This document shows, one piece after another, positions 1 to 64,000 of a stretch of DNA of 64,000 bases. Each line of letters begins with the position of its first letter. Within the stretch, counting starts at the first letter, position 1. Origin of the DNA: Ochromonas danica (lineage: Eukaryota > Sar > Chrysophyceae > Chromulinales > Chromulinaceae); contig VKHL01000024.1 of NCBI GenBank assembly GCA_015146655.1, positions 62,001 to 126,000 on the forward strand. Reading direction: 5' to 3'. The notes beneath the pieces are model-generated. The model ran no database searches. It was given only the letters and a program-made list of their open reading frames with translations, and was not told the DNA's origin. The translations under genes and the position numbers were made by a program.

Positions 1-157
1 GTGTACACTGTATGTAATATGTGGTATGTGACATGTGGTATGTAATATGTGATATGTAATATGTAATATGTGGTATATGACATGTGATATGTAATATGTA
101 ATATTTGGTATGTAACATGTGGTATGTAACATGCTGTATGTGATGTAATTCTCATAG
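1..157. repeat. Degenerate ATGTRRTATGTR tandem repeat, probably intronic
   Basis: The stretch is made of short units built from ATGTAATATGT, ATGTGGTATGT and ATGTGACATGT in an irregular tandem. It ends in TTCTCATAG at 149-157, which is a credible splice acceptor. The intron after the next exon is also TG-rich, so I infer that this repeat is the 3' part of an intron of the same gene. If instead the ATG at 160 is the true start, it is a promoter-proximal simple repeat. Confidence 0.5.
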
Positions 158-159
158 CA

Positions 160-1720
160 ATGGCTGTCGAAGAGGAAGACAAAGCACGACAAGTTAGAGA
201 AGATCGTAAGACATTAGAAGAAGAAGTACAACGACGGAGAGATCGTTATGAAGAAGAAGCTAAGGTATGGAGAGATCGTTATGAAGAAGTCTCACAAAGT
301 CTACAACAAGTCACAGAGCAGTTGAAACAAGAAGAAGAACACAATGCTATGCTATTGGAAGACTTGCTCTCTCTTCGTCAACAACATGTCAAGCATAGCA
401 GTAGTAGAGGTAGTGAAAGAGGTAGTGGTAGTGGTGGTAGAAGGCAAGAATCTCTGGACCTCACCTTCTCCGCCTCCTCTGAAGGAGAAGAGCTATCAAG
501 TCACAGTCACAGTCACAGTCACGATCATCATGAAGACTCTCAACTGACTAACAAGTCAACGTCTACCTCAAGATCTAAGTCAAGGTCAAGGTCAGTGCTA
601 TTCGGCAGTTCTCTTGTTGTTCAAGAAGAGTCAGAGGAAGGACAGAATGCTATCATTGATAACACGGTAACACAAGTCACAGTCACAGGCACACAGTCAG
701 ATAGTGAGAGAGAGACTATGATGATATCAGATGACCAGAAGGAGGAGGAGGTTGGTAGTGGTCCTCCTCCTGCTCCTGCTCCTCCTGCTCCTGCTCCTCC
801 TCCTCCTGCTCGACGAAGAGATACTTTCTTTGATGTCGACTACATCCCAGTGAAAGTCTCTGACTCACTTTGGCAGAATGCTGACAGTCAAGAAGAGTTT
901 GTTCGTCGTGTACGAGAAGAACAAAGTCGACTAGCCGCCTTGGCGTCATCCTTCCGTGAGCACAGAGCTAGCATAGTGAGAGACTTGCAGCACTTCCAGG
1001 CGATGTTTGTCTTGTTGAAAACGGCCTTACCTGAGCGACTAGCTAAGCATGTGTTACTTGTCGTGACTGACCTCACAGCGAATGAATTGCAACGACGTGG
1101 ACAACTAGCAGTAGCAGCAGGAGGAGGTGGTGGTGGAGGAGGAGGTGGTGGTAAAGGGAGGAAGAGTATGATGGAGATTCGTCAAAGCCTGTTGGGTGTC
1201 CCTCCGAAGATGTCCATCTCATCGACAATTGTACCTCAACTACCACTTGGCAGTGAAGGAGTGGTAGCAGCAGCAGGAGGAGGAGGAGGAGCAGGTGGTG
1301 ATGGTGGAGGAGGAGGAGTGGTATCTGCTAGTGTCACTGCCTCTGCTGGATCTCTGCAGCAAGTAGAAGCCAGAGAACTGCTACGAATTGGACGAACTTT
1401 ACGACAACGTCTCTCTTACCAATCAGTTGACATGCCCGACATTAACCTTGACTCTGAGAGCTCAGATGAAGAAGAAGATGATGATGGAGAGGTAGAAGGT
1501 AGACAGTCATCATCGAGTAAGATAGAAGAGTCTGAATTGAATGATGTTGAAGGAGGAGGAGGAGGAGGAGGTAGCAGTCACAAGAAGAAGAAGAAGAAGA
1601 GAGCTAGTGTGTTGATAGAGTATGACATGTCCAAGACTGATGCGGTAAGAGATTTACTTTAACGTTACTAGACAATCACTTTGGACTGGATTGGATTGGA
1701 TTGGTTAACTAACTAGTGTA

Positions 1721-1752
<32 letters not shown>

Positions 1753-4700
1753 TGTGTGTGTGTGTGTGTTCTAGTCTCGGTCACGCTTGAGAGATCGTCT
1801 AGCTCATCCTCGAAAGGTCTATAGCACAGGTACACAAACAGGGGATCCAGGGGGACCAATCCCCACTCTACCCTCCTCCTCCTCCTACCTGGCTGAGGGT
1901 AGTCGACTGTCTTTCTTGTCTTCCTCCAACCCTGCGCCTATAGCAAGGGGTGCGTTGATCTCCACTGAGAGTGCTATAGCCTACCCCTCCTCCTCCTCCT
2001 CCTCCTCCACTGCCTTCCGTTCTCGTAGTGTAGAACCTTTCTTAGGCATTGCAGCTAACAGCAGTGAGTCTCTTCTAATGATCGATGAGAGAGGCGAACC
2101 ACACACTACCTCCAACACTACCTCTAACACTACCTCTAACACTACCTTGCCCAGCACCTCCTCCTCCTCCTCCTCCTCCTCCTCACATGTAGCTCAACGT
2201 CTACATACCGCCAAGATCTTCAGCGAATCACTCACCAATCACCAAGGCCATCACCAGTCAACTGCTACCCCTCAACAGCTAAGTCAGCCCTTCTTGGGGT
2301 ATCTACGAAGACACGAGAAGCAGTACGCCAGAGAGATTGGCCTCATGAAAGTAGCACTGAGAGAGTGTAAACTGTTCTATGAACAGCTGCTACAACGTGT
2401 TAGAGAAGTGACAGCTTACTACCCTCCTCCTCCTGCTCCTGCGCCTACTCCTCCTCCTGCTCCTCCTGCTATAGCGTGGGTAGCGATCACAGAGTTTATT
2501 GAAGATCATAGTTGGCTATTTGATCCCAAGCTATTCACTAGACAAGTTGTTAAGATGTACCCTCAACATGGCAGAGGTAGTGCTAGTGGTGGTGCACAAG
2601 GTAGTGGTAGTGGTGCACAAGGTAGTGGTAGTGGTAGTGGTGTAGCGGTAGTAGACGATCCTGTGGATGTGTTTGCACAGTGTCGTATGCTATCTTCTTA
2701 TCGTCTAGCAGTGCAGGAGGAGAAGGAGAAGAACAAGGTAGAGCAAGGTAGTGTCAACAAGGTAGAGCAAGGTAGTGGCAGCGAAGTGGTAGAGGAGAAA
2801 CAAGGTAGTGACAACGGTGTGCTGCCACTACTACTACCCGCTCTAGAAGACCTCGTCACTGACCTACAGAATCGTGTTCGTCGCCAAGGAGGCTATCATG
2901 CGATGGTATACGGTGTGCGCGGTGTGCTAGACAGTGACACTGACCTCTCCCCGCTAGACCTGCAGGACCAGGTAGCAGCCCTGGCAGAGAGACTGCGTTA
3001 CCTCAAGATAGCACACAGTCGACGAGAAGAACACTTACTAGCTGATATACAGACATTGCAGAAGAAGATACAGACCTTGGAAGGAGGAGCAGGAGGAGGA
3101 GGAGGAGGTGGTGGTACACGGCAGGAGGAGGAGGAGGAGGAGGGTGGTAGCAGGCAAGGTGTGTCATTGTCTTGGGTAGAAGAGGCTAAGGCTATGAAGA
3201 AGAAGAATACCGCTGTGTCGAAGAAGAGTGAGGTGAGAGAGGTAGCCTGTAACACTGACTACAAGGTGGAGCAGCAGGAGCAGGAGGAGGAGGAGTTGGT
3301 AGCGCTAGTGGAAGAACTTAGTCGTGCTATTCAACTCCTTCGAGAACAATCTCCTCCTACTGCTACTACTGCTGCTACCACTGCTCCTCCTCCTCCTGCT
3401 CCTACTTCTCCCACTACCCCCTCCAGGCAGGCACTACCCTGTGAAGTTAACCACCTGCTAGCTGGGAAGGCTCTGGAAGACACGCAAGATGAAGAAGACC
3501 ACCAGCAGCAGGGTAGACTGCAGATAATGATACCCTCTGACCATGAGGTAGTAGCAGGAGGAGGAGGAGGAGGAGGAGGGCTGGGTAGTGTTAGCAGTCA
3601 CAGCCACGTGCTAGAGGACTTCTCGCAGGAGTCACAGGGAATCATTGTAGACTATGCAGACAGCTGCCAACACCCTAACCACAACCAGCAGAAGCAGAAG
3701 AAGGGTAGTAAGCCCTCCTCCTCCTCCTCCTCCTACCCCCTCCCTCAAGCACCACTCGCTGCTGCACACAGTGCATTCTACCTGAGCAACATCGACGCCA
3801 AGAAGCACAGCACAGGAGTGCTACCCAAAGTGCGCGACCCTTTCCAGCGCCTCCGAGGTAGTGGTAGTGGTGCAGGAGGAGGAGGAGGGAGAGACTACCT
3901 CACCTCACTGGTTACCCGCCCACCTGCCACCTCCTCCTCCTCCTCTAACCTACACACAGGGGTGGGTGGAAGTGGTGGTGGTAGTCTCTTGATGACTCGC
4001 TCGGGTAGTCGTCCTCACACTACCCATGTAGCAGGAGGAGGAGGTGGTGGTGGCGGAGGAGGAGGGTTTAGAGGGGCTAACAACAAGGCGCCAGTGCCTC
4101 AATTGAAGCGCTTCGATCAGCTGCACCGCCAAGAAAGAGGCTTGCTAGCCCGCGCTACCTCTCCTCCTCCTGCTGCTCCTCTTGCTCCTCCTCCTCCTGC
4201 TGCTACCTCTCTCTCTGTCTTGAGCGGACTACCGCGTCTCTCTATACCACCCGCAGCGAATCTCGAAGAGAGTGTGGCTACCCTTCCCGGTCTGACCCTC
4301 ACAGATAGCCTCTTCTCCATCGCAGAATACCAACGGCTAGTACCCGAGGAGGAGCAGGAGGAGGAGGAGGGGAAGAGAGGTAGCAGACCTCTCTCTCGCC
4401 TCAAGAAAGCACTCCATCGCCTTGCAAAGACTCTTCGGTCCTCATCGCCTACCACGCGAACATCTCCCCGCTACCCACAGGAGCAGGAGGAGGAGGAGGG
4501 GCTAGCTAGTCATCATCTACCTCATATACCCCGCCAAAGTGATCGTCCTCCTCGCGCTGCAGACCTTCTCGCAACACGCAAGCAGTTGGTCTACGAGGGA
4601 CTGTTCGCTCAGATCTACCGCGAGGCTAGCGCGAAGCAGCAGGAGGAGGTGCGGCTGTATGCCTCGCAGCTACTAGACCAGCTGCTAGTGCACGAGGAAG

Positions 4701-4777
4701 GCTGCCAGAAGATCCAGAGAGAACTCGACCATCTACACTCTTGTTACGGTCTCAGCTACCCTCAGAAGAAGAAGTAG
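160..4777 (+). CDS. Large low-complexity coiled-coil protein, probably 5'-truncated by the window edge
   Basis: There are two exons: 160-1644 (possibly beginning at 158 after an acceptor) and 1775-4777. They join in phase 0 across a 130-nt GT-AG intron that is largely (TG)n, giving about 1,495 residues. The first 75 residues are a charged Glu/Arg-rich coiled coil that begins abruptly, which suggests more protein upstream. The rest alternates charged helical stretches with poly-Gly, poly-Ser, Pro/Ala and Glu runs encoded by GGA, TCC, CCT-GCT and GAG repeats. A G-T-Q-T-G motif just after the junction resembles the TQT motif of dynein light chain LC8 ligands; that link is inference. No enzymatic domain is visible. 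A centrosomal or ciliary scaffold is possible, but the function is unknown. Frame, splice sites and helical segments make a real gene likely. Confidence 0.75.
1716..1770. repeat. (TG)n microsatellite inside an intron
   Basis: This is a nearly pure TG dinucleotide run interrupted by a few TA steps. It makes up most of the 3' half of the intron at 1645-1774, directly before the TTCTAG acceptor, so it takes the place of a normal polypyrimidine tract. Confidence 0.9.
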
Positions 4778-5283
4778 CAGCACTACAGAGGTAGTGGTAG
4801 AGAGGTAGAGGTAGTGGTAGTGGGGGAGAGGGTAGCTGCCATAGTGGTAGTCGTTTCCTTCTATTTGAATCTGTTTTAATAGGCGAGCATCAACAGTGCC
4901 TGGTAGGTAGCACTGACTAGACTACTCTCTGCTTTGCACCTCTTAGGTAGTGTGCGAGGTAGTGTGTAGTGTGGTGGTGATGGTAGTTTAAGTGTGTGTG
5001 TATTAGCATATCTATATGTTATATGAGGGATAGAGCTGAGAGGTAGCTGTCAGTCTTCCTCCTCTGCTGTAGTGGTCAAGAGGTAGTAGTGTATGTAGAC
5101 TATACTGTATATACTGTAGTGTAGACTAGGTAGTGGGTAGTGGTAGTGTAGGTAGTGGTAGAGAGAGCATATGTAGACTAGTAGTCTAACCTGTAACAAC
5201 TGTATTACTTTAATCAACTGCTAATTAGTCTACATTGATTAACTTCACTTCACTTGCTACATGTACAGTCAACAAGACAACAG
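4778..5283. other. Intergenic spacer rich in GGTAGTGGTAG-type repeats
   Basis: I see no gene here. The GGTAGT hexamer repetition of the upstream coding exon continues past its stop codon to about 5170, so the simple-repeat expansion ignores the gene boundary. GACTAGACTA is present at 4915-4924, and a small palindrome TAGACTA-G-TAGTCTA-like lies at 5174-5188. Confidence 0.6.
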
Positions 5284-5427
5284 CCCCAGCCAGTCTCTCT
5301 CTCTCTCTCTTTCTGGAACATCCACTCCTGCTGGGATTGTGACTGACAATGTAGTTGTTGCCGCTGAAGAGGCACAAGTCCAGCGGGAGTGGATGTTCTG
5401 AGGAGGTGGGAGAGAGACTGGCTGGGG
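5284..5427. repeat. Imperfect inverted repeat (long hairpin), 144 nt
   Basis: The outer 18 nt (5284-5301) are exactly complementary to 5410-5427. A second block, AACATCCACTCCTGCTGG on the left, pairs with a right-hand copy around 5376-5398 with one or two mismatches. A CT-rich microsatellite separates the two paired blocks on the left arm. No clear target-site duplication flanks it. It could be a hairpin RNA locus, a worn MITE or an inverted duplication. Confidence 0.75.
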
Positions 5428-5748
5428 AAATAAACTAAACAAATCGAATATATTATAAATTCATCAGGGAAAAGATAAGACAATTCGAAATGGAATAGCA
5501 GGGAAACACAGCCAGACAGCACCACTAACCACCAGACAGACTTCTTTCGTATAAAATCAAATCCCATGCAATCCCAGCAGTTATTGACAACTTAACATAA
5601 TCCACCGCACTACAATAATAGTTAACCTTCCTCTTCCTTCCCTCACACCCGACTGACTGACTGATTAAGAGCAGATATTCCAGAAAACAATAGCAGACTA
5701 GGACTAGACTAATCAATCCTCCTTCACATCCGCGGAGAAAGAGAAGAA
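5428..5748. other. Intergenic spacer upstream of a small gene
   Basis: AT-rich spacer with no supported gene. The motif GACTAGGACTAGACTA-like lies at 5696-5711, about 40 nt before the next start codon. Open frames on the minus strand here are short and show no family similarity. Confidence 0.5.
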
Positions 5749-6294
5749 ATGCTAATTAGTAAGTTGATTAACCGCAACAAGAAAGAAGAGTCAACAACCT
5801 CTGAGCCAAGTGAGGAGCAGTTGTTGAAGGAAGAAGAAGAAGCTGTGAAGGGTGAGCGTAACTTGAAGAGAGTCTTAGAGTCAGCTCGCAGACTCTTCCT
5901 AGAGAAGAAGATCGAAGGCTCGATTGATGTCTCTCGATCCTTTGCCTTCTATACCACGAGTCTGTCCTGCACTATTGATGGCAGCAGTTGCAGCGGCAGC
6001 ACGTCATCCAATAGCAGTGGGGAGGATGACGTGGCAGCGGCTGTAGTAGAAGAAGGAGAGAGAGAACAGCTCACTCGCTTCGAGAGAATCGTCTTCTCTT
6101 CTCTCACCAAAGCTGTCAATAACTTGGAAAGTCGTGCTAAAGCATATCGCCGGGCAGTCTACAAGGATGACCTCACGTTGTCTACGGGACTGTCCCTCAC
6201 TGATCCTTTCTTAGGACTGTCTAACCTCACTATCTCTTGCTCAGCTACTGTCTCTTCTTTACTTGCTATTTCACATAGTGAATCAAAGAAGTAG
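5749..6294 (+). CDS. Hypothetical protein, 181 residues, single exon
   Basis: An open frame from ATG at 5749 (purine-rich GAGAAGAA context) to TAG at 6294. The N-terminal 50 residues are Lys/Glu-rich and probably helical. The middle holds a Ser-rich acidic linker. A second helical stretch follows around residues 105-135 (R-F-E-R-I-V and A-V-N-N-L-E segments). I recognise no domain, signal peptide or membrane segment. Its composition matches the neighbouring coding sequence and differs from the AT-rich spacers, which favours a real gene. The stop is followed by a GGAGGA run and then non-coding repeats. Function unknown. Confidence 0.55.
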   Translation: MLISKLINRNKKEESTTSEPSEEQLLKEEEEAVKGERNLKRVLESARRLFLEKKIEGSIDVSRSFAFYTTSLSCTIDGSSCSGSTSSNSSGEDDVAAAVVEEGEREQLTRFERIVFSSLTKAVNNLESRAKAYRRAVYKDDLTLSTGLSLTDPFLGLSNLTISCSATVSSLLAISHSESKK

Positions 6295-7366
6295 ACCTGA
6301 GGATAGGAGGAGGAGGAGGAGGAGGTACTAGACTAGTGTAACAGTATATGCAGTATATACAGTACAGTAGCAGATGATGATACTAGACTAGTGTACTATC
6401 ATCTTCTGTATAACAACGTCATATAACTGTTGTATACAAGGTCTGACTGGAAATAGATCATATCGTTTTTTAACTGATAATTTGATTGATAATTTGAATG
6501 ATAATTTGATTGATAATTTGATTGATAATTTGATTGATAATTTGAAGGATAATTTGATTGATAATTTGATTGATAATTTGAAGGATAATTTGAAGGATAA
6601 TTTACTGTAAACCTTCTCCAATTCACTTTCAAGAGTGGTGGTTTATAATATAACAAAAGTTAATCGTAGATCGTTATGCACATGGTTATATTCATGCATA
6701 TCCATGATTTGGTTTTGTCGATGGTGTTATTAACTTTGTGATCGTTTCTTGCGCCACGTGAAGCTTCTTGGGGTATTACCAGCAGTGCAATCTCTGTCTT
6801 CATCTAGTTTTCAACATCGATTTCAGCCAAAAATCAGCCAAAACACGAAAATTGCAATAAGTTTTTGAAAAAAGTCGATGGAATTTGAAAAAGAACTGTG
6901 ATCCCATTTCAAGTCATACAGTGGGAAATGGAAATTTTGAAGTTGAAATATCATGAAGATGGGATGTGATGTGGTATGATGTTGTATGGTGGGTATAGAC
7001 TAATCTAGTATCATATTATGATATATCACATCATATGCTATCTTGTGGTAGTTTAGCACTAATAGACAACACACTAGTCTAGTCCAATCCTCTTAAGTTA
7101 AAAATGTGATAATAGTCTATTTCGTCTAGAGAGACAAGAGATAGAGACAAGGGGCAAGGGGGTAGCCAGAGAGAGAGAGAGAATGGCATGATGGATGGTT
7201 GGAGGAGGAGGAGGAGCTCTGAGCTATCGAGGTAGCATTAGTCGTGATGACCGCATCGGGTATAAAGCAACGGCAGCTGGTAGTACTACATTACAGCATT
7301 CCAGTATTATTATTATAATTATTCTATATTATTAGGAAAGACAAATGTGCGAATCACAAGGATGGT
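6295..7366. other. Intergenic spacer with repeats
   Basis: I see no gene between the small hypothetical gene and the anoctamin 3' end. It holds a (GGA)n run at 6305-6324, an exact 14-nt duplication ACTAGACTAGTGTA at 6327-6340 and 6382-6395, a 12-nt minisatellite (listed separately) and AT-rich unique sequence with a further CTAGTCTAG-type motif near 7073-7085. Confidence 0.6.
6476..6604. repeat. 12-nt minisatellite GATAATTTGATT, about 10 copies
   Basis: The tandem unit GATAATTTGATT varies mainly at its last three bases (ATT, AAT or AAG). The period is strictly 12, so all three frames stay open on the minus strand and produce meaningless open frames there. There are no unique spacers between units, so it is not a CRISPR-like array. 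Confidence 0.95.
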
Positions 7367-10142
7367 CTACGGCACGGGCTCGTCATCCAGCTCATGAGGC
7401 TAATACCAAAACACAACAACAAGATGAGAATATGGCCAGAGGTAGCATAGCATAGGGGGACAGGGAAGGGGGTGTTTGCCTACCTGGAAGAGCGAGAGGT
7501 CGAATTCGTGTCGATGGAGTTGATTCACGTTACTTTCATTATCAGCTTCTTCTCGTTCTTGTTCGGTCATGAGTGCTCGATGCACAAGATAGTCTTGTCT
7601 CTTCAACTGCACCACCACCTCTGGTGGTACATCATCCACGTAGAGTGAGAAGACAACCATGGAGATGAGAATAACATATTGGAAACCAATAAACAGCCAA
7701 ATCATGCCCACACCAGAGAAGGTCAGCAACTCCATCGTGAAACAGACAATGCCTGCATTGGTCAACACGGAGATGATGGCTGTCATCTGCAGAATGACTA
7801 GCCACGTGCCAATATCTTGAGCACCGCTAGGCACGACTCGTCGCATGAACTTCATGAGCTTGTATCCATCAGCACGAATCTCAATATAGTTGCTAATGTA
7901 GGCTAATAGAGGTGCTATAGGACAGGCAGAGACGAAAAGTGTGACAAATCCAAATTGAACGAAAATCTGCGCGTAATCCTCCAAAACACCTAAAGAAGGT
8001 TTATACTCTTCTAATCTCTTTTCTAATTCAGCTTTCGATGGCTTTTGTACCATACGATTTTGTTTAATAGCTTCAGTATATTGTGCTTCTTCTTTTCTCT
8101 CACGAAGACGACGATTGACTACAAGGGTCATATAAGTGGAGATCTTGTCTAACGTGAGCTTGGAGGCAAAGATGATTGCTAATTGATAAGCAAGTTCTAC
8201 CATGCAGGGACCTTGACAAGGATCACCCAGGTTACTCTTCACGAAAGCGATAAAGAACAGCGAGGCGTAGGAGTTAATGAAACTAAAGGCAAAGAGTTTG
8301 ACAATGAGAGAATCGTCATACTCTGTGTCCGTCCTATTGAAACATTACAGTTTAACACAAGATGAGAATAAGACAACACGTCGAAATAGACAGTTAGACA
8401 GACAGCAGTTAGCTGCTACAGTATTCCACAGTATTCCTGTGCATGCATCAGAAAACAGGGCAGACCCGGAAAAAGGTATTATGTTCTGAAAATTCAAAAT
8501 AGTGTTTAGTTTTGGAGAATGTTCACATTGGATCCGATGTACAAAACCAACCATTTTGAAGTCAAAACCCTGTTTTCTGGTGCACTGCTGGTATTCTATT
8601 ATTACTCCTTCCTTACCTGTGATTCTCCTTGTCAGTCATTGTTATGGCCATACCCGAATAGATCGAGTTCAACACAATAATCTGAATAGCACTTAGAATA
8701 GATACTCCAGTATTACCTGATGACTTGTTATTATCATCATCTACTCTTTCATGGACGAGATACTGCAAATAGAAGATAGCGGAGACACAAGCGATGACAA
8801 GAAACATCATACCAATAATCACTACCGCAGAATGAAGAATCTTGCGAAACTGATCAGCTGGAGAGACGAATTTGATAGGACGACCATCAATGTAGGAGAA
8901 GGATGGACTACCCACGAACTCAGGTCTCTCAGCTTCGTTCTCCTCGAAGCTGGACATGCCCCACTCCATAGCCTTGCGAGACTCTTGGCGCTTCCAATAT
9001 TCAATCATTAACTGTGACCAGAAGGAGACGAAGATACAATAGAATGGAATACTATATCCTGCCAGCAATGCCTCATTGAAAGACTGTGTAATAGCAGTCT
9101 CGATCATCATGTCCAACCCCACGAGAACTCCAGCCACCGAGAGAGGCAAGAGCCAAGTGGTGTAATGAGCTGTAAACTCAAAATAAAGAGCTACTTTCTC
9201 TCCTAAATAGTCCTTCACCTCATCGATAGGTTGTTCCCAAGGATTAACTTTCCAATTGAGCCAAACACGAATCAACTCCTCACGGCGCTCATAATCATGC
9301 AACGGGTAGTAGGCGATGATATGGTCAGTATGTCCTTCACTTGAATCATCAAGTAATTTGCGTAGTTTCAGCTTACAACATGATGGTTCATCAGCATCGA
9401 TGATGTCCATGATCAACTTGATGCGTAAGATAGCTGAAAAGGGATGATTTAGCCCATCAGCCTTGGCATACATGGGCGCTTTATCTTTCTTATAAGGAGC
9501 ATAGATATACTGATAAGGAGGTAAGCTAGTCATGTCTTCATTATCCATTATAGGCTGGCGACGATTGTCAATATTTTTGCGTAGATAGTCAGCATCTAAT
9601 TGGACGAGTGTTTCACGCAATTCAGCATGAGTTTGTAGACGACTAAGAGAGGCACGGATCTTGATATAGATTTCATCTCCATCACCACTAAGAAAGCTAT
9701 AGGTTTGTAAACCTGCTAAGAAGAGACGCTCCATGACCTCCTCGTAGAACTTGCGCTGTTCCTCGGCAGTCTCTTTTCGTTTGGCTTCTTCTGCTGGGGT
9801 CTCGTTCTCTGGGACAAAGTCATGGTTAGGAAGGACGATACAAACATCCCATCGATAGCCTTCGTTAGGTTGGAAGTCAGCTTTGCCAGGTTGTGAGGCA
9901 CCGGTTGCAGTGCTGGCTGAGGAAGTAACACTGTTGGAAATGCTGGGTCGATGAGATGCAGACGAGGTCATAGGGTTCATCGTTGTACTTATACTAGGTC
10001 TGGGATAGGAAGGAGAAGTAGACATAGGAGAGATTTGGGTCGAGTTTGGACGACCTAATTCCACTTCGTGACCTCTATCATCCAATAGCTTTTGAGAAAA
10101 ATCTTGCTTCGTTCGTTTTAATTGCGCTTCTTTACGCTTCAT
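7367..10142 (-). CDS. Anoctamin / TMEM16-family membrane protein
   Basis: There are three exons: 10142-8617, 8333-7484 and 7399-7367. Introns are 283 and 84 nt, both GT-AG, and the joined frame encodes 802 residues. TMEM16 proteins are dimeric calcium-activated chloride channels or lipid scramblases of plasma or internal membranes. The N-terminal 300 residues carry the cytosolic anoctamin region, ending in the family signature Y-L-G-E-K-V-A-L-Y-F-E-F directly before the first membrane helix (Y-T-T-W-L-L-P). About eight to ten hydrophobic segments follow. The first junction restores the conserved run N-H-R-T-D-T-E-Y-D-D-S-L-I-V-K, and the second adds a short polar tail (P-H-E-L-D-D-E-P-V-P). 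The start is the first ATG, with a basic N-terminus and no signal peptide. Channel versus scramblase activity cannot be told from sequence alone. It is divergent from the ArfGAP-like gene (375 nt apart). Confidence 0.92.
8448..8580. mobile_element. MITE-like insertion in anoctamin intron 1
   Basis: The 133-nt segment has terminal inverted repeats TCAGAAAACAGGG (8448-8460) and CCCTGTTTTCTGG (8568-8580), matching at 12 of 13 positions. It is flanked by direct TGCA at 8444-8447 and 8581-8584. It has no coding capacity. It makes up nearly half of the 283-nt intron, which is unusually long for this window. The four-base duplication is short, so chance cannot be excluded. Confidence 0.5.
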
Positions 10143-10517
10143 CTTCTACTAATCAATCCTCTGTTAAAGATTCAGAGTAGTGGGTAGAATCGAGACTAAG
10201 CTGTATTGTTCTCTAGTCTAGTGGAATTCCCTCCAGACCAATAATGTCTTCTTCGCTGCCTTTTCTGGTTTGGATCTCAACAGCACAGCAGCAGCACAGC
10301 GTATCAAAAACTGGTCAAAGAACGCGATTCTCAACGACAACGTGCCACACCCAACAACAACGTGTTGTTTTGATCGATGGGCTAACCGCTCAGATCTGAC
10401 TCTTTGGCTCCTGTTGCTAACACAGCAGTCTCTGTTCGCATTGAGAAAGGAAAGAGGTTGTCGTTGTTGTCGTTGAATAAGTGTGAAGAGGAAAGAGAAA
10501 GAGAGTTTAGAAGAAGA
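10143..10517. other. Divergent promoter region, anoctamin / ArfGAP-like gene
   Basis: A 375-nt spacer between two start codons pointing away from each other, so it should hold both promoters. It contains CTAGTCTAGT at 10213-10222 and an AACAACGTG repeat pair near 10337-10365. I see no convincing TATA box or gene. Confidence 0.5.
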
Positions 10518-12416
10518 ATGTCATCCTTAGTCTCATCATCATCACTGGTATGATCTTTGAAACATGAGAGTAGTCCTCTAGAATTAATACTTGATAGTTT
10601 TCTATTTTCCTCTCTTTCTGACTTTGTCTTTGTTTTGTCTGTGTTTGTGTCTTTTCTCTCTTTGTAATAGACAGCCAGTGAGGATATTCGATTATTAGCC
10701 CTACAAGATGAGAATCGATTTTGTGCTGATTGTGGACAAGAGGTACTATATTATCTATCATATGTCATATTTTGTCCAACTTTCTGACTGGGGGGATGAT
10801 GAATTAGGAGGTCACCTTAGTTGATCTAACCTACCATGTCTTCTTGTGTCTACCATGTGCTAACATTCAGTAAGTTCTCTCTCTTCTCTCTTCCCTATGC
10901 CGGTACAGTATGTCACTCTCCCCCCTCACTGTCTCGTTGTCACAGCCACGACTTACACTTCCTAGTGGAGCCACTCACCTCGAACACCTTCACGGACAAC
11001 GACCTTCTTGGTCTGCTCTCTGAGGCAAAGGAGAAGAGAGCGACTCACTCTCATCCCTTATCCTCTGCTGCACGGCAGGCACTCATCCAGGAGAAGTATT
11101 CGAGAGAGATAACTAACCCGCGCAGCGATAATGGAAACAGTGCTTTCACTACCAAAGCTAATGATGGAGGAGGAGGGAAAGGAGGTCCTCCGCCTAAACC
11201 TCCTAAACCATCAAGAGGATTGGCAAAGCTTGACAAACCTGATAAACCTCCCAAGAAAGAGTCCTCCTCCATTTTCAAACGAATTTTCTCCAAGCACAGG
11301 TCTCGCTCATCTTCACCAGCACCTTCTCCTCCGACTGTCGCTCCTGTTGTCTCTCCTGCTCCAATTTCTCTTCTTCCACCTCCAGCTCCACTTTCCACTC
11401 CTCCTGCATATAATCCTCATTATGTTCGAACGGAATCTGATTATTCCTTGATCGATGAAGAGCCCAGAGAAGATGCGCGCTTTGCTTCACTTCTTATTAC
11501 TCAACAGCGAGAAGATTTGGTGGGTGTGGAGGACTTGGGCATGGAGGAGTCAAAGAAAGTGTTGACGGTGGAACCCAAAGCAGTGGTTGTAGAGAAGGCT
11601 CAGGACAGTAAACCACCACCGCCACCAAGTCGTGACATCCTTTGTGATCACGTAGTGGTTCATCCAGATGCTATTGATGCGGCTGGTGGTTGGTTAGATG
11701 TCTCTGTCTTGCCTCCTGTCATAGCAGATCGACTGCGAGCACTTGATCTTACCAGCTTACGCGACCTGTTGAATGCAGAAGAAGCTGTTGTAGATATCGT
11801 TTGTGAAGATCTATCTGAAGCTCTTCTTGCAGACACATTACGTGCGGTGGTGAAGAACATTCAAGAGTGTGCTGGACTCTATCCCTCTCTACCTGAAATG
11901 CCTGTGATACAATCCATTGCACCACTGCCTGTGGAAATTACAGAGGCAGTACAGAATGTTGATGCAGAGAAGGACTTTGTGATCATCCATGCTCCTCCTG
12001 CTGCTCCCGTTGCTCCTTCAACAAAAGACAGCAAGTGTCTAGGCCTGTTTATGGAGGATGCTGAGGATGATGAAGAAAGAGAACTAGCCCTTCTCCAAGC
12101 ATCGATGATGACACCCGACCTTGAACCTGCATGTACGTTGACTAAAGAAGGAAAAGACCTGCAAATGTTTGCAGTGGATAGTGATTCGCTTCCTGAAGCA
12201 CAGGCTCGTCAGCTGTCTGTTGCGGAGGAGATTGACTCCTTCACGGATGTTGATGACGGTTTGCTAGCAGATGTTCGCTCTTCCCTCCCTCCCAGTCAAG
12301 CCTTCGCACTTTCCGAGCTAGCTGCTTTCTTCTCTGAATCTTCTGCTTCTTCTTTCTCACCTGCTCCCGCCACTTATGTGAGCACTGCAGTTCAACCTGT
12401 TGGAGGCTCTCACTAA
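10518..12416 (+). CDS. ArfGAP-like zinc-finger protein with long Pro-rich and acidic tail
   Basis: There are four exons: 10518-10547, 10671-10742, 10808-10869 and 10946-12416 (544 residues). Splicing assembles a C-x2-C-x16-C-x2-C zinc finger (F-C-A-D-C ... C-L-P-C), the exact spacing of Arf GTPase-activating proteins, preceded by the typical N-R-F. The following region (L-T-S-N-T-F-T-D-N-D-L-L and I-Q-E-K-Y) also fits the ArfGAP pattern. The arginine finger normally found five residues after the last Cys (C-x4-R) is His here, so GAP activity is doubtful. Residues from about 130 on are a Pro/Ser-rich linker with an R-S-R-S-S-S-P-A-P patch, then an unrecognised acidic region. The ten-residue first exon is the least certain part. 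ArfGAPs act on Arf GTPases at Golgi and endosomal membranes. Confidence 0.7.
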
Positions 12417-12903
12417 AGGTCTTGCTTCTTTGCTTGCCTCTGCTCTCATTGCCAATGTACTACTTGTTGTTAGTACTATCCCAGTCACGCAGCAAACTTC
12501 TTCTCTTGTTCATCTTTTTCCTTTTTTGTTGTTTCTTTCTCTTCGTGGCTATTGACGATTGTGTAGGATTGACATCCTCGGTATATCATACAACTTGCCC
12601 CCGTGACTTGTCGCGAATGCTACAATGCTTTGTTAGACTTCATCCTTTTCACATGAAGAAGCTCGATGATGCTATTTCTCAATGATGGCCAAGCAGTTTT
12701 GTTCAGAAAGGAAATGAAACCAAATCCTGGACAATATTGAATAGTTTTTACTGTTTCATTGTAAGTAACCAGATGTAATTCAAGTAATTAGATCAAATCA
12801 AGTAGTACAAAGCCCTAACAAGCACATTTCTTGCAAAGGTGATTGTAGGCTTTGCCCTACTCAATACCGTTGACACTCATTGCGGTGGCGGACGAGGCGG
12901 AAA
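12417..12903. other. 3' spacer between converging ArfGAP-like and Notum-like genes
   Basis: This 487-nt stretch holds the 3' ends of two converging genes. A hydrophobic open frame at 12422-12685 starts six bases after the upstream stop and has no domain; I treat it as untranslated sequence. T-rich runs around 12515-12545 could serve the upstream transcript's 3' end. Confidence 0.5.
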
Positions 12904-14176
12904 TTAGGCATTGTTACACGTGGGATTGCACATCAACCCACAATCGTCAACCAGTCTGTATCCATCTGATGTAGTGCGACGGAAGTAGAAGTTGCCGAAT
13001 GCCTGGTAGTAATTCAAACCACTCACTATGGGATGAGAAGCATAGAAGTTCACTATGAACACAACAGAGTCCTTGAGTTACCAACTAAGATCTACGGCAA
13101 AAACAAGAAGATGAATCCTCACCATGAGTATAACAAGCTGCACCAAAGACACCTCTTCTGGCAGGCAAGAGAGACTTCTTTGGAGATTGGTTACGATCTG
13201 TCAGCAAAGGTTGCAGAGCGATGGTCATGTTTTCATACCATTGCTGCATGAAGGCTTGTTCAGGTGCGTCATACATATGTGCTTCAGGCCAATTATCATG
13301 ACCAGTGAGGACTACTTGATCGGTGAGGGCTTGAATGACAAAAGCATCGCTGGAAATGTAAGGCAATGAGTTGTTGGAAAGCATGCAAGCACCAGGTGAC
13401 TGTCCTTTTGCTTCCTGTGCGTTACGACAATCCTCATCTACAAATGCATTGTATAGCTGGTAGGTTGAAGGCCATGCCTCTTGACGGAAGTCGGCCATGG
13501 TACCTGGATCTGTGTGGTCAGGTCCCGTGTAGTACGTGGCATAGAAATAATGTCCCGCAATCGTGGAGGCAGTGACATGAGCCTTCGGGTAGCGATCAGC
13601 AACATAGTCCACATTCATCCATACACCAATTCCACCAGCAGACATACCATGGACAATGATTTCAGTGGCGTGGGAGAGGTTGTAAGGAGGTTGGTCCAAA
13701 AGATCCAAAGTCGCACGAATGACCAAATGACCAGCAAAGTAGAGGCCCCAAGTGCTATCAGAAGCTTCAACTACTTGTCCTGAATGTAAATCTTGAGTAC
13801 AATAAGGGAAGAAGACATGATTCCATTGGCAGAAGTCAGGATTCTCAGTGCAATTGTCATTGGCGAGATACCAATCATGTGCATCCCACTGGGCAGGAAG
13901 GTAGAGACTGCTGCCTAAGGCATTAGTCGTCTGTGAGAGACACGCTTCTTTGTTATCACACTCTCCTCCACCATTCAAATGTAAAATCCATTTTTTTGTC
14001 ATGGCTGAGGAGGTAGCAGGTTGAATATAAACACCAGCAGGACTGCCATCCAGACATTTCGCTGCAGGATCTTTTAAAATAGTAATTGGTACAGGAACAG
14101 CAATCGCCACCTCTGTGATGAGGATGAGGATAATGCTAGACAGCAACAGAATCCACATTCTACAGTAATGAGTCAA
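12904..14176 (-). CDS. Secreted Notum / pectin acetylesterase-like hydrolase
   Basis: There are two exons: 14176-13123 and 13052-12904, separated by a 70-nt GT-AG intron; 400 residues. The family comprises serine carboxylesterases that remove acetyl groups from pectin (plants) or palmitoleate from Wnt proteins (animal Notum). The substrate here is unknown. A signal peptide is present, probably from the second Met (residue 7, W-I-L-L-L-S-S-I-I). Visible motifs are L-N-G-G-G-E-C-D (oxyanion region), H-G-M-S-A-G-G (nucleophile Ser), T-D-Q (acid) and A-C-Y-T-H (His). The intron lies one base after the His codon, and splicing restores the expected Y-Y-Q-A-F-G-N-F-Y-F tail. Several Cys pairs and N-glycosylation sequons fit export. 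Its strand neighbour upstream is a second secreted hydrolase. Confidence 0.88.
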
Positions 14177-16022
14177 TCTCCATATAATGTGTTGGCTCTG
14201 GTTTGGGGGTTAGAATTTAGCAATTTAGGATTAACTTAAGGTGTAGTCTGGGCCAGTCTGAGTATCTGGGTACTATTCACTCCGTCTCAATGAGTTTTTG
14301 TTGACTTTGCGGTCGTTCTCGTAACAAAGAACAAACCAAAATCCAAACAAATAACGCAATCGTTGCAGATGTTTGATTTCCCAAGGGAAATGGGAGAGCA
14401 AATCCTCTCATTTTCGCGTGAAAAGGATCGATCGATGTTCAGACCGTCGTTACAACTTTGACGAATCAGACTACAATTACCACTGCTAACTAAAGCCGAT
14501 CCGAATCTAACGATTAAAGAGGAACTTATTCGAAGCACAGCAAGGAAAGAGTCACCTTTGGCCTCTGCAATAATGAGGATGGATCGGTCAAGGTGAATTC
14601 ACTCGTGATTGGAACTGCGGCTCGACCTCGATGCTTCCCAAGGGATCATATTGCCTTGCCAATTCACTATATGTCGAGAGCTGCGGCTAGTATTGATACC
14701 GTTGTGTTCAACACATGATTTCTTGCATTCGAAGAACGGATGAGTATTATCATCCTCCAGAGAGATTGGCTCTCACCACCCTCTCGCCTCGATCTCTCGC
14801 CAAAAGAATCCAAGAGACTGTCTTGACGTGTTCATCACTTTACCAATGATGTTTTGTGCAAGATGGGCAGAAAAATGTAGCTCATGTTCCACTCATGAAA
14901 ACTGGTTAAATACCACCTTATTTATAGTAATTCCTCTTCAGTACTGTCGTGAACAGCTCTTTATTTAATGATTTATTGAAATGTCTTTCAAAAAGTTTAC
15001 TTGTGCATCTTTTTCATGAGATCTTCCACCAACTTATATTTTCTGTTGTTTAAATTGCTCTAAATTCCCAAATTCCCAGTTTCCAGACTCCTAGACAACC
15101 CAAACACACGTGGTTCTGGGAAACGTCAAGTCAAGGGGGTCGTCAAGTCAAGGGGGGTGCCTACTGTGTCTGGATTGGAGCTGTGGAAGGGTTCCGCCAA
15201 TAGCGGCGGAATTCCACTTTGGGGTTTTCGTAGTTTCGTATATTCGAGTGCTGTTGAAGAGAAAAAGAGTGAAAATGGAAGTTTTTCTCGCCACTCTCTT
15301 CTCACCTGACTTTTGAGAAATCTAGAATTGTCAGTTGTGAATCAAGAATCACGACTTTTGGGAAACTCTTACGAAAATCCGAATTCCCGAAAGTGGCACC
15401 ATTCCACCTTCCTCCGCAGCTCCAGTCTCCTTTTCCCTTTTCCACATGTCTGGACAGAGTATCTCCTCTCTCTTCCAATAGCCGCTGGAGTGTTACCAGA
15501 TCTGTTTTCAATCCATCCTCTCCTAGTATATTCTCCACTATAATAGGGATTAGTCCAGCTGTTAATATAGACTTGAAACAAGACTTTTGATCAATACGTG
15601 ACCAGAGGACATATTTTTGTTGTGGTGGAGATGTCTGCTGTAAATAATCAAATAAACTCTCAAAACAAAAGAAATGGACGCACCGAGGAGAGACATCTCC
15701 ATCGTCTGTAGCTAGTGATGAATTTATTGAATGTCGCGAGTTAGGCTAAAAGGAAATGTCGCAGTGACGAAGAAGAATCAGAATGTTGGCAAGATTTGCA
15801 GCATCTCGCAAAGTTGATTTTACCATCAGTTATTATTTAACACCCAGGTAACAAAAGCAATAACCAATAGCAATAATTCAATCACGTAATAGAATAGAAT
15901 AGAATAGAAGGATACATAGTGAAAACGAGGAGGAACCATATGTCATATTCGAAAACATAGCATAATAGCGGAACCACTTTCCCCAACAAATTCTATTGTT
16001 AAATTGACAAATACTTTCGTTC
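14177..16022. other. Gene-poor spacer with decayed repeats
   Basis: I support no gene in these 1.8 kb. Around 14330-14600 a broken frame reads like an F-box (M-F-D-F-P-R-E-M) without a usable continuation. A 16-nt unit CGTCAAGTCAAGGGGG occurs at 15124 and 15141. Segments near 15172-15245 and 15350-15435 resemble each other in inverted orientation with gaps. An (AATAG)n run lies at 15890-15908. Several AT-rich blocks are unremarkable. Confidence 0.5.
15124..15156. repeat. Two tandem copies of a 16-nt unit
   Basis: CGTCAAGTCAAGGGGG occurs twice, separated by a single T. It lies at the left margin of a decayed inverted duplication, but no function is evident. Confidence 0.9.
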
Positions 16023-18819
16023 TCAGAGACAACGTCCCAAGTCATACACCATAGTGATGTGAACTGCTTGAGGAAGGTCAGCCTTTCCTCCCTCCAAATC
16101 TCTCAATTCGTCATATCCTTTAGATGAAAATGGCTTATGCTTGCTGTTGACGTCATGTTGAGATGGGAAAGTGCAAGAAATCTTCTTTACACGCTCTCCA
16201 TCTTCCAAGAACGCCACAGTAATGGTCTCACCTGGAGCACCACGCAGCTGCAAAGCGATGGTTGCGTTATGAGGAACTTGATTCTCCCCTGAATTGTTTT
16301 GGTTATTAAATAAGGACAGATAGACAGCAGCAAAGCGCTGTTCAGATACAGCAATCCATTTATCCACTTCTCCCAGCAAAGCCACCGACTTGGTCAGAGG
16401 AGGTGATACTGTGTAGAGTTGAAAGTCAGCTAGATCACAGCGCTATCAAGCACACAGAATAATGTCAACTAATGCCAGTAGCAGGTGCGAATGCCACTCT
16501 TCATACCTGAAGCGTTAGTGGGCGACTCTCCGACCACAATTGGATACCCTCAGATGTCCCGCCTGTCAAGCTGTTGTTATGCTCGCGAACAAAGTAAACA
16601 TCACGACCATCACCACGGTAACCCACAGCACTCGGGGTCACCTTCAGATCATCTCGATCAATATCTGCGGCAAAAAGATGAGTGTAGGTAATCACATCAT
16701 CCGCTTCACGAAGCATGGGGTGATCTTCCATCAACTCCTCCAGGGAATGCTTGCTTTCGCGACTCTCAGATGAAGAAGAGGACGCGTAATAAACTGGTAG
16801 AAATGTTTGTGCAGCCCACAGCTCAAAGGAAGTGGAGGGATTACGGCTCTTCTCTTGGAAGACCAGGTCCAATGTCGTTGCCGACTTGGAGGGAAAGAGA
16901 AGGCGGCCGTCCTGACACAAAAGAAAACAAACCAAATCCCACAAACGTTCAGTTAAAGATATTACAATGGGACAAGACAGTAAATGCTCAGAACTTACCT
17001 CATCAGAAGCTCTTAGAAGTAGATTGCGGTCAACAAAACCAATTCCATCTCCCACAGCAAACGGACCAGCAGAAAGGCTTGTCACCGCAGCTTGAAGTGC
17101 TGGGTATGGTTCAAAACGATCTTCACCGTAAGGATTACCTGGCTGATAAGATGTGCTCCAGAAACCATCTTTGGAAGGCCAAAGACCTAGCGCGTAAATG
17201 AGCAAGCTTTGTCCTCCAATGCGCCAGTTATCAATGCCTTCGTAAGGAGAAACAACATAGTCATCACTGGCACGAGCCTGAGTGACAGCATTCATTTCCA
17301 CAGATTGCAACAGATGGCGGATAAAGGGCATGCAATACTGCACGTTGACCTGTAAATCAAGTGCAGCCATGTTCATCTGCTCTAACCAGAGCTTACCCAG
17401 TTGTACATCCTCTAGAAATTGTGACACATACTGATAGAACTCGTTGAACAGCCAATCCTGTTCATACACAGCTAATTTCCATGTCTCTTTGGGAACTCGC
17501 AGTAAATCGGACCAGAATTGAGGATCCACCGGAACAGCTCCTTGTTTAACATCATCCTCAATGAAGGAGTAAGTCGCTTTGTAAGCATTGTCAAGCGCCC
17601 AATACCTATTATGAGCTTGAATGTAATAACTTGTAGCTTCTGTTAGGTAAGAAAGTCCTCGGGGAAAGAGATCCGGCATAGCAGTCCAGTTCGACACTCC
17701 GCCATTGCTGCCCTTATAGTACCACCAACTATCTAGCAGCAAATAACGGAAGGGCAACTTAGCCTTTTGAGCATATTGATAAAGCGTAAGCAAGGTTGTT
17801 TCATAGGTGGAGTTGTCCAGAGTGTGGTAGTAATAGTAAGCACCATTATCAGTCGTGTAACCAAGGAAGCGCAAAGTTAGATCCTTCGCTCTTAACCTCC
17901 ATCGGCTCTCTTTATTATAGAATCTCGTCATTCTTTGGCCAAATTTGAGCAGACCGTGAGTAATTCCTTTCTTACTGAAGGACAGTTGTATCTGCGGAGA
18001 GAAGGATGACGGTAAGTGTGTTGCATTGCCCATCACACCATAGCTTAACTGGCCTGGGCTTGAAGACACCTGAGAAACCGCCATTGGCTGCCCAAATGCA
18101 CCAAGAATAGCATTGTAAGGACCGTTCAAGGGGTATACGGCAGTTACTCCGGAACCGCCAATTCCTCCAGGCAAGCTTGTAGTTCTATTCCATATACCTT
18201 GTACCGGCGTTTGGAAACCAGGAGCAACCAAAAGACGGCGTTTATTTCTTTCCATTTTAGGATTAGCATCATAAAACCAGCTAATCCAATGGGCATATCC
18301 AGCTGGTTGTTGTGGTGTTTGCGGGTCAGTGAGAAAGAATGTGGGAAAACCAGTGGATAAACCATCAGCATTCCCTGTGGACGTTTGATTTAGTCCGTTA
18401 GGGAAAGACTGCTCAAAGATGATGAAAGAAGAATACTGTTTAATTCTCCCCACCATGTCAACCGTCTCGCCATCGCTAGTAAAGGCAAGGTCATGTTGTA
18501 AGAAGGTACCCAACTTGTCCGTTCCATTAGACTCTGTGCGAGAAAGAAGGGCAGTTGATCCATCCGCTGTAGAATATTGCTGATTAGACTTGAAGTAAAA
18601 GACGTCTGAAGATTGGAACCAAAGCTCTCCCATGAAGTGAATCTGGAAGAGGTGAGTGAATTTCTCAAAAAATCGAACTTCCACATCCTCTTTCAACCAT
18701 TGTTCGCCACGAACAAGGTTAATAAAAATAGTCAAGTAAAAGACAAGGTAATTAAGATGGCGGAGATTGAAGGACATCCTCAACAGTTCGGAGTTGTCCA
18801 GCTCGAACGGTTGAGACAA
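16023..18819 (-). CDS. Secreted GH36-like (clan GH-D-related) glycoside hydrolase-like protein
   Basis: There are three exons: 18819-16999, 16911-16507 and 16442-16023; 881 residues from the first ATG. The Met at residue 15 (18777) starts a clean signal peptide and is the likelier start. The 87-nt first intron is a multiple of three with no stop, so unspliced RNA would stay in frame; splicing joins L-L-R-A-S-D-E to D-G-R-L-L-F-P-S. The middle carries a TIM-barrel pattern (F-R-Y-L-L-L-D-S-W-W). The later Y-C-M-P-F-I, A-S-D-D-Y, L-S-A-G-P and D-G-x-L-L-x-P-S-x-x-A-T segments parallel raffinose synthase and alkaline alpha-galactosidase order. I infer a relation to GH36; GH31 is the alternative. 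Substrate and catalytic acids are not fixed by what I can see. There are many N-glycosylation sequons. Confidence 0.75.
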
Positions 18820-20015
18820 TTGCTCTGGAATCGCGTGGAATTCAACCGATTTCCATGGAATGAGGGAAAGTACTCAAAGCGAAACGGCAGGGAATGCCGC
18901 GAGGGGGCAGATTGAATTGATAAGATGGGCAATAGAATTGATGATCACCAGGTACAGTCTCCTATTCCTTTCCTTTCCTTTCCTTTTCTTTTCTTTTCTT
19001 TTCTTTGCTTCTGTCCTGACTGTTCTTGGCTTATGGGGCATGTGATGATATCTCTAGGCGGGTATTGACGCTGGAGAAAGTCTCTTCATTTATTCTAACT
19101 GAGAGGAAGAAATCTCATGTAGAGTCCTCAAATATGATCTCTCCTCATCTCATTGACCCTGTTCCTGAACTTAAGACTTGACTTGGTGACTACCGTTGAA
19201 ACCATGTGCTGTGCTTTTACGGAGCTCGGCCTTAACCTCAAGATCCAGTGATTCGTCGATACCATGGCTGCGAAGTATCCTGCCTCTGGATCGGTTTTTT
19301 GTCTATCATCAGCATGATCATCGACTGCTGTCCAAGTTCGTTTGCCTACGAGTTGGCGACTTGGCTGAGAGAAGCTCATCGACGAGAATGACCTGCTGTG
19401 ATACTGGATATCCAGCTTTGTTGGGTGGGATACATAGAGGATACCGCAGTGGCCAATAAGCAGTGACCTACTAGTCACCTTCTAGGTGTTGTTCGATAAG
19501 TAGGTAATGCGTAAATTCAAATTCTTATGGTCTTCTTTCCAGCCCAGCCTACTACCACACATGGAATTTGCTTCAATAGCTACTCTTTGCTTTTCTTAAT
19601 TGCCTCGAAAGCAGACTCGACGGTCATAGCTTCTTCTATGGAAGTCAAGTCCATGAATCTGTAATAGAGGCCCCACTCTTTCTAGCGCTATGGGAAATAT
19701 TGCAACATGATGGCGCCATTGAATCATTGCGAATCAATTCGGATACGGCACACTTTTCGATGATGCAATCCGATAGTACATCTTCGGGTTTGCAGTGTAG
19801 CAATCCGGTGGATTCCACCACCGGCATCCATTACAGACTATGCGTGTCGCGGTGAACAGCGAACGCCATAACAATCACATGAGTGTTGAACACACACACT
19901 GTAGATACCCAGTTCATGTCCTAGCGTGACCCCACTCTTCATATCTTCCTCGTGCCTCCGTCCTCTAAACTTAAGCATGGCTAATATGCCCATCTTCTGC
20001 CCTTCCCAGCCATCG
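18820..20015. other. Gene-poor spacer, left part
   Basis: No supported gene. It contains a CCTTT/CTTTT microsatellite at 18964-19007. Short open frames on both strands between 19128 and 19830 do not form a recognisable protein. Confidence 0.5.
18964..19007. repeat. (TTTCC)n to (TTTTC)n microsatellite
   Basis: Pentanucleotide pyrimidine run that shifts from CCTTT units to CTTTT units. It lies about 150 nt upstream of the GH36-like start codon on the other strand. Confidence 0.95.
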
Positions 20016-20181
20016 TCTGCTCCGCCATGGAAATAGCGTTGTAGAAAGAAGCTGCTCGCTTTTTTCCTGGGAGGTAGGAAAGAGAGCTCAGTGACGGAAT
20101 CCCATTGGAGCTCTCTTTCCTACCTCCCAGGAAAAAAGCGAGCAGCTTCTTTCTACAACGCTATTTCCATGGCGGAGCAGA
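20016..20181. repeat. Perfect palindrome: two 74-nt arms around an 18-nt spacer
   Basis: Positions 20016-20089 and 20108-20181 are exact reverse complements over 74 nt; the spacer is 20090-20107. A third, partial copy of the arm end plus spacer (GGAGCTCTCTTTCCTA with GATTCCCGTCAT upstream) lies near 20252-20275. The arms therefore derive from a longer ancestral sequence rather than from a TIR element alone. No target-site duplication is seen. Transcribed in either direction it would fold into a 74-bp stem. The absence of any arm mismatch implies a very recent origin or ongoing gene conversion. Confidence 0.97.
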
Positions 20182-20940
20182 ATATTATTGCACGCGGAGC
20201 GTCCGTACATTAAAATGACCAAAGATCACTTTGTGTGGGAGCCAGGGATTCCCGTCATGGAGCTCTCTTTCCTAACCCCGACCCTGACTGGAAGCCGTTT
20301 CATCCTTAATCCCATCCAATTCGCACGCAACATAACAATAGTCTACATTATGTCGTTTTACCATGCGTTAGATTGGTATGGTCGTATGGTCTCTTTTATT
20401 GTCCACTCTTTGTGAAACTTTGAAGAGTGCTTCTAATGGTATGGTTATTCCTCTCTATCCCACGACAAGGCAGCATAATGATTGACATCATAGAAACTCT
20501 CTATGATCATCCCATGAGAGAGAAGATAAGGTATGAGGAATGGTAACAGACTGCTCGCAATGTGCTCGTCTCTTCACGTGGAAAATATCTTGGTGAAGAG
20601 TTATTTGAGAAAGATGAAGTGAGAGAGTGTGCATTAAGAAACAGTTGTTCTGTAACAACAGCTCTTCCCCTTGCGTTGAAGAGAGCCCCTATAGAAATGG
20701 AAAAATGGATGTGATGTGAGAGAGAAAATTGAGAAAGCTTTTGTCATCAACTCTCTTTATTTACACCCACAAGAGAACAGGAGACTAAAGTGAAAACCTG
20801 TCCTCATCACCAAGTCATATACTGTCAACAAGATTTATCATACCTCATTTACAAACGAGAGCACCTACCAACAGGTTTCTAGAATTTAAGAGACCTTTGT
20901 GGCCAACACAAGCTGTCCCTCCACTACTAACAAAAGAGAG
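20182..20940. other. Gene-poor spacer, right part
   Basis: No supported gene. An open frame at 20188-20415 (75 residues) follows the palindrome but has no recognisable domain. A further stretch around 20480-20720 reads partly open but is interrupted, so it may be gene debris. Both are too short to call. Confidence 0.45.
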
Positions 20941-21237
20941 CTATTTCTCCTGCTTCTGTTGATCATTAAATGCTTTCTTTGCTTCATTATAATCTTGTAT
21001 CATAGGACGGCAAGGCCCTGTATAGCCTAAGATCCAGTCAGCCAATGTGCCGGCAGTGATTGCCACAACGAAAGAACGCAAAGACTTCTTCTGAATTCCC
21101 ACTGCTAAGCCTAGGCCAAGCCCTACCGCAGTCCCATAATACTGAGAAAGCATACAATCAGAAACAGCTGTCGCTTTGACTCTCAAGTCTTCACTCTCTT
21201 CCCCCATCTTGTTGTTGCTTTTCTTTTCTTCCTCCAT
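20941..21237 (-). CDS. Small Gly-rich membrane protein, 98 residues
   Basis: Single-exon frame. The N-terminus is charged (E-E-E-K-K-S-N-N-K), followed by a Gly-rich hydrophobic segment (G-T-A-V-G-L-G-L-G-L-A-V-G), the basic loop Q-K-K-S, a second hydrophobic segment ending in L-G-Y-T-G-P-C, and a polar helical tail. The GxGxGxG-type membrane segment is reminiscent of small mitochondrial inner-membrane proteins such as MIC10 or OCIA-domain proteins. The conserved residues of those families are not clearly present, so the assignment stays open. Two membrane hairpin segments are the safe description. It is divergent from the RP2-like gene, with 372 nt between the starts. Confidence 0.65.
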   Translation of the reverse strand: MEEEKKSNNKMGEESEDLRVKATAVSDCMLSQYYGTAVGLGLGLAVGIQKKSLRSFVVAITAGTLADWILGYTGPCRPMIQDYNEAKKAFNDQQKQEK

Positions 21238-21609
21238 TTATTGGAATCGGTGCTATTATTGTTCCCCGCGCAATCCACTGCAACTTGTAATTCTTATTCC
21301 AGACAACCTAGACTAGAACTTATCTTCAAAGTGAAGCAATTAAGATAGACAACCTGACTAAGAGGAGGAATTAAATCGATATGGTTTATGATTCGAATCA
21401 TTGTTCATTATGTTATTGCCCAATATGACCACCAACCCACGACCGCATGTTTTCCTGTAGTCAACGGCTAGACTGGAATTTGAACGTCTAGGCTGGACTG
21501 GGCGTGGAGCGGAACCTCATGCATGGAACAAACTCTTGTCAAACGAATTGCTTTTCACGCAGACAACCAGGTTGACTTACTAAAAGAAAGCTAAAGAAGA
21601 AGAAAGAAT
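21238..21609. other. Divergent promoter region, small membrane protein / RP2-like gene
   Basis: 372 nt between outward-facing start codons. CTAGACTAGA lies near 21309-21318. No other structured element or gene is visible. Confidence 0.5.
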
Positions 21610-22888
21610 ATGGCACCTAAACCACAAGTCTTTAAAACTCCTGATGGAAAAGAGTTCACAGATCGTAGTCAATGGAAGGAGTATATGATGTCCACCTTCT
21701 ATTCCTTCAAGAACAAAGTGGATGAAGTCCAACCTTTGATTAAATCTCCTGGTACTATTGATGGACAAGTCTTTGATATTGCTGATTGCAAGAATTCTAC
21801 TCTGGTAGTTCTTGATTTTACAGAACAAGTTCAAATTGATCAATGTGTTAATTGTCGCATTTTTATTGCAGCTTGTGCTAGTTCTATTTTTATTCGTAAT
21901 TGTTCCGGTTGTACCTTTTATACTGCATGTAGACAACTTCGTTTACGTGAAGTAACTGACTCAACCTTCTATATCTACAGTATGTCTGAAGTTCATATTG
22001 AGTTCTCCAATACTTTACGATTTGCACCGTTTAATGGTGGCTATGCAGAACATGCTCAACATCTTCAGAAAGCCAACTTAGACCTGGCTAGAAACCTCTG
22101 GTATGATATCTATGATCATAATGATCCTGGAAAGACTCATGCCAATTGGTCTTTATTACCAGAGGATCAATATGAAGCTCCATGGTTCCCTGCTGGAAGT
22201 CCTTGTGACATTGCTGTTCCTCGTACAAAGCCAGGATCTGTTCAAATCGATAAAGAAGAGAGTATGCAAAGCTTCTCAGTGCAAGATATGGTCAATGATG
22301 CCAGGAAGTTGGGTAAGGTACCTCCTGCTCCTGTAGCAGCGAGTCAAGTGCCTCCGCCCCTCCCTCAGCCTGTGGCACAACCTCAAAGTGATGAGGAGCA
22401 GATCAAAAAGGTCATTGCTGCCTTCATCCGTCTTACCAAAGGCTCCACTCTCAATGTAAGCATAGCTGCTATTTGCTTGAGTCAATGAACTCATGTGATG
22501 GTGCATGTTGTATGGTGTACGCCATGGTTTAGGGCATCGTTGGGAAGGAGTTCAATCTGTTCCTCCCACTTGGTGAGCATGCCAATCAAGAAGAGTTAGA
22601 AAGCAAAGCTTCTTCCAGCCCTCAAGAGATTATTGATTATGGTGAGATTGTAGTTGCTGCTTCTAAGGACCTTGCCTACAGCACCGCGCTCGCCCAGGAA
22701 GCTCCTGCCGCAAACAAAGGCCCCGCAGACCCCACCCTTGCTGTACTCTACACTCTCGTGCTTGGTAAGAATGAAGGTCAATGGTTAATTGTGCATGCCC
22801 AGAAGACTCTTTCTTTCCCTTTGTAGATTTCTTGAAGAGGGAGGAGAAAGGAATTGATGAAAGTGTTAGCCATATCCATAATGCGTAA
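21610..22888 (+). CDS. RP2-like protein with tubulin-cofactor-C (TBCC) domain
   Basis: There are three exons: 21610-22455, 22533-22764 and 22827-22888; 379 residues. Residues 45-150 form the C-CAP/TBCC beta-helix (repeats such as D-C-K-N-S-T-L-V-V-L-D and C-V-N-C-R-I-F-I-A). It continues with the RP2-type signature A-C-R-Q-L-R-L-R and a S-N-T-L-R-F-A-P-F block. RP2 is a GTPase-activating protein for Arl3 in cilia, using an arginine in the Q-x-R-x-R segment, and that arginine is retained. A Pro-rich linker follows (residues 235-255). The C-terminal part, where RP2 has a kinase-like fold, is divergent. An N-terminal acylation site is not obvious (M-A-P-K-P). If the last intron is retained, a stop occurs at 22824. 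The spliced end overlaps the converging glycosyltransferase gene. Confidence 0.82.
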
Positions 22889-24020
22889 TGTACTGCTGCT
22901 CTGTCAATCCCCGCTGCCGAAGGAAGCATTGGTAGGATTGATAACCAAAGTCTAGGCAGATGCGCTTGCCTGCACCTGTAATCATCAACTTCATGAACAT
23001 GTGTCATCTGTCTCTTTTGTTGGGGATTGTCTTACCATTGCCGTGCCAAACAATTGGCTTGGGTGCGAGGGTGCTGAGTTCTTGATTAAGAGCCATTCGA
23101 TCATGTACTACGCGCTGTACAAGGCAGTTGTCCTTCTCTACCGTGAAATGTCCTTGCCTACGCAGTAAGTTGTTGTAAATGTGGCAGGAGTAGGAGAGTG
23201 TGCCGTTGCGGTTCTTGCAAAGGAAAGGCCAGCCTTCGTCAGGCGGATCACCAGGTGCATGAATTGAACAACTAGCCGAAAGTTGCTGATGATAATCTAC
23301 TGCAACTTCTTGCGGAGCAACAGCCAAAGCATAGTCTCCGATAGCTAATTGATCATCAAACTTGTGCTTTCGTCCATAAGTAGTGTAATAGCTCATATTA
23401 TGCGTTATGACATGGTCTAGCATGCGAGCAACATGATTAATCTGACCCATAACTACTCCAGAATTAACAAATGGGCTGTAAGAAGGTGTCTCATGAGCAC
23501 GACTATACCACCTGTCAATGTCTGTTTGATTGCAATATCGGCCAACCCAGCAGCTCATTTCAGTGGAGACAACAACATGCTTATCCCCACGAGCACAGTC
23601 ATAATTATGCCATATATGAGCTAGACTAGAAGCTGACCAGAAGGTATCACTATCCATGAAGATGATATGAATCTTATCAGCATCTGGTTGGCTCATGAAA
23701 CTCTGGATGTATTTCAGATAAAGCAAAGGCTTAGTTAGGAAACCTAATCGACCCCAATTCTCTCCTGAACAAACATTTACCATAGATAGTTGATCTTTAG
23801 TTCGTAGATGTTCTCCTGTAATATTCCAAACTTTCAAGGCGTGGAATTCTTTCCATCCTCGACGAGTGTCACATGTGGCTACTATCAACTTCCGATCCTC
23901 TGCAACTCTTTTAGGTGGACATGCGATAAACTTACCATAGATCGCAAAGGCTAGTAAGCTTATAATAACTATTTGTAGTGAGAAGTCCAACATTGTTCGT
24001 TTGTTGGTTTGGTTAATCAT
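22866..24020 (-). CDS. PLOD-like glycosyltransferase, type II membrane protein
   Basis: There are two exons: 24020-23036 and 22975-22866, with a 60-nt intron; 364 residues. One membrane helix near the N-terminus (residues about 12-32) acts as signal anchor; the enzyme domain would lie in the ER/Golgi lumen. The fold matches the glucosyltransferase domain of procollagen lysyl hydroxylases (PLOD/LH3). Motifs are F-M-D-S-D-T (metal-binding DxD-type), E-M-S-C-W-V, F-V-N-S-G-V-V-M-G, D-D-Q-L-A and the terminal P-I-V-W-H-G-N-G. The last motif is completed by splicing (N-G-A-G-K-R). No hydroxylase domain is attached. The sugar and acceptor are unknown. The last codons, including the stop at 22868-22866, lie inside the opposite-strand RP2-like last exon. 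Confidence 0.85.
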
Positions 24021-24474
24021 CTCGTTCTAATGGGGATAACTCGATTTTTGTCAAAGTCGATTTGTGCTTCAAGCTCGACCAGAGATGCAACATGTAGCCC
24101 ATCATATAAATATTAAGTTAGCATTCTCTACTATATTGTATTTTCAGATTCAATACAACACGATTAAATTCATTGGCCGAGAATTGCTCAGAGTCCTAAG
24201 CAACTGAATGCATAAGTTGCAAAAATGCTCAGTCTAAACCATGGTTACTGCGATGCGTGGGACGTGGGATATGGCAGTTACTTGTGCGGGGCAGTTTTTT
24301 GTAATTCACATGGTGGAGAAGGTTGAGGTGTTGACAACAAATTAATCAAAACCAACGACTATTACCTTTGTAGACCTTGGAAGACTATGTCTTTATTGTG
24401 ATACCTTATTACTACTGTTACTATTATTATTCAATTTATTATTTGATAAAAAGAAATAGATATAAATATAATAG
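24021..24474. other. Divergent promoter region, glycosyltransferase / calpain-like gene
   Basis: 454 nt between outward-facing starts. It becomes strongly AT-rich in the last 80 nt before the calpain-like ATG (TATTATTATTC and AATATAATAG-type sequence). No gene is seen. Confidence 0.5.
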
Positions 24475-27400
24475 ATGATAATTGAATTGTTCTTTGTGAT
24501 TTTCCTGGTCTTCTTGACATCATGTTGTCATGAAGCTGCTTTCACATGTCAAGGAACTTCCTACTCTGCTGCCTTGAGTAGTTGTCCTGATGGAGGAGCA
24601 CAAAAAGTCTCCTCTGGTGGAAACGTCACGATCAGAGTCATCCGAGCAGTGAATTTGTTAAATAAAGACTTTAGCGGACCCGCCGCAGGTGTCTCCGATC
24701 CTTATGTGAGATTCTCCGCTGGAAATGTCTCTGTACGAACACGAACAATACGCAATACGTTAAATCCTCATTGGCATGATGAATATGTTTCCTTGGGATT
24801 TCTTGGCTCAGCCACTCTGATCACAGTGGAGATGTGGGATGCAGACTCAGGGCTAGAGTTCAATGATGATCTCATTGCACGGACTACCTTCCGTGTTCCC
24901 TTCTGTAGTACATTTACTGCAAATACTTCGACAGTGAAATGTGCAGATCCATTTCAATGTAGTTCTGATGATTCCATGTGGCATTCCCCCACAAGGAAGC
25001 ATTGCAATGAGTCAGGATTTGTCAACTTCTTCCCATCCAAAGCTTCTTGTGCTTCTGGGAGAGGAACTTGTTTATATTTTGAAGTAAATATTGTTCCTTT
25101 TCAAATAAGTGTTGATTACACCTATCCAAATGCTCTATACAAGAAGCCAGTGGTTGGTGCATTGGGGACAATTACCTCAGCGTCCTGGACTTCAACTTTT
25201 TCTCTTCCATTCATCGATGTAACTATGTATTTGGATCCAAGCGCTGCAGCATCAGCCAATATGAAGGGTGCTCTTATGTTACGCAGTAGTAATGCAGACA
25301 AGAGCTATGGTGCTTATAATGCCATCAAATACTATGCTTCCGTCAACTTTCCTGCCAAGATCTATCTGTGCAGATTCAGTGCTGATAATAGTGGTGGTAT
25401 CCCCGAATGGATGAGTAATGACTTTAGTTCACGCTATCTTCGCATTTATCGCCTCCTCATCAGGTCAACCACCAAGTATTTTGATTGCTTTGTGCGTGAT
25501 GATCCTGGAACTGTAAAGAATCAATGGGGAGGTGTAGTTTCAGATCCAATGACCTTTCGCACCAATACGCTCCCTGGTCTAGATGGAAACACGGTGTCGG
25601 AGCAGAATTCTTATACTTATAACTATATTGTATTAGCTGTGCCAGAAGTTGTCGCAAAACGTGAAGAAGATGTGACTATTGTCTATGATATGTCAGCTTT
25701 CATGACTTTCTTTGGCTCTTATGGCCTTGTATGGTGTTGGTTTATGTTTCTTGTGGTTAGATTTTTGTATAAAATTGGTTTCCGTTTGGATCGTTTGTCG
25801 AACTTCTTGGTCAGTCGTGTGCTAACAGGGGAAGATCGAAACTTGATTGCGACTCTCTTCCTTTGCAATCACGATAGCCCATCCAATGTAGAATTCCGCT
25901 CCCATCTGTATCATGCACGCAATATTTTGCTTTTCCTGATCTTCTTGCCTTTCTTTCTTCTCATTTCTTGGGGAATGAGTTGTGCCGCTCAAGTTCGACC
26001 TCGTGCTCTAGGTATTGGCCTAACCTTCATTGGAAGCAGTCTTATCTTCCTTTGGTATGCGTTTAAACTTTGGCAACGAAGTCAATGGCGTCTGTCAGCC
26101 ATGACTGTTGCCAGTTTCTATGCCTCCTTGATCTGCTTTGTTCTCTTCATGATTATTGCCTTGTTTGTCGATCCTGCTGTCTTGCACTATGACGCACATG
26201 TCGATATGGCTGGTCTGTCTCTTGTTTTCGGAACAATAAACTGCATTCCGCTGATTATGTTGATATTCAAACAAGACCGCTCGCAGAAGCTTTATCTCGA
26301 GCTCGTGATCCGCAAGTTATCTGATGCCTTGCAGGCCTTCAAGAGTCCCGCAGGCACCACCAGCAATACTACACCTGTCATATCACCCACCAAAGAGTTA
26401 CAGATTAATCGCTTGTTGCATGGCCTTCTGGGAGAGAAGTACACGATTAATCCAAAGTTGCCTGCACTACGATATGCAGCTGTTCTGGAAGATTGCAAGC
26501 CGTCTTTCAATTCTGTTCAAACTGCCACAGCAGCTCCAGCATCAGCAACCATTGTTGGTGGGACAAAGACTGTGAAGGAAGGAGAAACGGAACAAAATGA
26601 TGAACAACAAGGTGAAGAAGAAGAAGGTTTGATTGCTCGATTGCTCACAGAAGAGCGAAAGCTATATGCCTTTTCCATTGCTATTCTTCTCATTTACCTT
26701 ATCATTGCGGCGACTACGACAGCTTCTCCATCTTTAGCATTTCTCAATATCTGCTATATGGTGCTGTTGGATTGCTTACATTTATGTATGTCCAAAGGTG
26801 ACAATGCCTGGTCTCCAGGATTTAAATGCATGCTTCTTATCTTGGGTCGCTTGCTTGTCTGTGGGTCTCCACTCTCACTATGGATTTTGAATTACAGTAC
26901 TTGCTATATAGTCTATGCTTTGGCACTGTTACACGAGGCAATGCAGGCTTATCTGCCTTTAATATCCTCCAGACGAGCAGGAGAAATTGTATTTGGAGGG
27001 TTGGATGCTTCTTCTTTAAATATTCTAAAGGATCTCCTACAAACTGAGGATATGGCTGGAGGGCCAGCATTTGCTTTAGGTCTTCTAAGCGCTTTCTTTG
27101 CTGCTGCTATAATCATAGCGTCTTTCATGGCAGACGCTTCTTCAATCGACTCCGATTTACTCGTTCCTATGTTAGATGTCTGGGGTGGTTATTGGCACAG
27201 TTTTGTATTCGGAGTGTTGGGCTTTTTGGTGACTGCAGTGGGTGGTCTTCTAATGGCTACGCAGCGTGCTTTTCATCTTCATCGTCACAATTTGTTGCCT
27301 CCTTGGGCACGCGAAGCTTACTTTTTCCGACGTGAGATTGGTCTACCTATTACTCTCGCTATTGGTAGTGAGTTGGCAATATTGTTTTCGGGTCTTCTTA

Positions 27401-30400
27401 TCTATGCTTTAACTCGAGCCGCTGCTGTTCTGGTGGGTGCTGTGTTCATTCCTATTATTTTTCTCTGCTTGGGAACATCGTATCAATACTGGATTGCCAA
27501 CGACTACGATTTGGTGGTCTGGCCAAGACCAAGTGTCAAAAAAGATGTAACATCGTCTGCCTCAGCCACGTCTGGTTTCGGTGTTGGGAAGACTGCTTCC
27601 ATGTCTCTCGGGTATTCCACGAAGAAGAAAAGCGCTGATGGAAACCGTCCTGGAGACCCTTCCGATGCTGATTTAGAGCAAGCTTTCAACATGATTGAAG
27701 GGTTATTTGGAGGAACAGAGAGTCGCGGAGTAAACAACGTCCCTCGACCGGGCTCACGGAATAGTCCCAGTCGTCCTTCCAGTAGTGCATGGACTTCACT
27801 TCCCGAAGAGACACAGCCTCAAAGTGAAGTTGTACCTTTCGACCATGAAGAGCATCCTGATGGAGAAGATGAAGAAGAAAGACAAAAGAAGGAGGCAGCG
27901 CCAGAGAAGACTTTGAAAGGTTTTGCTTTACCTCCTTTGCAACTTGCTGCTGGTACTTCCAGTGCACCTGTGGAAGCGATCAAAATGCCTCCATTGCCAC
28001 TTAAATCAGTGTTGCGCAGAAAGAGGCAGAAGATGAAGCCTTCGCTGCAAAGCGCTGTACCTCTCATAACAGATTTGCGTACACGAGACACAGCAGCCAG
28101 TGCTGATCAATTTGGTAACAAACAGAACGATGTCTTGGATGTAAATGACCCATGGGCACAATTTGAACTAACGGAGGAAGAAGAAGTGCTTATACGCAAG
28201 GCGAAGAAGAAAGGCGTGGCCATAAAACAAGTGAAGAAAGAACCCACTGAACCGTGGGCAAAGCGAATACAACGCTTTGTGAAGAAGAATCCCATTCTTG
28301 GCAAGATCTACTACTATACTCTTGGTTGGATGGATAATGTCAAGGTCTTCCCAGAGAACTACAAGCCTGATTTAGAACAAGGGTATCAAACAACAGATAT
28401 TAGTGGTGTGGAGCAAACTGAAGGGGATGGTAATACAGTGGAACTCTTCACTAGTTTAGATCAGATCGAAGGAGAAATGCCAGAAGGAGGAGAAGGTGGA
28501 ACAACTGCACGGCAATCTGGAGAGTCTGCGGTCTCTCCAAACACCAAGATGATAGGATCGAAGAAGACATCGCAACGTTTACCACAAGATGGTGATGAGG
28601 AAGAAGAAGTTGATGTTGACAAGCTGTCTTTCCAAGAAGCCTTCTTCCTGGGCTATCTGACTTCCGAGGAGTACCTTGCTGTAATGTCATGGTATTTAGG
28701 TCTCTTCTTCATCATGCTTATGGGTGTAACTTTGGGGGTAACTGTAGCTCCACCCTATCTTGGCAATATTATTTGGATCTCTATTTGGCTTCTCTTGCTT
28801 GTTTTGGTACCAATTGTTAAGTACTTTAAGACATATAGCTGGGATAGCACAATGACTAGAATGTACTATGTTGCCGGTGTGTTGCATTTCCTGTTTTGTC
28901 TCATTTTCTTTGTGACTATCATGCGTGTTGATCTGGGCAAGGTTGGGACACTCTGGATCTTTGATTTCTTCTTGTATTTCCCAGTTTTTGTTTATATCAT
29001 ATTTGCCGCATGGCGATGGACAGATGGTGGCTTTAAGAAACCAGAAGACAATATCAATCGCTCAAGTCCTTCAGCAAGTACCAAAGCATCTTATCAGGCA
29101 GACACTTCCAATCCTTTTAAGGATACCATACAAGTCTTACAAACATTTCCTTCTCTTGTTGTTGCAATGATCTTATTAGTCTGGCAGTTCTATATTTTTG
29201 CTAATATCACATCTGGATCAGCTCTTACAATATTTTTACTCGCTGTGATCCTCTTCACTATCTATCTTCGTGATTGGGCGGATAATGATCATTTCCTCTC
29301 ACCTGAATTGGTCTCGTTGGGAAGATGGATGATCTATATCACTTTAATAGTCACCTTTTGTGTGGCTGCCTTCCGTGAAGAAAATCCAATCTTCCCTCTT
29401 TCTGTCTTCTTCTATACTGCAACTGTACCCTTTGTATTACGATTAGTGGGACGAATCATGAGTTTAGAGGCTGATAGTTGCTTCTTCTTTGCACCGTATC
29501 TCTTCCCCGTTTATTCTTATGAACCTTCATCACAAGATGTTCTTGATGAGAGTGAAAATGCTATTGCTGCTGTTTATGTAGCTTTATTAGCTATTTTATG
29601 GGGAGCAAGCATGACTATCTTCTACTACCCTATGCACGTTGGCATTGCCTGCTCTTGTGCAGTCCTTCTCTTCTCAGTGGCAGTTGCTGCAGTCTGTATT
29701 TCTCATACCCCTCGGCAATTAGCTAAATGTCAAGCATTAGTTGATGTTGACATTATTAAAGGGGCTGCAGAGGCTGCTAAGAATCGTGCCAATGACCGCA
29801 AGTTGCCACTGAATCTTGAGATGAAAGACTATCAGACTAATGAGGAAGTTGATGATCAACAACAGCAGTTAGAAGGACAACAAGGCCCTGCGAAGAGTTT
29901 ATTAGAGAAGCTAAAGGATCGCTCCTGTTTTGAAAACTGCATTGCACTTATGGCAGATGTAAGATCTTTGAAATATGTCAAAGAAGATAAACAAGCATCA
30001 TCTCTGGCTTTGGTTGGCAATGCCGAAGCCACAGGTGGTGGTGGTGCACCAGAAGATGATGACAAGGATGAATATGAGCTCACATTTTATGAGCGTATAG
30101 TCGTACGTGTTAAGTCATTTATGCGTGATCTCTACGAACTGTTACCTGTCTCTCGACTAGCAGGTTATCGTCGACATAATCAGGCACCTTTTGGTCCGGA
30201 TGATTTACCATTGGAGATCTTCTATACTGGTCGTGGACCTTTTGGTCTATTAGGTCCTGAAGGTCTTTGGGCGTCTTGCTTCCGAAAACTTAAAACAACT
30301 CAACATTTTGCATGGCTCTATCGTCCTTGGATGGATCAATTTGATGCACAGGGTACTCCTTTAAATTATCTTAAGCTCGAAGAGGACGTGGACTATCCGA

Positions 30401-33052
30401 CCATCTTATCGCGCTCCTTAGAACTTGATCTTGCGATTGACTATAACTACCGGGAGGAAGTTCGTTGTGGAGTACACTTTCTATTGTGTGTGTTGGTTGG
30501 CGCAGAGGCACGCTTACAGAGAGAGACTGTGTTGTTCCAGAAGTTCTTGAGAGAAAATCGCTTTCGTCTGGCTGCTAACGGTATCTCTCCCCCAAAGGTA
30601 AGTCATCCTTGTTGTTCTTTATTCTTACTAAGAGGATTACTAATACACTTGTTTGTCTGTATGATAATGGTTGGTTTAATAGGATATCTTCAGCAGCGAG
30701 TCTTATGCCTCTGTTAGTATCCCTTTGACAGCAGTTTGGCTCAGTACGCTCTCTATTGATGATCAGACACGGTTCCACACTCTAAAGGCTACATTTGATG
30801 GGGAACAACGTGAAAGAGATCGTCTCATTACCCAAAGTGATGAGGAAGCCTTAACTCGTGCCACTGCTGTGCGTTCTTGGCATATTGAACGTGATGCTGC
30901 CTATCGCTCTAATATGCAGATGGCGATTGCACAATACCGTGAACAACGTATACAATTGTTTACTGAGAGTTTAGATGGTCCTGATCGTGTCAAGTTCATG
31001 GCACGCAAAGATCATTGGATAGCAGAACCTGACTGCTATGTAGATATGAAAGACATGGAAGTCTACGAACGCTATAAGGCGGTGTGCTTGACCGATACTC
31101 GTAATGAACTACTTGAAAATGCTGTATTTCAACTTATGGAGATTGAAGCAGCACAAAAGGATATTCGCTTGGGTGAATATGGTCGTGCTTATCAATATGT
31201 TGACAGTGACTTCCCACCTTCCGATTATTCCATTGGCGAGGGAGAGGTTGCAAGCTATGTACTTGGATGGCGTTGTGCACCTGGAATTGTAGAGCATATG
31301 CAATTATTTGATAATGGAACACATCCTGATGATCTTTGCACAGGAGTCTTTGGAGATGATTGGTTGGTGAGTGCTATTAGCATGTTGTTGGCAGCTGGAG
31401 CCTTTGGGAAAGGTCTCATTAACGATCGCATTCGCTTCCTCTTCTTGCCACATCCTTCCAACGCAGATGGTGAACCTTCAGTAGATACGCAAGTTGGTGC
31501 CTATGCTGTGAGAATCTTTCGTAATCATGACTGGATTCCTGTTCTGGTGGATGACTTGTTGCCCATGCGTAAGAAGGAACATTGGACAACAACCAATCGT
31601 GGCATGGCAAGTGCACATTGTAAGGAAGGCCGCGGTATCTGGTTATCACTCATTGAAAAAGCGTTTGCCAAGTATTATGGCTCTTATGCCTTGCTGCAAG
31701 AAGGTTTTGTTCATCATGCCTTGGAGGACTTGACTGGATGTGAAGCGGAATGCATTCCATTGCATACTTTCAGTCAAGGAGTTCATCGTCGAGCTCTATG
31801 GCAACGTCTTTTGAGATACAAAGGCAATGGATATATCCTTGGTGCGGGCACGGGTGATGTTCGTCTGGCTGACAAAGACCTGCCTAGTCTAGGCGTTTGT
31901 TTCAACACCGCCTATACGATCTATGATGTGAAACAAGTTGATGGATACAAGTTAATCAAGTTACGTAATCCTCCTGGTGAACATGAAGAATGGCGTGGTG
32001 ATTGGTCTGATCGCTCTTCAATGTGGACTCGTCGTTTGAAAGCCAAGCTGTCCTACCATGACAATCCTCTGGACAACACATTCTTCATGTCTTTTGATGA
32101 CTTTGTCTCTGTCTTTCGTTATCTTTACGTCTGCAAGTATTATAACCCACAGAAATGGTGTGAGAAGAAATGGCTTGGGTTTTGGAAACGTCCTGATGAA
32201 AGTGCCGTGGAGAAGATGGATTTGATGAATCAATTCATTGCAGAGCAAACAGACAATAGTCTAGTCTCTGGATCATTGAACAGTGGTCAACAGAAACTGG
32301 ATGGTGAGTCCATGGAGCGTAAGAAAGCTGTTGCACGATTGAATAGTGCAGGTGGTCTTCCTTCACGTCACAATCCAGCATGTATTTTGGAGAACAATCC
32401 ACACTATTCCCTACGTATTCATCGTCCTACAGATTTGCAGATCACCGTAACACAATGTCTTCCAGCTGGGGTAAGACAGAAGCTTATCATTCAGCCATTT
32501 GCAATTCTCCTTGTCCGCAATGATCATAGTGAAGTAGCTCGTCGTATCACTCGATTGAGAAGAGAAGATGTGGTGGCAAGTTCTGGCGAACCTCAGGAAT
32601 TAAAGAGTCAGACTGTCTTCGTGTCTGGGCTGCGACCAGGTCTTTATGTCTTGCTTGTCGCTGCTTATGTGGCGGGAATGGAAGGTCATTTCCAAGTTAC
32701 TTTAACCTCCAATTACCGCACGGAATTCCTTCCCATTTGGCCTCCTGCCTGGATGTTACGTGAAAGCAAAGAGAAGCGTAAAGAAAAGGAAAGAGAACGC
32801 AGTCAATTACCCAGCAGTCTGGCGAGTATTGACCGTAGTCTGGAAGATGGCGCTGGACTGGGTGGTATGACTGCCTCAAAGTCTAACGCAGCCCTTCTCT
32901 CCCAGCCAGGCATGCAACGAGTGGGTGTGATGTTCCGTCAAGGATTGAAATCCCTTTTCGGGAAGGCAGGAGAGGATGACTTTGATGATCCTGCAGAATT
33001 ACCTGAAGAGGAAGAAGAACATGATATGGAAGCAGGGAAATCAAAACCTTAG
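24475..33052 (+). CDS. Giant C2 / multi-membrane / calpain-like protein (DEK1-type), catalytic Cys and His lost
   Basis: There are two exons: 24475-30597 and 30683-33052, with an 85-nt intron; 2,830 residues. Order: signal peptide; C2 domain (residues about 48-145, D-P-Y-V-R-F and N-P-H-W-H-D-E); two blocks of membrane helices, about 23 in total, separated by a roughly 400-residue charged loop; coiled and linker region; calpain protease core; C-terminal calpain-type beta-sandwich (domain III) and acidic tail. The plan matches plant DEK1 and the membrane-linked calpains of alveolates and stramenopiles. In the core, the usual G-D-C-W reads G-D-D-W (Asp codon at 31358-31360). The G-H-A-Y histidine position reads N-T-A-Y (Thr at 31907-31909). 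Asn in R-N-P is kept (31967-31969). It is therefore probably non-proteolytic, acting as a scaffold or sensor. The whole 8.5 kb frame is otherwise intact. Confidence 0.92.
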
Positions 33053-33545
33053 TGTGTTTTCTACTGTATATAGTATAGTATAATATGATGTTGTGTGCGA
33101 TAATTATAACAAGTTGTGTTTTGTAGTTATGGGAGGCAGTAAGCCTGAGAGAAGCTTCATAGGCCATTGTCAATTGAGTTGGGATACAAAAAAATCGCAT
33201 CTACCTGCTCCCCTCCCTATACCATACTATGGTTAAGAGTAACCTTAACCTTAACCGTAAGGGTAGATGGCACTAGAGTGTCCAAAAGAACTTCAATAGG
33301 TTTGCAGCTAAAAGAGTGAGGATAAGCGAGATGTCGCCCCTGGTTAAAAGCTTGTTCTTTAGACTTGTTATTATGTTTACCCAAACCAGCTGAATACTCC
33401 AGTGGAAACAAGAAACGCGTCGGAAGGTCCCAGAAACGACTGTATAAACGCTGTTGCAAATGGATGACACCACCAAACAATGACATAAATTAGACTAGAC
33501 TAGACTAGTACTACTAATATCATTGATAGGATTAGAGGAAAGACA
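33053..33545. other. Spacer between calpain-like and helicase genes
   Basis: 493 nt between co-directional genes. It contains three CCTTAA-like units at about 33240-33256 and TAGACTAGACTAGACTAGTA at 33491-33510, about 36 nt upstream of the helicase ATG. No gene is supported. Confidence 0.55.
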
Positions 33546-36284
33546 ATGCAGCAGAAGGAGCAGCAAAAACAGGAGGGTGAAGATGACTTTAACTTTCCTT
33601 TCCCTCCTTATCCACAGCAGAAAGCACTCATGCGAGCTATTTTCAATTGTATCGATCAGAAAGCTGTGGGTTGTCTCGAATCACCCACTGGGACAGGCAA
33701 GACACTCTCCATGATCTGTGCGTCTTTCTCCTGGCTTATAAGAGAAGAAGATCGTCTTTTGTCAACACCTTCTCCTCCGCCTCCATCTAGTGCTAGTGGT
33801 AGTGGTGGTATGGATGGGAAGGGCAATGCAGTGGATTGGCTGGAAGCACTTTTACAACAAGAACAACAACAAGAACAGCAACAGTCCCAGCAGTCATCGA
33901 CTTGTACATCCTCTTCTCAAGCGACTATTGCAAGAGAACATTATCAACGTGTTGAAAAACTTATTACACGAGCAAATATCACACAATCGACGAAAACACA
34001 TCCTCATCCTCATCCTGTTACTACTACTACTACTACTACCATCCATCCCTCCTCCTCTACTACCACTGCTACTACCACTGCTACTACTACTGCTACTAAT
34101 AAGACGACAGTGGAAGAAGATGATGAATATCTCCTCGATGCCTATGAGAGTGAGAATGAAAAGACCAAGAAGCAACAACAACAAGACGATGATGATGACG
34201 ATGATGATAAGGATGAGGTAGTAGAAGACTATCGAAAAGTCCTCTCTCTACCGAAAATCATTTTCTCTTCACGTACACATAGTCAATTGTCACAATTCTT
34301 ACAAGAAGTTAAACGAACAATCTTTGCCTCACGATGTCATGGAATACTCTTAGCATCACGTAAACAACTTTGTCTACTACCATCAGTACGTAACTTGACC
34401 TCTGAAGCAGCTATTAATGATCGTTGTGAAGATCTTCGTAAAGGAAGAAAACCTTCAAAACGAAATCATGAGACAGGAAGAAGTTGTAAACAAGTGAAGA
34501 AAGCTATCTCTTGTTGTTCTTATCATTCTGCTAGTGCAGAGCAGGAAATGGCATGGAGTTGTTTGAAAACCTTGTCAGATATTGAAGACCTTCAAACTTT
34601 GGGTGAACAACGTGGAGGTTGTCCTTTCTATGCCACGAGACGAGCATTGAGACATGCTAACCTTATTGCATTACCTTATGCTCTTCTTGTTCATCATGAG
34701 ATGCGTCAAGCAATTGGTTTAGAGATTGATCAGAACACCATCGTTATTGTAGATGAAGCACATAATCTTGCACAGGCTGCTAGTGCAGTTTATTCTGCGA
34801 CTTTGTCAGTGTCAACCTTGATGATTGCAAGTCAAGCAACCAAGGATTACTTACAAGCATATCGTCCTCGACTCTCTGCTAAGACTGTCTATTACCTCAC
34901 CTTGCTCTTCACTGTCTTGAAGAAGACGAGGGACTACTTCCTTGGCATTGTTAAAGCAGGGAGAGAATGTCATGTTGTTGTTGGTAGTGATGGTGGCAGC
35001 AGTGATAACACCAATCTGAAGCGGTCCACCAGTTCAACGGAGAGCCCATTACCTTCTCGCCAGCACATGGTGACGGTGAATGACTTTCTCTTCGCCTCTG
35101 GCCTGGACCATATCAACCTCTTCAAGCTACAACGTTTCCTGTCAGTCAGTCGTCTACAAAACAAAGTGGGTGGCTTTGCTGAGAGAACAAATAATAACTC
35201 TATGAAAGCACGTGCTACATTAAGACTAGCTTTACAGTTTGTCTTCTGCTTGACAAGTCAAGAGGGAGATGGGCGAATCATCTTAGAATACTCTTCTTCC
35301 ACACTTCAGACCTCTCTTATTCCCACTAGAGATGATGATAAGGAAGAGGATGATAGAATGATCGTAAAGTATGTCTTACTCAATCCTGGTCGTCCTCTAG
35401 AAAGTGTATTGCGAGAAGCTCGAAGCGTCTTGTTGGTGGGCGGCACACTTCGTCCCTTTGCACATCTCACAACAACTTTACTCTCCTCCTTGCCTCCTAC
35501 TCGCTTGCGACTCTTCTCTTGTGGTCATATTGTCTCACCAGATCAGATTAAAGTCGTTGCGACAGGTAGTCGAGAGGTAACACACAAGACTCGATTGTCT
35601 GCTGAGGTAGAGGAAGAAATCTTCGAGATGTTACATGAACTTTGTCGTGTTGTCCCTGCAGGTCTTGTTGTCTTCTTCACTTCTTATCAATACATGTATA
35701 ACTTAGTGAATAGATGGAAACAAAGTAAGAGATGGGATACTCTCAGAATGTTGAAAAACGTCTTTGTTGAGAGTCATTCTTCAACGGGAGAAGGAGAAGA
35801 AGACGATGGGAACCATTCCTTACCTCTTTGGGATAGATATTGTATGGCTGTTCCTCATGGAAAAGGTGCGATGTTGTGTAGTGTAATGGGTGGACGACTA
35901 TCGGAAGGCATCAACTTTAGTGATGATCTTGCTCGTGCAGTCGTTGTCATTGGTCTACCTTTCCCCGACCCACGAGACCTTGTGTTACAAGAAAGAATCA
36001 AGATTTATCGATCTATTCAGAGGCAAGCAGGGTTGGATGATCGCGCTGAGGCGTTTAGTGAGGCATTGTGTATGACCAGTGTGAACCAATCCATTGGACG
36101 AGCGATTCGTCATGCCGCTGACTATGCATCCATTGTCTTGTACGACCGACGCTACCAAACAGAGCGCATCCAAAGCCTTCTACCCGAGTGGATTCGCGGA
36201 TCTTTAGTGCCGAGATCTTCTGCGCTCAGTGTGCAGGAAGCAGTCCGTGAAGTGGAAGGATTCTTTGCTCATCGCAAACGATGA
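33546..36284 (+). CDS. DDX11/CHL1-type iron-sulphur DNA helicase
   Basis: Intron-free frame of 912 residues. Superfamily 2 helicases of the XPD/FANCJ/DDX11 group unwind DNA 5' to 3'; the DDX11/CHL1 branch helps replication forks and sister-chromatid cohesion. Visible motifs: Walker A S-P-T-G-T-G-K-T; motif Ia S-S-R-T-H-S-Q-L; four Cys of the Fe-S domain (C-L-L-P, R-C-E-D-L, C-C-S-Y-H, C-P-F-Y); Walker B D-E-A-H; motif V/VI S-E-G-I-N-F and Q-S-I-G-R-A-I-R. Between Walker A and motif Ia sits an insert of about 150 residues made of Gln, Thr and Asp runs, placed where DDX11 and CHL1 also carry an insert. The branch assignment (rather than RTEL1 or FANCJ) rests on this insert and on overall length. 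All catalytic motifs look functional. Confidence 0.88.
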   Translation: MQQKEQQKQEGEDDFNFPFPPYPQQKALMRAIFNCIDQKAVGCLESPTGTGKTLSMICASFSWLIREEDRLLSTPSPPPPSSASGSGGMDGKGNAVDWLEALLQQEQQQEQQQSQQSSTCTSSSQATIAREHYQRVEKLITRANITQSTKTHPHPHPVTTTTTTTIHPSSSTTTATTTATTTATNKTTVEEDDEYLLDAYESENEKTKKQQQQDDDDDDDDKDEVVEDYRKVLSLPKIIFSSRTHSQLSQFLQEVKRTIFASRCHGILLASRKQLCLLPSVRNLTSEAAINDRCEDLRKGRKPSKRNHETGRSCKQVKKAISCCSYHSASAEQEMAWSCLKTLSDIEDLQTLGEQRGGCPFYATRRALRHANLIALPYALLVHHEMRQAIGLEIDQNTIVIVDEAHNLAQAASAVYSATLSVSTLMIASQATKDYLQAYRPRLSAKTVYYLTLLFTVLKKTRDYFLGIVKAGRECHVVVGSDGGSSDNTNLKRSTSSTESPLPSRQHMVTVNDFLFASGLDHINLFKLQRFLSVSRLQNKVGGFAERTNNNSMKARATLRLALQFVFCLTSQEGDGRIILEYSSSTLQTSLIPTRDDDKEEDDRMIVKYVLLNPGRPLESVLREARSVLLVGGTLRPFAHLTTTLLSSLPPTRLRLFSCGHIVSPDQIKVVATGSREVTHKTRLSAEVEEEIFEMLHELCRVVPAGLVVFFTSYQYMYNLVNRWKQSKRWDTLRMLKNVFVESHSSTGEGEEDDGNHSLPLWDRYCMAVPHGKGAMLCSVMGGRLSEGINFSDDLARAVVVIGLPFPDPRDLVLQERIKIYRSIQRQAGLDDRAEAFSEALCMTSVNQSIGRAIRHAADYASIVLYDRRYQTERIQSLLPEWIRGSLVPRSSALSVQEAVREVEGFFAHRKR

Positions 36285-36648
36285 TAACCTCCAAGTCAAA
36301 TAGTTGATTCAGTGTTTTTATCTGTTGATAGTGTAGATTGGAGTTTGACACAAGAACAGATTTGGGAAAGTGAGGGCGAGGAGAGGATGAATTAGTTGAT
36401 TAACCTCTCTTCTCTAGCCTATCTATTATACAGCTTTTATACACTTGACGGTAACGGAATAAATGACCAATTCAATCTTATAGTGCAGTATTGTAGAGGC
36501 AGAGATCATTACCAACAAGGTAGGACTCTGCGTTCTAACTGTGTGCACAGTGTGTATGCTATCAGACACATCCTGCACGATGAAGAAAGATGGTATAGCG
36601 GGATAAATGCAACCATCTCATTTTCATTCATTTCTTCATTCTGTTTGT
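36285..36648. other. 3' spacer between converging helicase and carboxypeptidase genes
   Basis: 364 nt. It holds the 3' ends of both transcripts. A plus-strand open frame starting at 36396 runs into the opposite-strand carboxypeptidase exon and is a shadow. Nothing else is seen. Confidence 0.5.
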
Positions 36649-38184
36649 TTAGAAAGATTTTCCGCCAACGACGCGTTGCAAGAGCTCGAAGGCCTGGGCA
36701 GGAGCAGTCTCGGGCACTTCGTGTCTACCGCCACGGACTGTGACGAAAGAGAATGAAGCCTGAGGGGCAGTAGCATTGGTGGCTACGTTGTACTCAATGG
36801 CATAACCGGCAACCTGGTCAGCATTGCCTTCGGCAGAAGTGTATGTCCAAGCATGCCAAGCAGTCTGTACAGGGTAGCCCATGCTGGTGGTCCAGCCCAT
36901 ACCATCGGTGTAGGGCACGCAAGCATCCCAATCACCATTATAGACGACAACGCGCAGGTTGGAGACCAAGAGGGGGTAAGTATCGCTTGGCAAGTCCTCG
37001 CGAGTGCTCTGATAGTGCCAGCCTTTAACTGTGTTGCAAACTCCCCAGCAGAAGCCAGGATTGCGAACATGAATGGCAGCTTGGACATCTTCACGATTGA
37101 AATAAGCCGACGCGGTAGCAGAATCGATGCAAGCATTAGGACCATGAGGAGTAATTCTGCCTCCAAGGAGAGAAGCATAAGAAGACGCTTGAGAAGAGGT
37201 CAATGCAGATCTCTCGGGGACTTTGCCGCGGACAGGACTGCCAGCACTAGCTGAGCAGCCGCTGTTCACACAGTCTCCATACATATCGTACATATTGACA
37301 TTGGAGATCTGCTTGGAGGCTTGGTTGAGCAAGGAGATGCAGCGGTAGGAAAGAGCATCGGGGTCGTTGTTAGCAGCCTTGGTCCAATCACAGGCAGCGT
37401 TCACCTGATCCTTCAAAGAGTTCTCCACAAAGGAGGTTTGGAGAAGGTACTGCCACTCATAGTAGGTTCCTTGGGTACCATCGCCGCAGATACCCACTTT
37501 GGTGCCAGAGCATCCATTGCCCACAGCAATGCCAGTGAGCTTCGCGCCAGTGTAGGTACCAGCCTGGGTAGCCTTGACGATCGCCTCAGCAAGGGTTGGC
37601 ACGTAGACACCAGCATAGGACTCTCCGGTGATGAAAAAGTCGTTCTTCTTGAACTCAGGATAAAGAGCGTAGAAGGCCTCAACGGCGGCCAAGTTCTCAT
37701 TGGCAGTGCGATCATCATTCAAGCGGTAGTCATTATTGTCGTTATAACTAAATCCAACGCCAACAGGAGCCTCAATATAGAGCATATTGACCACACGATT
37801 CCAACGGTAAGGTCGCAGGGAAAGAGTGGATCCATCCGAAGTGATCTCAAAGGGTCCATGCTCGTAAACGAAGCCGTCAAGGGAAGAGCAGCCAGGTCCG
37901 CCATTGAACCAAATCACCAACGGATCATTAGCAGGATCACTCTCAGATTGCACTAACCAATAATGCAAGTGAGATCCCGAGGAGGGAATATTTAAATACC
38001 CAGAGTATTGTTTGGAAGGCAAAGCACCATTCCAACCAGGTAAAGAAAGAATTTCATCCGGAGCATAAGCGGATTTAACTGTCGATAAGACAGCTAAAGC
38101 AATGAGAAGAAGGAAAAAAGCGGTCATGATGGTCTCCTGGAAATGTGATGATCCGATACGATTCGATTGGTCTGCCTGAGGCAA
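36649..38184 (-). CDS. Serine carboxypeptidase (peptidase family S10)
   Basis: Intron-free, 511 residues from the first ATG. The Met at residue 20 (38127) starts a textbook signal peptide (T-A-F-F-L-L-L-I-A-L-A-V-L) and is the likely start. S10 enzymes remove C-terminal amino acids at acid pH in vacuoles, lysosomes or outside the cell. Motifs: N-G-G-P-G-C-S-S (oxyanion and disulphide), G-E-S-Y-A-G-V-Y (nucleophile Ser), N-G-D-W-D-A-C-V-P-Y (Asp) and G-G-R-H-E-V-P-E (His). Cys pairs around C-S-G-T-K and A-C-D-W match the family. Length is near the family norm. The gene converges with the helicase and is followed upstream by 2 kb without genes. High codon bias toward C-ending codons suggests strong expression. 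Confidence 0.95.
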   Translation of the reverse strand: MPQADQSNRIGSSHFQETIMTAFFLLLIALAVLSTVKSAYAPDEILSLPGWNGALPSKQYSGYLNIPSSGSHLHYWLVQSESDPANDPLVIWFNGGPGCSSLDGFVYEHGPFEITSDGSTLSLRPYRWNRVVNMLYIEAPVGVGFSYNDNNDYRLNDDRTANENLAAVEAFYALYPEFKKNDFFITGESYAGVYVPTLAEAIVKATQAGTYTGAKLTGIAVGNGCSGTKVGICGDGTQGTYYEWQYLLQTSFVENSLKDQVNAACDWTKAANNDPDALSYRCISLLNQASKQISNVNMYDMYGDCVNSGCSASAGSPVRGKVPERSALTSSQASSYASLLGGRITPHGPNACIDSATASAYFNREDVQAAIHVRNPGFCWGVCNTVKGWHYQSTREDLPSDTYPLLVSNLRVVVYNGDWDACVPYTDGMGWTTSMGYPVQTAWHAWTYTSAEGNADQVAGYAIEYNVATNATAPQASFSFVTVRGGRHEVPETAPAQAFELLQRVVGGKSF

Positions 38185-38476
38185 TCAATCGATTCTGACG
38201 GAAACAGAAGATCTCCTTCGCCTTCGCCTCCATCTTCCGCCACCACACACCAATACCCCACCCCCACGCAGACAGCAAAGACAAACTGTTTCACCAAATA
38301 CGACACGTTTTTGGGAAGTTAAAGGTGAAAACGAGTCAAATTCAACAAGTCAAAATTGTTTTTTGGGAAGTCATTCATGTTCAAATCGATGTTAGCAAAG
38401 CACCAGTATGCAGATGTGCCTTCGGCTGTGCGTGAACTGACAGATAAGTATGGGTTGAGGGTAGTGGTGGATGGCT
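38185..38476. other. Upstream region of the carboxypeptidase gene
   Basis: 292 nt with a C-rich patch (CACCACACACCAATACCCCACCCCC) at 38239-38263. An open frame from 38356 leads into the palindrome. It has no recognisable domain. Confidence 0.4.
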
Positions 38477-38687
38477 CGCACCCAGTACTTGATACACCGC
38501 GTTGTCCAGTTTGCACTTCCTCAGTGAGATCCTGGGACTCTGCAATAGACTCGATAATCTCCTTTGACCTCGTGAGCAGATGTCAAAGGTGATTATCGAG
38601 TCTATTCCAGAGTTCTAGGATCTCATCTGCAAGCTGAAGAAGTACAAACTGGACAACGCGTTGTATCAAGTACTGCTGGATGGGTGC
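38477..38687. repeat. Long imperfect palindrome, 211 nt
   Basis: The left arm, 38477-38568, pairs with the right arm, 38582-38687, around a 13-nt centre. The inner 43 nt differ at only about four positions, and the CAAACTGGACAACGCG block differs at none. The right arm carries an extra segment of about a dozen bases. Both arms read openly in some frames, so an inverted duplication of an old coding sequence is plausible. No terminal target duplication is visible. Confidence 0.9.
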
Positions 38688-40149
38688 CCAGCAAAGTACA
38701 TGCTGGTTCAAACCGAGATTGTCAGTAGTCCAGATGATGCAGTAGTTGACGGAGTGAATTGCCGCTTGATATCAGTCCTAAATGAGGCCGTGGAGGAAAT
38801 TAACGACTGCGGTCCCAACATGGGGAGATCGACTATCCTAACAAGGTGTTCGGGAAGGTGAGAAGAGTGGGTGCTGGCTGCACAGTTTTGAGTGCTGCAC
38901 AGCATCTCCTTAAGATGTCCACAGTGTTCGCATTGCTCTGGCAAGGTCTACTTCTCCTACGAGGGCTTCGATGTCTCTAGCGGCGTCAACATTTCGTCTA
39001 TTGGAGCTACAAGCGCTATCAGTAGCTCTTCAACAAGCGCAGTGGGCGTCTTTCAATGTCAGTGTTTCATATAGTTTGGAAGATTGAATCTGCAGTGGCA
39101 CGGGAAGCAATTTGATCGTCATTGAAGTGGTTAGCGAAGTCCTCGGAATTATTGAAACGGGGTCTTAAGTGTCAAAATTCCATATTCACAAGCTTTCCAT
39201 CCGTCTCGAACAATATCTCGACTAAATGAAAAAAGGAAACACACTTTCCAACTTGTGAGTTGATCGCGACAGCAAAATAAATCTATTATTACCTTTCTGT
39301 TTCTTTGATAAAGAGGAAACACCAGCTGATTCAACTGTTGAACAAGAAATACCACTCATCATTGGGTTGTGTGGGTCAGGCAGGCCAGTGCCCAGTATCG
39401 TTTTTGACCCGACACGATACCGACAAAAAAGCCGAGACGAGACTAAAGTTGACTTTTGCGCTGGGAGTCTGTTTGGGAAGCAAGAAATTAGGCATCACCA
39501 CGTCTCCCATGCTCATTTATAATTTATTTTCAGCTCATTTACAAGTTTGATTGTAAACACAAGCTGGGGACCATACAACTATGATGGACGTTTGCACTTT
39601 TGATTGATCTTGCGATATTAGCATGCGTTCTACATGAACTAGAATAACAATAACAATAACCCAAGTATAGATAGGCATCAGGAGTGAAAAAGCTATCATC
39701 ACATTCACTCACCATCATTCATGTATGCATGCATAGCAAGAATACGGCAATATACAATGGCAATCTACTTATCTTAAGAGATCATGGAATATACAAAGTT
39801 ATTGACTCTTCACACTTGCACTTTATGTTTAGTATTGCTTTTTTACACACGATAGGTCCACACATAGTCACAAGCTCGGGCTGCAGCGCCACGGCAACGA
39901 AATCGTTCTGTCCCAAGCACTCATTGTATCAAGAGGGAATGGTAACGGACGAAAGATCTCTTGCTGAAATAATGGTACAATTGTGAAGTTTATGCAATGC
40001 ATGTATAACAACTAATTATCAGGTGAACAAAAAACAGAGCAGAAGATAGGTAGGCTATGTATAGTGAGGCGGCAGAGGAAAAAGAGAACTAATGCTTGCG
40101 TGCAGATGTACTGACATCACGTCTCAAGCTCATACGTCACAAATTCGGA
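38688..40149. other. Gene-poor spacer right of the palindrome
   Basis: No supported gene. From about 38605 to 38861 one plus-strand frame is open apart from one stop and has protein-like composition (K-L-K-K-Y-K-L-D-N-A-L-Y-Q), which could be a gene remnant. From 38870 to 40149 I see only AT-rich, unstructured sequence with short open frames. Confidence 0.45.
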
Positions 40150-42306
40150 TTAGTCTTCTCGAGTATGGTCAGCGTTGATATAACGCATCAGTTCCTGCAC
40201 AAACTATAAAGATGGATCCATCTCAACAGATTAGTTGACGACTTAAGACAACAGAAAGCAGGTAAATCACTCACATTGTACTTGATGTTCAACTGCGACT
40301 CGCGTACTCTTTCTTTTTCTACAGTAAAAGGGCAAGGACAGATAACGTGCTCAACACTGTTTTCGCCGCTCCCATTTTCTCGGCTATCTTCTTTGCTGCT
40401 ATTGGAAGTTGATGCCGAGTCGGGGCTCTGACTGGAAGGGGTAGAATCACCCTGTGATTGACCGTTTTTCTTTTGCTTGCGCGTAATATATCCCTGCACC
40501 TTGATATTATCGAAGAAGGAATCATTTAAAGCGGTGATTGTATCGATTCGTCTTGATGGGTTAAACTCTAACAGAGAGCGGAGTAGAGTCAACGCACCCT
40601 CGTTACATCCAGGATACAATTGGTGCAAATCCTAAATAATAGTTCATAGTGGTCACAACATGAAATTGGTAAAGTCAGCTCATCCTTTCACTAACCTTGG
40701 GTGGTCTTCTGCGCATGGAAGCAAGCATGGCAAATGTTTTGGTATCTAGATGGTCGCAATCATCATAGTTTGGAGTTCCGATAAAGTCTAAGATCATATT
40801 CAGTTGCGACTTGGCGTGCTCATAACGATGAGCTTCTTCAACAGCTTCCATTGCGGTCTTTCCATCCAAGTTATTGATGTAAGGGCGCATCAATGAAGAG
40901 AGAGCACTATTCAACCCATTGTCCGAGTGAGTGTCATCGACCGATTCGGGTCTTTTTAAACTCATTAAACGGTCAAGACTTTCCATGGTAGCATCATAGT
41001 TTGATATTGGCTGTTCATGGTCGCGGTCATCATCATTTGAGAGGTCACCACAAGAATCTCCGGGGAATAAGGGCCTTCTCTTCTTGTAATCGGGCTGATT
41101 TGTTTTCATCATTGCCAATAGCTCTCCGAAAATGCATCCCACCGACCAGAGGTCTACTGCAGCAGAGTAGGGCAAAGTGAGGATCACTTCTGGAGCTCGA
41201 TACCATCTGGTGATCACATGTTTCGTAAGAGTTCGCTTGAGAGCTGGAGGAGCAGGTAAGTAGTGACCATTTCCTCCATCAGATCCGTGCTTATAGTCGT
41301 GATGTGCCTCGAGAGAGTCGGAAGAAAGATTGTAGAAAAGCTGCTTGCTGGCCTGTTTCTGTGATCCTCCTTTCTCCTCGCTTTTTCTATCGTCAGAAAA
41401 CCCATCATAGGACCCATCAAGTGGAGAAGAACGATCTGAGCCGCGAGATGAAGGATCTGTTGTCCCAGAAGAAGAGTCCGTGCTACTTCCCAAGCGCCTC
41501 CCCAGTAGTTCAGTTCCCACAACTCGAGCCAATCCGAAGTCTGCAATCTTAATCGAGCAGTCACTACAATTGACTAAAATGTTAGCTGGTTTAAGGTCTC
41601 GATGGATAACGTTGGCACTATGAATATAACGCACACCATCAAGGATTTGGTAGAGGATGAACTGTACGTGCTCCTCTGATAAAAACTGATTGGATTTAAT
41701 AATCTTGCTTAAGTCTGTATCCGCATAATCGAAGATCATATAGATATGCCCCAAACTTCTAGGAATAGGCACATAAGAAGCAGGTGTCGAAGTGTGCTTA
41801 TCATCACTGTGATAGGACACATCATCTTTAGAACTCAACCCCGCATGCTGAGCTTTGTTGACATACTGGTCCACACTGGGGCAGACAATATCAATGAGAT
41901 TGACAATGTTGGGATGTTGAAGACGGCTTAGGATACGAACTTCTCGAAAAGCTCGCTTGGCATTAATTGGCTCGTCGAAAATTATTTCCATTCGCTTGAT
42001 GGCAACATAGGAGTTAGCCAGTCTAGTCAGACAAAAAAACACAAGCACAAACACGAGTAAGCACCAAGACATACATATCAAGTAAGTAAAGTGTAACGTG
42101 TGATGGGACACGGGTGGAGGCGGGGCAGAGAGTGGTTCCTACCTGTCAATCCCCTTGACGACTTGTCCATAGGAACCTTTCCCAATGAGTTCTTGACATC
42201 GATAACGACTGCCAACTTCCCAATGACCAAATTTTGATCGTGTGGATTTATCTTGTGAGAGTTGATTACTTCGATCGAAGCAGTTATCCTTTGTTGACTT
42301 TGCCAT
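40150..42306 (-). CDS. MAPK-like (CMGC) protein kinase with large inserts
   Basis: There are four exons: 42306-42143, 42022-40696, 40631-40275 and 40203-40150; 633 residues; introns 120, 64 and 71 nt. The kinase core is complete: G-K-G-S-Y-G-Q-V (P-loop), V-A-I-K-R (Lys), H-R-D-L-K-P-A-N (catalytic loop), D-F-G-L-A-R and T-R-W-Y-R-A-P-E, with V-D-L-W-S-V-G-C after it. The CMGC insert segment R-P-L-F-P-G and Q-L-N-M-I-L-D-F-I-G-T-P point to the MAP kinase group. The activation loop has a Ser-rich insert of about 80 residues, and the CMGC insert is extended by a similar length of acidic sequence. The T-x-Y phosphorylation motif reads T-K-H (41226-41218). The last exon encodes F-V-Q-E-L-M-R-Y-I-N, a MAPK-like C-terminal helix. 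Upstream activators cannot be predicted. Confidence 0.9.
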
Positions 42307-42958
42307 GAAGTTGAAAAGCGAAAGTGAGGAGAGATAAGGGAAACTAATTGAAGTGTTCCAAAAAAAACAATGAAAAAAAAACTCTTAGGATAGAAGAGAG
42401 ATAATATCTTGCGTAGAAGATAGAAAACGTTAGTCCAAGAAGATGATGATGATAACTAAATAAGGTGAAGACAATAGCTCATTCGATGCAAAGTCAAGAG
42501 AAATGAGGATTGAGAGGGAGGAAGGGTGCTGTCGTTGACACTCTGCAGTCACTTGGCAGGCTTTAGGGGCCCAGCTGCCACTCTGTGCAACTCATTCTCA
42601 CCATCTCCTCCCCAAGTGCAACAAACATAACCGCAACAACGCGATTTTCCGAACACTCTGCTCCTATTGACTTGATGTCGTGTTGAAGTCTTCGGGTGAA
42701 GGCAAGTGAAGAAGTTTACCCGCGCAAATCATAATAGGTGAGTTAAAGGAGGGGAATATTCATGAATCTATTATTGGTCATGAGCTTGTGTTGAATAGAA
42801 TTATTGATAATTCGCTGACTCTTAGGTAATAAACGATGAGAGATGAAAGTATCATTGAGTGTTTTGATAAGAAAACCAATTTATTAATCATATTTACAAA
42901 CCAAATGATATAACAACAGCTTCATGAGACTGGCAAACTCCAACTTAGATGAAATTGC
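42307..42958. other. Spacer upstream of the kinase gene
   Basis: 652 nt. The first 60 nt hold two A-runs (A8 and A9), and a GATGATGATGATA run lies near 42440. No gene or RNA is recognised. The right part includes the 3' end of the kelch gene. Confidence 0.5.
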
Positions 42959-45617
42959 TCAAGACATGGTGAAGCTCTGGAATGCACACCAGGGCAACAG
43001 AAGAAGGTCCCGCTGGCGGCAAGCCGTCTTGGTCACATTGCTTAGACAAGTATGCGTGCCGCCACTAATTGCGCCAGTTGCCATTCTCCATGCGCAATGC
43101 TTTGATATATAAGCGCGTTGGTTGATACGGCTTTCTTCTGTGCTAAAAGCGTTCAGTCTGAGCATCCACAAATCATTGAGATATCCACCATTAGAGCCAT
43201 CTTGAGCAGCACCAGGTGCTCCGTCAAAGCCACCAAAGATTAAGATGCTGTCGGCCAATGCACCTTGGTAGTTAACGTGATATGATCGCTTTGATTGATT
43301 GTAAAGAAGGCGTTCAGAAAGAGAAGTCTGCCACTCCACTGCTTGCGCTGGTAAAAAGACCATGCTAGTCAGGTAGCGGCTGGAAGGACCATTTCTTCCG
43401 TTAAGATTATCAATCTCTGATTCTATCTCAACCGCTTGCCAGCGACTTGTAACTGGGTCCATCTTCAGAACAGAATTAGAGTAAACACTATTCCCAAGAG
43501 TTAGACTTGGAAACCTCGTTAAGCCACCAAATTCGATCAATCCCCATGTTGTTAGCACAGACGAAGAATCAACGAAGGTATACGGAGTCAATGGCAGTTG
43601 AAAGCCCACTGGTTGCAATTGTACCCATTTCAAATCATATAAATCAAAACGATACAAGTCGTCTAGAGGAGCATCATACTTGTCTCGGCCACCATATACA
43701 AACATAGAAGATTGATAAGCTACCACTTGACTGGCATACCGAGGAGAAGGCTTATCTCCGATTGCAAGAGAGGATAAGTTTGTCCACGTATAGGTGGGGA
43801 AACATGGTGCAGCGAGAAAATGAAGTTCCCATGAGATGAGATACCCACCCAGCTTATCTGCCTTCATGTCTTCTACAACCAACGTCCACTTTGACAGCAT
43901 GGTATTGTCTATGAATTCGCCCAATTTACCCGCAGGCTTAAACATTCCATTGAAATGGTCATGGCAGCATTCCGAAGGGTCATCAGAGTAACCATCGTTG
44001 AATAAGAAAGTGTGGTTTCCACCAATGCAGAAAGTCGAATTAGAGGATATATTCGTCAATAGCAACACCTCCATCCCAGTATCAATAGAAAAGAAATTCG
44101 GTGAGCTAGTCATTGGCCCTGGTCCCAACAAGGAAATCCGTAATTGAGAGATACAAGGATGGTTGAGTTGAACTTTAACACTCATATTCTTAATACAATA
44201 GCCTTCTCGAGGAGTCACATAAGCATAGCTCGAAGCAGATGAAAGGTTGGTATTGATAACAGCTTTTAGAGGAGTATCTTGTTGAATAGTTGTTACTGGT
44301 TGCTTCCAAGAGAAAGAGTAAGCCTCTGGATGTTGTAAGTTCAATCTCCACAAATCACCATGTGTCAGGTCTGTAGAATTCGTCATAATAGGAAATCCTT
44401 GACTATTAAGGCTGTGTAGACGGGATTTCCCACCAAAAATGAATAAGTCTTCGTCTATATTGACTGCTGCGTGCTGTTCCCTAGCTGGAGGAGGAGCAGT
44501 TGTCTGGTATTTAGAGGTATTCAAGAACTTCCATTGGTACGTCTCCAAGTTGAACAACCATAGTTCATTCACCTAAACAACATGTCAGCAGTTGGTTCAG
44601 TTTAGCTCATCATCATCATCATCATCAGGATAAAATCAAAGCAAGCAACCCAACCTCAGCTTGTTTGGTCACACAGGAATAGATATCAAATCCAGAATTA
44701 TACAATCCAAGATTTGTCGTATCTTTCAACACAGAAGCACAAGAATACCCTGAGAGACACAAGCAGATCCATTGATGATTAACCCACCACACATAGAAGC
44801 GAAAGAGGGACAGTAGTTTGTTGTTACCATTCGTTCTTCCACCAAAGAGATAAACTGCTCCTTCTATCAAAGTGAGTGATCCGCCACGGCGTCCACTAGG
44901 ATAAGGCTGTGCTTCTGAAGTTGGTGGGTCAGAGTACCACAAGGAAGTACTAGTGAGGATATTGGTGTCATTCGAAGGTGAACTATGAGCTCGTTGGCCA
45001 TATATTTCAACCCCTTCTGTCAAGTGAGGTCTTGTCAATACAGGATCAGAGAATCCTCGATGATAGGTTGCTTCAGAGGATCTACTAGGAAGGATATATT
45101 CCCAATAGTTCTTTGGAGTTGGTAATGTAGTGAATATCAAGGCATTGGATGGTATGCCATTGCCTTGATGGAAGACAGGAATGACTCTCAGGCGATAGCT
45201 TTGATCCGGCGAGAGAGCCGTTAGACTATTCTCTACCTGAAAAAGATCTTCAGCAGGTAAGGCTATGACTGAATTCAGTTCTACTTCATCTATAAACTGA
45301 AAATCATGACTGATTTCCCCAACAGCGACTTCAACTTCAAACTTCAAGGGATAGCCAAAGGATGTTGAAGTTCCATTAAACTTCCATGCTATCTTAGCTG
45401 AGGTATCACGAACACTCACTAGATTGGGGAGAAGTACAAGAGAGAAATTGGTGTAGTCATCTGTGAGATCTGGAGGGACTAAAGTTGTAAAATTAGGAGC
45501 CATGACCACCTCTGGATCAATCACTTCAGTTGCAGCAGAGTAGACACTGTACAATAGGAAACATATTATAGGATAAAGTAGAGAGGAGAGTGACGTCATA
45601 GTCTCACTTGTTTTCAA
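42959..45617 (-). CDS. Secreted kelch-repeat protein with fibronectin-like and P-domain-like modules
   Basis: There are two exons: 45617-44655 and 44572-42959, with an 82-nt intron containing (CAT)n; 858 residues. A signal peptide starts the protein (S-L-L-Y-P-I-I-C-F-L-L-Y). Residues about 40-160 look like a fibronectin type III module. Kelch blades follow (Y-L-F-G-G-R, F-I-F-G-G-K, F-V-Y-G-G-R, I-L-I-F-G-G-F). Between blades lies a segment resembling the P/homo-B domain of proprotein convertases (L-S-K-W-T-L-V-V-E-D and L-I-S-W-E-L-H-F). The C-terminus is Cys-containing (H-C-A-W-R-M) and may be a PSI-like module. No membrane helix is visible at the C-terminus. A cell-surface or extracellular adhesion or receptor-like role is inferred. 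There are many N-glycosylation sequons. The domain mix recalls attractin loosely, but I cannot assign a family. Confidence 0.75.
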
Positions 45618-45800
45618 GTGCTTTTCATGTCATTCATGGAAAGACAAAACGCTTGCCAACCCCAGATCCTCAGATCTCCAAAGGCTCAGATACCCAAATC
45701 CTCAGATACCCAAATCCTCAGATTACTACAGCACAAAGGTTGGTTGGCCACTCTCTGCGAAGAATTTTGATCCTTGTCAAGGATTGATTTGAATGCTTCC
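45618..45800. promoter_or_regulatory. 183-nt divergent promoter with 16-nt tandem repeat
   Basis: The kelch gene and the small membrane-protein gene face away from each other only 183 nt apart. Within it, the unit CTCAGATACCCAAATC occurs at 45685-45700 and 45701-45716, followed by a half unit to 45724. A tandem motif in such a short shared promoter could be a binding-site array; this is inference from position only. Confidence 0.45.
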
Positions 45801-46169
45801 ATGATTGATCATAATGTGATCATAGCCATTGTCGCTATTGAGTTAGCATTTGCATTCTCTGTTGGTATTGTCTGTATCTTATTTTCTTTCAATCTATTGC
45901 GTGCTATCAAAGAAAGTCCCGATGAAGACAATCTCACGCTCACACATGGTAACTTTCCTCCTTCTCGAGGATTACTCAGAGGGAATAGCTTTGCTGTGAA
46001 TAACACCACTACTGAGGAGATTATTCCGTTCACAACAGACCATGGAAGGCAGATGTCAAAGGAGTCAGAATTGGATGAGGAGATTGTGATCGACCCGCAG
46101 GTCTACGCACAGTCCACTACTTCACTTGGACTCGTTCAAAGTTTTGCCAGTTACTTACGTCTTTGGTAG
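45801..46169 (+). CDS. Small single-pass membrane protein, 122 residues
   Basis: The start is the ATG at 45801; the frame is open slightly further upstream but without an earlier ATG. A short extracellular or lumenal N-terminus precedes one strong membrane helix (I-I-A-I-V-A-I-E-L-A-F-A-F-S-V-G-I-V-C-I-L-F). A cytosolic tail of about 90 residues follows, rich in Glu, Thr and Ser, with no recognised motif. It shares a divergent promoter with the secreted kelch protein, so co-expression is possible. Its small size leaves some doubt, but the membrane helix and clean frame argue for a gene. Confidence 0.55.
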   Translation: MIDHNVIIAIVAIELAFAFSVGIVCILFSFNLLRAIKESPDEDNLTLTHGNFPPSRGLLRGNSFAVNNTTTEEIIPFTTDHGRQMSKESELDEEIVIDPQVYAQSTTSLGLVQSFASYLRLW

Positions 46170-46252
46170 TGATATCTCTGAGGCATGGTGACAGTTAATG
46201 TCATGGGGTAGTCAGATTGGGTTGATTGTTTCTCAATGTTACACGGTATAAG

Positions 46253-48085
46253 TTAAGATTGTGCGAATCCTTTAATAACTTCTTCGGCATCATCAACCGT
46301 GAGATCATATGCAAAACTGCTATGTAAGCCTAATGGGAAGCTTACTCGAGGAATAGGGACACGATGGATGGGTCCCTTTGAGATGTCCTTGGCATCAAAG
46401 ATGACTAAACTAGTCTCTGTGCGATCACTGCTACCATCAAACAGCAGAGAGACCAAGTAACCATCATCTTCTTCAGTATTCGCATCCTCTTCAGACTCAT
46501 CCTCATTGCTTCTTCTACGCTTGACAAAGAGAGGCTCGCCGAGGAATTCATGTTTGGCAGGGCGGTAGACCATCTCTCTCACACCTGATCGCCCTTCCTC
46601 CAGAGCTTCAAAATCGATTTTGACAAATGCTTGAAATGGTGAACTCACTTGCTCTGAGCTACCCGTCATAGCATAGCAATATCGATGCTTCTTACCCATA
46701 TAGTCTGGGTTGATTGTAGAGAAATCCAGAGCTTTCCTGGAAAGTGTTTGATGACTGGTTTGCCACTTGCCGTCCTCGCCCTTCTTGAGGGAATAGCGAG
46801 TGAGCAAAGGATAGGGAATATTAGCAGCATAGTCCATATCCCACCAAGACTCTTGAGGAGTTGAAACACCAACTTGTAGATTGTCACAACGAAAAGAGTC
46901 AAAAACAATTTCCTTGCCATCCCCTTTAGGCTCGTATCCATTGACAAAATGGAAGACGAAATGAGGGTCTAAATCAACGACTTCGACCTCATCTCTCAAA
47001 TTCCTAAAACCACTCATAGTAATGAAGAGAGATGACTAACAAATCTTACAAACCTTGGGTATATCTCTTACCTTGGGATGAGATAGAGCTTGGCCGGTCG
47101 GTCAGCATGGAAAGACATACTTTCCGCTGGTGCTTTCAAACCTAATACTATAGGCCAGACATTTAACTCCACAGGAGCTTGTAATAATAAATAATAGTTC
47201 TTAGTGATCACAAAATCATGAAAGAATCCAAAACCAGGAAGAATCACTTCTCTTTGTTGGACAGTTTGAAAAAGATCATCAAATTCATAAAATGTCACAG
47301 TACAACTAGTTAACTCTTGCTTCGTTGACATACCAACTAGATGATGACGATGTGCACAAATCTTAGGATGAGCTGTAAATGTATGTAATGGATGAGATAA
47401 CAATCCTCCTAAAGTACTTTCTTTCTCTTCCATAACTGATAATGTGTTAACATCTAATTCATATGGTTTTCCTGCTTCATATAAGGCTAATAACTTCTTA
47501 CCCCAATAGATGACATTCGTATTAGCTACATTCTTAATCTTTGTATCCAAAAAGTTCGTCCAGATACCACCTGGTTTGAGTGATCGAAAAGCGCCGCGAA
47601 AACAGACGCGTTGGGCGGATTTTTCTTGTAAATAGCCTTCTGTATGAACAAAGCGATTACGTAAGAAGGCTTCACCATCTTTGAAGGTTATAGCAATCAC
47701 CATTCCATCACCATCAAAGGGATGAAGTAGTTTATCTTGACCAATGTCAAATTTCGATGGTCCATTTCTGATTGAAATTGGTTGATACGTAGGTTAGACG
47801 AGGGAGAAGTGGGTGGATATACTTGAAGATTACCTACCTATAATAGGTACCATGGATATCAGTGGGTAGGTCAGTAGCGATGACTTGAGCAACTTCTTTC
47901 GTACAAGTGCGATACCCACGCTGCCAGGCTGTCTTATCATAAGTCAGTGGAGAAGAAGAAGGATGAGATTTCAAAGTGAATGATCTGGATAGTAAGAAGG
48001 TTCTTGATCGAAAAGAGACTACAATCAAGCTGATAATATCGACTAATAGGAAGCACCATAGAGAGAAGAGGTGATAGCGGGTCAT
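46253..48085 (-). CDS. Carotenoid cleavage oxygenase (CCD/RPE65 family)
   Basis: There are three exons: 48085-47838, 47767-47072 and 47012-46253; 567 residues. An alternative acceptor nine bases further (exon from 47003) also keeps frame and would give 564. Family members are Fe(II) enzymes that cut carotenoid or apocarotenoid double bonds with O2, using four His ligands. Conserved blocks: D-I-H-G-T-Y-Y-R-N-G-P at the first splice junction, H-P-F-D-G-D-G-M, A-H-P-K, F-F-H-D-F-V-I-T, F-H-F-V-N-G-Y-E, and a C-terminal L-G-L-H-S-S-F. The N-terminus has a strong hydrophobic helix (residues 5-27) with no clear plastid motif, so ER or plastid entry are both possible. Substrate specificity cannot be read. 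The gene body has normal length for the family. Confidence 0.92.
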
Positions 48086-48750
48086 TTGTCACATCAGCAT
48101 CATAGCATCAGCATTGCTTCGCTTCATATCATTTCACCTCAACTACTACTACCATGCGCGGTAAACTCCCTCAGACAGAGGAGAGAGTGAGAGAGTGTGG
48201 GTGAGTTATTAACATTATCGTCATTGAGCATAGATCACAAAATATATATTAAACTATTCGGCATAGATAAAGATAGTGAGGGAAGATGACATTTCTAGTT
48301 TTCTAATATTTTCTTATTATTGGTAAAAAGTAATTTTCTGATGCTTGAATTCATTTAATTTTTGCCCCGTTAAAATGTGGAAATCTATTAAGTCTAGTAA
48401 TATTTCTTCCGGTTAGAAAACTGTAATGAGCTTATCGGACCTATGGAAATTTCATCTCATATTTCTAAATTCAGCTCATCGAGATTGTAAGCAATAGTAT
48501 GAGATCATAAGTATTATATTTATCTTATATTTCATTTTGTATATATAACTTTAATTAAATAATACTACTAATACTACTATTAAGGTAGTAGTATGTAACC
48601 CCACACACCTCCACCGTCCCGGTGCAATTGCAAACTATGAAGTCAGAAGTTCCCATCGAAAAGTCATGTTTCTGGAGAAAAATGTTATACTGTGGAGCAT
48701 CTCTACATTCATCTGCTGCTGTTTGTTGTCAAAACCAAATCATTCCCCAA
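48086..48750. other. AT-rich divergent spacer
   Basis: About 665 nt between the oxygenase and dehydratase starts. It is AT-rich (for example ATATATATTAAAC near 48241 and ATACTACTAATACTACTATTAAG near 48563). No gene is supported; it should contain both promoters. Confidence 0.5.
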
Positions 48751-48809
48751 TAACAACAATAACAACAATAACAATAACAATAACAATAACAATAACAATA
48801 ACAATAACA
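48751..48809. repeat. (AACAAT)n microsatellite abutting a start codon
   Basis: A hexamer AACAAT/AATAAC run ends exactly at the A of the dehydratase ATG (48810). Read in frame upstream it would code Thr-Ile repeats; I regard it as 5' untranslated sequence because the residues after the ATG form a clean signal peptide. Confidence 0.9.
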
Positions 48810-50731
48810 ATGATCATCCCAGCTGTGATCCTTGTCTTTGTCACTCTCTTTCAGACATCTTCTGCTTTCAATCTACCTCTTCATCATAGGTCTTTGAAAG
48901 CACGTTTTACCTCATCTAATGTTCTTCAAATGAATAATAATGGAGAGGACTCTTCCACCCCGAAAGTGCTCAACAAGTTCTCACGAACCATTACTATCCC
49001 GCCCAATCAAGGTGCTTCCCAGGCTATGCTGTATGCTACAGGACTTACTCCTGATACCATGAAGTTACCCCAGGTATTTTATTCATTTGCTTTTTGTTTC
49101 TCCTCCCCAAAACTTGTTGACAGACAAGGGCTCGACTGGGCTGTTTTGTGTGTGAACAATAATAGGTGGGTATCTGCTCGGTCTGGTTTGAAGGTAATCC
49201 ATGTAATATGCACCTCTTAGATCTTTCATCTTCTGTCAAAGAAGGTGTAAAAGGTGCTGGTTTAGTAGGTTATCGTTTTAACACAATTGGTGTTAGTGAT
49301 GGTATTAGTATGGGTACAGATGGTATGTCATACTCTTTACAATCACGTGATATCATAGCTGATTCTATTGAGACTACCATGGGTGGTCAATGGTATGATG
49401 GTTTAATCGCAATTCCTGGATGTGATAAGAATATGCCTGGTTGCCTTATTGCCATGGGTCGTCTGAATCGCCCTGCATTAATGGTTTATGGTGGAACTAT
49501 TCGTGCTGGATGTTCCAAGTCATTTAAACAGTTAGACATTGTCTCTGCTTTCCAATCTTATGGTGAGAAGTTATACAATCGTATTTCAGAAGATCAACGT
49601 GTGGAAATTGTACAAAATGCATGTCCTGGTGCTGGTGCATGTGGTGGAATGTACACTGCTAATACCATGGCAACAGCCATTGAAGCCTTAGGTATGGCAC
49701 TTCCTCATTCTTCTTCTACACCAGCTGAAGATGTTAAGAAGAAAGAAGAATGTGTTCGTGCTGGACAAGCCATTCATAATCTCTTAGAAAAGGATATTAA
49801 ACCACGTGATATCATGACGAAGAAAGCTTTTGAAAATGCTATTACTGTTGTTATGGCATTAGGTGGATCAACTAATGCAGTCTTACATCTCATTGCTATG
49901 GCTCGCTCTGTTAATGTAGATCTCACTTTAGACGATTTCCAACGCATCTCTGATACCACTCCTTTACTAGCTGACTTCAAACCTTCTGGTAAATATGTCA
50001 TGGAAGATCTTCAAAAGTATGGTGGTACCCCTGCTGTCTTACGTTATCTCTATGATCAAGGTAGAATCCATGGTGATTGTCTGACTGTCACAGGCAAGAC
50101 TATGGCAGAGAATCTTAAAGATGTCCAGCCTATTCCGCTGGATAATCCTATTGTTCATCCATTAGACAAGCCTTTGAAAAAGAGTGCTCATTTACAGATT
50201 CTTTATGGTAACATTGCACCTGAAGGTTCAGTGGCTAAGATTACTGGAAAGGAAGGTTTGGTGTTTCGTGGTGTTGCCAAGGTTTATGATAGTGAGGAGC
50301 TCATGATGAAAGGACTGGAAAACAAGGAGATTCAACCAGGAATGGTTGTTGTCATTCGCTATGAAGGTCCTAAAGGAGGCCCTGGTATGCCAGAGATGCT
50401 CACTCCAACAAGTGCTATCATGGGGGCTGGGCTGGGCAAAGATGTCGCGCTCATGACAGATGGTCGCTTTTCAGGAGGTTCTCATGGCTTTATTATTGGT
50501 CATGTGACTCCTGAAGCTCAAGTAGGAGGACCTATAGCACTTCTTCAGGATGGAGATATGGTGACCATTGATGCAGAGAAGCGTATCATTGATGCCGATG
50601 TGTCTGAAGAAGAATGGGCTCGACGAAAGGCTAATTGGGTTGCTCCACCTTACAAAGTCAATCGTGGTACTTTGTACAAGTATATCAAGAATGTTCAATC
50701 TGCATCCAAAGGCTGTGTCACGGATGAATAA
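48810..50731 (+). CDS. ilvD: Dihydroxy-acid dehydratase, probably plastid-targeted
   Basis: There are two exons: 48810-49073 and 49166-50731, with a 92-nt intron; 609 residues. The enzyme dehydrates dihydroxy-isovalerate and dihydroxy-methylvalerate in Val/Ile/Leu synthesis, using an Fe-S cluster. Cluster ligands are visible in [12 protein letters not shown] and [10 protein letters not shown]. The C-terminal G-R-F-S-G-G-S-H-G block is intact. Splicing restores [10 protein letters not shown]. The N-terminus reads [13 protein letters not shown] (signal peptide), then T-S-S-A-F-N-L-P and a basic Ser-rich stretch. This is the bipartite pattern with Phe at the cleavage site used for plastids of red-algal secondary origin. 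An in-frame ATG exists at 48666, but the intervening Thr-Ile repeat makes it unlikely. Confidence 0.94.
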
Positions 50732-50920
50732 GAGTCAACAGACTAGACTACATTACACTACACTAGCTGAATAGCTTCGTTAGCACAGAACTGTCAGAAC
50801 AGCAACTACTACTATCCTAACTAACTACCTAGCTAACTAACTAAACTAAGTCCCTTTGTTCTTCATATTAACTTAAGCTGTGCATAACATCATGATCTTT
50901 TGCATTTCTATATATATACA

Positions 50921-53388
50921 CTATATCTGATCTTTGCTTTGAGAAGATTGTGATGACGACTTCCAACGTCCATTCTTCTTATCGGCCTTACCACTTTTTT
51001 GTGAAATCTTTGCTCCAGTATACTTAGCTGTAGAATATTTGGCTTCATATGGCAATAGTGAAGGTCTGGTACTAACAATCATATCCTTCGGAGCTGTTAC
51101 ACGAACTTTGACAGTGCCAGGACCTGTCACAGCAATCCATCCCAAGCCAGGGAGAACAATGTCATAGTCAGACTTCTTCCATCCCAATCCAGTGACTTCA
51201 AAATCTTTTGCTTCAAATGGGCCGATCGCTTCAAGACGTTCCATATTCTCAGGTGGGAAAATGAGTTTACCAATATGAGTTTCAATGAACTTCTCGGCTT
51301 TGCTACTGTCTGTGAGATGGATTTTCACACTTGGAGAAGCAAAGATAGTGAAAAACATTGGTTTTCCCTGGTTTCAACAAAGCCAACAAATCAATAAGGA
51401 TAAGATGAAATCAAGTTATTATGATGCGAAAAGCATTGTATAGTAATTACCTCAAGCAGTTCAATCCGTGCCAAACCACCTAATAAGATACATTTATTCT
51501 CTTCCAGGCGTAATGTGACGGGCTTGACAGATTTACTGGGAATGACTTGTTTCAGTTCTTCTGTGGTTAACTTGGAAGTTAGATGACCGCGGCTAATAAG
51601 ACCCGGGGTATCAACAACAGTGATACCATTGGGAAGCTTAATCTTCAAGAAATCCAATGTGGTACCAGGAAGGTTAGATACGGTCACCAAAGGATTGGTT
51701 GACTTCTTTGAGCCATTGTCTTTACCCCTGGGTGGCTCAAGTAAACGATTGATAAATGATGATTTCCCTGCATTTGCAGCTCCTAGAACATGAATCGTAT
51801 TACCATTCCCTCGTGCTGTCTTCATGAGTAAAGACATAAGTTTATCCAAGCCATAGCCACCTTGACAACTGATCAAGACAATATTACTGCGAGAAAGTAT
51901 ACCTTTACCTTCTTGAATCTTTGCTGCATAAGGATGCTTAGCTTCATAGTCACTAGGAGACCAAAATCTACATCTCTCTTTGACTTCATCATAGATCGCA
52001 TTGATAATACGACTCTCAGAGACATCACCAGGTAAAAGGTCTGCCTTATTAGCAGCAATAATAACTGGATTATCCCCAGCAATTGTCTTTAGATTGTTCA
52101 AGACGGATCCTTCCAAATCAAAGATATCCACCACACTGAGTACAACCGTCTTCATATTCTTAATGGAACCTAACAATGCTTCAAATCTTTCAGGAGTAAG
52201 AAGATCATTTTCAGACCATCCAGGACGTAAAGCACTTTCCACTTTACCATATTGTTGTAAACGAAAGCACCGTTGGCAAATACAAATCTTCTCCTCCAAT
52301 CCTTCACCTGTGCTGATCGACGGTTCGATTTCTGTTTCTCCTTGTGGTTCATCATCAAGACCACCTTCTTTCACAGGTAAGGGAGATGATACTTGCTTTG
52401 GTTTAGCATCCTTCTTGGCACCTCCTCTGAGTTGACGACCAATTTGATGTACACCTTGAATGACTGCTTCAGGAACATTTGCATTACGAAGAAATTCCAC
52501 AGCAGCATCACTATCTAATTCCACATCAGCTAATTCCAAAATACGAATTGCTTCTTGCTTTTGACGAATTAATTCAGCACGTTCACGATGTTCTTGAAAC
52601 TTCTCCTTTGGTAGGTATCCAGGATTATTCTCTGTCTTTGTCTGGAAAGCTGCTCCACAACCCGAACAGATAAAAGGATTAATTTGTAAAAAGCCACGTA
52701 GATTTCGTAACATAACTTCTTCTTCATTAATTAAGGAAGACACTAATTTGCTTCGTTGAATACCTTTACTATTCATAGTGCTACGTGTCTTTGTTTTGAG
52801 TTGTTTACGATTACCCCCCTTCTTATCAACATCATCAGTGTCATCATCATACTCAGCGGATAGTAATTCCTGGTCAATGCCTAGCTTCTTATTCAAGAAG
52901 TTAGCATCTTCATCACTCAGTTGCATGGTCACCCACTCATTGGCTTCTTGAAGGCGATCGTCCATATCTTCTTCTTTCATCCCTTCAAGAAAAGGTAGAT
53001 GATCCACTTCATTGTCATCACCTCTGCTATTGCCACTGTTATTATTGCCTTTATTACCTTTTCCTCCACCCAAACGTACGGCAGTGAATCTACTGCCTTC
53101 CTTGGCAAGAATACGTTCAAGGTCTTCAAAGGATTCTTTATTTTTCTTAGCACTTAAAGGAAAGGAATGACGATAGCCTGAGGAGATGGACGCTATTGTC
53201 TTTCTGAGTAGTGGTGGTGGGGCGGTCTGCCAGCGTTGTTTGTTCAATCCAAAAATGGAACGAAGTCGAAACATCTCTGGTAGGGATTGATAGAAGCCAA
53301 CACCAAAGGTTGAAAATGTGAATAACAAGAGTAAGAATAGGAACCTCTTGATAATGGAGGAGGAAAGAGAAAATGTTTGATGCACCAT
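50921..53388 (-). CDS. YqeH/NOA1-type circularly permuted GTPase
   Basis: There are two exons: 53388-51451 and 51367-50921, with an 83-nt intron; 794 residues. The GTPase motifs occur in permuted order G4 (N-K-A-D, residue about 447), G5 (S-C-Q-G-G-Y-G), G1 (G-A-A-N-A-G-K-S-S), G2 (G-T-T) and G3 (D-T-P-G-L), the hallmark of YqeH, NOA1 and plant RIF1/BPG2. Upstream, C-S-G-C-G (residue about 244) and C-Q-R-C-F form the four-Cys zinc site of this family. Known members help assemble the small ribosomal subunit of bacteria, mitochondria or plastids. The N-terminus begins with a hydrophobic signal-like segment (residues 13-30) followed by a long basic, low-complexity stretch. Import into an organelle through the secretory route is possible. 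The C-terminal tail is Lys/Ser-rich. Confidence 0.92.
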
Positions 53389-53741
53389 TCGATTGCTCTC
53401 TGCCTAGACCACAGCAACTCCAGCAGCGGGTGGTGGTTCTGTTATAATTACCTTGCGAGGGAATTAACTAACCACTCATCCCAAGTACTGTATATTAGTA
53501 CAGTGTCAATAACCAGCAAGTAATAAATAATCTAATGAGTGTGTATAATAAAAATAAATGAGTAAAGTATTCTATAATGTGATCACAGAAGAATGTTTAG
53601 GTTAAATAAAGAAAATTAACGTTTTGTTTACCTTCTTCTCTCCCACTCTGTTATGATTGTCTTGCGAGGGATTTGTTTTCATCCCATGAAATGAACTTGT
53701 AGTTCCTAGAGAATAACCATCCACGTTCCAATAATTACCGG
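53389..53741. other. Divergent spacer between GTPase and hypothetical gene
   Basis: 353 nt, AT-rich in the middle (TAATAAATAATC). No gene or structured element is seen. Confidence 0.45.
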
Positions 53742-54352
53742 ATGAACGGGATCTTCAATCCTGTCATAAAAGGATCTTTAACTATCAAAAGAGACATTTT
53801 GTTACGACATGGACATCAACGTTTTGTTTATATGAAACTTACAGGCAAAGCAGAGAACTGCAACATGATCTTATTACACCAGTAAGACATCTGTAAGTGT
53901 ACACACACTGTTATTGTCAATAACCTTTTCTGTGGAATAGAGCATTGGAAGAGGTTGAGGTTCAATGTCTATTGGATTCAGTGAGTGGGTTTGTCATTGA
54001 TTTGACGGATCTGAATGTTGGCGAAATTGATTGTCGATTATGGAAGATCGTAATGAGCTTTCTCGTTGCCTCTACACGGACGCTTCCACAGACGGAGATG
54101 ATTGTGAGCGATACACTGAATTCGGTGAAAGCGATGGCAGTCAATATCCCTCAGCTTAGAGTGGTCTCCAAGGAAGACTCTGTACTGCACGAGCTACTTC
54201 CGCAGCGGGTTCGCCTATCCTCTTGCCAGCACGATAATATAAAAGATGAAGACGTCCAATTCATCGCACCTTTTGGGAATGCTTCTATCCAGACAGATTC
54301 AATTTGCCAAGACTGTGGCTTTGTGCTCTGCAGCACTCGCCGTGACTCATAA
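53742..54352 (+). CDS. Hypothetical two-exon protein, 183 residues
   Basis: Exon 1 is 53742-53881 and exon 2 is 53941-54352. A 59-nt intron with donor GTAAGA and acceptor GGAATAG joins them in frame. The first exon would end in a stop (TAA within the donor) if unspliced, so splicing is needed. The N-terminus reads as an ordinary soluble start (M-N-G-I-F-N-P-V). A hydrophobic stretch (I-V-M-S-F-L-V-A-S) is too short for a membrane helix. The C-terminus has four Cys, three of them spaced C-x2-C-x4-C (C-Q-D-C-G-F-V-L-C), possibly metal-binding. I recognise no family. Clean splice sites and a consistent frame support a real gene. Confidence 0.5.
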
Positions 54353-54666
54353 GATTCTTGATTCATTTATCAACCAAGATAAATGATCTTTCTCTCTTAT
54401 CTAACTAATCTTTCCCGAGAAGTCAGTTCTGAAATAGTGATAGCTGGTAGTATTTAAATAGTGATAAACAAGCAATCATCGTTGAATGATTACTGTTTCT
54501 CTTCTTTGGATTTAAACTATTTTCGGACAAAGCAAAACACTTTTGTCCAGCCTATTCGACTATATAACATAGAGACGGGTCTCAAATAGCAGAGATTGAT
54601 GGCTACAATTGATTGAGGTATAATGCATTGTACAAGCCACCATCCGATACGGGACGGACAAACAGC
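54353..54666. other. 3' spacer between converging genes
   Basis: 314 nt separating the stop codons of the hypothetical gene and calreticulin. Contains TAGTGATA direct repeats near 54438 and 54460. No gene. Confidence 0.45.
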
Positions 54667-55951
54667 TTAGAGCTCGTCGTGTTCCTCTTCCTCGTCATTG
54701 TCAGCAGCGCTGTTCTGAGCCTCAGCGCTGGCTCTCTCAGCCTCCTCTTGCTCCTGCTTTTTCTTGGCCTCCTCGGCAGCCTCGAAGGCCTCCTTCTCAG
54801 GTCCCTTCTTCTTGTTGAAGGTCTTCTCAGCGTACTCGTTCGCCTCCTCCAAGGAGTCAGTCACGATGATATCATCGAAGATGGTACCAGCCTTGACTTG
54901 CCACAACTCGAAGCCAACGTGAGTGCAGTCCTTGCAGCGCACGTGGAGCTCCTTGTCCTCAACAAAGTCAGGGTTAGGAATGAGAGGATGGACCCACTCT
55001 CCCTTGTAGTCAGGGTTATCAATGAGGCGGGGTTGCCAAGGGCCCTTGTAGTCAGGGTTGTCAATCAGAGGAGGCTCCCATTCTCCATCTTCCTCATCAT
55101 CCCAATCCTCAGGCTTAACAGCCTCAGGATCAGGGATTTCCTTAGGAACATCATCGTAGCCTTCAGGCTTGACGTCGGTAGGATCAGGGATTCTCTTGGC
55201 ATCGACCCAATCAGCAGGCTTAGACACATTAGGATCCTTGATCTGCTTGGGCAGGAGGAAGTCCCAGTTCTCTTCGAGCTTTCCAGACTTCACAGACTGC
55301 TGGTCAATGAAGACCTCGAAAGTGTTATCGGGCTTCACATGAAGGGTGTAAAGGTGAGTCAAGCGATCGCTCTCGACACGAACCTCACTCTTGATCAACA
55401 AGTTGTCGTTCTTAGGAGGATAGTTGAAGATAACATGAGTCTTGCGGTTAGAAGGACCGCAAATATCAGGACCAAACATAATCTGATAAGGAGTATCACC
55501 GCCAAATTTGGTCTGCTCAATATCTCCCAAGAGCTTCAGATACGCTCCACCGCAATCCAACTCCTGCTCGTGGTGGACTGTGAACTGAACGACCAAATCC
55601 TTTCCCTTGTTGGTGAAAGGAGCATCCAACTTAGCAGAGATACCATAGAAGCGAGCGTCTTCACCAGTCTGGATACCCTTATCCTTGGCGTCAGGGTTGA
55701 ACTCGCCGGCAGTCCACTTCCATTCACCTAACTCATGCTAAGGAGAGGAATTTTACAAAAAATACTCGAGTGAGGATTTCTGTAATACTTAAGAGATGAC
55801 TGAAACGAAAGTAATCACTCACCTTAGGCTTCCAATCTGAGGAAACGGTCCATCTGCTCTTCCAAGCAGCATCATTGAAATCTTCCTTGAAATAGATCTT
55901 TGCTGACACAGCAGCAATGAAGACATAGAGGACAACTAAGCTATAGATCAT
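54667..55951 (-). CDS. CALR: Calreticulin
   Basis: There are two exons: 55951-55823 and 55737-54667, with an 85-nt intron; 399 residues. This is an ER lumenal lectin chaperone and calcium buffer that helps glycoproteins fold. The signal peptide (I-Y-S-L-V-V-L-Y-V-F-I-A-A-V-S-A) is followed by the N-domain (F-K-E-D-F, W-K-W-T-A-G, H-E-Q-E-L-D-C-G-G-A-Y). The P-domain carries three I-P-D-P-type and three G-x-W-x-P-x-x-I-D-N-P-type repeats. An acidic C-domain ends in the retrieval signal H-D-E-L. Lack of a C-terminal membrane helix separates it from calnexin. An earlier in-frame ATG would precede the signal peptide by 19 residues; I prefer 55951. CTTCTAGAAG, a heat-shock-element-like inverted repeat, lies at 56051-56060, about 100 nt upstream. 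The long open frame on the opposite strand is a codon-bias shadow. Confidence 0.97.
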
Positions 55952-56758
55952 CTTTATTAAATGAGAAGAAGACACAGTGATAGAAGAAGAAAGGAAATAC
56001 TTCTGCAAATCTGTTATTGTTCTTCTCAGAGGATCTGATCTTTCCCACGACTTCTAGAAGCAGTCAGAGCGCCACAAGCCACGCGGCACAGAGCAGAGGC
56101 AGCAGTCACCTGTTAAGTTAACGTTGACCTTGTTGTTAACAAAAAACTGTTTTACCAGTTGATGTGAAATGAAAGAAATTTCAGATTCCTTTGTTTTCCC
56201 TCTCTGTCATAATGCGAGAAAGGGGAAAGAAACCCTGAAAATAATAAGATAATATCAGACCAAGTCAACGATAATGCCTCTCTTGGAGTATTATTTTATC
56301 AAAAAAACGGTGATTTCTGGATTTCTGTATTTCTGGAGTTTTGGATTTCTGGACGTTCGAAAATCAAAACGAGATAGCATAAAGCGAAAACCGAAAACCG
56401 AAAAGCTCTCTGTGTGTTGGTGGTGTTGTTGAGCACTGAGAGGCAGACAGACTGAGAGCACTCTGAGCAGAGACGGAGACCGATAGTGAGAGTGTTGTCG
56501 CTGTTGTCTCATCGGGGCAGGCCTTCTCCCACCTTTGTGGTCTATTAATCCTCTATTTTCAACTAAGATCTAGTGTGAATATACCTACTTATCCCTGTTC
56601 ATTCACAACGACCACCGTCATTCTTGATAGAGTCATAGACGAAGAAGACCCAGCAGTCATCAACTCTCTGGTCAACGCTCTGTGAAGCAGATCTTGCTTT
56701 CCAAGATCTGTCATCATCTTTCCTACTTTGTTTAGTCTTCGATCATCAGGTAAAGGAT
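55952..56758. other. Divergent spacer between calreticulin and Myb gene
   Basis: 807 nt without a supported gene. Contains CTTCTAGAAG at 56051-56060 and a TTTCTGGATTTCTG repeat patch at 56312-56352. The last 200 nt before the Myb-gene ATG look like a transcript leader (C/T-rich, few ATGs). Confidence 0.5.
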
Positions 56759-58374
56759 ATGATTAGTGAAGATCTTCTCTCTGTCCACATCTCTTGCAAT
56801 AACATCGCTTGTGATTCCAATAATAGGAGTGGGTTCATCATGTTGCCCATGTATGACTCCACCTCCAGTGGTGATGAAGATGATCACTTCACTCTGCACT
56901 TACCCAACCATCAGTTACTGCACGGATCCTTTCTTAGTGATAATGTCGACAATCAGCAGCTACTCTTAGCAGAAGAAAAGCCAAAAGCGAAGAAAGCGCG
57001 TGTTGATGGCTTTCGATGGAGTCCACAGATGGTAAGCACACATCTTCACCTTGTCTTATCCTCGTGTTCATTCATGTTGACTAACAAGCACTGCCAATGT
57101 GTTGTACAGGATAAAACTTTGAGTGACTGTGTCGATGAATTTGGTCAAGAATGGGAGAAAGTTTGTGATCTCATTCGTACGAAAGTCTTAGCGACAAGCA
57201 ATGGACTTCATCTGTCTTATGCCCCTCCATCACTGCCATCAGTTGATGATTGTCGTAAGCGATGGAAAATCATTCATCCTGAAGCGAAAACCTTCCCAAC
57301 TTGGACAGAGCAGGAGAAAACAACATTGGCACGAATGGTTGAAGAAGCGCAATACGGTGATAATGACTACTTTTCTAAATGTATCACTATAGGCAAATCA
57401 GGTGAACGTGTTCGTACAATCTCTTGGGTGGGTATTGCACAACAATTGAAGCGAACAGCAGATGATGTCAGTCATATGTGGTCACAAATAAGAGCTGCAA
57501 GATTTAAACGAGGTGCATTTACTGAAGGTTAGCATACTGACTAGCTAATATTTGTGAGTGAAGGACTTATCGTTTTGCTTCTTAATGTGTAGCGGAGGAC
57601 CAGAAGATCATTCAACGAGCTCAAGAGTGGTATGCCATGCCAGCTGATCTTCGACAACGGCCAGGTCTTTGGGTAACGTTGGAGAGAGAGCTTGGTCGTG
57701 AAGACAAGCGAATCTCGGAACGTTATCGTAATATCTTGTCCAAACGCCTACCTCAGACCCTGCAACAACTCGCCCTACCCGCGAGTCAACAGCCCAATTC
57801 TGCTCAACCAACAGCACACCCGAAGCAACTGCAAGGAAGGCAACAAAAGGCAGCACAGCCAAGTTTGTCCGCACCATCGTCTCCTCTGACGGATGTAGAC
57901 CACTTGTTGCTGAATGGGCTCACTTCCTCTTCTGCTGAAATAATGAGTCTTCCAATAGCCCTCACCTCTGCCTCTGCTGATAGCGTTCTCTCCTCTGATA
58001 CACATCTTTCTTTTCCTACTCATACACTCTTCGAGGATGGGCTCTATACTACAATGCCTATTGAATCATCTTCCTCGTCATCGCTTAATGGCAGGAATGA
58101 CCGACTTCACAGCCGTCCGAACATTTCCTCTGAATTGGTTCGTTGGAATGACGCTATGGATGAGAAGTTAGCAGAGGCTATGAATATTTATGGTCATGAA
58201 TGGGGTAAAATAGCCAACCATCTCAATGAAGCCTTCCGTGGACAAGGCAAGCCATTGCTAGATAACAACAAATGTCGAGGAAGATGGTATCGAGCATTGC
58301 GCAAGAAAGAAGCCAATAATAATGGTAACACGCTTTTCGAGGAAGACGTGGTGACTGCGTACGCAGAGAAATGA
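56759..58374 (+). CDS. Multi-repeat Myb/SANT protein
   Basis: There are three exons: 56759-57031, 57110-57527 and 57593-58374; 490 residues. The first intron (78 nt) is a multiple of three without a stop, so an unspliced form would insert 26 residues at the first Myb unit. Four Myb-like units are visible: F-R-W-S-P-Q-M-D-K-T-L with F-G-Q-E-W-E-K-V; T-W-T-E-Q-E-K-T-T-L with I-S-W-V-G-I-A-Q-Q-L; F-T-E-A-E-D-Q-K-I with G-L-W-V-T-L-E-R; and V-R-W-N-D-A-M-D-E-K-L with H-E-W-G-K-I-A-N-H-L. Spacing between Trp residues is irregular, unlike plant R2R3 factors. A Ser/Gln-rich linker separates the third and fourth units. It is probably a nuclear DNA-binding or chromatin factor; telomere, snRNA-activating (SNAPc-like) or general transcription roles are all possible. 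Confidence 0.8.
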
Positions 58375-58963
58375 CGGAGATGAGAGTTCGTTTTTAGCTT
58401 TTTAAGGCAAATGTTATTGCTGTCTCTCTTGTAGACCACTGCTGATTGAGGCAAGGGATAGATTTAACCGATCTATCTCATTTGTGTGTTATTTTTGCCG
58501 TTCTGTTTTTGTGGATACTAATCAAATCAAAGAGCTGTGCTGCTCGTGGTGTTCTCTTGCTGCACTTTGTTCTAGACTTCTTCCTTATGTGTAGCTTCTT
58601 CCTTATGTGTGACTTCATCCTTATGTGTAGCTTCTTCCTTATGTGTATCTTCTTCCTTATGTGTAACTTCTTCCTTATGTGTAACTTCTTCCTTAGCTAG
58701 ATCTACTGTTGTTGCTATCATTATTGTGTTAATATGATGGAGTTTAGGAACTCGAACCACGACCAGACCGGTTAAATTGAAAACTTGAAACAGGACCCAA
58801 AAGTGCTCAGGTCCCTAATGGAGTTGTAAAGGTGTGGATGCGAATCACTCACTGTATTAACTTATTCCTTGTTCAACTTCTTCCGCAGCTAGCTACTATT
58901 TAAAGGCTATTCTCATTATCATCTCTCATTGTAGGCTATCATCCTGTTGCTTAGACAACTTGC
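58375..58963. other. 3' spacer between Myb and bromodomain genes
   Basis: 589 nt between converging genes. It holds an 18-nt tandem repeat (listed separately) and otherwise unremarkable sequence. A tRNA-like B-box near 58755 was examined and rejected. Confidence 0.5.
58576..58694. repeat. 18-nt tandem repeat, about 6.5 copies
   Basis: The unit is close to CTTCTTCCTTATGTGTAG with changes at the last two bases and one ATC variant. It is head-to-tail with no spacers. Because 18 is a multiple of three, both strands stay open and give repetitive peptides with no other support. Confidence 0.95.
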
Positions 58964-61900
58964 TTAAAGGTGAAGGAGGCTAAGATCCGCAGGACGATTA
59001 GGACCGACGACCCACTTCTTCCAGAGGTCTTCAAAAACAGCACTCAATCTACATCCACACAAAAGGTAGTACAACAGTCTTAAGACACAAACAAGAGAGA
59101 TTAGCATATGGAGAATAACAGCTTACTGTTGGGCATATCCATAGAGGACAGATTGATCATCGTTAAAGCTGATGCAGTTAGACCAAACCAGGCGAATATC
59201 CTGTGCCACCTTCTCCACGTCTCCCGTGTAGTAACCAGCATAGATGCGATCGGTCACGGTGCCCAAGTCCATAGGCTCGTCAACATAAATGCTGTAATTA
59301 GGGAAGGCATCGAGATCCACAGGCTTCCAGAAAGATTCAGAGCGAGCATCTTGCAAGAGTTGGCGCAGTACTGCGAGTGAACGTAGATTGTCTTCCCCAA
59401 GTCCAGCCTGTGAGGCCTTCAGACGATCGTTGAAAGCAGCAACGAGACGAGGTATGGACCGCGTATAGTCAGCATCGTCCTCGCTATCGTTGCTTCCAGC
59501 TTCCTTCTCATCCTCTTCATCAACACCATCTGCTTCTTCTTCCTCTGCTTCCTCTTCTTCGTCATCTTCATCCTCCTTCTTTCTCTTCACATTGCCATCA
59601 ACATCGTCAAATTCTTCTTCCTCACTTGACAATTCAGCATAAGAAGGACCACGAGGTTTGATACGCAGAGAAAGCTTTCGTCCCTTTTCCTCTTCGTCAT
59701 CATCATCTTGCTCCTCCTCTTCTTCCTCCTCGACATCTTGCTCTTGTTCATCTTCTTCGTCACTATCGTCTACACCACGTCCTCGGCGAGGCTTCGAGAA
59801 ATCAACATTATCATCAAACTCGGCTTCTTCGCTGTCATCATCATCGTCGTCATCATCTCGGGAAATTCTCCTTCGTTTTCTTTGAACAGGGGCGGGTCTG
59901 TGGGATGCACTGGCTGACTGCCTCGTTCTCTTTCCCACAGCACCACGTGAAGATTGTCTACCGCCTCTTGATGGGACTTCAACACTTCGCTTTGCAGCCG
60001 CGGGAGGTTTGCGTTCACCACAAGCAGAGCAGGAGCGAGCACGAGGTTCATTGCGTGCCGAGCAGGAGGGACAGTACCAGTCCGATGGTCCACTATTTGC
60101 AGTTTTCACGCCAGCTTCGTCGTCGTCATCGTTCTCTTGATCACTGCCATCATTGTCTTCATCATCGTCGTCATCATCCCCTTCGCCTGAGCTCTCCTCG
60201 TCGTCTTCCTCTTCGTCTTCTTCCTGCTCTTCTTCTTCATCTTCCTCACCATCATCTCTATTTTTAGCAGATTGAGTATGAATACGAGCACTTGCAGCTG
60301 CTGCTGCAGTCCGCCTGCTCGTTCGTGCTGAGGAAACAGTAGCAACAGGAGCAGGTGCGCGACCTCTAGCACCTCGTTTTCCACTATTAGCTGCTACTTC
60401 CTCTCCAGAAGAACCGCGGCTAGCATACCGTTCTGATCGACTACGGGAAGTTGCAGGATAGTCTGCAATGTCTTCTTCATTGTAGGATACACTACCTCCT
60501 GTCGCACCGCGTCGTTCCCGCGGTGGCAAGGTAACCTTCTCATAGAGAATCGCCTTATCCAGACAGAAGATGCGCAAGGCAATGGAAGAATATGTTGCGC
60601 ATCGTACCGCAAAGTGTGCATTGGGTAACGACTGAAGCAATCGTACTGCAGGTGCACCTAGCCATGCACGTTGAAGGTAGAACTCCAAAACCAACACGCA
60701 CTCCATTAAAGACAAAGGAGTGTCACTCTGCAAGACTGCTCCACGCCAAGCTTGCTCGAGCAAAGGATTCCATCCACTTGGTTCCAGCATCTGATCTAGC
60801 AATTCGGAGGAAGAAGAAGAAGCTGGAGCAGCATTGTCCATTACGAGACATCCCAGAGGAAGTGCAAGGAAGACTGTAAGAAGAAGTCCTTTAACAGCCG
60901 CGGCTTCTTGTCCACCATCTCCCCCAGACACCATAGAGTGAGGGTGAGTATAAGGTAGTAACTCACGACGATTTGACGTAATCTGTCGATTGTTATCCGT
61001 TAGATGCTGGCGTGCAATCAAACGTTCAACGGCATCAGAGATACCACAACGAATACGATTCGCCGTGACGGTAACAGGATAGATGAGTGGTGGAATCTGC
61101 CCTGCTAAAGGTGAGCCTTCTACAAGAAAGGAGAGATAGTATCTACCAGACTTCTTGAACTGAATTGACGAGAAGTAATAGAGATGGTCAGTCCATGGTT
61201 CCGTCAACTCTGCATAGGAGAGAGGAGTTGGAAGTCCTTCACGATGAATCTGAGAGACAACCTTTAAAGGAACCTTGCGATAGAGATTACCCATCTTGAC
61301 AAGTTGCATCTGATGGTTCATTAATCCGATCGCATAATAGCGATTACGCTTGGAAAAGGTGAAATATTGAGATGCTTCATTGCCTTCTTCTTCCTCTTCC
61401 TGTGCATCATCATGATTAGTATCATCCTCTTCGAAGACTTGTTCTTCTTGAATATGATAGGAAGAGGAGATATCTTGACCCTTGTTGACTAAAAGTTGCA
61501 GAGCGACAGGAGTAGTAGCAGGGGTAAGAAGCGAGGAGGATGAGGATGAGGCAGCAAGGGCATCCTTCTTGGCAGCAGCAGAACGATGGTCTTCATCGTC
61601 ATCTTCATCATCTTCATCATCCTCCTGTCTACGATCATCCTCTCCTTCTTCCTGGTCTTCTACTTCCATTTTCTCGTCTTCCTTCTTTTCTTTGGCTTCT
61701 TCTTCTTTATCATTCGAGGAGGAAGTATCATCACTATGGGCGTGTTTCGAAGAAGTACCAAGCAGACGATCAGCTAAAAGGTTATTAATAAGATTCTTGC
61801 GTAACAATGAACAGGAAGAGGAGGTGCGAGCACCAGGTTCAAGGCAGGCAACAATTCGTTTGATCACTTCGAGATCTGACACACGGACCCACACTTTGCC

Positions 61901-64000
61901 TTTACTAACACCGCCAGTAGTAGTAGCTGATGATGTGATGGTCGAGGTGGTGGTGGAACTGCTACCTTCTGTCAAGTCAGGTTTACGAATCAACTTCTCG
62001 AAATCTACTCGATCTTGATCTCTCTCTTTCTTCCCTCCACTCACTGCTCCATTTCCAGACCCTTCCTGTTCATCATAGGCAATAAATAAGTCGGGCGAGA
62101 AGGGGAACTTCCAATATTCAAAGCCATTGTCATCATAGCCCAATGGCTGGACAGAAATACCACAAATGGTAATTGCTTTCTCTCCCACAGCTTTCCTTCT
62201 CCTACGCAGAGTATGACGAATACGATTGACACGAGCATGGAACATGTTTACAGCACAAAGATCGTGTACAATGACTGGTGCTTGGCTACTCTTCTCATAT
62301 TCACGTGCTAATACCTTGCCTGATCGTCCAGTGATCTTAGCAAAGAAAGGATAAGAGAGGGTAGGATGAGGGATAAGATCTCCTTCATGATAGAAAGAGA
62401 CAATCGTGTTTGTCTTCTGTTTGTTACCCAAGACGTTGTGCACACGAGCAGGTTGACAACAAGAGACAAAGGCATCATGTTCAGCACGTGATTGACCAAG
62501 CACTAAAATAGAGCACAACTCTTTCTCATTAAAACCACAATATTGGCACTTCAAATCATCTCCTTCTCCACTGTCCTCAGAAGGAAGAAATGGATTTAAC
62601 CCTTCTGCCTTAGCCTCAGCACATTGATTTAAGAGTGCTTCCTCAGCTGCCTTCTGTCTCACAGCATCAGGAGGATCGAGTAGAGGGTCGCGTAATTCTT
62701 CTCGTTTAGCATTGCGTTCGCTGCATGTCTGGCAATACCATTCTTCTGCAGGCACTTCCGTCAAATGAAGGCAACGAAGATGAACTTCGGCATTGCAGCC
62801 ATCACATAAGATGACAGCATTCTTTGTAGTACTGTTGTTATGGTTTGAAGAAGGATCATTATTCTCCCCACTTGCTCCACCAGCTGCATTATCATCATTT
62901 CCATTGTTATTATTATCATCCTCAAAAGTGAAGGCATTGCATATAATGCATCGACCCTCACGTATCAAAGCCTGTAAGAATCCTTCCTCTTCTCGCTCCT
63001 GTTGTTGCAAGGTTGAGGAAGTCGTTGCAGCTCGTCGACTGATTCCATCGAGCATATTACGACATTGAATAACACCTTCATCACCTGCAATCTTGCGTAC
63101 AATAGAAATAAAGTCCGCTTCACGGAACTGTGTCTTATTGCAATGCTCCAATAGCTTCTCACAGTGATGATAGAGTTTATTCAAAGTGGCGATACAGGAA
63201 GAGGATGTTTCTCGGCAAATGATTGCCAAGGCCATCAATACACGAACACGCTCACCAATTGTCCAACTTCTCACTTCAATACCATTCTCACTACCAGGTG
63301 AAGAAGATGGGAAAGAAGAGAGAGTTGGATTAGCGAGGATCTGCAAGGCATCAACAATGGTGAGGAGGAAAGGTTGTTCTTTGATCAATGTTGTGATAGT
63401 CTGACAATGATTAGGATTGAATAACCAGGGAACAGTTGCAGAAGGACCCCATTCATTGATGAAAAATGGTGTACTAAATAATTCATTAGTCAAGGAGGTG
63501 GAAGCAGCTTGTGGATACAAGAGGACAGAATCCTCTTGTAGACAGAAAGGGCAATGCCACTCTTCGTTCACTTGAGTAGTAATCTCATGGGTAGGATGGA
63601 CATAGTATTGACGATAGTAATCCAACTCCAAATGGTTATTGACCTCTGCACTCTGCCCATCCAGGTGTGTCGATGATGAAGCAGAAGAAGCGTTCTGGTA
63701 AATCTGCTCCAGTGCAGTGAGGTTGAAGCATCCATAACATTTACCACATTTAATACAGTCATTGAGGTTGTAATTGATCACTGTGTGAGTCAACAAGCAG
63801 TACTTATCACTACAATACTCCACAGGAGGAAGGTAGTTATTCACTCCCAATTGTCTTCCCATCATTCCTTTACCTGCTCCTGTATTGATGTTGATAAGCC
63901 AGCGATGAGTATGACGATGGATGATCTGCAGCAGTTTTTGTGCTTGGGAAATGATTGGAGAAATCTCTGAGTTGTAAGCGAAGCAGTTGATTGCGACTTG
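58964..64000 (-). CDS. PHD / RanBP2 zinc-finger / bromodomain chromatin protein, 5'-truncated
   Basis: Last exon 59048-58964; main exon from the window edge to 59127; 78-nt intron. The frame stays open past the Met at 63865 to position 64000, so the gene continues outside. At least 1,650 residues are visible. Order: Cys-rich cluster (C-I-K-C-G-K-C-Y-G-C); PHD finger (C-I-I-C ... C-D-G-C ... H-L-R-C ... W-Y-C-Q-T-C, about 62940-62730); second Cys cluster (C-Q-Y-C-G-F); long acidic and Ser-rich regions; RanBP2-type finger (W-Y-C-P-S-C-S-A-R-N ... C-S-A-C, about 60095-60010); Asp/Glu-rich stretch; bromodomain. The bromodomain keeps the acetyl-lysine Asn (S-F-N) and is completed by the last exon (L-S-A-V-F-E-D-L-W-K-K-W-V). 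A nuclear chromatin reader or co-regulator is inferred. The combination does not match a family I can name. Confidence 0.88.

What the first reader, a model, noticed from the sequence alone, without database searches (positions are those of the whole stretch)
31341..31969. Giant DEK1-type calpain without catalytic Cys and His
In the calpain core G-D-C-W reads G-D-D-W and the histidine of G-H-A-Y reads Thr, while Asn in R-N-P is kept. The rest of the 2,830-residue frame, including about 23 membrane helices and domain III, is intact. A maintained but inactive membrane calpain points to a structural, sensing or substrate-trapping role rather than decay.
Basis: partly seen in the sequence, partly recalled or inferred. 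Interest (0 to 1): 0.72.

Follow-up and report, generated by a model that had tools for sequence, protein, structure and literature searches.

The report
Algal membrane calpain without active site
This algal gene encodes a giant membrane protein whose calpain-like part has lost almost every residue needed to cut proteins while its fold is kept; similar inactive-looking membrane calpains were already reported in brown algae and oomycetes, so it extends a known class and is not a new kind of system.

Summary
One gene (exons 24475-30597 and 30683-33052, one predicted 85-nt intron) encodes 2,830 residues: N-terminal C2 domain, about 23 hydrophobic segments, long linker, calpain core, domain-III-like sandwich. 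Asp2267 stands at the catalytic Cys and Thr2450 at the catalytic His; Asn2470 is kept. Each of the four changed catalytic codons is at least two bases from a canonical codon. No second copy of the membrane part was found in the 31-Mb genome; two calpains there keep the full catalytic set and three more have lost Cys. The genome is of a photosynthetic eukaryote, probably a stramenopile. In print, C2-membrane calpains of brown algae and oomycetes already lack Cys and His (PMC13413365, PMC10762896). Best reading: a new member of that class, kept as a non-proteolytic membrane protein. Function is inferred only; selection could not be tested; a published alternative, a relocated Cys/His-His site, is not excluded.

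The parts
24475..30597 (+). exon 1: residues 1-2041 (hydrophobic leader, C2, membrane part, most of linker)
   Evidence: open frame; found only once in own genome
30598..30682 (+). predicted 85-nt GT-AG intron
   Evidence: this GT-AG pair gives one open frame; no transcript data
30683..33052 (+). exon 2: residues 2042-2830 and stop (end of linker, calpain core, domain III, tail)
24622..24897 (+). C2 domain, residues 50-141; Asp65, 75, 122, 124, 131, 132 present
   Evidence: PF00168 E 3.7e-13; PDB C2 chains, best E 5.7e-7; acids listed; which acids bind calcium is recalled
25702..27474 (+). first block of hydrophobic segments, residues about 410-1000
   Evidence: hydropathy
27475..28692 (+). 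large hydrophilic loop, residues about 1001-1406
   Evidence: sequence and hydropathy
28693..29700 (+). second block of hydrophobic segments, residues about 1407-1742
29701..31195 (+). linker, residues about 1743-2212 (intron inside); no Pfam family over cut-off in the two pieces scanned
31196..32137 (+). calpain core (Peptidase_C2), residues 2213-2526
31340..31342 (+). ACA, Thr2261 at the oxyanion-hole Gln column
   Evidence: Q in 33 of 33 occupied reference rows
31358..31360 (+). GAT, Asp2267 at the catalytic Cys column
   Evidence: C in 33 of 33 occupied reference rows
31634..31636 (+). Gly2359 at the calcium-site-1 Glu column
   Evidence: E in 25 of 32 bacterial rows and in the 5 other own calpains aligned; column identified by counting along the 1tl9 chain by hand
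31712..31717 (+). His2385-His2386, an adjacent His pair as described for stramenopile membrane calpains
   Evidence: variable columns in the alignment
31907..31909 (+). ACC, Thr2450 at the catalytic His column
   Evidence: H in 26 of 27 occupied reference rows
31967..31969 (+). AAT, Asn2470, catalytic Asn kept
   Evidence: N in 26 of 28 occupied reference rows
31973..31975 (+). CCT, Pro2472 at the Trp of Asn-Pro-Trp
   Evidence: W in 25 of 27 occupied reference rows
32360..32752 (+). domain-III-like beta sandwich, residues 2601-2731
32753..33049 (+). tail, residues 2732-2830, basic then acidic; no WW domain found
   Evidence: sequence; no Pfam match

Best explanation
The gene encodes a non-proteolytic member of the stramenopile C2-membrane-calpain class. 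Shown from sequence and model: the core has the calpain fold and its catalytic set is replaced except Asn; calcium site 2 is like that of the two intact paralogues, and site 1 has lost one acid. Inferred: the C2 domain faces outside (hydrophobic leader, then an odd number of spans, which puts the calpain in the cytosol); the membrane part senses or relays a membrane, wall or calcium signal, as proposed for DEK1; the dead core with domain III works as a calcium-influenced binding platform for cytosolic partners, in the manner of mammalian calpain-6, without cleavage or autolytic release.
Against: No orthologue sequence was in hand, so orthology and selection are untested. Asp is not among the residues listed for brown algae or oomycetes. 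The test for loss concentrated at catalytic columns is weak: 4 of 5 against 3 of 17 other columns (p 0.02), but the five-column set was named after the alignment was seen and some other columns were part of the pattern that fetched the references; without those columns it is 4 of 5 against 2 of 11 (p 0.036), and with Cys, His and Asn alone p is 0.22-0.40. Codon usage decays slowly. Calcium site 1 has lost a Glu. In moss a Cys-to-Ser DEK1 behaves like a deletion (PMC10762896), so an inactive DEK1 has no known function there. There is no direct functional data.
Confidence: 0.64

Rival explanations
1. Relocated catalytic site: an upstream Cys (2239 or 2260) and the His pair 2385-2386, with Asn2470, form a non-canonical active site, as PMC13413365 suggests for brown algae and oomycetes.
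For: The His pair and upstream Cys residues are present and the His spacing fits; the spacing of Cys and His is said to be nearly identical in brown algae and oomycetes.
Against: Among 38 aligned cores Cys occurs at column 2239 in 1 row (this one) and at 2260 in 2; His occurs at 2385 in 2 rows and at 2386 in 1. Cys spacing differs from the published one (28 or 7 residues against 38 or 40 columns; that alignment was not seen). In the model Asp2267 starts the central helix and Thr2450 and Asn2470 sit beside strands, as the catalytic residues of the papain fold do (recalled), while the His pair is inside a helix and Cys2239 in a stretch of pLDDT under 50. The oxyanion Gln is gone. Geometry was not measured: no coordinates are returned.
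Confidence: 0.06
2. A gene in early decay: activity was lost by drift and the protein is no longer needed.
For: Four catalytic columns and one calcium ligand changed; calpains with an intact set elsewhere in the genome; the concentration of changes at catalytic columns is only weakly supported.
Against: No stop or frameshift in 2,830 codons and native-like codon choice; the same kind of loss is reported in distant stramenopiles.
Confidence: 0.07
3. The membrane part is the working part (mechanosensor or channel-associated protein); the dead calpain tail is only a passive regulatory or assembly domain.
For: The DEK1 membrane part is required for a mechanosensitive calcium current in Arabidopsis (PMC5647327 passages); the membrane part here is large.
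Against: A sequence link between this membrane part and DEK1 could not be tested; the core still scores 177.9 bits as a calpain, which suggests that it matters.
Confidence: 0.18
4. Assembly or base-calling artefact at the active-site codons.
For: Reads were not available.
Against: Four separate codons each differ by at least two bases from the nearest canonical codon, inside an intact frame.
Confidence: 0.02

Closest known systems
Brown algal and oomycete C2-TML-CysPc calpains (Types 3/4 and a proposed fifth type; PMC10762896, PMC13413365)
   Same: N-terminal C2, many membrane spans, linker, calpain core without Cys and His, Asn kept, adjacent His pair upstream; domain-III/C2-like end as in the brown algal form.
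   Different: Asp at the Cys position (published: S, T, A, G); upstream Cys at a different spacing; no WW domain found (oomycete types have one); several other calpains in this genome, whereas a single calpain sequence per brown algal genome is reported.
Plant DEK1 (Type 2)
   Same: Giant protein with about 23 spans, central loop, linker, C-terminal calpain core and domain III.
   Different: DEK1 keeps the catalytic residues and needs the Cys; Type 2 has no N-terminal C2. DEK1 sequence not in hand.
Mammalian calpain-6 (calpamodulin)
   Same: Calpain fold without the catalytic Cys; non-proteolytic roles reported.
   Different: No membrane part (recalled); Lys replaces Cys in human (listing).
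Own-genome calpains (L009, L010 intact; L011, L012, L013 with Cys replaced by Ser, Asp, Lys)
   Same: Calpain core; L012 also has Asp at the Cys column.
   Different: The exon 1 protein finds none of them. L009's 887-residue frame has no hydrophobic segment at threshold 1.6. Identity to the exon 2 protein 20-28%.

Membership tests
Calpain family (Peptidase_C2 fold) | Calpain core by profile and fold | tested here: met
Active calpain protease (C2 peptidase) | Cys, His, Asn and oxyanion Gln at canonical positions | tested here: not met
   Only Asn kept
Calcium-dependent calpain core | Side-chain ligands of sites 1 and 2 | tested here: inconclusive
   Site 1: Asp2258 kept, Glu to Gly2359; site 2: Glu2477, Asp2484, Asp2505 kept, Thr2507 as in L009 and L010. 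Ligand list from PMC4631099; Asp331 (Asp2505 here) and the calpain-1/2 numbering offset recalled
[quoted passage not shown]
   C2 present, Cys and His absent
Stramenopile C2-membrane calpain | C2, many spans, linker, CysPc | tested here: met
Stramenopile C2-membrane calpain | Cys and His substituted, adjacent His upstream, Asn mostly kept | tested here: met
   against the text of PMC13413365 section 8; matched by spacing only, figures not seen
Stramenopile C2-membrane calpain | Upstream Cys at the published spacing | tested here: inconclusive
   28 or 7 residues here against 38 or 40 columns of a gapped alignment not seen
Stramenopile C2-membrane calpain | Sequence orthology in a tree | not testable with these tools
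   no brown algal or oomycete sequence came out of the searches made
Type 3/4 (oomycete) membrane calpain | C-terminal WW domain | tested here: not met
   no Pfam match to the 230-residue C-terminus at E up to 10

The most novel reading that the evidence does not exclude
The stramenopile membrane calpains, this one included, form a protease with a relocated Cys/His-His site on the calpain fold, active without the canonical Cys, His or oxyanion Gln.
Probability: 0.05. Interest if true: 0.85.

Novelty: new member of a known kind. Interest (0 to 1): 0.36.

Why it matters
It adds another algal genome, compact and with intact calpains beside it, to a class of giant membrane calpains that look catalytically dead. 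Loss of the oxyanion Gln as well as Cys and His makes the non-proteolytic reading stronger than loss of Cys and His alone, and bears on the open suggestion of a relocated active site. If the class proves to be sensors or scaffolds, the DEK1 model, in which the protease is the effector, would not hold outside plants.

Tried and rejected
Orthologue searches that found nothing: viral contigs with exon 2, with two alignments and with the exon 1 frame; phages and plasmids by tblastn. The one scan of genome contigs gave 31 bacterial loci and no eukaryotic orthologue. Hence no dN/dS.

Naming the organism: 47 chlorophyll-binding matches (some are exon pieces). For one of these genes the seven best PDB rows are chains of one entry, 9vfj, whose source the listing does not show; the next are XLH12, VCPI-1 and FCPI-1 chains, which I recall as stramenopile antenna proteins. 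The stramenopile guess rests on that and on the calpain's architecture. No elicitin match (that search rang nowhere, so it shows little); two partial silicon-transporter matches over the cut-off. Not resolved further. The Rfam small-subunit rRNA search of the genome failed twice.

Considered and dropped: that calcium site 1 is wholly kept; a first reading by eye placed the Glu wrongly, counting along the 1tl9 chain put it at Gly2359. That L010 might be a second membrane calpain: two upstream frames have 4 and 5 hydrophobic segments, but they match amino-acid permeases and the frame just upstream of the core has none; L010's gene was not fully reconstructed. That catalytic loss is strongly concentrated: the test weakened on checking, so I lowered the best explanation from 0.66 to 0.64 and raised decay from 0.05 to 0.07. 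Distances in the model: no coordinates are returned. Mean pLDDT of the core model is 60.9, so only its better stretches are used.

Row handling: one search aligned 38 cores; 34 counted as references (L009, L010 and 32 bacterial segments from 31 loci; the window, L011, L012 and L013 left out). Several bacterial rows do not reach the His and Asn columns, so denominators vary; L046 has other residues at His, Asn and Trp, L049 at Asn and Trp. For the structure alignment 22 rows were used: the window segment and 21 of the 32 bacterial references. L011's frame ends before the His column; its letters at later columns are not trusted.

Papers: PMC13413365 abstract, outline, section 8 part 1 of 3, section 9 part 1 of 2 and passages; PMC10762896 abstract, outline, section 5 part 1 of 2, sections 6 and 7, passages; PMC3563603 abstract, outline, section 10, passages; PMC4631099 and PMC5647327 passages (and abstract starts in listings); the calpain-6 papers only in a search listing. 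Figures and supplements were not seen.

Full report
What is there. The window lies in a 31.19-Mb, 337-contig genome. On the + strand, exon 1 (24475-30597) and exon 2 (30683-33052) join over a predicted 85-nt GT-AG intron into one frame of 2,830 residues without a stop. The parts are: a hydrophobic leader (residues 1-19), a C2 domain (50-141, PF00168 E 3.7e-13), hydrophobic segments in two blocks (410-1000 and 1407-1742) with a long hydrophilic loop between, a linker, a calpain core (2213-2526, PF00648 E 3.2e-52) and a beta sandwich (2601-2731). Hydropathy gives 23 segments at thresholds 1.2 and 1.4, 21 at 1.6 and 19 at 1.8. An odd number after a cleaved leader would put the C2 domain outside and the calpain inside; that topology is inference.

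The active site. Alignment to solved calpains puts Asp2267 on the catalytic Cys, Thr2450 on His and Asn2470 on Asn. In an alignment of 38 cores, with 34 references (own L009 and L010 and 32 bacterial segments), the rows that reach each column have Cys in 33 of 33, the oxyanion Gln in 33 of 33, His in 26 of 27, Asn in 26 of 28 and the following Trp in 25 of 27; this protein has Asp, Thr, Thr, Asn and Pro. Each of the four changed codons is two or more bases from the nearest canonical codon. That the Trp belongs to the active site is recalled; the role of the Gln is stated in PMC4631099.

Is the loss concentrated there? Of columns at least 90% conserved, 4 of 5 catalytic ones are changed against 3 of 17 others (Fisher p 0.02; 0.006 to 0.053 over the thresholds and reference sets tried). 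Two cautions weaken this: the five-column set was fixed after seeing the alignment, and the references were fetched with patterns that include some of the other columns and were built partly from this protein. Leaving the pattern columns out gives 4 of 5 against 2 of 11 (p 0.036); with Cys, Gln, His and Asn p is 0.07-0.20, and with Cys, His and Asn alone 0.22-0.40. So the loss itself is certain, its concentration only suggestive.

Calcium. With the ligand list of PMC4631099 carried over by hand counting along the 1tl9 alignment, site 1 keeps Gly2253 and Asp2258 but has Gly2359 where the 5 other own calpains aligned and 25 of 32 bacterial rows have Glu; site 2 keeps Glu2477, Asp2484 and Asp2505 and has Thr2507 as both intact paralogues do. 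A calcium response is therefore possible but not shown. The C2 domain has acids at the usual places (which ones bind calcium is recalled).

Paralogues. The own genome has 8 places with a Peptidase_C2 match (a lower bound). Two have Gln, Cys, His, Asn and Trp intact: L009, which also has weak EF-hand matches below cut-off, and L010. Three have Cys replaced: by Asp (L012, also His to Arg and Asn to Cys), Ser (L011, frame ends before His) and Lys (L013, also His to Tyr and Asn to Asp). One is partial (L014) and one a short fragment that by eye resembles L009 (L015). The exon 1 protein finds itself and one C2-domain match elsewhere, so no second membrane calpain was found; the search works exon by exon and the assembly may be incomplete. 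L009's frame has no hydrophobic segment at threshold 1.6; membrane frames upstream of L010 match amino-acid permeases.

Decay or maintenance. The frame is open over 2,830 codons, and synonymous codon choice lies in the range of the six neighbouring genes on which the measure was trained (z +14.6 for exon 1, +10.5 for exon 2, +7.4 for the core against GC-matched random synonymous codons). This argues against an old pseudogene but does not show selection today. No orthologue was found in the collections searched, so dN/dS is open.

Compared with what is known. PMC10762896 sorts membrane calpains into four types; DEK1 is Type 2 with all three residues conserved, while in Type 1 and in the C2-bearing Types 3 and 4 of oomycetes and Ectocarpus they may be missing. 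PMC13413365 reports for brown algae and oomycetes that His is always A, S or T, that Cys is S, T, A or G, that one or two adjacent His lie upstream, that Asn is mostly kept, and that the brown algal form is C2-TML-CysPc-C2. This protein fits on architecture, His, His pair and Asn; it differs in having Asp at the Cys column and an upstream Cys at another spacing. PMC3563603 already noted the C2-TML-CysPc arrangement in stramenopiles and frequent loss of catalytic residues in protists. The eight paper searches made listed no paper on such a calpain with Asp; they cover open-licence papers only, listings were capped, and few of the papers were opened.

Mechanism. Most likely the protein is a membrane-anchored non-protease: a membrane part that relays a membrane, wall or calcium signal, joined to a calpain fold used for binding partners. 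The membrane step leans on DEK1, whose membrane part is needed for a mechanosensitive calcium current (PMC5647327 passages); the binding step leans on calpain-6, which lacks the catalytic Cys and has non-proteolytic roles (listing; PMC3563603). Both are analogies. Autolytic release of the calpain, proposed for DEK1, should not occur here. The relocated-site idea of PMC13413365 is not excluded, but the His pair and upstream Cys are almost private to this protein among the 38 cores, the His pair lies inside a helix of the model, and the oxyanion Gln is gone.

Verdict. Observation confirmed and extended; interpretation right on inactivity, imprecise on DEK1 type, untested on function and selection. 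A new member of a known kind, with an unusually complete loss of the catalytic set.

Noticed in passing
L012 (own genome C31), L013 (C217), L011 (C54): Three further calpains of the same genome have the catalytic Cys replaced (Asp, Lys, Ser); with the window protein, 4 of the 6 calpain cores that reach the Cys column lack it.
   Followed up: partly
L015, 5038-4928 on the - strand (own genome C1): Short calpain fragment that by eye resembles L009; the six-frame match there holds a stop. Possibly a pseudogene copy.
   Followed up: no
21610-22488 +: Tubulin-binding cofactor C-like gene (TBCC, E 1.5e-30) lies upstream of the calpain gene on the same strand; probably chance, of note because calpain-6 acts on microtubules.
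   Followed up: no
8613-10142 -: Anoctamin-like gene (E 2.6e-44).
   Followed up: no
33546-36284 +: DEAD_2/Helicase_C_2 helicase directly downstream of the calpain gene.
   Followed up: no
own genome C224:8673-16382: Four chlorophyll-binding matches with identical scores at a regular spacing of 2,407 bases: probably a recent tandem array.
   Followed up: no
46253-47703 -: Carotenoid-oxygenase (RPE65 family) gene split over two frames, probably by an intron.
   Followed up: no
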